Shown here piece by piece: positions 1 through 33,804 of a DNA stretch of 33,804 nt. The stretch comes from Synechococcales cyanobacterium T60_A2020_003 (GTDB lineage Bacteria; Cyanobacteriota; Cyanobacteriia; RECH01). The stretch lies in contig JACYMB010000128.1 in NCBI GenBank assembly GCA_015272205.1, forward strand, positions 1-33,804, in the 5' to 3' direction. The position numbers were made by a program, and so were the translations under genes. The notes under the pieces are model-generated. The model did not search any database. It saw nothing but the letters and a program-made list of their open reading frames with translations, and was not told the origin of the DNA. Position 1 is the first letter of the stretch. Each line of letters begins with the position of its first letter.

Positions 1-126
1 GAACGCAAAAGCAACGCTGGGCGCAAGGCTATCGATGTGTTGCTGATGTTCAAACAACTGGGGACCTCGATTAATTCCGTTTTGACGATTGTAGGATCTC
101 AAGTGAGATCGAAAGACCTCTGCTAG
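1..126 (+). pseudogene. IS5-like transposase N-terminal remnant, cut by window edge
   Basis: The open frame from base 1 to the stop at 124-126 reads 41 residues. Its first part, ERKSNAGRKAIDVLLMFK, resembles the conserved N-terminal block of IS5-family transposases, where a lysine- and glycine-rich stretch precedes a D-x-x-x-M-F-K segment. After about residue 19 the similarity stops and the frame soon terminates, so this is a truncated copy rather than an active gene. The true 5' end lies outside the window. Family assignment comes from remembered motif similarity only, so confidence is moderate. Confidence 0.45.
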
Positions 127-179
127 AAACGCCGCCTACTTGACTTTCAAGACAATCGCCAATCTTGTAGGGCGGATCG

Positions 180-314
180 CCTTTTCTTAAGAAGATGTGC
201 GATCGCCTTTTGGAGTCGGGAGGAGCGATCACTGATTTGGATGAAGAAGGGGCGATCGGCCTTTGTGGAGAATCAGGAGCGATCGCTGATTTAGATGAAG
301 AAGGGGCGATCGCG
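180..314. repeat. HIP1-linked short repeats downstream of parE
   Basis: Two near-identical units of about 37 bases occur here. Each reads GGAGCGATC, then CTGATTTRGATGAAGAAG, then GGGCGATCG. Between them lies the 16-mer GTGGAGAATCAGGAGC (265-280), which recurs exactly at 967-982 and 1115-1130. HIP1 octamers sit at the unit borders. A long reverse-strand reading frame across this stretch only reflects the repeats (recurrent IAPxSxxKS) and is not a gene. Confidence 0.7.
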
Positions 315-614
315 CTAATTTGAATCTTCAAAGAGAGTTGGAAAGTCGCGACGACCGCTTAGAACTCGGAGAATTTCGATCCCATCGTCCAGAACTCTGT
401 AGAAAATAATGTAGCCGTCTATTGACAATCCTCGTAGACCTGGACGGATGTACGCATAGCTCTTTCCACTGTTAGGAAATGCAACAAGCTGTCGGCATTT
501 TTGAGCAAAGGTTAGGAAAAAGCGTTCGCCTGCTTCAAGGCTTGTTTCTGCGAAATAGTCGGCAATTTCGTTTAAGTCTTGGCTGGCAAGAACGTTGATA
601 ACATAGCGACTCAT
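315..614 (-). CDS. parE: ParE/RelE-family toxin of a type II toxin-antitoxin pair
   Basis: This 99-residue protein has the size and layout of ParE toxins. An N-terminal strand (SRYVINVLASQDLNEIADYF) is followed by two helices with basic residues, then the C-terminal beta-sheet with GYIIFYRVLDDGIEILRVL and the usual R-R-D-F ending region. Family members poison DNA gyrase (ParE type) or cleave ribosome-bound mRNA (RelE type); the sequence alone does not decide which. Its ATG overlaps the stop of the upstream antitoxin gene by four bases (ATGA at 614-611), typical of translational coupling. Family confidence is high; target is inferred. Confidence 0.87.
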   Translation of the reverse strand: MSRYVINVLASQDLNEIADYFAETSLEAGERFFLTFAQKCRQLVAFPNSGKSYAYIRPGLRGLSIDGYIIFYRVLDDGIEILRVLSGRRDFPTLFEDSN

Positions 615-871
615 GCCTGATCTGTTGGCTGAAACCGTTCTAAAATGCGATTCACAAAGATTTCACCGTCTATTGGAGGGGTGTGGTGGGAGGTATCCAT
701 TGCCGCATCAATCTTGACTCGAACGGCCTCAACCCAGTCTGCCTCAGAGCGTTCGTATTCTTCTAGAAGTTGCAGGGCAAGTTCTAAAACCTCTTCAGCA
801 GATTGGTACTTTCCAGTTTGAAGTTTGGTTTGGATAAAGCGCTCTTGATTGGGGGTGAGGCTAATACTCAT
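611..871 (-). CDS. parD: ParD-family antitoxin
   Basis: This 86-residue protein begins MSISLTPNQERFIQTKL and continues GKYQSAEEVLELALQLLEEYE, the ribbon-helix-helix region typical of ParD antitoxins, which dimerise to bind operator DNA. The acidic, less ordered C-terminal half (about 45-86) is where ParD proteins wrap their toxin. It precedes the ParE gene with an ATGA overlap, so the two form one transcript with antitoxin first. Family members repress their own promoter, which would lie in the short stretch upstream of 871. Confidence 0.87.
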   Translation of the reverse strand: MSISLTPNQERFIQTKLQTGKYQSAEEVLELALQLLEEYERSEADWVEAVRVKIDAAMDTSHHTPPIDGEIFVNRILERFQPTDQA

Positions 872-1265
872 AGGAAACTTCTACTTAAGCTAGTTCCTCT
901 ATTTTAGGGCGATCGCCTTTGATGGCGGAAAAGGATGTATGGAGAAGATAGGAGCGATCGCCCTTAGTGGAGAATCAGGAGCAATCGCCCCTTCCAAGAT
1001 CCCCGACTTCTTTTCAAAAGCGAGATGATCCTGTTAGGCAGCGCAGAAGAAGTCGGGGATCTATGCCCCAAATAGGAGCGATTCTGCTTTGCAGAGGCTT
1101 CGCCAACGCCTTTTGTGGAGAATCAGGAGCGATCGCCTTTTGGATTAGGAGGGAGCGATCGCTAGACTGTAGATCCTGCGCCAGTACCGTTACTCCACCA
1201 GCTTCAAGACAATGGAAATTCTTCAATAGATACTCGATACTATAGACCATGCAAAGGGAAAAACC
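872..1265. repeat. Gene-free repeat zone between the two toxin-antitoxin pairs
   Basis: These 394 bases hold no convincing gene. They contain several HIP1 sites, two exact copies of the 16-mer GTGGAGAATCAGGAGC (967-982 and 1115-1130), the phrase GAGGCTTCGCCAACGCC (a motif I recall as dispersed in other cyanobacteria), and a perfect hairpin described separately at 997-1062. Reading frames on both strands here are repeat artefacts. Promoters for the divergent parDE and hicBA units must lie at its two ends. Confidence 0.65.
997..1062. repeat. Hairpin repeat with perfect 16-base arms
   Basis: The arm AGATCCCCGACTTCTT (997-1012) is followed, after 34 bases, by its exact reverse complement AAGAAGTCGGGGATCT (1047-1062). 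The same arm theme, with CCCG changed to TGCG, recurs at 11618-11684 and 11784-11841, so this is one member of a dispersed hairpin family. There is no T-run and no coding capacity. A non-autonomous mobile element or a REP-like sequence are both possible. Confidence 0.8.
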
Positions 1266-1505
1266 ATGACTCAAACACAAACCACAGAAATCATATTCCT
1301 AGTCGAAGAGGATCCCGAAGGCGGATATGTAGCAAGAGCAATTGGGGAGTCTATTTTTACGCAGGGTGAAACTCTGGAAGACCTGCGGGAAATGGTGAGA
1401 GATGCTGTGCAATGTCACTTTGAAGATCATGAACGCCCTAAGCTAATTCGACTGCATATTGTGCGAGATGAGGTCATCGCTTCATGCAGTTGCCAAGGGA
1501 CTTAA
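1266..1505 (+). CDS. hicB: HicB-like antitoxin
   Basis: This 79-residue protein contains the HicB-type partial RNase H fold signature: IIFLVEEDPEGGYVARAI followed by TQGETLEDLREMVRDAVQCH. It is at the short end for the family and shows no added DNA-binding domain after the core. An AAGGGA-type ribosome site precedes the ATG. The stop lies 22 bases inside the next gene, whose product looks like HicA, so the pair is antitoxin first and translationally coupled. The antitoxin should bind and block the HicA nuclease. Confidence 0.82.
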   Translation: MTQTQTTEIIFLVEEDPEGGYVARAIGESIFTQGETLEDLREMVRDAVQCHFEDHERPKLIRLHIVRDEVIASCSCQGT

Positions 1506-1723
1506 CGGGCTCGCAACTTATCAAAGCTCTGGAAGTTCTAGGGTATACGGTTACTCGACAAACAGGCAGTCATATTCGAGCAACAACGCAGGAAAACGGA
1601 GTACATCACATCACAGTTCCGAACCACAACCCTATTAAGCCCGGAACCCTCAACGCAATCCTAAAAGACGTAGCCAATCACTTTGAGATCGATCGTGATG
1701 AGTTGTTGAGGCAAATCTTTTAG
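1484..1723 (+). CDS. hicA: HicA-like mRNA interferase toxin
   Basis: This 79-residue protein has the double-stranded-RNA-binding-like HicA fold: LIKALEVLGYTVTRQTGSH followed by a beta strand and HHITVPNHNPIKPGTLNAIL. The catalytic histidine of the family sits in the G-S-H motif, here residues 28-30, and is present. HicA toxins cleave mRNA and stop growth when HicB is lost. The start overlaps the hicB end by 22 bases. The usual HicA is slightly shorter, so the N-terminus is plausible as called. Confidence 0.85.
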   Translation: MQLPRDLTGSQLIKALEVLGYTVTRQTGSHIRATTQENGVHHITVPNHNPIKPGTLNAILKDVANHFEIDRDELLRQIF

Positions 1724-1811
1724 AGAAGAGAGAGCGATCGCCGTTTGGATTAAGAAGGGGCGATCGCCTATCCTTAAGATCAAGGGAGCGTACTGGAGTG
1801 AAGCCACAACT
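1724..1811. repeat. HIP1-linked repeat after hicA
   Basis: Two HIP1 sites about 25 bases apart frame TTTGGATTAAGAAG, matching the repeat style found at 180-314 and near 1131-1160. It closes the block of similar repeats that surrounds the two toxin-antitoxin pairs. Confidence 0.5.
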
Positions 1812-2384
1812 ATGACTATGGGTAGCCGGCATGCCTATTTCACACCAGACGAATACTTAGCCATTGAACGCATTAGCCCCATCAAACATGAATATCTGCA
1901 AGGTCAGATGATTGCGATGGCGGGAGCCAGTAAAGCTCATGTCATTATTACCGGAAACCTTTCGGCTCAGTTTGTTAATCATCTACGCGGTACAGGCTGT
2001 ATTTCCTACGCTGCCGATATGAAAGTCCGCCTTCCAGCCCTAAATATTTTCTATTATTCCGACTTGTCCGTAACCTGCGATGAGCGGGATCGTGCTTCCA
2101 ATGAAGACTATATCTTGCATCCCAAACTGATTGTCGAAGTCCTATCTGACTCTACCGAAGCCTTTGACCGTGGCGACAAATTTTCCGACTACAAAACAAT
2201 TCCAGAACTACAGGAATATATTTTGATTCATCAGAAACAAATCTTGGTTGAACAGTTTCAGCGTAAAGCCGATAGCTTGTGGATGCCTCGCATATATCGA
2301 ACGGGTGACACGATCGAGTTTGTCAGCATTGACCTCCCATGCGCCATCGAAACCCTCTACGAAAACATCGACCAACTGTCCTAA
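1812..2384 (+). CDS. Uma2-family (DUF820) restriction-fold nuclease
   Basis: The 190-residue product shows the landmarks of the Uma2 family, a PD-(D/E)XK-fold group greatly expanded in cyanobacteria: TPDEYLAIE near the start, KHEYLQGQMIAMAG at 25-38, an aspartate in YYSDLSV (Asp84), the strand LIVEVLS at 106-112, and GDKFSDYKTIPELQEYILI at 121-139, which includes the expected lysine. Length is normal. A second ATG lies two codons downstream. Biological role in cyanobacteria is unknown; some members have been proposed to be linked to mobile DNA. A second family member occurs at 28732-29328. Confidence 0.85.
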   Translation: MTMGSRHAYFTPDEYLAIERISPIKHEYLQGQMIAMAGASKAHVIITGNLSAQFVNHLRGTGCISYAADMKVRLPALNIFYYSDLSVTCDERDRASNEDYILHPKLIVEVLSDSTEAFDRGDKFSDYKTIPELQEYILIHQKQILVEQFQRKADSLWMPRIYRTGDTIEFVSIDLPCAIETLYENIDQLS

Positions 2385-2465
2385 AGGATAATTATTCCTT
2401 TGATATAGCGCTAGCCATATCGGTTAGGACATTTTGGTGGGGCGATCGCTCTAAAACCGCTCTCC

Positions 2466-3494
2466 CTAAAGCAACGGTTGGCACACAACTCGATTCCGCC
2501 CCTGCTCCTTGGCCTGGTATAACGCCTTATCTGCCTCATCAATCAGTGTCATCATCGACATGCCCTTAGACGGAATCGTGCTAGCAACGCCCAAGCTAAT
2601 GGTGACGAAGCGTTGTTCACCGCCTAAATTCCTATGCAGGATCTTGAGATCGGCGATCGCCTGTTGAATCTCCTGGGCAATCTGCGTCGCACCCGCTTGA
2701 TCCGTATCCGGCAGAATCACCGCAAATTCCTCACCCCCATAACGGGCTAACAGATCACTCGGACGCTTCACCACCGACTGCGCAGCCTGGGCAACCTGGA
2801 CCATCTGCAACTCTTCGGCCTTTTGTTCTGCCTGTGCCAACAGTTCCGCCTGCTTCACTGCAACCCCAAGGTGCGCCGCAACCTGCATGAGAAATTGCAC
2901 TTGGGTGTCTTGCCATTCGTAGGGTTTGGAATGCTGATAGGCGGCCAGTACGCCCCACAACCGCTGCCCAATGAAGATTGGAACCGTTGCGTAGGCTCGA
3001 ATGTGAAATTGCGCCAGGATATCGAGGTGGCATTGAGACAAGTCAGCTTGATAAACATCCGTCACTACGAGGGGCTGGTTATCGCGATAGCGTCCGCCTT
3101 GGTGTTCTTGCAGGTAGGAGTCGTTCCAGACCGTTTTCTTGCCCAGCGCTTCAAGGGCGTTCCAACCGGGCTCTGCAAGTTCAAACTCGCTGACGAACTC
3201 GCCTCCCCAATCGTCACAAAAACGGTAGACGGCGACTCGTTCAACTTGGAGTAACTTACAGGTTTCCTTGGCTGCCGTCCGAAAAATCGTTTCCAGATCC
3301 AGGGAGGCTCGAATTTTGCTAATGACACGATTCAGCATGTGCTGCTGCTGGTCTAGCAGTTGCAGATGTAGCGATTGCTCTTGAAGTTGTGCCCTTAAGG
3401 TTTTAGGCGTTGGCATGCCACCTAGCCAACACGCAATGCTGACTATAGGCTGCATGATTAAGCGACGACCAACACGCAGAAAAGACACGAGCAA
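2466..3494 (-). CDS. GAF-domain protein with a truncated GGDEF (diguanylate cyclase) domain
   Basis: Of 342 residues, about 35-60 form a glutamine-rich helical lead-in and about 65-218 a GAF sensor domain. The C-terminal part carries the active-site loop RYGGEEFAVILPDTD (251-265) and the later LGVAS and ALYQAKEQGRNRV elements of diguanylate cyclases. What should precede GGEEF is missing: the coiled linker AEQKAEELQ (222-230) runs directly into VAQAAQSVVKRPSDLLARY. The D-x-L-T-x-L-x-N-R-R-x-F block and the D-x-D-x-F-K-x-x-N-D metal-binding block, roughly 70 residues, are absent. Loss of the first metal-binding aspartate should abolish c-di-GMP synthesis. ATG choices at 3455 and 3416 are also possible starts. 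Confidence 0.85.
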   Translation of the reverse strand: MLVSFLRVGRRLIMQPIVSIACWLGGMPTPKTLRAQLQEQSLHLQLLDQQQHMLNRVISKIRASLDLETIFRTAAKETCKLLQVERVAVYRFCDDWGGEFVSEFELAEPGWNALEALGKKTVWNDSYLQEHQGGRYRDNQPLVVTDVYQADLSQCHLDILAQFHIRAYATVPIFIGQRLWGVLAAYQHSKPYEWQDTQVQFLMQVAAHLGVAVKQAELLAQAEQKAEELQMVQVAQAAQSVVKRPSDLLARYGGEEFAVILPDTDQAGATQIAQEIQQAIADLKILHRNLGGEQRFVTISLGVASTIPSKGMSMMTLIDEADKALYQAKEQGRNRVVCQPLL

Positions 3495-3626
3495 GAGGGA
3501 CGAACACAGGGTGCATCAACGACTATCACTTTCATTTAATACCTAAGGCTGCAAGGTATACAGATCTTGTAACCTAAGCATTAGCGTTGGTAATCCTGCC
3601 GGGAGTGACGTTCTGGACATCCGCGA

Positions 3627-4970
3627 CTATAAGACTCGAAGGACGCTGGCGATCGCCTCAATCGACTCGTAGCTGCGAATTTCCGCTAAGGCTTGGTTAA
3701 AATCACCTTCGCGTACGTCGTGGGTAATCACCACAATTTCGGCACGCTCATCCTGGCGATCAATCTGCACAACCGATTCTAAGCTGACATTGTGATCCCC
3801 AAAGCAAGTGCCCAATTTACCGATCACCCCTGGGCGATCTTTGGCAATCACACGGGCATAGAAGCGGGTGGACAGCTCGGTCATCGGCGTGACGGTGCAG
3901 TAGTGCTGATGGGAGCAGGCCAAGAGCGGATCGAGGGGTTTATCCTGGGGGGCAACGCTAGAGCCGCGATCCACGGTGAGGATGGCCGCAATGTTCAGCA
4001 CATCGGAAACCACCGCACTCGCCGTTGGCCCCGATCCGGCTCCGGGGCCAAAGAACATCACCTGTCCCACCGGATCACCTTCAATCAGGATGGCGTTGTA
4101 GACCTGGTTGACACTGGCGAGGGGATGATGCTTGGGCACCAAGGTCGGATGAACCCGAATTTGCAGATGATCAGGTTCTTGAAACTTGTCGGCGGTGGAG
4201 TCGGTGGTTGAGTTTTCGCGTTTGGCGATCGCCAACAGTTTGATCGTAAATCCCAACTTATCGGCGTAGGTAATGTCCGATGCCGTCACCGTTCGAATTC
4301 CTTCGCAATGGACATCGGCCAGTTTGACCCGTCCCCCAAAGGCCAGGGACGCCAGGATCGCGATTTTATCCGCCGCATCCAGTCCATCCACATCTGCCGT
4401 GGGGTCGGCTTCGGCATACCCCAAGCGCTGCGCATCAGCCAGCACATCGGCAAAGTCGGCTCCTTCCTCCTGCATGCGGGTCAGGATGTAGTTGGTAGTG
4501 CCGTTCACAATCCCGGTAATGGAATGAATGCGATTGGCGGATAGGGATTGCTTGAGGGGTTCAATCACCGGAATGCCGCCTCCCACTGCCGCTTCCAGCA
4601 ACACGTAGACGCCTGCCTTTTCGGCAGCGGTAAAGATCTCGTCGCCATAGCGGGCGATTACGGCTTTGTTGGCTGTGACGACGTGTTTCTTGTGGGCGAT
4701 CGCCCTCAGAATTAACGACCGAGCAGGCTCCAAGCCCCCAATGAGTTCCACCACAATATCCACGGCTGGATCGGTCACGATACTCTCTAGATCCGTGGTG
4801 AAACAATCGGCAGGCAGATCGACCGTGCGTGGCTTATCGAGCGATCGCACCCCAACGCGATAGATGTCTAATTCGCTGACCAGCGGATGTCGCTGCCCCG
4901 GATCGAGCAAAATTTGCACCGTCCCTGTGCCCACTGTTCCCAATCCGAGTAACCCAATCTTAAATCCCAC
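3627..4970 (-). CDS. hom: Homoserine dehydrogenase
   Basis: This enzyme reduces aspartate semialdehyde to homoserine with NAD(P)H, feeding threonine and methionine synthesis. The nucleotide-binding GLLGLGTVGTG motif lies at the N-terminus. VELIGG, the catalytic-domain signature IVNGTTNYILTRM and the lysine-containing DVDGLDAADKIAILA follow. A C-terminal ACT domain (FYARVIAKDRPGVIGKLG and onward, about 370-447) suggests allosteric control, usually by threonine. I place the start at the GTG at 4970 (447 residues) because the Rossmann strand begins there; an ATG at 5069 would add 33 residues unlike the family. It is divergent from the gene at 5221. Confidence 0.93.
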   Translation of the reverse strand: MGFKIGLLGLGTVGTGTVQILLDPGQRHPLVSELDIYRVGVRSLDKPRTVDLPADCFTTDLESIVTDPAVDIVVELIGGLEPARSLILRAIAHKKHVVTANKAVIARYGDEIFTAAEKAGVYVLLEAAVGGGIPVIEPLKQSLSANRIHSITGIVNGTTNYILTRMQEEGADFADVLADAQRLGYAEADPTADVDGLDAADKIAILASLAFGGRVKLADVHCEGIRTVTASDITYADKLGFTIKLLAIAKRENSTTDSTADKFQEPDHLQIRVHPTLVPKHHPLASVNQVYNAILIEGDPVGQVMFFGPGAGSGPTASAVVSDVLNIAAILTVDRGSSVAPQDKPLDPLLACSHQHYCTVTPMTELSTRFYARVIAKDRPGVIGKLGTCFGDHNVSLESVVQIDRQDERAEIVVITHDVREGDFNQALAEIRSYESIEAIASVLRVL

Positions 4971-5220
4971 AATCGTGAACCCATGCGTCAGTTGGTGGTA
5001 CGTCTGCTGATTCAGCACACGATGTTCATTGTATAGCGCTAGCTGCGCTGTTCGCACGGGGAGTATCAAGGGGGGAGTTTGACCTCAACGAGGATGCTTT
5101 GCCATTGCCAATCGTAAAAATTAGGGGAATGACGCGGAGTAGTTTTGGGTTTGTCCGTTAAACTAATTTTGCTGCGGTCTAGGTTTCGGCATTTCCATAC
5201 TCTCCGAACAGGGGTTTGCA

Positions 5221-7476
5221 ATGGCATATTGGGAGTTTTTGTTACAGCAAGAAGGCGATCGCTCATGGCTACCGCTAGAGGTACCGACCGTCGAAATTTT
5301 GGAAGGACGATATCGTGTTGTCGCCCGATCAAACCGGGTTAATACCCCTGTCGAAGTCCGCATCATCCATCAAGCAGATGCAGAGCCGGAGGGTCAGCCC
5401 AAACCTCGGATCCAAAAGCGCACCTCAAAAACGAATCAAGACGGCCTGATCGTTGTTCTCCCCTTCACCTGGCTCCAACCGGGACAGTGGGAACTGCGTT
5501 GCGCTAGCGATCTCATGGCAGAAATGATGGGACAGGCTTGGTCGCATACGGTTCAGCTCCATGTACAGCCTAAGGAATCGGGCTTAGAAGACGACTGGAT
5601 TCATGAGCTAGAGCAGGAACTCAGCGCTGACTCGGCTTCAGAAGTACCTGAGGAACCCGCTGTGGTCGCTGCATCGACCGCTCCTGCACCCGCGCCCGCC
5701 CCCATTCCAGAGACTGCTGACATTCCCGTTGCCGACCGGGTGACTACGTTAGAGGAGCCGTTAGAGGAATCCACGCCAAAACCGGAGCCTGTACCCGTTG
5801 GCGTGCAGATGGATCAAGACAGCTATACCCTGCGGCAGTCCCATCCTTTCGTACTGACGGGTACATTGCTCCCAGATCGGTCGCGTAGCGTCTCTGCAAG
5901 AGAATCGTCCGATGACTCCGATGAATCGCCAGAACAGCCTGCCGAATCGGTGCGTGTCCCGTCCGGCTATATTCAGGGGCTTCAGGTGCGGTTGATGAAT
6001 CCCCAAACGGGCGACGTTTGCCTGGATCGCACCATTGCGGTCAACGTGTTGGCGCTGCCGTTTACCTTTACCTACCATATAGACGATGTGGAGTCTGCGG
6101 ATACGCATCTCTTAATCGGTCAACTCACCGTAGTCGGGCAGGAGAATCAACCCCTAGCCCAGCAGTCGTTTACCGTTGCCACCGATTTGGAACGTCTTCT
6201 ACAGGCAATCGCCGATGACTCGATTTTTGAAGGATTGGGCGACTTAGACGATCTGGCTTCTCCCTTTGCCCTAGCGGAACCGCCGGATCTCACCCTGCTG
6301 AATCTGATCTCTGCCGATCAAGAGGCGATCGCCCAGGGGGAATCGTCGTTTCAAGTCACCCATACCGAACCGATTCCGCCTCAGATCTACCAACCAGAGC
6401 CTAGCACCGATGAATCGCCTCGACGGTTGCTAGATCTGCCCAATTTCGAGAGGGTCGATCAGGCTTCGGAGTCTCTGGTCGCGGAAGAGGGGGTTGAGCC
6501 TCAAGCTCCAGAATCTCTAGATGCTCCGTTCGAAGAAGGGGTACACCTCGCGGTTAACGAAGACAGGGATGAGCGTGATGTCGAGGAACATGCGCCCGAT
6601 GCTATCCCCGTAGATGCAGAGATGAACAAAGATGCTGAGATAGATTCTCTGCAAACTGTTCCAAACGTAGCCGCTCCTCACTTACCAGACTTTGTCGCTA
6701 CTCCGGAGATGCCCGAATGGACACCGACGCCTGTCGTCCCAGACGCGGCTCCCCAAACGGTGCCCCCTTCCTCAACAGACTTGGAGTTTCAAGCGCTCAA
6801 TTTGCAAACCCGCTTCCTACAACGCCTCAGCGCGTTGGCGTCCGATTCGGAATTACAGAATTGGTTGCGATCGCACTATCCTCCGGTAGACAGTCCCGCA
6901 ACACCCGCAGAGTCCAATGGGCATCTGGGGAACCATGCGTCACCGGAACTCGTTACGGTGGACTTTTCAGGGGATTTGGGTGATCCTCTCTCGTCCCGGG
7001 AATTTGTCATCGATGATGACGAGGAGGGCGATCGCTCTGCCGATTCAGAAGCCGCTGCCCCTGCACAATCCGAACCGACCGCTATCCCCAAACCGTTGAA
7101 AATACCGGATGATCAACCCATTCCGACGCCACAGCTCACCTTACGCAGTCAAGCTTTGATCGCCGGACAGCCCCTCCAAATTACCGTGACGTTGCCGAAT
7201 CTGCACCCGCGTCTCTCCGTCAAGCTCTGGGTGCAAGATCCGCAAACGCGGGAGCTTCTCGATGGCCCCTACTGGCTCACCACCTTTGGCCCGAATGGTC
7301 ATGACCAGCTTGAATCTGGACTCCAGATCATAGTTCCCTTTGGATGCGTCGAGGTGCAGTTTGAGGCGATCGCCGTTGAGGTGGCGACCCAGCGCGAGAG
7401 TCGAAAAACCTCGGTGCATCGTGCGGTGATTCCCCCGGATATCTCTGCATCGGCAATCGATGATTTGGGATTGTAA
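5221..7476 (+). CDS. Large acidic protein of unknown function with beta-rich ends
   Basis: I do not recognise a named family. The 751 residues divide into an N-terminal globular part (about 1-120: FLLQQEGDRSWLPLEVP, then LPFTWLQPGQWELRC), a Pro/Ala/Glu-rich linker, a beta-rich segment (about 195-330, beginning VQMDQDSYTLRQSHPFVLTG), a long acidic low-complexity middle (about 330-640), and a C-terminal beta-rich domain (about 645-740, with LTLRSQALIAGQPLQITVTL and VKLWVQDPQTRELLDGPYW). The ends look like immunoglobulin-like sandwich domains. There is no signal peptide, membrane segment or lipobox, so it is probably cytoplasmic. It stands alone between hom and psaI. Likely lineage-restricted to cyanobacteria. 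Confidence 0.75.
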   Translation: MAYWEFLLQQEGDRSWLPLEVPTVEILEGRYRVVARSNRVNTPVEVRIIHQADAEPEGQPKPRIQKRTSKTNQDGLIVVLPFTWLQPGQWELRCASDLMAEMMGQAWSHTVQLHVQPKESGLEDDWIHELEQELSADSASEVPEEPAVVAASTAPAPAPAPIPETADIPVADRVTTLEEPLEESTPKPEPVPVGVQMDQDSYTLRQSHPFVLTGTLLPDRSRSVSARESSDDSDESPEQPAESVRVPSGYIQGLQVRLMNPQTGDVCLDRTIAVNVLALPFTFTYHIDDVESADTHLLIGQLTVVGQENQPLAQQSFTVATDLERLLQAIADDSIFEGLGDLDDLASPFALAEPPDLTLLNLISADQEAIAQGESSFQVTHTEPIPPQIYQPEPSTDESPRRLLDLPNFERVDQASESLVAEEGVEPQAPESLDAPFEEGVHLAVNEDRDERDVEEHAPDAIPVDAEMNKDAEIDSLQTVPNVAAPHLPDFVATPEMPEWTPTPVVPDAAPQTVPPSSTDLEFQALNLQTRFLQRLSALASDSELQNWLRSHYPPVDSPATPAESNGHLGNHASPELVTVDFSGDLGDPLSSREFVIDDDEEGDRSADSEAAAPAQSEPTAIPKPLKIPDDQPIPTPQLTLRSQALIAGQPLQITVTLPNLHPRLSVKLWVQDPQTRELLDGPYWLTTFGPNGHDQLESGLQIIVPFGCVEVQFEAIAVEVATQRESRKTSVHRAVIPPDISASAIDDLGL

Positions 7477-7663
7477 GAGATTAAGATTCATAAATTTTTC
7501 TCTGGCATCGCCTCAATTTCGCCATCTCATCGGAGAGAGGCGGAGGGGGCGATCGCTAAATCCCTAGAACAACGCCATGGTCTAATCCCTTGCTAGGTAA
7601 CGAGTTGAGAATTTTAGGGTTTAGATCTATCCCGTAAAACGTCCCCAGCCCTTTGCTACTTTT

Positions 7664-7681
7664 GTTAAAAATCGTTAGCAC
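7664..7681 (+). promoter_or_regulatory. Possible degenerate HLR1 (RpaB-type) element upstream of psaI
   Basis: GTTAAAAATCGTTAGCAC contains two GTTA cores exactly 10 bases apart, the spacing of HLR1 sites (paired K-TTACAWW units separated by two bases) that control photosystem I genes through RpaB in model cyanobacteria. Both units deviate from TTACA at position five or six, so the match is weak. It lies about 75-90 bases before the psaI ATG, a sensible promoter position. Confidence 0.3.
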
Positions 7682-7753
7682 TTCGCAATTTATGTCTAAT
7701 CCGCAGTAAATTCGACTGTGATGATTGTTGACCGTACATAGGAAACGAAATTT

Positions 7754-7870
7754 ATGGCGGCGTCATACTTGCCCTCGATTCTGGTTCCCATGGTGGGACT
7801 CGTATTCCCGGCTGTAGCAATGGCTCTCTTGTTTATTTACATCGAGCGCGAAGATGCAGCAGGGGTTTAG
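7754..7870 (+). CDS. psaI: Photosystem I subunit VIII (PsaI)
   Basis: A 38-residue product, [18 protein letters not shown] and onward, with a single membrane helix (about 8-30) followed by the charged tail IEREDAAGV. This is the size and pattern of PsaI, which lies next to PsaL in the photosystem I oligomer-forming region of the thylakoid membrane. A GGAAACG stretch sits 5' of the ATG. psaL begins 73 bases downstream on the same strand, so the two are probably co-transcribed. Confidence 0.93.
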
Positions 7871-7943
7871 AGCTTCGGTTCTTACCTAAAGCGTCTAAAT
7901 CTTGAACTCGTTATGTATTAACTATTGGAGACCAATTTCAGCT

Positions 7944-8423
7944 ATGACAATGGACGTAGTGAACGCGGGTGGCGATCCTCAAGTAGGGAACCTCGCTACT
8001 CCGATTAATTCCTCTGGCTTCACGAAAGCATTTATTAACAGCCTGCCTGCATACCGGGCGGGTTTGTCTGCACAACGGCGTGGCCTCGAAGTAGGCATGG
8101 CACACGGCTACCTGCTGTTTGGGCCTTTTGCTTACGGTAGCCACTTCCGCAACTCTGAGCTTGCGGATTTTGTCGGCGTTGTATCCGCTGTGGTGCTGGT
8201 TCTGATTCTGACGATTTGTCTATCTCTATACAGCAGCACGGGTGTTGGTAAGCCTACCGCTACCTTGACCACCCCCAATCCCCCTGAGTCGTTGGGCACC
8301 AGCGAAGGCTGGAGTGATTTTACCCAGGGCTTTTTGCTGGGTGGTATGGGTGGTGCTGTATTTGCCTACGTGATTTTGCAAATCGTCAAGGCAGGCATCC
8401 TTGGAGCCCTATTCAATGGCTAG
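7944..8423 (+). CDS. psaL: Photosystem I reaction centre subunit XI (PsaL)
   Basis: PsaL (159 residues) holds photosystem I monomers together. Recognisable are DPQVGNLATPI, INSLPAYRAGLS, RRGLEVGMAHGYLLFGPF (chlorophyll-binding region), a first helix at about 75-97, and a last helix after FLLGGMGGAVFAYVI. I choose the ATG at 7944 because family members start shortly before the GDP-x-V/L-G motif; a longer frame from 7902 adds 14 unrelated residues. The loop at 97-120 contains PNPP (111-114) but not the NPPxP motif I recall from tetramer-forming PsaL. The C-terminus GALFNG looks more like trimeric PsaL. A terminator follows. Confidence 0.94.
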   Translation: MTMDVVNAGGDPQVGNLATPINSSGFTKAFINSLPAYRAGLSAQRRGLEVGMAHGYLLFGPFAYGSHFRNSELADFVGVVSAVVLVLILTICLSLYSSTGVGKPTATLTTPNPPESLGTSEGWSDFTQGFLLGGMGGAVFAYVILQIVKAGILGALFNG

Positions 8424-8474
8424 AGGTTCTCTCTGCCAAATCTGACTAGGCAACTGTTTAGCTTTCCAAGGTTG

Positions 8475-8501
8475 AGACTCTCGATATCGGGAGTCTTTTT
8501 T
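8475..8501 (+). terminator. Rho-independent terminator of psaI-psaL
   Basis: AGACTCTCGAT is followed immediately by ATCGGGAGTCT, an 11-base stem with one G-T pair and almost no loop, then a T6 run overlapping its end. It lies about 50 bases after the psaL stop, as expected for an intrinsic terminator. Confidence 0.85.
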
Positions 8502-8672
8502 AATGGCTGCGTTTCGTCATACGGCGATAAGCATCCAACTGGGTGAGGGGGAAATCCTGCTGTTGGGCGATCGCCCCCCTGGAACTTGGGCGTACAGTGA
8601 AGGTCATAGAGGTATATGGGCATTCTCTGAACTTATGGTTAGGCGGTCAGAACGTACAGAAAGGAGACCACG

Positions 8673-9017
8673 ATGAAAAACGAGCAGGCTGCACCTGAAA
8701 CGAAGGGTGTCACGGTGGAGTTGCTATCAGCCCTTGACCTTGGCTCTGAAATCGAGGGCATGGCAGGACGACAGCTTCGCATGCGTATGGTAACCATCGA
8801 GCCTGGAGGCGTCTTCGGCCCGATTCACGACCACGTAGATAGACCGGGCATGGTCTACATTCTCCAAGGAACGATCACGGATCATCGCAATGGAGTCGCT
8901 ACGGAGTATGGGCCGGGGGTAGGCTGGCCTGAGGACAGGAACACCCCCCACTGGCTTGAGAACAGAGGAACGATTCCGGCGGTGGAGATCTCGGTCGATA
9001 TCGTCAGGCAACCGTAA
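8673..9017 (+). CDS. Small single-domain cupin protein
   Basis: The 114-residue product is one cupin barrel. Motif 1 gives metal-ligand candidates His52 and His54 in PIHDHVDRPGMVYILQG; the position where most cupins have glutamate is Gly59. Motif 2 contributes His93 and Asn97 in TPHWLENRG. The RPGMVYILQG form is shared by a recognisable subset of small cupins. A strong ribosome site (AAGGAG) lies 10 bases before the ATG. No neighbour indicates a substrate, so function remains open: an enzyme with an altered metal site, or a ligand-binding protein. Confidence 0.8.
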   Translation: MKNEQAAPETKGVTVELLSALDLGSEIEGMAGRQLRMRMVTIEPGGVFGPIHDHVDRPGMVYILQGTITDHRNGVATEYGPGVGWPEDRNTPHWLENRGTIPAVEISVDIVRQP

Positions 9018-9190
9018 GCGCAGTTCCACCCTTTACCTCGTCTCCCCATAATGCGCTGTAGCGGACTCTTCGTCAGGCACTGCGATCCTCCTCTCTGCTG
9101 AGCTTGCATCGTGCAGCGTCATCAAACAAACTGCTTTGACCCAATATTTCAGAAGGCTCTATTCACTCATTTGGGAATGGGACTATCACC

Positions 9191-9805
9191 ATGCAACGAA
9201 CAACGATGATCGCGATCGCCGCCGCTCTAGGACTGGGGCTGGGTGTCGGCGCAAGCTTTATATCCACTCGCTCTCCGGCCAATCTCTCCTCTGGAGAATC
9301 AACGGTGGTCGCTGATGCGGATCTCTCCACCTCGTCTAGTAGTTCCGATCAACAAATAGACGAGTCAAAGACGGAGGGCGATCGCGAGCCCTCATCATTA
9401 GAGAACCGCACCTCTAGGTCAGACAATCACACCGTGCAGGCGGACGACGTTAACGCCGCTCCCAAGCCCGTTGCCCTCACGTTTGATGCCCAAGCGACTC
9501 ACTGCCCCAAAGACGGCGGCGGCGGCCCCTTAATGGGTCTGTATATGACCGATACTCACCTCATCTACGTCTGCCAAGGGGGTGAAGGCCGGGACGACTG
9601 GCGACAGCTCGACTACTACGCGGTGAAGCGTACCCAGCCCGATGAGTGGATTCGTCTACGCGCCTATATCACCTCTGGCCCTGGATTCTACGCCGAAAAT
9701 GGTAATTACCGTTATGAAATTGATCCAACCAGCCTCACCGTTTTAGAGGGAGACTCTGTTCTTTCCCAAGAACCCGTTCGGCGTTGTAAAGGCGATTGTT
9801 CCTAA
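9191..9805 (+). CDS. Exported or membrane-anchored protein of unknown function
   Basis: The 204 residues start with a basic-hydrophobic segment (MQRTTMIAIAAALGLGLGVG, 1-20) that can act as a signal peptide or an anchor. A Ser/Asp/Glu-rich linker follows (about 35-95), then a compact C-terminal domain with TFDAQATHCPKDGGGGPL, a tyrosine-rich centre and the end RRCKGDCS. Four cysteines in the C-terminal part could form disulfides outside the cytoplasm. I do not recognise a family. The next gene, 22 bases downstream on the same strand, is also exported, so the two may share a transcript. Confidence 0.7.
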   Translation: MQRTTMIAIAAALGLGLGVGASFISTRSPANLSSGESTVVADADLSTSSSSSDQQIDESKTEGDREPSSLENRTSRSDNHTVQADDVNAAPKPVALTFDAQATHCPKDGGGGPLMGLYMTDTHLIYVCQGGEGRDDWRQLDYYAVKRTQPDEWIRLRAYITSGPGFYAENGNYRYEIDPTSLTVLEGDSVLSQEPVRRCKGDCS

Positions 9806-9827
9806 GGTTTAAGAAATACACTGCATC

Positions 9828-10346
9828 ATGAAACTTTTTTCTCATTTGGTGATCGCAAGTCTGGCATTGACACTGGGAACCGGATTAAGCAGTTGCGCCC
9901 CACCCTCCGACACCTCTAGCATCTCAACGACTAGCGCTATTTCCGCCTCGACTCCTACGCCACCAGAGGCTGGAAGCATCACTCCTAACATTGCGGAGAT
10001 GGCGACCGGACATCAAGATTATGTCGCTGTTGCACTCGATTCCCTCCCTAAGGGCGTAGAGCAGGTTGGCACCGATCCAGAGGCGATCGCCCTGCAAATG
10101 TTTGGCCCCACGGAACCCGTTGAAGGCTTTTTTGAACAAACGGTTCAATCCGAGCAGGTGAATGATCAAACGATTGTCACTCTTACCCAAACAGGATTGC
10201 CGGATGACTCGATTCGCGGAATGCGCTATCGCCTGGAATTTGAACCCACCAATGCAGGCATCTGGAACCTGCAATGGGTCGGCAAGCAATACACCTGCCA
10301 ACCCGGACGGGGCAGCCAAGAGTGGACCACGGAATGGTGCAGTTAA
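9828..10346 (+). CDS. Small putative lipoprotein
   Basis: [20 protein letters not shown] leads to a lipobox L-S-S-C with the lipidated cysteine at residue 23, followed by a Ser/Thr/Pro-rich spacer (about 25-50). The C-terminal domain contains [20 protein letters not shown] and ends with two cysteines ([12 protein letters not shown]). Family not recognised. The C-terminal pattern of a basic beta strand followed by cysteine resembles several uncharacterised cyanobacterial exported proteins. Its stop codon TAA shares the palindrome TTAA (10343-10346) with the stop of hisC on the other strand. Confidence 0.75.
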
Positions 10347-11503
10347 CCCAATTCAGCGAGTACCGTCCGCAGGCGAGAGAGCGACCGCTGATTTTCCTCC
10401 GGTGTACCCACAGTGAGGCGAATGCCGCCCCCGGTATGGCGAATCAGCGAGCCATGCGCCTTCATCTTCAAAAACAGCGTTTCTAACCCGTCATCACCTC
10501 CAGACTGTCGTCGGACGTAGATAAAGTTGGCATCACTCGGCCATACCCGTAGTTCCGGCATCGCCACCAGGGCATCGGTCAGAGTTTGACGTTCCTGGAG
10601 CAACAGCGGAATCGAGGCCAAGAGTGCCTGCCGATGTTGTAAAACCAGCAGTGCCCCGATTTGGGAAAAACTCGGCAAGTTATAGGGCAAGCGCACTTTC
10701 TCCAATGCCGCAATCAATTCAGGATGGGCGATCGCATAGCCCACCCGCAACGACGCCAACCGAAACGCTTTGGAGAAAGTTCGCAACACGACCCAGTTGG
10801 AATGCTGTGCTAACTCCGCAACAACAGTCGTTTGGCTAAATTCAAAATAGGCTTCGTCGATGATCACCAGAATGTGGGCGGGGAGCGATCGCAGCCAGTT
10901 TAGTTCCGCCTCGGTCATGGTGTTCCCAGTGGGTGAGTTGGGATGCACCATGCACACCACCCGAATCGGGGGAATATCTTGCTCTTGAGACGTCTCTTCG
11001 GAATCAGCGATCGCACTTCGAGCCGCGTCTAAATCTAGCTCAAAGGTTTCGTCAGAGCGATCGATGCTAACCACTGGAATGCCGAGCGTTTGCGCCAGAA
11101 TGCCGTACATGGAGAAGGTTGGTGTTGCCACCAAAATAGAGCCTTCGTTGCCCAAACAGGTCGCAATCAACAACGACCGAATCAACTCATCCGATCCGTT
11201 TCCTACAGAGATCTGTTGGGTCGTGATACCTGGATCTACGGGGGCAGATTCGTTGACATATTGGGCGATCGCGTCTTTCAAGCTCGCGTGGCGGCCATCA
11301 GGATAGCGGTTTGATTCAATCTCGTTTTGAAACTGCCAGCCAAGTTTCTCCTTCAGATCCGCAGGTAAGTCGTAGGGACTTTCGTTGGAATCAAGGCGAT
11401 CGATTGCACCTGTATGAGCCTGCACTGGACTACCATCTCCCCCACCGGGATGGGGCACGTAGGCGGAAAGGTAGGCAAGGTCAGAGCGCAGAAACGGCAG
11501 CAT
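10343..11503 (-). CDS. hisC: Histidinol-phosphate aminotransferase
   Basis: A class I/II aminotransferase of 386 residues. It converts imidazole-acetol phosphate and glutamate to histidinol phosphate in histidine synthesis. Visible landmarks are [11 protein letters not shown] (34-46), the NRYPDG motif, [10 protein letters not shown] (99-108), HPNSPTGN (187-194), DEAYFEF (216-222) and the PLP-binding lysine Lys245 in [16 protein letters not shown]. The final arginine-containing [14 protein letters not shown] is also present. Length is usual for cyanobacterial HisC. It is convergent with the lipoprotein gene, and the stop codons share bases. Confidence 0.94.
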
Positions 11504-11542
11504 AGGATTGAGTGGGGAGTGTAATGAACCATTTCCATCTTA

Positions 11543-11612
11543 TTACAGGGGAGTTCTCCGGAGGGCGATCGCTCTGGTTACAGGGGAGTTCTCCGGAGGG
11601 TGATCGCTCTGG
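11543..11612. repeat. 35-base tandem duplication containing HIP1
   Basis: Two copies of a 35-base unit (TTACAGGGGAGTTCTCCGGA then GGGCGATCGCTCTGG) lie head to tail at 11543-11577 and 11578-11612. The second copy differs at one base, which turns the HIP1 octamer GCGATCGC into GTGATCGC. The unit also contains the palindromic core TTCTCCGGAG. It lies in non-coding sequence upstream of hisC. Confidence 0.8.
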
Positions 11613-11617
11613 GTGTG

Positions 11618-11684
11618 AGATCTGCGACTTCTGCTGTGGGTTGTGCTGTAACCTATTGAGTGGCTAACCAGAAGCCGCAGATCT
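11618..11684. repeat. Hairpin repeat, second copy of family
   Basis: AGATCTGCGACTTCT at the left pairs with AGAAGCCGCAGATCT at the right (14 of 15 positions), with about 37 bases between. The arms match those at 997-1062 except for the CCCG/TGCG change. Confidence 0.75.
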
Positions 11685-11783
11685 TGGGTACGGAAGGCGG
11701 GGGGCGATCGCTCCCCTGTACCAAATTCCAAAGGTTTCTAAACAGGCGATCGCCCTTGTTCCACAAACCGTAACAGAGCATTC

Positions 11784-11841
11784 AGATCTGCTGTAGGTTG
11801 CAAAGTGACCCGTTGGATCGCAAATGAGAAGTCGCAGATCT
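11784..11841. repeat. Hairpin repeat, third copy with a shortened left arm
   Basis: This copy ends in AGAAGTCGCAGATCT and begins AGATCTGCTGTAGGTTG. Against the copy at 11618-11684, about nine bases of the left arm (GCGACTTCT) are missing, while the internal GCTGTRGGTTG segment and right arm are retained. It sits just upstream of the transposase remnant. Confidence 0.65.
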
Positions 11842-11849
11842 TTGTATTG

Positions 11850-12200
11850 GGCGTTGCGCGGGTCGAGGTAATTGAGCGGCAGTCAGAGACCTTTGAGGTG
11901 TTGCCGAAGCGGTGGATTGTCGAGCAAACGTTTGGGTGACTGAATCGATTTCGATGGCTAAGCAAAGACCATGAGGTGTATTCAGAGGTGAGTGAAGCGA
12001 TGATATTGAATCCGACTCGCAAAGTAGCACTATTTCAGAGCCCCCTCCCAACTTTCCCTTGCTCTAGACGCGAGGCGGATTCCCGTAGGGTAGGGGAGGT
12101 GCCGTCAGACGCCGGGGTTCAGTGTCACCCTATAGCAGGATTCCGTATGATTTATGACTCCTTAATGTGCTTAATGCTTCGACGTTTAACAGCGGCTTAA
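11850..12200 (+). pseudogene. Decayed IS5-like transposase C-terminus
   Basis: From 11862 the frame reads VEVIERQSETFEVLPKRWIV, then EQTFG, a stop, and LNRFRWLSKDHEVYSEVSEA. This is the conserved end of an IS5-group DDE transposase in which a TGG tryptophan codon has become TGA (11937-11939). The last conserved piece, MIYDSLMCLMLRRLTAA with a stop at 12198-12200, continues in the same frame only after 147 extra bases (see 12005-12146). The N-terminal two thirds of the gene are missing, so it cannot make transposase. Assignment rests on recognised motif order (LPKRWxVExTFGWLNRxRRLSKDxE). Confidence 0.75.
12005..12146. mobile_element. Small MITE-like insertion inside the transposase remnant
   Basis: The 142-base segment is flanked on both sides by ATGAT (12000-12004 and 12147-12151), consistent with a five-base target duplication. 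Its ends are imperfect inverted repeats: ATTGAATCCGACT against ACGGAATCCTGCT (9 of 13). The interior has CCCCTCCC and GGGGAGG stretches that can pair. It has no coding capacity. Removing it and one ATGAT restores the transposase codons A-M-I-Y. Confidence 0.6.
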
Positions 12201-12226
12201 GATTTACTTTATAAACTAGCTCCAAC

Positions 12227-12294
12227 TTTTCCACAGTCCATCGAAAGTTTTCCACAGCCTCATAAGTTTTCCACAGCCCTGTAAGTTTTCCACA
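12227..12294 (+). other. Array of four identical DnaA-box-like 9-mers
   Basis: TTTTCCACA occurs at 12227-12235, 12248-12256, 12267-12275 and 12286-12294, all in the same direction, with starts 21, 19 and 19 bases apart. Most copies are preceded by AAG. TTTTCCACA is the form of DnaA box reported for cyanobacterial origins. It lies in non-coding DNA between the IS remnant and ndhF3. No dnaA or dnaN is nearby and no boxes occur on the other strand, so a DnaA-binding site is plausible but an origin is unproved. Confidence 0.55.
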
Positions 12295-12681
12295 ACTTCT
12301 TTCAAAATCTAGGGCTTGGTGTAGTAGATACTCAGGACAGCGTGCTGATATCAGCAAAAATTTTAGCTCAGTGAGCAGCCAATTGCTCACTGCATAAGAC
12401 CTCAAAACCTTTTGCCAGTAAGCGATACAGGCAATTCACAGCTACCATTCCGTGCGTTTGATAAGAAATTTCTTGAGCAGTAATCAGAAATTTTAGCTAA
12501 CCCAGACTCACGTAGATGCCCTTTAAAGGTTAATCTATTACGTATAGGCTTTTAGTGATGCAAATCTAGTTCTTGATAGATTAACCCGTCGTCGGTGGTC
12601 GATTACACCACCTTGGGGTGTTGGTTTTTGTGTCGCTATCAACGTCCAGGCTTTAGCGTCCATTTTATTGCTGGGTATACC
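12295..12681 (+). promoter_or_regulatory. Upstream region of the CO2-uptake operon with 11-base inverted repeats
   Basis: The 387 bases before the ndhF3 ATG contain no gene. The clearest structure is GGTTAATCTAT (12528-12538) and its perfect reverse complement ATAGATTAACC (12576-12586), with centres 48 bases apart. In model cyanobacteria this operon is controlled by the LysR-type repressor NdhR/CcmR; paired arms on a helical spacing could be such an operator, but the arms do not obviously match the published NdhR motif. The promoter probably lies between or just after the arms. Confidence 0.45.
12369..12392. repeat. Perfect short palindrome upstream of ndhF3
   Basis: CAGTGAGCA and TGCTCACTG form a nine-base stem around a six-base loop. 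No T-run follows, so it is not a standard terminator. It could be an operator or part of the DnaA-box locus. Confidence 0.5.
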
Positions 12682-14544
12682 ATGAATCTGCTTTTTGCAC
12701 AGACTGCATGGCTCATTCCATGCTATCCGTTAATCGGAATGCTCCTATCGGCATTATGGTTTCCGTCGATTATTCGCCGGACAGGGCCTAGACCTGCGGG
12801 TTATGTCAATTTTGTAACAACGTTTCTTGCCTTAATCCATGCTGTGTTGGCCTTTCCGTCTCTTTGGAATCAGCCTGCACAAACACAGGTCATTTCCTGG
12901 TTACAGGTTGCGAATCTAAATCTGTCGATCCCGATTGAGGTGTCTAGCGTTACGCTAGCCGCCTGTATCGTCGTTACAGTCTTGAATTTACTAGCACAAA
13001 TCTATGCCATTGGTTATTTGGAAATGGATTGGGGCTGGGCACGCCTATTCTCGCTGTTGGCGATGTTTGAAGCGGGGATGACGGCTCTGGTGCTGTGTAA
13101 TTCGCTGTTCTTTAGCTATATGATCCTTGAGGTTTTGACCTTGGGAACCTATTTGCTGATCGGCATTTGGTTCAATCAACCGCTCGTGGTGACTGGCGCA
13201 CGCGATGCTTTCTTGACCAAGCGAATTGGGGATTTGTTTTTGCTGATGGGGGTTCTAGCGTTATATCCCCTTGCCGGAACCTGGAATTTTGATGACTTGG
13301 CAATCTGGGCTGCTACCGCAGACGTGAACCCAACCGTCATGGCGTTGGTTGGACTGGCGTTGATTGCAGGCCCGATGGGGAAATGCGCTCAGTTTCCGCT
13401 GCACCTGTGGTTGGATGAGGCCATGGAAGGTCCGGTGCCTAGTACTGTTCTGCGAAATTCTGTGGTTGTCGTGACTGGGGCATGGGTATTAGTCAAATTG
13501 GAACCTGTGCTGGCCTTATCTCCTTTTGTGATGTCTGCCACGATCGCCATTGGAGCCTTGACCGCATTGGGTGGTGTTTTGATTGCGATCGCCCAAATTG
13601 ACATTAAGCGATCACTTTCGTACCTCGTTAGCGCTTACATGGGGTTAGTATTTATTGCGGTTGGTGCGGGTTACCCTGGTATTGCGCTCTTTTTGTTGCT
13701 GCCCTATGCCCTGTCAATGGCGCTTTTGGTGATGTCTACAGGCGCGATCGTTCTCAACTGCATTACCCAAGACTTGACTCAGTTGGGTGGTCTGTGGAAA
13801 ATTCGCCCGATTACGGGAATCAGCTTTTTAGTCGGTGCAGCGAGCTTGGTCGCCTTCCCTCCCTTGGGCGGATTTTGGGGACTGTATCCGTTAGTGGATA
13901 GTCTGTGGTCAAGCAGTAGAGCCTTGATGGGGATTGTGTTAGTGGTTAACGGCTTGACAGCGTTTCAACTAGCACGGGTGTTTGGTCTGACGTTTGGAGG
14001 CAAGCCTCAGCAAATGACCGAGCGATCGCCTGAACCCCTTTGGCTGGTGGTGATGCCGATGACACTGCTAGTCGGATTTGCTTTGCACTTACCTCTGATT
14101 CTCAATTCCTTGGGACTGTTGCCCGACTGGACGGTGCTGAGTTCCGTTGCGGGAACGCTGTTGGTTTGGTCAACTCTGTTGGGGGCAGCCGTAGGGGCGT
14201 ATGTCTACCTAAGTCCTTCGGTTCCCAAGCCTGTGCAAATTCCAGTACCGACGTTCCAAAATTTGCTGGCCTACGATTTCTACACCCCCCGAATCTATCG
14301 GTCTACGGTGGTGGGTGGTGTAGATATCCTGTCTCGGATTATTGACTGGTGCGATCGCTATTTTGTCGATGGATTTGTAAACTTCGTCGGCTTGGCATCG
14401 CTCTTTAGCGGCGAGGCGCTGAAGTACAACAACACCGGAAAAGCTCAGTTCTACGTCTTTACGATTGCGGTCGGTTTATCGGTCATCTTGGCCATGGTGA
14501 GTATTCCTTTTCTCTCTGAGTCCCCGTTGCTTGCGGCTCCTTAG
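12682..14544 (+). CDS. ndhF3: NDH-1 subunit NdhF3 (CO2-uptake type)
   Basis: This is a 620-residue polytopic membrane protein, an antiporter-like proton-pumping subunit of the specialised NDH-1 complex. Typical features are many membrane helices, the charged segment DAFLTKRIGDLFLLMG, the PMGKCAQFPLHLWLDEAMEG motif with its key lysine, PVPSTVLRNSVVVV, and IAQIDIKRSLSYL. The frame is open from 12595, but I start at the ATG at 12682, where the first hydrophobic helix begins. It heads ndhF3-ndhD3-cupA-cupS, and the neighbours (cupA and a fasciclin-type cupS) identify the inducible, high-affinity NDH-1MS form rather than the constitutive NdhF4 type. Confidence 0.9.
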   Translation: MNLLFAQTAWLIPCYPLIGMLLSALWFPSIIRRTGPRPAGYVNFVTTFLALIHAVLAFPSLWNQPAQTQVISWLQVANLNLSIPIEVSSVTLAACIVVTVLNLLAQIYAIGYLEMDWGWARLFSLLAMFEAGMTALVLCNSLFFSYMILEVLTLGTYLLIGIWFNQPLVVTGARDAFLTKRIGDLFLLMGVLALYPLAGTWNFDDLAIWAATADVNPTVMALVGLALIAGPMGKCAQFPLHLWLDEAMEGPVPSTVLRNSVVVVTGAWVLVKLEPVLALSPFVMSATIAIGALTALGGVLIAIAQIDIKRSLSYLVSAYMGLVFIAVGAGYPGIALFLLLPYALSMALLVMSTGAIVLNCITQDLTQLGGLWKIRPITGISFLVGAASLVAFPPLGGFWGLYPLVDSLWSSSRALMGIVLVVNGLTAFQLARVFGLTFGGKPQQMTERSPEPLWLVVMPMTLLVGFALHLPLILNSLGLLPDWTVLSSVAGTLLVWSTLLGAAVGAYVYLSPSVPKPVQIPVPTFQNLLAYDFYTPRIYRSTVVGGVDILSRIIDWCDRYFVDGFVNFVGLASLFSGEALKYNNTGKAQFYVFTIAVGLSVILAMVSIPFLSESPLLAAP

Positions 14545-14629
14545 GACGACGCGATCGCCCCTTGGCACAACGGGGATTCTCCTAAGACACAATCTTTATG
14601 ACCTTGCTGTTCATCGATAGGCACCTTCT

Positions 14630-16123
14630 ATGCTCAGCCTCTTAATTGCTTTGCCCATTGTGGGCGCACTTGGAATCGGGCTTATGCCCCAGTCGGTATC
14701 AGCAGCTCGCCTGCGTCTGATCAGTATGGCGATCGCCGCTCTGACGTTACTCTGGACGATTTGGTTGATGATCCACTTTGATCTCAGTCAGCCGCTCTTC
14801 CAGTTTGAGGAACATCTGCCTTGGCTGCCTGCGTTGGGATTGGATTATCAACTGGGTATGGATGGTCTATCCCTAGTTTTGGTTGCGCTCAATAGTTTGC
14901 TGACGTGGGTTGCACTGTACAGCACCTCTCACACCATCGAGCGTCCTCGCTTGTTCTACTCGATGGTGCTGCTTGTGTCCGGCGGCGTGGCTGGAGCATT
15001 CTTGGCGCAAAACCTCCTCCTCTTCTTCTTGTTCTATGAATTGGAGCTAGTGCCTTTTTATCTGCTGATTTCAATCTGGGGCGGCGATCGCCGCAACTAT
15101 GCGGCCACCAAGTTCCTGATTTACACAGCGTTTTCAGGAATTTTGATTCTGGCGTCGTTCCTGGGAATGATTTGGTTCACGGGGTCTAGCTCTTTCAACT
15201 ACACCGCCCTGATGGGGCAAACCCTGCCGATGGGCTTGCAGCTTCTCCTGTTGGGCGGGTTGATCGTCGGCTTTGGCATCAAGATCCCCCTCGTTCCCTT
15301 TCACACCTGGTTGCCCGATACCTACGTGGCCGCATCGACTCCGGTGGCAATTCTTCTGGGTAGCGTGCTAGCAAAACTGGGTGCCTACGGTATTTTCCGG
15401 TTCGGTTTGGGACTATTCCCCGAAGCGTGGGCACAAATTTCACCCATCCTGGCGATTTGGGCATCCGTTAGCATCCTCTATGGCGCAATGGCGGCGATCG
15501 CCCAAAAGGACATCAAGCGCATGGTGGCCTACAGTTCAGTCGGGCACATGGGTTACATCCTGCTTGGTGGGGCGGCCTTGACCACCCTCAGCGTTATCGG
15601 TGCTGTTTCGCAAATGGTGGCGCATGGATTGATCTTGGCACTGCTGTTCCTGCTCGTGGGCTTAATTGAAACCAAAGCGGGTACGCGGGAACTAGACGTA
15701 TTAAACGGATTACTGAACCCGATTCGCGGCTTGCCTGCGGTCAGTGCGCTGTTGATTGTTGGCGCGATGGCAAGTGCAGGCATTCCCGGATTAGCCGGGT
15801 TCGTCGCAGAGTTTCTGGTGTTCCAGGGAAGCTATGCTACGTTCCCCATTCCCACGTTGTTGGCGGTGATTGGCACCGGACTCACAGCCGTCTATTTCGT
15901 GATTCTGTTGAACCGTGTTTGCTTCGGCAAATTGGACAACAAGCTGGCCTACTATCCATCGGTGAAGCTTGCAGAGAAGGTTCCAGCGCTGATCCTGGCG
16001 GGTCTCATTTTCTTTTTGGGCGTACAACCCACTTGGTTGGTGCGCTGGAGTGAGTCTACGACGACAGCGATGGTGGCGGCAGTGCCTCCGGTAACCACGC
16101 AGGTTGCCGCAAATCGCCTTTAG
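14630..16123 (+). CDS. ndhD3: NDH-1 subunit NdhD3 (CO2-uptake type)
   Basis: A 497-residue membrane protein of the NuoM/NdhD antiporter family. Visible are LGLDYQLGMDGLSLVLVALN, the glutamate-bearing ELELVPFYLLISIWGG, FGIKIPLVPFHTWLPDTYVA with its lysine, and IAQKDIKRMVAYSSVGHMG. With NdhF3 it forms the distal membrane arm of NDH-1MS and helps couple ferredoxin-driven electron flow to CO2 hydration. It starts 85 bases after ndhF3. Downstream, a Nudix gene on the other strand separates it from cupA. Confidence 0.93.
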   Translation: MLSLLIALPIVGALGIGLMPQSVSAARLRLISMAIAALTLLWTIWLMIHFDLSQPLFQFEEHLPWLPALGLDYQLGMDGLSLVLVALNSLLTWVALYSTSHTIERPRLFYSMVLLVSGGVAGAFLAQNLLLFFLFYELELVPFYLLISIWGGDRRNYAATKFLIYTAFSGILILASFLGMIWFTGSSSFNYTALMGQTLPMGLQLLLLGGLIVGFGIKIPLVPFHTWLPDTYVAASTPVAILLGSVLAKLGAYGIFRFGLGLFPEAWAQISPILAIWASVSILYGAMAAIAQKDIKRMVAYSSVGHMGYILLGGAALTTLSVIGAVSQMVAHGLILALLFLLVGLIETKAGTRELDVLNGLLNPIRGLPAVSALLIVGAMASAGIPGLAGFVAEFLVFQGSYATFPIPTLLAVIGTGLTAVYFVILLNRVCFGKLDNKLAYYPSVKLAEKVPALILAGLIFFLGVQPTWLVRWSESTTTAMVAAVPPVTTQVAANRL

Positions 16124-16220
16124 GAAGCAGGAGCATCAAAATGGCACAGGCAAGGGCGATCGCTCAGCTCAGATTAGCTACGGTGGAATCATCGTTGTGG
16201 ACGACCCAACCCATGTTGAC

Positions 16221-16628
16221 TCAAATTCCATCTCTACTGGTTGCGCCCGTCTGCACTTGGTCTTTAGAAAGCCATCTGGCTTCAAAGGGAGTATCGCCTT
16301 CGATGCCCTTGAGCACAGGTTGAGCATAGAGGGTGCGATCGCAAAATACAGCATCGTAGACAAAAACGATTTCGTGTTTTGGTTCCCCCTCGGAGACAAA
16401 GAGATTTTCTAACACTCCTAGCAGAATAGGTTCTTCAATGTTGACCTCTAGTTCCTCCCAAACCTCCTGAATCACCGCCTCCCGGCTGGATTCCCCAAAG
16501 TCGATGCCTCCTCCCACTGGTCGATAATAGACCTCCTGCCTAAAGGGTTCGTATCCCTCAGACACCAAGATGCGATCGCCCTGACGCATGACACAAATCG
16601 CAATCGGACGAATCTTCTGCCTTTTCAT
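16221..16628 (-). CDS. Nudix hydrolase lying antisense within the CO2-uptake operon
   Basis: From the ATG at 16628 the product has 135 residues and begins MKRQKIRPIAICVMRQGDRI. The Nudix box runs from Gly40: GGIDFGESSREAVIQEVWEE. It keeps metal-ligand glutamates Glu55, Glu58 and Glu59, but the usual arginine before E-U is Gln54 and the usual final glycine is Glu61. Nudix enzymes hydrolyse nucleoside diphosphates linked to another group; the substrate is unknown. An open frame extends to 16709 but would overlap the cupA start. The gene is convergent with ndhD3 and divergent from cupA, interrupting an otherwise same-strand operon. Confidence 0.85.
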   Translation of the reverse strand: MKRQKIRPIAICVMRQGDRILVSEGYEPFRQEVYYRPVGGGIDFGESSREAVIQEVWEELEVNIEEPILLGVLENLFVSEGEPKHEIVFVYDAVFCDRTLYAQPVLKGIEGDTPFEARWLSKDQVQTGATSRDGI

Positions 16629-16674
16629 CGAACATGCTAACCTTTGTTGTTGATCTACGGAGAAAACTACAGCC

Positions 16675-17982
16675 ATGGTAACTGCAATTCCGGCTCCTTC
16701 CACAATCATTCCCCCCTCTCAGCATCCCTATGCCGACATTATTCATCGCCTAGAGGCGGGCGGATCGATGCTGCCCGATACGCCAGAGAATCTAATGCAG
16801 ATCATCGGCATCTACAAAGCCTATGCGGTGCCGATGGACTTCTACTGGCGCGATCTGCTCTACATTGCCGAACGGGTCTTTTTGAATCCAATTCCGGCCT
16901 TTAAATATTTCCTGCCCCAAGAATACCTGGACTTGCACAACCACTATGCTGGCGATACAGCTGACCTCCGCATTTGGCGCGGAGAAGCCACCGCTCACCC
17001 GGAATTGCTAGAGTTCATGGAAAAGGGAGAGCTGAAGCGTAAGTTGCCGAAGCTGGTTCACCACCTCTGGCACGATCGCATCAACATGGAATTTGCTGAA
17101 GCCTGTATGCAGGCAATGTTGTGGCACCGGAAGATGTATGCGCCTCACAATCGGTTTGATGCGTTCCTGGAAACGGATGAGTATCGCCAGAATTGCGATC
17201 GCGCCATCAAAGCCTACTTCAAGAAGAATCCGCTGATGTTGGGGCTATACAAGCTATTCCCCGATATGTTCATCGAACAGGTGAAAATGCTCTCCTACTA
17301 CTCCAATCTGGGGTTATTCTGGGAAGTAATGACACCCGTCTTTTTCGAGATGTCGGATATCTACGACGAGGGTGGATTTAAAGGCGTACCCGATGCAATG
17401 AATTTCCTGATCAATGGAATTTTTGCGATCGCCGGACGCCCCATCTATCACCACGTCTACATCGATGGGGAATGCTTTGAAATTATCCCCAAAGACAAAG
17501 GGTTTATGTGGCTCTATGATGCTGCATTACCTTATGTAGAAGCAGTCTTCTACCGTACCGCCCCCTTCCGAGGCACCAAGTCCTACAACGCCCAGGCAGG
17601 TCAAGTTCCCGATGATCAGAAAGACTTCCACTACGGCATTCTCTACGCCGATGTGTTCCCGGTAGGTAGCGCTGGCATTCCACCCACACTGCTGATGCAG
17701 GATATGCTCCACTTCTTGCCTCCCTATCTCCTGGAGTATTACCAGAAGCATTGCCGGGGTGAGGACGATATGTTGATCCAGTTGGGGATTACCTTCCAGC
17801 GATCGATGTATAACGTGACGTCAGCCGTTATCCAGGCATTGCGGACGGCCTTACTCTATCCCTTAGATGACACGAATCCTGAGCATTTGATGGCGAACCG
17901 CAAGTTCTACGAGGCTCAGATGGATCGGTTCCTGCGTCCAGAGGCTCGTCTCAGCGATATTCAAAGTCAGGATTATCGTTAG
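16675..17982 (+). CDS. cupA: CO2 hydration protein CupA (ChpY)
   Basis: This 435-residue protein belongs to the ChpX/ChpY (CupA/CupB) family, which converts CO2 to bicarbonate on the NDH-1 membrane arm. Recognisable are YADIIHRLEAGGSMLPDTPENL, MDFYWRDLLYIAERVFL, and VHHLWHDRINMEFAEACM at about 128-145; the His130 and Arg135 in this last stretch are the residues I recall as placing the zinc site in the cryo-EM structure. It is soluble in overall character. CGGAG lies upstream of the ATG. NdhF3 and NdhD3 upstream and CupS downstream place it in NDH-1MS. Confidence 0.93.
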   Translation: MVTAIPAPSTIIPPSQHPYADIIHRLEAGGSMLPDTPENLMQIIGIYKAYAVPMDFYWRDLLYIAERVFLNPIPAFKYFLPQEYLDLHNHYAGDTADLRIWRGEATAHPELLEFMEKGELKRKLPKLVHHLWHDRINMEFAEACMQAMLWHRKMYAPHNRFDAFLETDEYRQNCDRAIKAYFKKNPLMLGLYKLFPDMFIEQVKMLSYYSNLGLFWEVMTPVFFEMSDIYDEGGFKGVPDAMNFLINGIFAIAGRPIYHHVYIDGECFEIIPKDKGFMWLYDAALPYVEAVFYRTAPFRGTKSYNAQAGQVPDDQKDFHYGILYADVFPVGSAGIPPTLLMQDMLHFLPPYLLEYYQKHCRGEDDMLIQLGITFQRSMYNVTSAVIQALRTALLYPLDDTNPEHLMANRKFYEAQMDRFLRPEARLSDIQSQDYR

Positions 17983-18002
17983 TTAGAGTCCTCGGTTTAT
18001 TC

Positions 18003-18019
18003 GGCGGGCGATGCCCGCC
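18003..18019. repeat. GC-rich hairpin between cupA and cupS
   Basis: GGCGGGC, a three-base loop and GCCCGCC form a perfect seven-base stem. The motif GGCGGGCRATGCCCGCC with CCTACG following is a common dispersed cyanobacterial repeat. Lying between cupA and cupS, it could adjust the relative transcript levels. Confidence 0.65.
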
Positions 18020-18056
18020 CTACGTTAATCATCGCTACTTCAGGATTTAGATCGCT

Positions 18057-18461
18057 ATGCCAGACATTGTTGATATTGCAGTAAGTAATGAGGCGTTTAG
18101 CACCTTGGTGGCAGCCGTGCAGGCCGCAAGCCTCGTAGATGTCCTTAAATCTCCAGGGCCATTTACGGTCTTTGCGCCTGTCGATGCTGCCTTTGCAAAG
18201 CTCCCTCCTGGAACGGTGCAAACCCTAGTGCAGAATCCCCCCCAACTTGCCCGCATTCTGAAGTTTCATGTGGTATCCGGGAAGTATACTCGTGAGGACT
18301 TATCGAAGTTAGACTCGCTAACCTCTGTGGAAGGGGCAGATATTCGCCTCAATGTCACTGATGATGTCTTTGAGGTAAAAAACGCAACGGTGGTAATGCC
18401 CGATGTGGAGGCAGACAACGGTATTATCCATGTGATTGATAACGTCATTTTGATGGGTTAA
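18057..18461 (+). CDS. cupS: Fasciclin-domain protein, CupS subunit of NDH-1MS
   Basis: The 134 residues form a single fasciclin (FAS1) domain: [20 protein letters not shown], then the signature [31 protein letters not shown], and the terminal [13 protein letters not shown]. There is no signal peptide, so it is cytoplasmic. In cyanobacteria the gene after cupA encodes CupS, a small fasciclin-fold subunit that sits on CupA. The position here, 74 bases after cupA, supports that identity over a generic secreted fasciclin. A terminator follows. Confidence 0.86.
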
Positions 18462-18489
18462 TCAGTTCTAACCTTCGACGACAACAGAG

Positions 18490-18519
18490 ATAGGCAGGGA
18501 TAACCTCCCTGCCTATTTT
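18490..18519 (+). terminator. Rho-independent terminator of the CO2-uptake operon
   Basis: ATAGGCAGGGA, the loop TAACC and TCCCTGCCTAT form a perfect 11-base stem followed by TTTT. It lies about 30 bases after the cupS stop. Confidence 0.85.
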
Positions 18520-18539
18520 GCAGGTTAAAGACTAGCGGG

Positions 18540-18720
18540 CTAGATAGCGATTTCGAAGTTGTCAGCCGTTAAGGAAGGAGCGTTGGTTACCGTTGCAAAC
18601 TGTCCTCCACTGCCGAATCCTACTGTACTGCCATCAGAGTTGTAGAACACCTTACCGTTGCTGGAGTTGTAGATAATCGCTGCTCGTTGAGTCGTGGCAT
18701 CTTCATCAGCCGTGACCGTG
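18540..18720 (-). pseudogene. C-terminal remnant of an RTX/calcium-binding-type protein
   Basis: Read on the minus strand and ending at the TAG at 18542-18540, the frame gives ATVTADEDATTQRAAIIYNS, SNGKVFYNSDGSTVGFGSGG, QFATVTNAPSLTADNFEIAI. This resembles the final repeat and tail of large hemolysin-type calcium-binding proteins of cyanobacteria (tyrosine-asparagine-rich strand, Gly-rich GGQFATV, ending in L-T-A-x-D-F). Continuity is lost at about 18720, where an insertion-sequence-like end begins. No start or upstream domains remain. Confidence 0.55.
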
Positions 18721-18881
18721 GCTTTGTTGCATGATTCAAATAAGAGAGGGTTTTGGGTTTATGGGAGTTTGTGAAATCAAGCTTCAACCTTGTAGCTGTC
18801 GGGTTTAGCCACACGAATCATGTGATTGAGCGCAGCACACGAACCGATGTCATGGAGTTGCACACTGTAGGAATACATCAT
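18720..18881 (-). pseudogene. Possible insertion-sequence end with transposase C-terminal scrap
   Basis: On the minus strand, ATG codons at 18881 and 18878 open a 34-codon frame ending at 18777: MMYSYSVQLHDIGSCAALNH, MIRVAKPDSYKVEA. The last residues resemble the tail of some cyanobacterial transposases. The edge next to the RTX remnant is GGCTTTGTTGCATGATTC (18720-18737), similar to IS6-type terminal sequences. A good AAGGAAGG precedes the ATG, so a real small gene is not excluded. Confidence is low. Confidence 0.3.
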
Positions 18882-19040
18882 CCTTCCTTAAATAAAGCAG
18901 GTGAGCTACCTATACATACATTATTTTATTTTTAACCTACGGAAATATCCTTCTTCTTTTAAGCAAACTTCGATTCAACTTACTATTTTATGGGTGTTGG
19001 GCCTTGGTGACTTACGTAAACTCGGTTGGGGCGATCGCCC
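18882..19040. other. Gene-free AT-rich spacer
   Basis: I see no gene here. The stretch is AT-rich (for example TACATTATTTTATTTTTAAC) and ends with a HIP1 site just before the stop of the LpxB-related gene. It completes the mostly non-coding interval after the operon terminator. Confidence 0.5.
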
Positions 19041-20285
19041 TTATCCTTCCCCGAGCAAGGTTTCAACCAACGTTGTGAGTCGATTCGCGGCACCAGAGGT
19101 TCCTCGGACGTGTCGTAAGTTTGCGCGCATCTGTTCAAGCTGTTCAGGGTGATCTAGATAATTCAATACCTGCTGGGCGATCGCCTCTGGTTCTAAGTGT
19201 CCTACTAATTCCGGCACAATCTCTTTCCTCGCCCAGATGTTCGGCCATGCTAGCAGGCGCGACTTTTTCAAAAATTGGGCGTTGATCAATTTGGCGATCG
19301 CCGTTCCTACACCGGGTAGATTAGCAAGTAGACCTGGAATCCCGTCCCAGGCTCGCATTGCATCCAGTTGTTGCGTTGGCAAAAGGACAATCATCGGCAC
19401 GCCCAGCGCACCCAATTCTGCGGTGTTTGCACCGATGGTGGTGAGGCAAAGCTGACACTGGGCAAGGATATCGTAAGCGGGAAAATCGGTGTAGAGTTCG
19501 ATCGTCATTCCATCAGTAGTTTGGAGATAGTGACTGTCTATGATTTGTCCCTGAATGCCTCCGAAATAGGCGGACACTGGATTGCGCTGAGGATCTGCAA
19601 ATCTCTCAAGGGTGTTGAGATCTAAAGTGGGTGCAACTGGGAGGATAAATCGTAAATCTGGTCGCTGTTTGTGGAGATATTGAGCGATCGCCAAACAGAG
19701 GGGAACGCCCTGCGCGAGTTTTGCCGCTTTGGACCCAGGCAAGAGTCCCATAATAGGTGAATTCTGGTTTGAGGTGAGTGGGTTATCTGGAGTGCTTCCA
19801 ACATCCGCCATTAAGTCGCCAACCACGGTGAACTTGTGAGCGTAGCGAGAGGGGGCCTGATTGATCAACTCTGGTTTCATCACCCCAAAGCGATCGACCC
19901 AACCATGCCATCGAGTCTCCCATTCGCCATAAATGAGGGTTTTGTATCCCAACCGTTTACCGATGATGACCGGAAAGATCTGATCGCCGCCGAGGAAAAT
20001 CACCACGCCGCGATCACGCCAGTCCCAATTTTCCGCCGTTTTACCCCAGAGCAGAAAGGGAAAGAAATCTTTGGCTCCCTGCACCCGATCTACTGCTGGA
20101 TAGCTACGAGCGATCGCCACTTCCCGACCGCTGGCATTCGCGCAGGGAGATAGGATAACGGAAATTCGGAGGCGATCGCGATCCTCTCCAAAGCGTTGTC
20201 GGAGCGATCGCACGACTGGACGCACCCAAGTGGTAATCTCACCGGGACCGTTAGACAAAATTAGGATATCGATGGAGTCAGTCAT
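19041..20285 (-). CDS. Lipid-A-disaccharide-synthase-related (LpxB-like) glycosyltransferase-fold protein
   Basis: The 414 residues from the ATG at 20285 begin MTDSIDILILSNGPGEITTW, which corresponds to the first beta strand and glycine loop of LpxB-like GT-B proteins. Later come VVIFLGGDQIFPVIIGKRLG, MGLLPGSKAAKLAQGVPLCL and LCLTTIGANTAELGALGVPM, the last matching the sugar-nucleotide-binding part of the fold. Cyanobacteria carry this distinct LpxB-related family although many lack classical lipid A, so the acceptor is unknown. The frame extends to 20342, but the extra 19 residues precede the conserved strand and contain a HIP1-derived stretch. Confidence 0.78.
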   Translation of the reverse strand: MTDSIDILILSNGPGEITTWVRPVVRSLRQRFGEDRDRLRISVILSPCANASGREVAIARSYPAVDRVQGAKDFFPFLLWGKTAENWDWRDRGVVIFLGGDQIFPVIIGKRLGYKTLIYGEWETRWHGWVDRFGVMKPELINQAPSRYAHKFTVVGDLMADVGSTPDNPLTSNQNSPIMGLLPGSKAAKLAQGVPLCLAIAQYLHKQRPDLRFILPVAPTLDLNTLERFADPQRNPVSAYFGGIQGQIIDSHYLQTTDGMTIELYTDFPAYDILAQCQLCLTTIGANTAELGALGVPMIVLLPTQQLDAMRAWDGIPGLLANLPGVGTAIAKLINAQFLKKSRLLAWPNIWARKEIVPELVGHLEPEAIAQQVLNYLDHPEQLEQMRANLRHVRGTSGAANRLTTLVETLLGEG

Positions 20286-20435
20286 GAAGTTTGAGTAGGG
20301 GCGATCGCTTAAACAAGGGGTTCCGGCTTGATTCAGCTTCATTCTATGACAGCAAAGGAGTCTATCGTTTCATCAATGGGCCCTGGTCGCCTAATAAGTG
20401 ATGGATAGAATGAAAAGGTAGTGAACCAGTTCTAG

Positions 20436-20732
20436 CGATGCCCTCATTGTCAAAGCCAGCAGGGGGTCAAAAACGGTAAGCATCACCTCCAAGATGGAAC
20501 ACCGATCCAGAATTACCTCTGCAAAAGCTGCCGTAAACGATTCAGCGAACGAACGGGCACACCGATGGCTCGACTACGAACTCCAACGCCGATTGTCTCG
20601 CTAGCCCTCAAGAGGCGAGGCGAAGGAATGGGGGTCAGAGCCAGTGGACGAGTGCTCCACACATCTGATTCCAGCATTCTGCGTTGGCAACAGCGATTGG
20701 CGGAGCAAGCGGATGAGGGGTCACCGCCTTGA
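20436..20732 (+). pseudogene. Zinc-finger transposase (IS1/InsA-like) remnant
   Basis: From 20439 the frame reads CPHCQSQQGVKNGKHHLQDG, TPIQNYLCKSCRKRFSERTG, TPMARLRTPTPIVSLALKRR and onward to a stop at 20732. The paired CPHC and CKSC motifs form a zinc ribbon followed by a helix-turn-helix-like region (GEGMGVRASGRVLHTSDSSI), as in InsA-type proteins. A stop codon lies two codons before the first cysteine and the expected initiator is gone. The partner DDE domain is not found after 20732. It is therefore a truncated IS copy. Confidence 0.65.
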
Positions 20733-20949
20733 GGTCGCCTGCAAAATCAAAGGCTCTCCAGGGGACCCACGGGTCGAGTGGGTCAAACGGAACTGGATTC
20801 GCCTTGCCGTGACTGAACAGCAGAACATTCAACTTTACTGGTTGCTCTCTGGTGCACCTGACCCAGAACCTGCCCTCTCCTCTCAGCGTCAATTGAACGA
20901 TGCCTTGCAGCGTGAATTTACCGTCCTCTCTTACCTTCCAGCTTCTTAG
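20644..20949 (+). pseudogene. Unrecognised fragment following the zinc-finger remnant
   Basis: The frame gives 101 residues; the first part overlaps the zinc-finger remnant in another frame and is probably noise. From about residue 25 it reads GHRLEVACKIKGSPGDPRVE, WVKRNWIRLAVTEQQNIQLY and ends FTVLSYLPAS. This part looks protein-like (balanced composition, hydrophobic periodicity) but I recognise no family. It may be the tail of a gene cut by the neighbouring IS. Confidence 0.3.
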
Positions 20950-20999
20950 TTTTGTCAGTCAAGCAGGGCATTGAGTCAGGAAGCGAAAGAGTAGGATCG

Positions 21000-23249
21000 C
21001 TATTGAATCCGAATTGGCGTTGTTGAATCTCTCATGTTCTCTACCCGTCCAATGACGCGGCTATCCCGATATCCACTTTCTTGCAATGCCTGGAGACAGT
21101 TCTGCGCCTGAGACGCTGGAATTGCAGCCAACAGCCCTCCCGATGTTTGCGGATCAAAGAGGATGGGAAACAGGGGATGGGATGAAATTTCAGCAAGATT
21201 GGCGATCGCCCCACTCTGCTTTGCATTTTGAGGATAAAGCGAACTGGTAATGCCCTGGCGCAAAACCTCAGCGGCTCCGTCTAGCACGGCAATAGATTCT
21301 AAATCGAGGTCTACGGATACCTGGGAAGCACGCACCAAATCCAGCAAATGCCCCACTAAACCGAAGCCTGTAACATCCGTACAAGCTGTTGCCCCGTATT
21401 GCCGCAACAGGATAGCTGCCTTGTAGTTCGATTGGAGCATCGACGCAACGGCTGAATCGATCCAACGCCCTTTGGCTTTAAGCTGCATGTCCGCTGCGAA
21501 GAGTGCGCCCGTGCCAATGGCTTTAGTGAGGATGAGCATCTGTCCTGGTTCCATACCTCCCGACTGCCAAAGGCGATCGCGCTCCACCACACCATTGCAC
21601 ACCAGCCCAAACACACATTCGGGACCCTCGGTGGTGTGCCCCCCCACCAACGCTGCTCCCACCTCCTTAAGACGGGTTAAGGCTCCGGCCAAAAGTTGAT
21701 ACAGCATGTTTTCCTGGATGGTGTCCGAGGCAGGCTGAAGGGTGGCGATCGCCAGCGCACTGTGGGGAGATGCACCCATCGCAAAGAGATCGTTTAGGCC
21801 ATGGTTCGCCGCGATTTGCCCAAAAAGGAACAGATCGTTGATCAATGCGGGGAAATAGTCTACTGTTTGCACCATCAGCAATCCGGACGGCATCTGAATC
21901 ACGGCTGCATCATCCGGTTGTTCCAACCCCACCACCACGTTTTCATGGCGTACGGTTTCCAAATCGGGCTGAAGTCGCTGGAGCGATCGCGCCAATACCG
22001 ACTGCCCCACCTTTGCGCCACATCCTGAACAGCGCATGGGTGCAGGCGCATCGGTTGATGCTTGACCTGGAGAAACCATCGGCATCGGTTGAAGATTGGT
22101 GAACCGATCCATAAATTTGCGATCGATGGAATCTTTCCACTGCCATAGCCAGGGATGGGGGCCAAATCCCAAACCTCCCCGTGAGGCCAAGGCTTGGCGA
22201 TCGCCCGTGCCAATTAAGATCAAATAGTTTTTTTGAGGCGTGAAGGGACGGAGGGATTGCCCCAACGCCGCCCGCCGCAAGTTGTCGGCTAAGGGGCGTC
22301 CCTGCCGCACCGCAAAGACCCCAGCCTTGGGGCGCGGATGGTGAATCATAGTGGCAATATCCCCCGCCGCAAACACCTCGGGATGGGACACCGATTGCAG
22401 ACAGTCATTGACCTGAATAAAGCCCCGGTCATCCGTCGCTAATCCGGAGGCACGAATCCAATTCGCCGCTCCCGCTTGGGTCACCCAAAAGACGCGATCG
22501 CACTCGACCCGAAGCCCCGATTCACACTGCACGGCCTTGGGTTCAACGGCGGTCACGGATGCATGGAGATGGACATGGATGCTGCGTTGGGTGAGCGCCT
22601 TCAACATTTGGCGACGCACCCACGGATGACGTTCGGGTAAGAGTTCTGCACCGCGATGAAAAAGGTGAATGGTTAGATGTTTGGGTGATTGTCCAGCCTG
22701 TTGATACAGCGATCGCAGTCGTGCAGTAATCGATAACGCTAATTCCACACCCCCCGCACCACCGCCAACGATGCCCAGGGAAAGCGGCGTCTGAGGCGAT
22801 CGCGCTACCTCGTCCACCAGCGCATCCCAGTACTGCAAAAACTGGGCGATGGGTTTAACGGGAATCGCATACGTTGCCGCACCCGGAACATCGACGATTG
22901 CCGGAGTACTGCCAATGTCGATGGACAGCAGGTCGTAGGGAATCGCTGGACGGTCGGCAAACTTGACCCAACGATTGACCGGATCAAGGGCGATCGCCTC
23001 CTGGACAATCATCTGAGCCTGGGCAAAATTTGCCAACGGACGCAGATCGATATGGCATTCATCAAAGGTGTACAACCCCGCCACATACCCCGGCAGCATC
23101 CCCGAATAGGGCGTATGGGAAATATTGGTCACTAGCGTTAGGCGCACGCCTGGGATGGGATTCATGCCCAACATCTTGAGGGCGATCGCATGGCTATGAC
23201 CACCGCCAATTAAAACGAGTTCTTGGGTATCGGGAATTCGAGACTGCAT
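21000..23249 (-). CDS. selD: Fusion of an NADH-dehydrogenase-like flavoprotein with selenide, water dikinase (SelD)
   Basis: The 749-residue product has two enzymes in one chain. Residues 1 to about 385 are an FAD/NAD(P)-dependent oxidoreductase of the NDH-2-like type: LVLIGGGHSHAIALKMLG (11-28), a second dinucleotide loop GIVGGGAGGVELALS (159-173), and HPEVFAAGDIAT (289-300). Residues 404-749 are SelD, which makes selenophosphate from selenide and ATP: MRCSGCGAKVGQ carries Cys410 and Lys413, equivalent to the catalytic Cys17 and Lys20 of E. coli, followed by DDAAVIQ, GGHTTEGPE and the closing FDPQTSGGLL. This fusion is known in cyanobacteria and other bacteria. The reductase may feed reduced selenium to SelD (inference). 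Confidence 0.93.
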   Translation of the reverse strand: MQSRIPDTQELVLIGGGHSHAIALKMLGMNPIPGVRLTLVTNISHTPYSGMLPGYVAGLYTFDECHIDLRPLANFAQAQMIVQEAIALDPVNRWVKFADRPAIPYDLLSIDIGSTPAIVDVPGAATYAIPVKPIAQFLQYWDALVDEVARSPQTPLSLGIVGGGAGGVELALSITARLRSLYQQAGQSPKHLTIHLFHRGAELLPERHPWVRRQMLKALTQRSIHVHLHASVTAVEPKAVQCESGLRVECDRVFWVTQAGAANWIRASGLATDDRGFIQVNDCLQSVSHPEVFAAGDIATMIHHPRPKAGVFAVRQGRPLADNLRRAALGQSLRPFTPQKNYLILIGTGDRQALASRGGLGFGPHPWLWQWKDSIDRKFMDRFTNLQPMPMVSPGQASTDAPAPMRCSGCGAKVGQSVLARSLQRLQPDLETVRHENVVVGLEQPDDAAVIQMPSGLLMVQTVDYFPALINDLFLFGQIAANHGLNDLFAMGASPHSALAIATLQPASDTIQENMLYQLLAGALTRLKEVGAALVGGHTTEGPECVFGLVCNGVVERDRLWQSGGMEPGQMLILTKAIGTGALFAADMQLKAKGRWIDSAVASMLQSNYKAAILLRQYGATACTDVTGFGLVGHLLDLVRASQVSVDLDLESIAVLDGAAEVLRQGITSSLYPQNAKQSGAIANLAEISSHPLFPILFDPQTSGGLLAAIPASQAQNCLQALQESGYRDSRVIGRVENMRDSTTPIRIQ

Positions 23250-23335
23250 GGATCAATGCCAGAGGGACTTTCCCATTATGCCGGGGCGTGAGGGTCTAGC
23301 GCGGTATTCTGTAAATTTTGGATGCTGCGTTGGCG

Positions 23336-24637
23336 TTAGGGGGTGAGGGCGATCGCCTCGGCTGGCCCGACTAGGGAAATGAAAGGTTCGATAAAGTAGC
23401 GCTGTGCGACGGTCTGGGCCATTTCCGCTGTGACGTCTGCCATCAAATCTTGGAATTGCTGATCAAAACCGAGTCCCAACCCTAAGGTTTCATACCAGCC
23501 GAAAATCTGGGCGATTTGGGCATTCGTTTGCTTGCCGAGGGCGTACTGCCCCAAAAGTTTGTTTTGGGCAACCTGTAGCTCATCTTCGGTCAATGGCACA
23601 TCTCGCAGACGATCCACCTCCTGGCGCAACCCGTCTAGGGCGATCGCCGTATTTTGCGGAGCCGTTCCCATATACACCACAAACTGGGACAAATCTGCAC
23701 GAGTGGGATAGTAGGCCGAAACTTCGTAGGCTAGACTTCGCTTTTCGCGCAGTTCTACAAACAAACGGCTGGATAACCCATTACCCAGGTAGGTGTTCAA
23801 CAGCTTGAGGGGAATGTAATCTTCTTTGTGAACCGACGGGGTTTGATACCCTAACATCACGATGGATTGCATGGTCTCCTGAGCCGTACTCGCAATGCTA
23901 GGAGCCGGAGTCACGGGCGGAAAGGTCATACTGGGTAAGGGCAAGGGCTGTCCGTTTTGTGCTGGAATTTGCCAATCGCCAAAAATCTGATCGACAAGGG
24001 CGATCGCCTCATCCGGGACGATGTGACCCACAATGCTGATGACGATATTGTCGGGACGGAAATGCGTCTGGTGGGCACGGCACAGATCGTCACGAGTGAG
24101 CGTAGAGACGCTTTCCTCTGTGCCAATGCTGGGGAGCGCATAGGGATGATCGCCATACATCGCGGCCTGAAGCTGACGTTGGGCAATTGAAAATGGTTGC
24201 TCCTGCATGGATCGGATACCCTGAAGGGTCAAGCGCTGCTCTAAGGCCACTTCCGTTTCTGGAAAACTGGGCGATCGCATAATCTCCGCCGCAAGCTGGA
24301 GCATGTCTGCAAAATCGACGGATACGGTTTTCAGGCTCATCAGCATATAGTCTGACGTCGCATCCGAGGCCAGGCTTGCACCCACGGATTCCACCTGTTC
24401 GGCAATGTCCTGGGCAGAATAGCGCTCGGTTCCTTTGAGAAGTACCGAGGACATCAGGTGAAATAAGCCTGCCTGCGATCGCGCTTCGTAGCAGCTTCCA
24501 GAGCGAATAAAAATCCGGGCGGCAATAATGTCTGCGGCAGCGTTTTCTACCGCAAGCACCGTCAGACCGTTGCTGAGAACAGCTCGATGCACCACTCGGT
24601 TCTGGAACGGGTGGGCAACAGCGAGATCAACCGACAT
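23336..24637 (-). CDS. M16-family peptidase homologue lacking the zinc site
   Basis: This 433-residue protein has the two-lobe M16 (pitrilysin/insulinase/processing-peptidase) layout: LSNGLTVLAVENAAADIIAA near the start and the second-lobe GNGLSSRLFVELREKRSLAY. At the zinc site, H-x-x-E-H is replaced by H-L-M-S-S (60-64: GLFHLMSSVLLKGTER), so it should be catalytically inactive. It begins 13 bases after the gene for an active homologue. Such active/inactive M16B pairs form heterodimers in mitochondria and bacteria, with the inactive partner shaping the chamber. Confidence 0.9.
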   Translation of the reverse strand: MSVDLAVAHPFQNRVVHRAVLSNGLTVLAVENAAADIIAARIFIRSGSCYEARSQAGLFHLMSSVLLKGTERYSAQDIAEQVESVGASLASDATSDYMLMSLKTVSVDFADMLQLAAEIMRSPSFPETEVALEQRLTLQGIRSMQEQPFSIAQRQLQAAMYGDHPYALPSIGTEESVSTLTRDDLCRAHQTHFRPDNIVISIVGHIVPDEAIALVDQIFGDWQIPAQNGQPLPLPSMTFPPVTPAPSIASTAQETMQSIVMLGYQTPSVHKEDYIPLKLLNTYLGNGLSSRLFVELREKRSLAYEVSAYYPTRADLSQFVVYMGTAPQNTAIALDGLRQEVDRLRDVPLTEDELQVAQNKLLGQYALGKQTNAQIAQIFGWYETLGLGLGFDQQFQDLMADVTAEMAQTVAQRYFIEPFISLVGPAEAIALTP

Positions 24638-24650
24638 TCAGAACTCCTTG

Positions 24651-25934
24651 TTATTCGGGTTTCAGCACCGTCACCGTGTAACGATAGGGCGAAAGATACT
24701 TATTGGCAAGGTAGCGCAATTCCTCAACGGTGAGGGAGCGTATTTGTTCAGGGTAGCGGTGGGCTACCTCTGCATGGGCGATGGTGCCATAGTACCCATA
24801 CAGTCCGGCAAGCTGATTCGTCGTTTCCGTGGAATAGGTGTAATCGTTACAAAGCAAACGCTTATGACGATTGAGCTCTACGTCCAGGATGGGATGGGTC
24901 ACAAGTTCTGAAAGGCGATCGCCAATCAACGCTTCGACCCGCTCTAGATTCTCCGGAGGCAACCATGCCGTTAGGGTAAACACGCTGGACTGCTGCTGAA
25001 GGGAGAAACTGCTGCTGATATCCTGCACCAAATGTTTTTTTTCACGCAGTTCACGCACAAGCCGTGAAGATTGGCTACCCGCTAGCAGCACCGACAGCAA
25101 ATCTAGCCCGTAGGCTTCCCGCAGTTGATCAACGCCTGGCCCTGTCCAGGCCATCATCAGGCGAGCCTGCTCCAACCGAGGTAGCGAAATCTCCTGCCGT
25201 TGCACCCGGTCTAAAGGTCGTTCCGGTTCATGCTTGGGCGTCAGGCACGGCGTTTCACACTGGGGGAAGGTGCGAAATACAGACTCAACCATGTCAAGCG
25301 CATGGAGTTGAGACACATCCCCGACCACAGCCACCGTCATATTCTGCGGCTGATAGTAGGTGCGATGAAAAAGGTGCATATCCCAAGCCGTTTGTGCCAT
25401 GAGGGATTCTTCAGTACCCAGCACCGATCGCCCATAGGGATGGGTAGGGTACGCAGCGGCCATCAAGGCTTGAAATCCTAACCAGTCTGGATCGTCCTGA
25501 GCCTGACGCAATTCTTCCAGCACGACTAGACGCTCCCGCTCGTATTCATCTTCTGGAATCGCTGCGTTTAATAGCAGTTCCGCTAAGCAGGGAAGGGTTT
25601 CTGGTAGATAAGACGCCGCTGTTGTAATGAAAAAATGGGCGTAGTCATGACTGGTGGCCGCGTTAGTAATCCCACCTCGACTTTCAATAACGTGATCGAA
25701 ATAGCCAGGCGGAAGGCGATCGCTCCCTTTGAAAATCATGTGCTCCAGAAAGTGAGCAATTCCTGACCAAGATAAAGGCTCTACTCGCGCCCCGGCCCTG
25801 ACCCATACATCAACGGTAACGACAGGTGTCGCTGCAACATGCTGATGAACTACAGTCAAACCGTTAGGTAAACGAGATACGCTTGCCGGAAACCGTTCCT
25901 TTTGTGCCAGTTTGGGAAGTTCCTTTAAGTTCAA
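24651..25934 (-). CDS. Zinc-dependent M16-family peptidase, active subunit
   Basis: The 427 residues carry the inverted zinc motif H-x-x-E-H as HFLEH (61-65) within GIAHFLEHMIFKGSDR, plus the distal glutamate region around ERLVVLEELRQ. The second-lobe arginine-tyrosine-type region appears as GSQSSRLVRELREKKHLV. M16B peptidases degrade short peptides and presequence-like substrates. No signal peptide is evident, so it is probably cytosolic. It is followed at 13 bases by its zinc-less partner, so the two are probably co-transcribed and co-assembled. Confidence 0.92.
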   Translation of the reverse strand: MNLKELPKLAQKERFPASVSRLPNGLTVVHQHVAATPVVTVDVWVRAGARVEPLSWSGIAHFLEHMIFKGSDRLPPGYFDHVIESRGGITNAATSHDYAHFFITTAASYLPETLPCLAELLLNAAIPEDEYERERLVVLEELRQAQDDPDWLGFQALMAAAYPTHPYGRSVLGTEESLMAQTAWDMHLFHRTYYQPQNMTVAVVGDVSQLHALDMVESVFRTFPQCETPCLTPKHEPERPLDRVQRQEISLPRLEQARLMMAWTGPGVDQLREAYGLDLLSVLLAGSQSSRLVRELREKKHLVQDISSSFSLQQQSSVFTLTAWLPPENLERVEALIGDRLSELVTHPILDVELNRHKRLLCNDYTYSTETTNQLAGLYGYYGTIAHAEVAHRYPEQIRSLTVEELRYLANKYLSPYRYTVTVLKPE

Positions 25935-26236
25935 AATGCGTTTGCTTGAAGAGAAATGGATATTTAGGCAGTTTAACGCCTTCTGGATCTTGTCAGCACC
26001 TTCAACCTTAAAACTAGTTTAAGCCTGTCAGGACTTACGCACTACGTGCGGCGTCCTGAGTCCTTTAGGCAATTGCGTAAGTTCTGTCTGTGTAGCTATG
26101 GAGAAGACTGATTTGGAAGAAGGGGTGCATTTCGAGGCATCATTTTTGGGCATATTGAAGACAAGACAGGATTTTGCTACGTCCTGTCCTCGCCTAGACC
26201 TCTCCATGCGTTTGCAAAGGCTGACTCCTACTCTCG
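25935..26236. repeat. Intergenic region with a dispersed hairpin repeat
   Basis: These 302 bases separate two divergent genes. CAGGACTTACGCA (26029-26041) pairs with TGCGTAAGTTCTG (26074-26086) at 12 of 13 positions; the phrase AGGACTTACGCA is a widespread cyanobacterial repeat. A second small hairpin, GACAGGAT with GTCCTGTC, lies near 26165-26190. Both divergent promoters must lie here, but I cannot place them. Confidence 0.65.
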
Positions 26237-27553
26237 ATGAACACCTCGTCTGAAGTCCTAGAAAAAATTCGGCAGCAGTTTAACCACGCCCCCTATCCGA
26301 ACCAGCCACTAGATCGCACGGTGAAAGGCGATCGCGTCTCCTATTTCAAACACAGCCTGATTACGCCGTACTATTTGCGCTATCAAAAGCTTGTGGAGAC
26401 TCACGGTAAGCGGATTCTTGATGCGGGATGCGGCAGCGGTTTGAAAGCGATGTGTTTGGCTGAGGCGAATCCTGGGGCATGGATTGTGGGCATTGATATT
26501 TCCGAGAAATCGGTGGAACTGGCGCGATCGCGCATGGTGTATCACAACATTCCCAATACGGAATTTCATGCGATCGCCATTGAAGATCTCGCCGATTTGG
26601 GTATGCAGTTTGACTACATCAACTGTGATGAGGTGATTTATCTACTGCCCGATCCGCAAGAAGCTCTCCAGTTAATGCAGTCGGTGCTTGCACCCGAGGG
26701 GATAATCCGGGTCAATTTTCACAGCTTGTACCAACGCATCCGGCAATATCGAGGTCAAGCCCTATTCCGCATGATGGGACTAATGGATGAAGCGCCTACC
26801 GAGTTTGAAGCTGGGATTGTTCGTGAGATGTTCTCAGGATTAAAACCGGGCGTAGATCTAAAGGCACACGGTTGGTCACCGGACTTAGAAAAGGATGATT
26901 ACAACATTCTGGCAAACTACCTGCTGACGGGCGATCGCGGCTACACCTTTGAGCAAGTGTTTGCAATGTTGGAAGCTGCTAATCTACAACTCATCAGCAT
27001 GATGAACTGGAAAGAGTGGAGTCTTTGGGATTTACTCGTTGATCCGAATGACCCACCTGCCGCGTGGGCTATGGCCCTGGAAATGGCCTCACCAGAGCAG
27101 CAGCTTTGCATATACGAATTGGTGAATCCGGTGCACCGCTTGCTGGATTTTTGGTGTGGGCATCCCTATGAGCCGGATTGGACTCCGGTATGCGACTGGT
27201 CAGATACAGAATGGAGTCGAGCGATCGCCCACCTCCATCCATTTACGATTACAGAGGAGAATAAGGCCGCTATCATCCATTCGATTAACGTACGCGCCCC
27301 TTTAGAAATTAGACGAGAGCCCGTTATTGAAGGGAAAACGGTGATTGACAGTAGCGCTTTACCATACCTTCTCGCTCTTTGGGATGGCCCCCAACCTGTT
27401 ACGCAACTCATCGATCGCTATCTGGAACTGAATCCTGTTCATCCGCGCACATCAGAGCCAACAACGCGCGATCGCGCCGCTGCTCTAATTCAAGGGTTCC
27501 TCGCCAAACAGTGTGAATACGGCTTAGTGCTGTTAGAGTGTCCCGATGCCTAA
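26237..27553 (+). CDS. SAM-dependent methyltransferase with a long C-terminal domain
   Basis: Residues about 45-165 form a class I methyltransferase domain: motif I ILDAGCGSGLKAMCLAE, the acidic loop VGIDISEKSVELAR and FDYINCDEVIYLLPDP. The remaining 250 or so residues are not part of the Rossmann core. The final part, SSALPYLLALWDGPQPVTQL followed by AALIQGFLAKQCEYGLVLLE, looks like a winged-helix module similar to the regulatory domains attached to some bacterial methyltransferases. The N-terminal FNHAPYPNQPLD element is seen in related proteins. Substrate unknown. The next gene is 69 bases downstream on the same strand. Confidence 0.85.
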   Translation: MNTSSEVLEKIRQQFNHAPYPNQPLDRTVKGDRVSYFKHSLITPYYLRYQKLVETHGKRILDAGCGSGLKAMCLAEANPGAWIVGIDISEKSVELARSRMVYHNIPNTEFHAIAIEDLADLGMQFDYINCDEVIYLLPDPQEALQLMQSVLAPEGIIRVNFHSLYQRIRQYRGQALFRMMGLMDEAPTEFEAGIVREMFSGLKPGVDLKAHGWSPDLEKDDYNILANYLLTGDRGYTFEQVFAMLEAANLQLISMMNWKEWSLWDLLVDPNDPPAAWAMALEMASPEQQLCIYELVNPVHRLLDFWCGHPYEPDWTPVCDWSDTEWSRAIAHLHPFTITEENKAAIIHSINVRAPLEIRREPVIEGKTVIDSSALPYLLALWDGPQPVTQLIDRYLELNPVHPRTSEPTTRDRAAALIQGFLAKQCEYGLVLLECPDA

Positions 27554-27622
27554 CAACTTGGGGATAGGATGCACCACGCAACCCGATACAATACCCAAGG
27601 AGACTTCGGAGGAGACGACGCC

Positions 27623-28558
27623 ATGCGGATTTTAGTGATGGGTGGAACCCGCTTCATTGGGGTGTATTTGACGCAGCAGCTCGTCGCCCAAGGGCATGAG
27701 GTGGTGCTGTTTAATCGGGGTAATAAGCCTGCTCCGGTTGACGGAGTGCAGCAAATTCAGGGCGATCGCACCAATGCCGATGACCTAAAGTCCAAACTCG
27801 CAGGAGAATCCTTTGATGCGGTGTTTGACAACAACGGACGGGAACTGAGCGATACCCAGCCCTTGGCAGAGATTTTTGCGGATAACGTTAGCCATTTTGT
27901 CTATGTGAGTTCGGCGGGTGTCTATCTCAAATCCGACCAGATGCCCCACATTGAAGGTGATCCGGTTGACCCCAAGAGTCGTCACCGAGGCAAGTTTGAA
28001 ACGGAGGATTATTTGACGAAGGCAGGAATTCCCTTCACGTCGATTCGTCCCGTCTATATCTATGGCCCGCAAAACTATAACGATCTGGAAGCGTGGTTCT
28101 TTGACCGGATTGTGCGCGATCGCCCTGTACCCATTCCCGGCAATGGCATGGCGATCACTCAACTCGGGCATGTGTACGATCTGGCATCGGCCATGGTGAA
28201 CGTGCTGGGCAATCCAACCGCGATGGGCAAAATCTATAATGTGTCGGGCGATCGCTACGTGACCTTTGATGGACTGGCACGAGCCTGTGCGATCGCCGCT
28301 GGTAAGTCAGCCGAAGACCTCAAGATTGTGCATTATGAACCGAAGCAATTTGATTTTGGCAAGCGCAAAGCCTTTCCCATGCGAGTCCAGCATTTCTTTG
28401 CGGATATCCATGCCGCGAAGACGGATCTGAACTGGCAACCGAAATTTAGCTTAGTGGATGGCTTAAAAGACTCGTTCCAATCGGATTACCTCGCATCGGG
28501 ACGGGATCAGCGGGAGATTGATTTCTCGATCGATGATGAAATTCTGGCGGTTCAGTAG
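27623..28558 (+). CDS. NAD-dependent epimerase/dehydratase-family protein, CSP41-like
   Basis: The 311 residues form an atypical short-chain dehydrogenase: MRILVMGGTRFIGVYLTQQL carries the nucleotide-binding loop, and VYVSSAGVYLKSDQMPH replaces the normal catalytic surroundings. RPVYIYGPQNYNDLEAWFFD and GHVYDLASAMVNVL are typical of the CSP41 group, plant homologues of which bind and cleave chloroplast RNA. Whether this is an RNA-binding protein or a sugar epimerase cannot be told from sequence. I start at the ATG at 27623, preceded by GGAGGAG; an upstream ATG at 27569 would add 18 residues before the first strand. Confidence 0.86.
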   Translation: MRILVMGGTRFIGVYLTQQLVAQGHEVVLFNRGNKPAPVDGVQQIQGDRTNADDLKSKLAGESFDAVFDNNGRELSDTQPLAEIFADNVSHFVYVSSAGVYLKSDQMPHIEGDPVDPKSRHRGKFETEDYLTKAGIPFTSIRPVYIYGPQNYNDLEAWFFDRIVRDRPVPIPGNGMAITQLGHVYDLASAMVNVLGNPTAMGKIYNVSGDRYVTFDGLARACAIAAGKSAEDLKIVHYEPKQFDFGKRKAFPMRVQHFFADIHAAKTDLNWQPKFSLVDGLKDSFQSDYLASGRDQREIDFSIDDEILAVQ

Positions 28559-28597
28559 ACGCTCAGGACTAGAGCAGACTCTATTTTGAGTGCATAG

Positions 28598-28676
28598 AAC
28601 GGTGCGTTAGATGTCGTCATAATCCCGTCCAGACTAGCTTTAGGACGTTTGATGCGGGTCAGGCTAACGCACCGTT
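28598..28676. repeat. Dispersed hairpin repeat with 13-base arms
   Basis: AACGGTGCGTTAG (28598-28610) and CTAACGCACCGTT (28664-28676) are perfect reverse complements 53 bases apart. The arm ACGGTGCGTTA is a familiar dispersed repeat in cyanobacterial genomes. It sits between two same-strand genes and has no coding potential. Confidence 0.75.
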
Positions 28677-28731
28677 TGCTTGTTAGGATTGGGGAATTAA
28701 GACCGGGTTGATGCAACGAGAGGCTCCACGA

Positions 28732-29328
28732 ATGGCGATCGCATCTCAGTTTATGACCTTAGAGGACTACCTTCACTACGATGACGGTACCGCTACTCAC
28801 TACGAACTGGAGGACGGAGAACTGTTACGTATGCCGCCAGGAAGCGATCTAAATCAACGAGTAGCTTCTTTTTTGTTTGCCGTTTTGGTGCGGATGGGGA
28901 TTCCGTTCTACCGCATCCGGATTGGAGCGGAGATCGTTGTGAGTGGTGCACGGGCAACGGTGCGAGTTCCCGATTTGATGGTGTTGTCCGAGGAGTTGGC
29001 GCAAGCGCTGGAGGGGGCAAGCCGTTCGACGGTGACGCTGGATATGCCGCCGCCGCAATTAGTGGTCGAGGTGGTGAGTCCGGGGAAGGAAAACGAAGAC
29101 CGGGATTATCGCTACAGGCGATCGCAGTACGAGTCGCGGGGCATTGCCGAATACTGGATTGTGGATCCCAGTCGTAAACAGGTGACGGTGTTGCGCTGGG
29201 TCGAGGGTTTGTATGAGGACGAAGTATTTACCGGAGATGGGGCGATCGCCTCTCCGCTATTGTCCGAGTTCAACCCAGGTGCAGTCTTAACCGCTGCCCA
29301 AGTGTTACAGATTGAAGCCAACGCCTAA
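28732..29328 (+). CDS. Uma2-family (DUF820) restriction-fold nuclease
   Basis: The second Uma2 protein of the window has 198 residues from the ATG at 28732, which has GAGAGG about eight bases upstream; an ATG at 28711 is possible. Family landmarks are MTLEDYLHYDDGTATHYELE, VRVPDLMVLSEE with the active-site aspartate, PPPQLVVEVVSPGKENEDRD, and RRSQYESRGIAEYWIVDPSR. These match the PD-(D/E)XK-fold pattern. The sequence differs clearly from the copy at 1812-2384, so it is not a recent duplicate. Function in the cell is unknown. Confidence 0.87.
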   Translation: MAIASQFMTLEDYLHYDDGTATHYELEDGELLRMPPGSDLNQRVASFLFAVLVRMGIPFYRIRIGAEIVVSGARATVRVPDLMVLSEELAQALEGASRSTVTLDMPPPQLVVEVVSPGKENEDRDYRYRRSQYESRGIAEYWIVDPSRKQVTVLRWVEGLYEDEVFTGDGAIASPLLSEFNPGAVLTAAQVLQIEANA

Positions 29329-29358
29329 TCGAGTCGCCCCACCTCGTTAACTTGCGCG

Positions 29359-30156
29359 TTAGCTCAACTCTAAAAATCGCTGTAAGGCAGAAACCATCGC
29401 AGGCGGCCAACGGCGATCGCGCTGTACCCAGTTTAAATCTTTGTAGCGTCGGTCTAAACCAATCACCGACACCCAGTTGCTTTCAGCCTCTCCCTGTTGA
29501 CCATCGACCCACAGCGCCGCTGTTAAGGCCGCCCGCATATCGGCAAAGCGAGGATATTTTCGTACCAGGTTTCGCATTTGACGGATCGAGTCTTGCACAT
29601 CGCCCAGTTGATACAACGCTAGGGCACGATTCGCTTGGGCAAAGGCGTAGTCGGGGGCAAGTTCGGCGGCTTTGGTGAAGTCGGCTAAGGCATCTTCCCA
29701 ATGGCCGAGTCCCGCCTCAGCGTTGCCGCGATTGTTGTAGGCGGCGGGATCGCCGGGATCAAGGTCTAACACCGTGTTATAGTCGGCGATCGCCTTCTTC
29801 CATTCGCCCAACCCCTCAAAGGCTGCTCCCCGATTCAGGTAGGGATCGGGGGCATCGGGAGCCAGTGCGATGGCTTGGTTATAGTCGGCGATCGCCTCCT
29901 CCAACTTGCGCTGACTCACCCTGGCATTGCCGCGATTGCTCCAGAGAGCAGGTTCCTGGGGCAATTGTTCGATGAGCTTTGTCCAGTAACGCTCAGCGGT
30001 GGCAAAGTCGCCCTTGTTGGTCGCTTCAAAGGCTTGGTTTCGCAGATCTGCGACGATGGCGAAGTCTGGAGCGGTGGCTGTTTGAGCATCGGAGGCAGGC
30101 ATTCCCCCCAACCACAGCACCACCAGTAGTAACAATGACGCAATCCGAATCAGCAT
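29359..30156 (-). CDS. Exported TPR-repeat protein
   Basis: MLIRIASLLLLVVLWLGGMP followed by ASDAQT is a signal peptide with a good cleavage context, so the 265-residue product is exported to the periplasm or thylakoid lumen. About four tetratricopeptide repeats occupy residues 40-200, for example ALWSNRGNARVSQRKLEEAI, DPYLNRGAAFEGLGEWKKAI and AAYNNRGNAEAGLGHWEDAL, a series with strong N-R-G-x-A periodicity. The C-terminal part ends WPPAMVSALQRFLELS. Such proteins act as scaffolds in photosystem assembly or envelope work; the exact role is not evident. Confidence 0.85.
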   Translation of the reverse strand: MLIRIASLLLLVVLWLGGMPASDAQTATAPDFAIVADLRNQAFEATNKGDFATAERYWTKLIEQLPQEPALWSNRGNARVSQRKLEEAIADYNQAIALAPDAPDPYLNRGAAFEGLGEWKKAIADYNTVLDLDPGDPAAYNNRGNAEAGLGHWEDALADFTKAAELAPDYAFAQANRALALYQLGDVQDSIRQMRNLVRKYPRFADMRAALTAALWVDGQQGEAESNWVSVIGLDRRYKDLNWVQRDRRWPPAMVSALQRFLELS

Positions 30157-30250
30157 TCCCGTTTACCCGATCTCTTCTTTTGGGAATCATGACAGGAATT
30201 TGAATTCAGGACAACGTACGCTTGGGCGATCGCCCGGTCAAATTTCAAGC

Positions 30251-31753
30251 CTAATTGGCATAGCGCTGCTCCAGAGCGGCTCTTGCTTGTTCTCGATCGT
30301 CGAAATGCACTTTTTCGGTTCCCAAGATTTGATAGTCTTCGTGACCTTTTCCGGCAATCAGCACCCCATCTCCAGGCTGGGCCTGGGCGATCGCTGTTTT
30401 AATCGCTTCGGCGCGATCGCAAATCACCAGGGGATTAGTTTGGGGATCGATACCTACCAAGACATCCTGCAAAATTTGCTCTGGGTCTTCGGTGCGGGGA
30501 TTGTCGGAGGTGACCACCGCTAAATCCGAGAGTCGCGCTGCAATACCTCCCATCTTGGGTCGCTTGGTGCGATCGCGATCGCCGCCACAGCCAAAGACGC
30601 AAATCATTCGCCCCTGGATAAACGGACGCGCCGCTAGCAGCATATTTTCCAAACTGTCGGGGGTGTGGGCATAGTCCACGATTACGCTGATGTCCTGTTC
30701 GGGCTTGATCTGCACCCGCTCCATACGTCCGGGGACACCGTTGAAAGCAGGGAGCGATCGCGCAATCGTTTCTAAATCCAATCCTAGGGATAAGGCCGCT
30801 CCAGCCGCCGCCAGAACGTTGGCGACGTTGAACTGTCCGACTAGCGGCATCTGGATCGCGATTTCGCCGAGGGGCGTGTGTAAGACTCCAGACACGCCAT
30901 TGGGTTGATAGTTCAAATCACTCGTCCAAAGGTCGGCACTGGCATCCTGGGTGCTGTACGTCCAGACTTTCTCAGAACCTTGCGATCGCAACGTTTCCAC
31001 CAATCGCTGACCGTAGGGATCATCCTGGTTCACGATTGCTCGTCCGGTTAGGTACTGCGGTGAAAAGAGGAGTGCCTTTGCTGAAAAATAGTCTTCTAAG
31101 TCTTTGTGGTAGTCCAGGTGATCCTGGGTGAGGTTGGTAAACACGGCTACCTCAAAGGGACAGCCCCACACCCGACTCTGCGCCAAGGCATGGGAGCTCA
31201 CTTCCATCACGCCCAGTTCGCAACCCGCCGCCACCGCAGAAGCCAACTGTTCCTGTAAATCCAGAGCGAAAGGAGTAGTGTGGGTGGCAGTTTGTTGAAA
31301 TCCTGGCCAGCGAGCATAGAGGGTGCCGAGGAGTGCTGTAGGTTTGTTCGCCTGACTCAGCAAGAATTCGATCAGGTGCGTGGTTGTGGTTTTGCCGTTA
31401 GTTCCGGTGACGCCGACTAGACGCAGCTTCTCGGCGGGATTGCCGTAGAAGGTGGCTGCCAGTTTCCCGCAGGCAAATACCATGTCTGCACAGGGCAGCA
31501 CCAGTTCGCCACTGGTCGCAGGATGCTTTTCTAAGGCTTGCGGAGACACGATGGCGGCGATCGCCCCTGCGGCAAGGGCACTCATCCAAAACTCACCGCC
31601 ATCTACCCGCGTTCCGGGCATGCCAATAAACACATCTCCCGGTTGGCAAGCGTGGGAATTGGTCGTTAACCCTTTCACCTCCGCCATCAGCGCCGGATGG
31701 TCGAGGGGGGGAATCATGCCAATCAGCGGTTGCAGTAGCGCGTGTAGTTTCAT
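30251..31753 (-). CDS. murE: UDP-N-acetylmuramoyl-tripeptide synthetase (MurE)
   Basis: This cytosolic ligase adds the third amino acid of the peptidoglycan stem peptide. The 500 residues show the ATP loop GVTGTNGKTTTTHLIEF (114-130), the central domain with NLTQDHLDYHKDLEDYF, VIVDYAHTPDSLENML, and VTSDNPRTEDPEQIL. The D-N-P-R signature marks meso-diaminopimelate specificity, as expected for a cyanobacterium. Length is standard. The next gene downstream in the same direction is the exported TPR protein, about 95 bases away; the thioredoxin-fold gene lies just upstream. Confidence 0.95.
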   Translation of the reverse strand: MKLHALLQPLIGMIPPLDHPALMAEVKGLTTNSHACQPGDVFIGMPGTRVDGGEFWMSALAAGAIAAIVSPQALEKHPATSGELVLPCADMVFACGKLAATFYGNPAEKLRLVGVTGTNGKTTTTHLIEFLLSQANKPTALLGTLYARWPGFQQTATHTTPFALDLQEQLASAVAAGCELGVMEVSSHALAQSRVWGCPFEVAVFTNLTQDHLDYHKDLEDYFSAKALLFSPQYLTGRAIVNQDDPYGQRLVETLRSQGSEKVWTYSTQDASADLWTSDLNYQPNGVSGVLHTPLGEIAIQMPLVGQFNVANVLAAAGAALSLGLDLETIARSLPAFNGVPGRMERVQIKPEQDISVIVDYAHTPDSLENMLLAARPFIQGRMICVFGCGGDRDRTKRPKMGGIAARLSDLAVVTSDNPRTEDPEQILQDVLVGIDPQTNPLVICDRAEAIKTAIAQAQPGDGVLIAGKGHEDYQILGTEKVHFDDREQARAALEQRYAN

Positions 31754-31781
31754 GTCAGAGCCTCCTCACACAGATTGCCCT

Positions 31782-32075
31782 CTATTGTTGACTATTTTCA
31801 GCCCAATATTTCTGTAACATTTGCTCCACTTGGTTCACCGATGCCCGTGGTGATAGGCGAGGCAAGGGAATGTAAGCGATCGCCGCATCCTCCGTTTCCT
31901 TCTCCCAGACCAGCACCGGAATTTCGTACTGATAGGCTTGGAACCAGTCATCGCGAGTGGTGATATCCCGAATGTCTATTTGCAACGGAATACTGCTGAC
32001 TTGTTCTAATTTTTCCTGCAACCCTTCGCAGAGGTGACAACCCGGTTTGCCAAACAGAATCAGTTTCATCGCCAT
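31782..32075 (-). CDS. Small thioredoxin/glutaredoxin-fold protein (DUF836-like)
   Basis: From the ATG at 32075 the product starts MAMKLILFGKPGCHLCEGLQ and has 97 residues. The C-H-L-C pair at the start of the first helix is the redox motif, and the cis-proline segment EIPVLVW follows, as in glutaredoxin-like DUF836 proteins. ATG 32069 is an equally good start. An upstream frame to 32192 adds about 39 residues that lack the fold and contain HIP1, so I discount it. It sits 28 bases before murE, probably in one operon. The physiological partner is unknown. Confidence 0.82.
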   Translation of the reverse strand: MAMKLILFGKPGCHLCEGLQEKLEQVSSIPLQIDIRDITTRDDWFQAYQYEIPVLVWEKETEDAAIAYIPLPRLSPRASVNQVEQMLQKYWAENSQQ

Positions 32076-32237
32076 TCTCGGCACCGTCAACGTTAATCGT
32101 GGGTCAATTCTAATCGCTTGGGTGGGTTGAGCGATCGCCTTCCAGGTTTTACACCCACAGAAAAGGACGCTACCCAAGAGCAACGTCCTCATTAAAAACC
32201 TTACGGAACTGGAGAAAAGCTTATCTGTACCAACGGG

Positions 32238-33407
32238 CTAGCCTACTGGCTGAGCGGCATTCTCCCGCATCATTTGCACAAACTTTTCAAACAAATAATC
32301 GGCGTCGTGGGGGCCGGGGCTGGCTTCGGGGTGGTACTGCACCGAGAAGAGAGGCAGCCGCTTATGCTTGAGTCCGGCAACGGTGCGATCGTTCAGGTTA
32401 AGGTGGGTGATTTCGACATCCGCCTCGGGCAAGGACTCTTCCGAAATCGCAAATCCGTGGTTTTGGCTGGTAATTTCGACCTGCTGACTCAAACCACAGG
32501 GCTGGTTTAGTCCCCGGTGTCCAAACTTGAGTTTGAAACTCTCACCCCCCAAGGACAGCCCCAAAATTTGGTGCCCCATGCAAATGCCAAACATTGGCTT
32601 TTGAGCCTCAAGCAACGCTTTCACCGTTTCGATGCCTTCGCTCACGGCAGACGGGTCGCCAGGGCCGTTGGAGAGGAAAATGCCATCGGGATTATAGTTC
32701 AGGATTTCCTCGGCAGGTGTACTCGCCGGAACCACAATCACCCGGCATCCGTAGCTAGCCAAGCGGCGCAGAATGTTACGCTTCACGCCAAAATCGATGG
32801 CCACAACGGTAAATTCGGGCGTTGTCCGAATCGAATCCTTAGGGCCAAACTCCCACACCCCATCGGTCGGACTGATCCACTCGTACACATCTGAGGTAGT
32901 GACTTGGTTCACTAGGTTGAGTCCCGCCATGCTGGGGGCTTCTTGCACCTTTAGCAGTAGTTCCGCTGGGTCGAGAATTTCCGTGGAGATTGCACCGTTC
33001 ATGGCTCCGGTGGAACGAATTTTGCGGGTGAGGGCACGGGTATCAATGCCGTAAATGCCAGGAATGTTGTGCTGCTTTAGATAATCGGAAAGGGATTGGG
33101 TAGACCGCCAGTTGCTAGGGCGATCGCACACATTGCGGGCGATCGCACCGCTGACATAGGGGCGAGCCGACTCCTCATCCTCCGGGTTCACCCCGGTATT
33201 GCCCAACTCAGGATAGGTAAAGGTGACAATCTGACCGCAATAGCTTGGATCGGTGAGAACCTCCTGGTATCCGGTCATCCCAGTATTGAACACCACCTCA
33301 CCAATCGTGGTTCCCTTCGCGCCGAACGACCATCCCTGGTAAGCGGTTCCATCGGCAAGGACCAACAATGCAGGCTGAGCACCAGATCGCGGCATAGGAT
33401 TCTCCAA
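32238..33407 (-). CDS. carA: Carbamoyl-phosphate synthase small (glutaminase) subunit
   Basis: CarA releases ammonia from glutamine for carbamoyl phosphate synthesis (arginine and pyrimidines). The N-terminal domain has [39 protein letters not shown] and [15 protein letters not shown]. The class I glutaminase part has [29 protein letters not shown] with the nucleophilic cysteine, and [15 protein letters not shown] with the histidine and glutamate of the triad. Length is normal (389 residues). An internal ATG four codons in (33395) is an alternative. The large subunit CarB is not in this window. Confidence 0.95.
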
Positions 33408-33609
33408 GCAACATTCATCAAAACTCTATACATATTACGCTTGGATTAGGGAATATTAAGGTTAAGTCAATCCAAAATCTTTTGGTTTCATAACGTGGAT
33501 TGCACACGGGAGAGGCTCTACTTGTTTGGGGAGGTACGCTGCGATCGCCCCTTAAAAGATTGACGAAGATCGAAACCAAGACGCAGGCATATTACAGGGG
33601 ATAAAACCC

Positions 33610-33804
33610 ATGACTCACTATCAAATTTTGCTGGGATGGGTGGCAGGTCTGCTGTTGATTACGGGGTGCGATCGCTTACCCGCTCAATTCTCAGAGTCAG
33701 AGGCTCAATCTCCGGAACCTGTTGCGGTCACTCCGTCCCCTGTGCCTCCGGTCGAAAGTACCCCTGCACCCACGAGTCCGGTGCGGGATCCCTTTGCGGA
33801 CGCG
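33610..33804 (+). CDS. Putative lipoprotein, 3' end beyond the window
   Basis: From the ATG at 33610, 65 codons are open to the window edge. The product starts MTHYQILLGWVAGLLLITGC, with a lipobox L-I-T-G-C (cysteine at 20), followed by a Pro/Ser/Glu-rich spacer (SPEPVAVTPSPVPPVESTPA). This is the usual architecture of a cyanobacterial lipoprotein with a flexible tether. AGGGGAT lies upstream as a possible ribosome site. The functional domain is outside the window, so no role can be given. It is divergent from carA. Confidence 0.7.
   Translation, partial: MTHYQILLGWVAGLLLITGCDRLPAQFSESEAQSPEPVAVTPSPVPPVESTPAPTSPVRDPFADA

Follow-up and report, generated by a model that had tools for sequence, protein, structure and literature searches.

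A phased same-strand array of DnaA boxes beside a cyanobacterial CO2-uptake operon, a candidate DnaA-binding element outside the origin

We find that a 33.8-kb stretch of cyanobacterial DNA (hereafter the window, contig C128 of genome G000) carries four exact copies of the DnaA box on one strand at steps near 21 bp, and that arrays of this kind recur across cyanobacteria, often on the 3' side of guaA. We consider the evidence about evenly balanced on whether the four boxes form a DnaA-binding array outside the origin, belonging to a class of helically phased TTTTCCACA arrays with all boxes on one strand that titrate or otherwise control DnaA. In S. elongatus, control of replication runs through DnaA (PMC6478999), and the dependence on DnaA has shifted in the course of cyanobacterial evolution (PMC7198777). 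A conserved, small, deletable array of this kind would make it possible to test directly, in model strains, how polyploid cyanobacteria keep DnaA activity in check.

Results

Four exact boxes in an intergenic tract

The 9-mer TTTTCCACA, which is the published cyanobacterial DnaA box (PMC4674748), occurs four times within 68 bases of the window (12227-12294), always exactly and always on the + strand:

12227..12235, + strand, DnaA box 1 (TTTTCCACA), exact match
12248..12256, + strand, DnaA box 2 (TTTTCCACA), exact match
12267..12275, + strand, DnaA box 3 (TTTTCCACA), exact match
12286..12294, + strand, DnaA box 4 (TTTTCCACA), exact match

The box starts are spaced by 21, 19 and 19 bp, and TRF reports a period-19 array with bounds of exactly 12227-12294. 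Same-strand clusters of four in 68 bases are expected 1.8e-12 times per window and 2-3e-10 times per 4.02 Mb genome. The whole genome holds 48 exact copies of TTTTCCACA compared with 25 of the reversed control, and one further exact copy in the window lies on the − strand at 13793, within ndhF. The array is intergenic, its sole overlapping ORF being a mechanical 91-aa TTG ORF on the − strand, and the surrounding segment (12200-12320) has a GC content of 38.8%, against 52.5% for the window. The original prediction had described four identical 9-mers of the cyanobacterial DnaA-box form, in one orientation and at 19-21 base spacing, as far beyond chance and as lying in an AT-rich, non-coding locus next to a palindrome at 12369-12392, and all of this agrees with what we measured. 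The similarity extends beyond the 9-mers, with AAG preceding the box in units 2-4 and GCC following it in units 2-3, and units 2 and 3 are identical at 16/19 positions. Rfam searches of the window and four array loci gave no match, and a tRNA search of the window found none.

Phased arrays across cyanobacteria

Using the pattern box-N7-16-box-N7-16-box on one strand, with exact 9-mers and steps of 16-25 bp allowed, we found a same-strand TTTTCCACA triplet in 145 of 390 cyanobacterial genomes, and the reversed-pattern control gave zero. The 63% of sampled genomes with no exact triplet, among them the whole dnaA-bearing family f2, are counted by an exact 9-mer definition that misses degenerate arrays. 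We then took 122 loci, comprising 120 search matches and the two of G000, and annotated their neighbours by ORF clustering and Pfam searches of representatives. About half of these loci come from the first part of the match list and the rest were picked by hand, with many near-duplicates skipped, and the related genomes behind the counts are not independent.

The most frequent single address is the 3' side of guaA (44/122 loci, a sample fraction and not a class frequency since the loci were picked non-randomly), where the array lies 80-1137 bp past the guaA stop codon and guaA always points at it; guaA was identified from Pfam GATase and GMP_synt_C in one representative. The wider guaA neighbourhood, marked by guaA, CbiD, cation-efflux, DUF3122 and other recurrent neighbours, accounts for 59/122 loci. 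Arrays adjacent to dnaN make up only 9/122, and a second type, with 20/122, is found upstream of a DUF2811 gene, hemJ (UPF0093) or a PPO-like oxidase. The remaining 34 loci, with the window array among them, were assigned to none of the guaA, dnaN and DUF2811/hemJ/PPO groups. Among the 41 guaA loci for which a left gene was called, a simple ORF heuristic has both flanking genes converging on the array in 26, which places these arrays away from promoters. In complete genomes the non-dnaN arrays are far from dnaN and their distance to oriC varies; comparing coordinates by eye, we saw no constant distance between array and dnaN.

At the 113 non-dnaN loci, 221/248 steps measure 20-22 bp, or two helical turns, and the steps outside this range mostly reflect extra boxes 10-12 bp apart. 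The window array, at 21/19/19, is at the short edge. A G precedes the box in 73% of cases class-wide and a G follows it in 73%; in the window, boxes 2-4 have the G before and boxes 1-3 the G after. The window array shares with the class at least three exact same-strand boxes at steps near 21 bp, and it lies outside the guaA neighbourhood.

The second array type belongs to a longer conserved element, composed of CAATTCTTAT, TTTTCCCCA, CCACA and three TTTTCCACA boxes mostly 22/21 bp apart, after which come GGGGATT and a GTAAAG-N4-GTAAC-like stretch. This last stretch resembles the RpaB HLR1 motif read on the opposite strand. The element was noticed at loci L009 2600-2800 (G000 C295:11600-11800), L052, L058, L062, L067, L070, L076, L086 and L089, and in many genomes it stands upstream of DUF2811 and a hemJ or PPO-like gene.

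Arrays and the presence of dnaA

Cyanobacterial DnaA binds the box-bearing oriC in vivo (PMC7198777, PMC6478999). We identified 13 dnaA-less genomes, defined as at least 90% complete and with DnaA-model hits either absent or all weaker than 1e-7, and 12 of them have no array. The thirteenth, G300, has a perfect 21-bp tandem, TTTTCCACAAACTCTGTTACT, at C2:18150-18200 (L069 8001-8051) on a 26.7-kb contig, and this tandem may represent plasmid iterons. Array absence is associated with dnaA absence at a Fisher p of 0.038, or of 0.010 without G300, p-values that ignore phylogeny, that come from genomes read off listings by hand and the second of which was calculated after the G300 result had been seen. 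Family f35 points in the same direction as this count, with no array in G149, which has no dnaA, and one array each in the dnaA-bearing G327 and G373. Separately, a phased array is present in G163 (L073), a near relative of PCC 7002, a strain that does not need dnaA (PMC7198777).

Surroundings of the window array

The array lies between an insertion sequence remnant and an operon for CO2 uptake:

11849..12222, + strand, IS5-like insertion sequence remnant, recognised by similarity to a second copy at C334
12001..12150, MITE-like multicopy repeat of ~150 bp inside the IS remnant, recognised by own-genome matches
12369..12392, 9-bp inverted repeat with a 6-bp spacer, CAGTGAGCA-GCCAAT-TGCTCACTG, seen in the sequence
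12528-12538/12576-12586, 11-bp inverted repeat GGTTAATCTAT/ATAGATTAACC, nearer the ndhF gene than the 12369-12392 palindrome
12683..14544, + strand, ndhF3-type gene (Proton_antipo_M/N)
14630..16123, + strand, ndhD3-type gene (Pfam Proton_antipo_M)
16675..17982, + strand, cupA/chpY-type CO2 hydration protein gene (Pfam ChpXY, 3.9e-161)

The IS remnant consists of the 3' end of a transposase with an in-frame stop, followed by the probable right end of the IS, and its match to DDE_Tnp_1_2 (E 1.9e-5) is slightly under the curated cut-off. The C334 copy matches 11849-12004 and 12147-12222 of the window, and the similarity stops four bases short of box 1, at 12222. The MITE-like repeat between these two segments is partly self-complementary, has ~20 matches in its own genome and is flanked on either side by ATGAT, and the C334 copy represents the empty site with a single ATGAT. 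On the other side of the array, the inverted repeat at 12528..12586 is a candidate LysR-type regulator site for the ndhF3 operon, as judged from its sequence. The likely start of ndhF3 is the ATG at 12683 and not the GTG at 12595 where the called ORF begins, because in many relatives the alignment sets in only near residue 30 of that ORF.

Each of the sister genomes (G001, G002, G003) has the guaA array, and the position of the window array is not conserved in them. In G000 there is no exact box near guaA (C159:6177-7133), and allowing one mismatch yields just three scattered one-mismatch boxes across C159:4000-12000. G000 has two arrays of at least three boxes, the window array and C295:11634-11685, the latter being of the second type by sequence. 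Gene order also differs between these genomes, since guaA and dnaN are ~20 kb apart on one contig (C159) in G000 and on different contigs in G002, where guaA is on a 325-kb contig, 89 kb in from its nearer end. The IS end abutting the array, together with the MITE-like insertion, makes it plausible that IS activity relocated the array. It is likewise plausible, by an argument from complement only, that the window array is a relocated copy of the guaA array or a local replacement for it.

Discussion

If the window boxes are a DnaA-binding array, DnaA molecules would sit next to one another along a single face of the helix at two-turn intervals, and could form a head-to-tail assembly. Such an assembly might titrate DnaA, or promote its inactivation or its reactivation, and by analogy with known systems the array would keep initiation at the dnaN-linked oriC in step with growth. 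In G000 it would act from beside an IS end upstream of ndhF3 instead of from guaA. Titration of DnaA, as put forward in the original prediction, is supported as one candidate among these activities. Several observations weigh against a DnaA-binding array of this class: most sampled genomes (63%) have no exact triplet, the window steps are at the short edge, the sister genomes do not share the position of the window array, and in complete genomes the distance to oriC varies.

Several systems of DnaA control bear comparison with this arrangement. In E. coli, datA stimulates hydrolysis of DnaA-ATP and the DARS sites release ADP from DnaA (PMC5742627), and both are non-coding box clusters that are harmed by transcription through them (PMC5010248). 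Like the arrays on the 3' side of guaA, datA is a non-coding box cluster off oriC, intergenic and downstream of genes (PMC5742627), and the window array is likewise a cluster of DnaA boxes in a non-coding region away from oriC. DARS1 and DARS2 have a core of three DnaA boxes at fixed spacing (PMC5742627), as do the cyanobacterial arrays, but DARS box I is inverted relative to boxes II and III whereas the window array is all on one strand. Both datA and DARS2 require IHF, and datA needs an IHF site along with its boxes. In Bacillus subtilis, removal of all six DnaA-box clusters (DBCs) leads to early initiation (PMC5295017). The DBCs, like the window array, are chromosomal clusters outside the origin; they differ from the cyanobacterial arrays in that the latter have three or four same-strand boxes with two-turn phasing and often lie on the 3' side of guaA.

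Among the open-access papers listed by our literature searches, we saw no description of non-origin DnaA-box clusters of cyanobacteria. More tentatively than for the window array itself, and as a reading that we hold to be somewhat doubtful, we suggest that an as yet undescribed chromosomal element for DnaA control is shared among cyanobacteria. This element, a phased same-strand box triplet usually past guaA, would be datA/DARS-like with a head-to-tail geometry of its own and would have moved beside ndhF3 in this lineage. If true, a DnaA array outside the origin whose favoured location is past guaA would extend datA-type control to another phylum.

The window array could instead be a recent local tandem expansion, or a relic moved by the IS, with no present function. 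The near identity of units 2 and 3, the IS end that abuts the array with a MITE-like repeat inside that IS, and the lack of conservation at this place in the sister genomes would all suit such an origin. However, the four 9-mers are exact while their spacers differ, so the boxes look selected, and similar arrays occur class-wide with fixed phasing. We regard a functionless array as unlikely.

It is also conceivable that DnaA, or another reader of the same 9-mer, is a transcription factor for ndhF3-ndhD3-cupA, and DnaA control of this CO2-uptake operon had been proposed at the outset. The array is intergenic, ~390-460 bp ahead of the likely ATG of ndhF3, and the arrays upstream of DUF2811/hemJ/PPO genes mean that promoter-side arrays do exist. 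Against this, the upstream regions of 74 related ndhF3 genes, 73 kb in all, contain one exact TTTTCCACA in total, the ndhF3 loci in the three sisters contain no exact box, and >230 bp separate the 3' edge of the array from the LysR-like inverted repeat downstream of it. The region upstream of ndhF3 aligns well with that of 14 relatives only at the start codon. A conserved ndhF3 operator is not supported by these comparisons. Because related ndhF3 operons lack upstream boxes and, across the class, assigned arrays are mostly found beyond the 3' ends of genes and not in promoters, the case for operon control is weak, and we consider this role improbable for the window array.

The chromosomal origin of G000 (403 contigs, 95.6% complete) has a different location and form. 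Its dnaN is found at C159:27505-28647, and six exact TTTTCCACA boxes on both strands lie just upstream (28811-29003), a dnaN-linked cluster that is the published arrangement of cyanobacterial oriC (PMC4674748); the dnaN loci of the sister genomes have exact boxes on both strands too. The window array uses the same TTTTCCACA box (PMC4674748) but has neither boxes on both strands nor an adjacent dnaN. Although its 19-21 bp repeats in an AT-rich intergenic tract are of the kind that led to its earlier proposal as a replication origin, we think it very improbable that it is either a chromosomal origin or a set of plasmid iterons, since the position of dnaN, the check suggested with that proposal, puts oriC on C159, and a scan of 20 window proteins turned up mainly chromosomal ones (psaL, ndh, Mur ligase, carA, homoserine dehydrogenase) and no member of a Rep or Par family. 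Within the 33.8 kb of the window, the GC skew has no distinct turning point where the array lies.

Elsewhere in the window, short tandem repeats at 11543-11612 and 221-313 contain GCGATCGC or near-GCGATCGC motifs, which are HIP1-like.

Follow-up and report, generated by a model that had tools for sequence, protein, structure and literature searches.

An antisense Nudix gene splits the NDH-1MS CO2-uptake operon in a clade of cyanobacteria

Introduction

The genes ndhF3, ndhD3, cupA and cupS make up the NDH-1MS operon of CO2 uptake, and to our knowledge the operon of Synechocystis PCC 6803 has no insert. Passages of one study on Synechocystis describe cupA, cupS and cupAR as co-transcribed, and the operon as repressed at high CO2 (PMC11456788). 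In a stretch of 33,804 nucleotides from Synechococcales cyanobacterium T60_A2020_003 (GenBank assembly GCA_015272205.1, contig JACYMB010000128.1; hereafter the window), a complete Nudix gene lies between ndhD3 and cupA on the opposite strand. Is this an accident of one genome or an inherited arrangement, and what does the inserted gene do to an operon that would have to be transcribed through it? The original prediction, made from the sequence of the window, had suggested either mutual regulation of Nudix gene and operon or a promoter of its own for cupA-cupS. A search of the full text of open-licence papers found no description of a Nudix gene in the ndhF3-ndhD3-cupA-cupS operon, and the papers that bring together noncontiguous operons and cyanobacteria seem not to treat it.

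Gene order in the window

Profile searches place all four genes of the NDH-1MS set in the window in the expected order, in an operon that is not contiguous on a single strand, since the minus-strand Nudix gene lies inside it (Table 1). The window shares with Synechocystis PCC 6803 the same four genes, their order and, the insert apart, their single strand; it differs in the Nudix gene that separates ndhD3 from cupA on the opposite strand, whereas in Synechocystis the passages cited above treat the operon as one co-transcribed set (PMC11456788). Open reading frames and profile searches bear out the coordinates, strand and identity that the original prediction had given the Nudix gene, as well as the 46 nt that it counted to the start of cupA. 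A chance open reading frame was rejected on the strength of a Pfam NUDIX match above the gathering score (39 bits against a cut-off of 21.1) and of relatives in other genomes. A start at ATG 16709, which overlaps cupA, was likewise rejected, an alignment with 21 relatives backing the start at 16628. The ORF list extends ndhF3 to a GTG further upstream, at 12595.

Table 1. The NDH-1MS operon of the window and its inserted gene.
Feature	Coordinates	Strand	Evidence or remark
ndhF3	12682..14544	+	NCBIfam TIGR01960 ndhF3_CO2, 910 bits
ndhD3	14630..16123	+	NCBIfam NF005611, 806 bits, above cut-off; placed between ndhF3 and cupA
Convergent spacer, ndhD3 stop to Nudix stop	16124..16220		97 nt
Nudix-fold gene, antisense inside operon	16628-16221	-	135 aa; Pfam NUDIX E 9.6e-10
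Divergent Nudix-cupA spacer	16629-16674		46 nt; no consensus promoter detected
cupA (chpY)	16675..17982	+	NCBIfam TIGR01964 chpXY, 766 bits
cupS, fasciclin-domain subunit	18057..18461	+	Pfam Fasciclin 3.9e-40
Hairpin ending TTTT	18487..18519	+	14 pairs (G-T pairs counted); 25 nt past cupS stop

The region upstream of ndhF3 (11503-12681) is long and holds no recognised gene. Part of it (about 11840-12050) looks by eye like what is left of a transposase, which we take to be of the IS5 type; near 12527-12587 there is an inverted repeat, GGTTAATCT...AGATTAACC.

Distribution of the split operon

Among 388 genomes of the class, matches to cupA were found in 358 and matches to the Nudix protein in 164, and many pairs in the two match lists are adjacent and divergent. 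For the gene order around cupA, 116 high-scoring loci were examined (drawn from the best ~150 of the 358 genomes, some rows skipped), a sample that leans to cupA genes resembling that of the window. A related Nudix gene occupies the ndhD3-cupA gap in 25 of these 116 loci, antisense every time; by family code 24 of them belong to f12 and one to f24. The same antisense position is found in three further named loci and in the window. Strains with the split arrangement include Nodosilinea nodulosa PCC 7104, Phormidium tenue FACHB-1052, Leptolyngbya sp. SIOISBB and Halomicronema sp. CCY15110, among others, and with 25 sampled loci carrying it the idea that the arrangement is unique to T60_A2020_003 was dropped. 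In the 90 sampled loci without the Nudix gene the ndhD3-cupA gap has a median of 76 nt, which bears out the view of an intact antisense gene interrupting an operon whose genes otherwise lie close together.

Seven of the gaps without a Nudix gene exceed 300 nt, and four of these junctions (L079, L105, L107 and L166) contain a CDP-alcohol phosphatidyltransferase-like gene that runs in the same direction as the operon. In one genome of the window's family (G001; L194, 4957-6049) a related phosphatidyltransferase-like gene stands tail-to-tail with a relative of the inserted Nudix gene, 4 nt apart and away from cupA. The two genes may once have been paired in the ndhD3-cupA junction.

Most of the Nudix matches listed are not beside cupA, and no common function was found among the neighbours of the relatives outside the operon. 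Two genomes of one genus carry such relatives (G026, C1:4383239, and G219, C81; loci L005 and L195) at 53-61% identity to the window's protein; the similarity of the G026 copy to the window Nudix is limited to residues 1-102, beyond which it is divergent.

Two genomes carry the Nudix gene at a site from which the operon is absent. The genes of PCC 7104 (L214) run SNase ... cupS cupA Nudix ndhD3 ndhF3 ... TPR. In DLM2.Bin27 (L205, 5826-9919) and Shackletoniella antarctica (L204, 5653-9924) the Nudix gene lies directly between the SNase and TPR genes of PCC 7104, orientations unchanged, and tblastn of these two loci around the Nudix gene found no operon gene. The operon of DLM2.Bin27 is on a separate contig with an ndhD3-cupA gap of 68 nt; the cupA contig of Shackletoniella stops inside cupA, which puts the junction out of view. 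A move of the Nudix gene was rejected for both genomes, the Nudix gene having stayed and the operon having left, and the two SNase-Nudix-TPR sites read as traces of an operon that was lost or moved. Leptolyngbya sp. PCC 6406 (L228) showed no trace of this kind, and there the reading of a relocated Nudix gene stands. Given that the Nudix gene was kept at its site after the operon was lost, and that compact operons do without it, neither partner needs the other to persist, and this independence speaks against a tightly required mutual regulation.

Origin of the insertion

In a tree of concatenated NdhF3, NdhD3 and CupA (118 rows, FastTree), all 28 split operons fall inside a single clade of 35 rows (support 91) with the window outermost, together with seven compact, Nudix-free operons. 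The tree contains eight changes of state, most simply read as one gain and seven losses. A 43-row operon tree with outgroups makes the window sister to the remainder of the split clade (SH-aLRT 95), and a 41-row tree without far outgroups leaves it at the base, unplaced and not clearly with the split clade; the rows of both smaller trees were picked by hand. L084 and L143 were omitted from the operon trees, genes being missing. The position of the Nudix gene is held much more firmly than the surroundings of the operon: 28 of the 35 clade operons have the Nudix gene, whereas the largest family common to the flanks occurs in 12 of 32 of them upstream and in 8 of 29 downstream. The split arrangement is real, inherited and clade-wide. 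The most parsimonious history shown by these reconstructions would be a single old insertion followed by several losses, with moderate support for the window's place in it. The original prediction had itself named a widespread neutral insertion, with no interaction of transcripts, as a finding that would count against it; of this the widespread part holds, within one clade, and the claim of missing transcript interaction is not carried along with it.

An origin of the window's split by an independent insertion, or by lateral transfer of the whole split operon from the Nodosilinea-type clade, comes next in probability, as a possible but rather unlikely course of events. The operon tree and the window's family assignment disagree, which makes transfer possible: the operons of the family mates G001 and G002 are compact and take other places in the operon tree, and either the split state was lost there or the window's split operon was transferred. 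Of other genes of the window, the homoserine dehydrogenase is nearest to the window's own family (80%), while HisC has no match at E 1e-30 in the other three family genomes (G001-G003) and its closest relative in G026 (67%). A Nudix protein tree puts the window copy on a long branch and does not resolve its position, so that an independent insertion is possible as well, and the four junctions holding the same-strand phosphatidyltransferase-like gene show that this gap takes other genes. Against both variants, however, gene family, gap and antisense orientation are all identical in the window and the clade, and the window's operon is sister to the split clade in the 43-row tree at the support given above.

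Transcription of the split operon

Several features bear on how a split operon is transcribed. In 7 of 28 split loci the 3′ ends of ndhD3 and the Nudix gene overlap, which leaves no space for a terminator between them. In the window there is no strong hairpin within 150 nt past the ndhD3 stop, and the hairpin past cupS (Table 1), a palindrome that also turned up as a minus-strand reading, is a candidate end of the whole transcription unit. The overlaps, and a window hairpin past cupS with none past ndhD3, fit read-through across the Nudix gene. The terminator scans are low in power: of 22 loci just 4 have a strong hairpin past cupS, and of 28 loci 10 have one past ndhD3; a terminator scan across the split loci, with a weak positive control, gave a sense match in 1 of 29, 2.7 being expected from shuffled sequences. 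Rfam had no match in the window. Read-through of the operon would, by geometry, yield antisense RNA to the Nudix gene. In Nodosilinea-type genomes the ndhD3-Nudix spacers (L093, L095, L112, L117, L120, L121 and L202) contain a palindromic element of about 160 nt (GTAGGGTGCATTCGCGAAGCAATGCACC...) that resembles a dispersed repeat.

With an opposite-strand gene set among the genes of an operon, kept here in 25 of the 116 sampled loci, the arrangement has the geometry of a noncontiguous operon. The ytkD gene of Staphylococcus aureus, part of another such operon, is a Nudix gene. The term denotes an operon with an antisense gene inserted, and passages of a review (PMC7154746) on menE-menC-MW1733-ytkD-MW1731 of S. 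aureus (Saenz-Lahoya 2019) likewise describe an oppositely transcribed gene within an operon; in both cases the mRNAs would pair over the full length of the inserted gene. The genes differ, however, and ytkD lies on the operon strand; co-transcription and reciprocal regulation are reported in those passages, whereas the cyanobacterial case consists of geometry and conservation (PMC7154746).

Could the split operon likewise be a regulatory device, with Nudix and operon transcripts repressing each other (by polymerase collision and cleavage through RNase III) and the signal at the Nudix promoter tuning NDH-1MS? The geometry shared with the S. aureus operon (PMC7154746, in the passages cited) and a position and orientation held in 28 of 35 clade operons amid scrambled outer flanks argue for it. 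We nevertheless regard it as unlikely: Nudix gene and operon persist separately, the junction has no consensus promoter, and the tree demands eight changes of state, in its simplest form one gain and seven losses. The Nudix-cupA spacers, moreover, range from 46 to 928 nt, and a comparison by eye alone recognised no element common across deep branches. Two of the long spacers, of 568 nt in L084 and 928 nt in L089, hold an additional plus-strand ORF between the Nudix gene and cupA; that of L084 has 120 aa, and that of L089, which contains an internal duplication, has 235 aa.

We give the same low odds to a division of the operon by the insertion into ndhF3-ndhD3 and cupA-cupS, the latter promoted from the Nudix-cupA spacer or from the 5′ end of the Nudix gene. 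The median of that spacer (about 132 nt in 28 loci) exceeds the gap of the unsplit operon, and fourfold sites are slightly less variable in the first 20 Nudix codons (0.25) than further on in the gene (0.38; permutation p 0.034, 11 sites), a difference that may point to an overlapping signal or to translation initiation alone. The spacer is just 46 nt, the shortest observed, in the window and in L085, however, the comparison of spacers by eye speaks against this division as well, and a scan for sigma-70-like promoters over window positions 15900-16850 found none, with 0.7 expected by chance. Sections of the main text of an RNA-seq paper on Halomicronema CCY15110 (PMC11765580) name no Nudix gene, ndhF or strand-specific library.

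A more elaborate proposal joins several of these elements. The high-affinity CO2-uptake operon of a filamentous clade would have turned into a noncontiguous operon: antisense Nudix and operon mRNAs would overlap fully and repress each other, a signal from nucleotide metabolism would set the amount of NDH-1MS, and the window's lineage, with the box arginine of its Nudix lost, would keep the gene mainly for the RNA or the promoter. We consider this improbable.

The Nudix protein

The protein model of the window's gene (AlphaFold2, pLDDT 89.5) has a good Nudix fold, and Foldseek matches it to Nudix structures with probability 1.00. The nearest structures are Arabidopsis NUDX1, a pneumococcal MutT/Nudix protein and a Rickettsia ADP-ribose pyrophosphatase (PDB 5gp0, 2pqv and 4kyx). 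The fold is the same as in these NUDX1/MutT/ADP-ribose-pyrophosphatase-like proteins (Foldseek E 5e-8 to 5e-7) and the profile agrees; identity, however, is only 24-26%, and the box arginine is glutamine in the window. An NCBIfam search gives a weak profile similarity to the NAD diphosphatase NudC, which is not among the best fold matches; these are of the NUDX1/MutT/ADP-ribose types.

The full consensus Nudix box is GX5EX7REUXEEXGU. The window copy deviates from it at the arginine before the first catalytic glutamate and at the glycine after EEx, and column counts uphold the two departures, Gln54 and Glu61, to which the original prediction had drawn attention. Position 54 is arginine in 101 of 101 other aligned sequences, which makes the window Nudix the sole one of 102 without the box arginine; position 61 lies in a variable column, with glycine in 65 of the 101 others. 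The box glutamates E55, E58 and E59, which we take to be the metal-binding ones, are present in the window and in all 101 others. A C-terminal LVP..L..LL segment of the relatives is absent from the window protein in the alignment with 21 relatives. A frameshift as the cause of the shortened C-terminus was rejected, since by eye the segment appears in no other frame.

The Nudix gene in the window's lineage has diverged further than its relatives, with the box arginine lost and the C-terminus shortened, and from these two changes we infer that its activity may be altered or reduced there. The relatives are under purifying selection: over 172 pairs with dS limited to 0.05-1.5, pairwise dN/dS has a median of 0.18 and a maximum of 0.31. 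An unconserved Nudix frame, the other outcome that the original prediction had held against itself, is not what was found, the frame being kept in relatives at that median.

A service of the Nudix enzyme to CO2 uptake, for instance as a hydrolase of some nucleotide, perhaps a signal derived from NAD(P), draws on the conserved adjacency to cupA, on the weak similarity to NudC and on NADP+ and 2-oxoglutarate being given as co-repressors of the operon repressor CcmR/NdhR in parts of one report (PMC3401165), but is very unlikely in view of a family present in 164 of 388 class genomes and mostly away from cupA among the matches listed, of the many operons without the gene, of the lost box arginine in the window copy and of best fold matches other than NudC.

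Discussion

The account that we favour, at a probability of roughly 55%, is one inherited antisense insertion of a Nudix gene with a role of its own, transcription that reads through it, and a diverged copy in the window. A free-standing Nudix gene would have entered the ndhD3-cupA junction antisense a single time, in an ancestor common to the window's operon and the Nodosilinea/Leptolyngbya/Halomicronema-type clade, with several later losses. The protein would owe its retention to a pyrophosphohydrolase function of its own, probably a general one, rather than to any part in CO2 uptake. By analogy with the unsplit operon of Synechocystis, ndhF3-ndhD3-cupA-cupS is probably still one transcript, obtained by read-through. 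With such read-through across the Nudix gene the operon would count as noncontiguous, and antisense RNA to the Nudix gene would be mainly a by-product. The results so far support neither mutual regulation nor a separate cupA promoter, and control of CO2 uptake by the antisense Nudix gene would be a further possibility.

The unsplit operon and the geometry of the noncontiguous operon are known; what is new here is the Nudix-split variant of the ndhF3-ndhD3-cupA-cupS operon. Several strains that carry it are named cultures, Nodosilinea nodulosa PCC 7104 for one and Halomicronema sp. CCY15110 for another, in which read-through is directly testable. If the regulatory reading were true, these cyanobacteria would have a noncontiguous operon within their carbon-concentrating system. 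On either reading, the split operons, the clean losses and the two genomes from whose Nudix site the operon has departed form a natural series in which an antisense gene in an operon that is tolerated can be set against one that is used.
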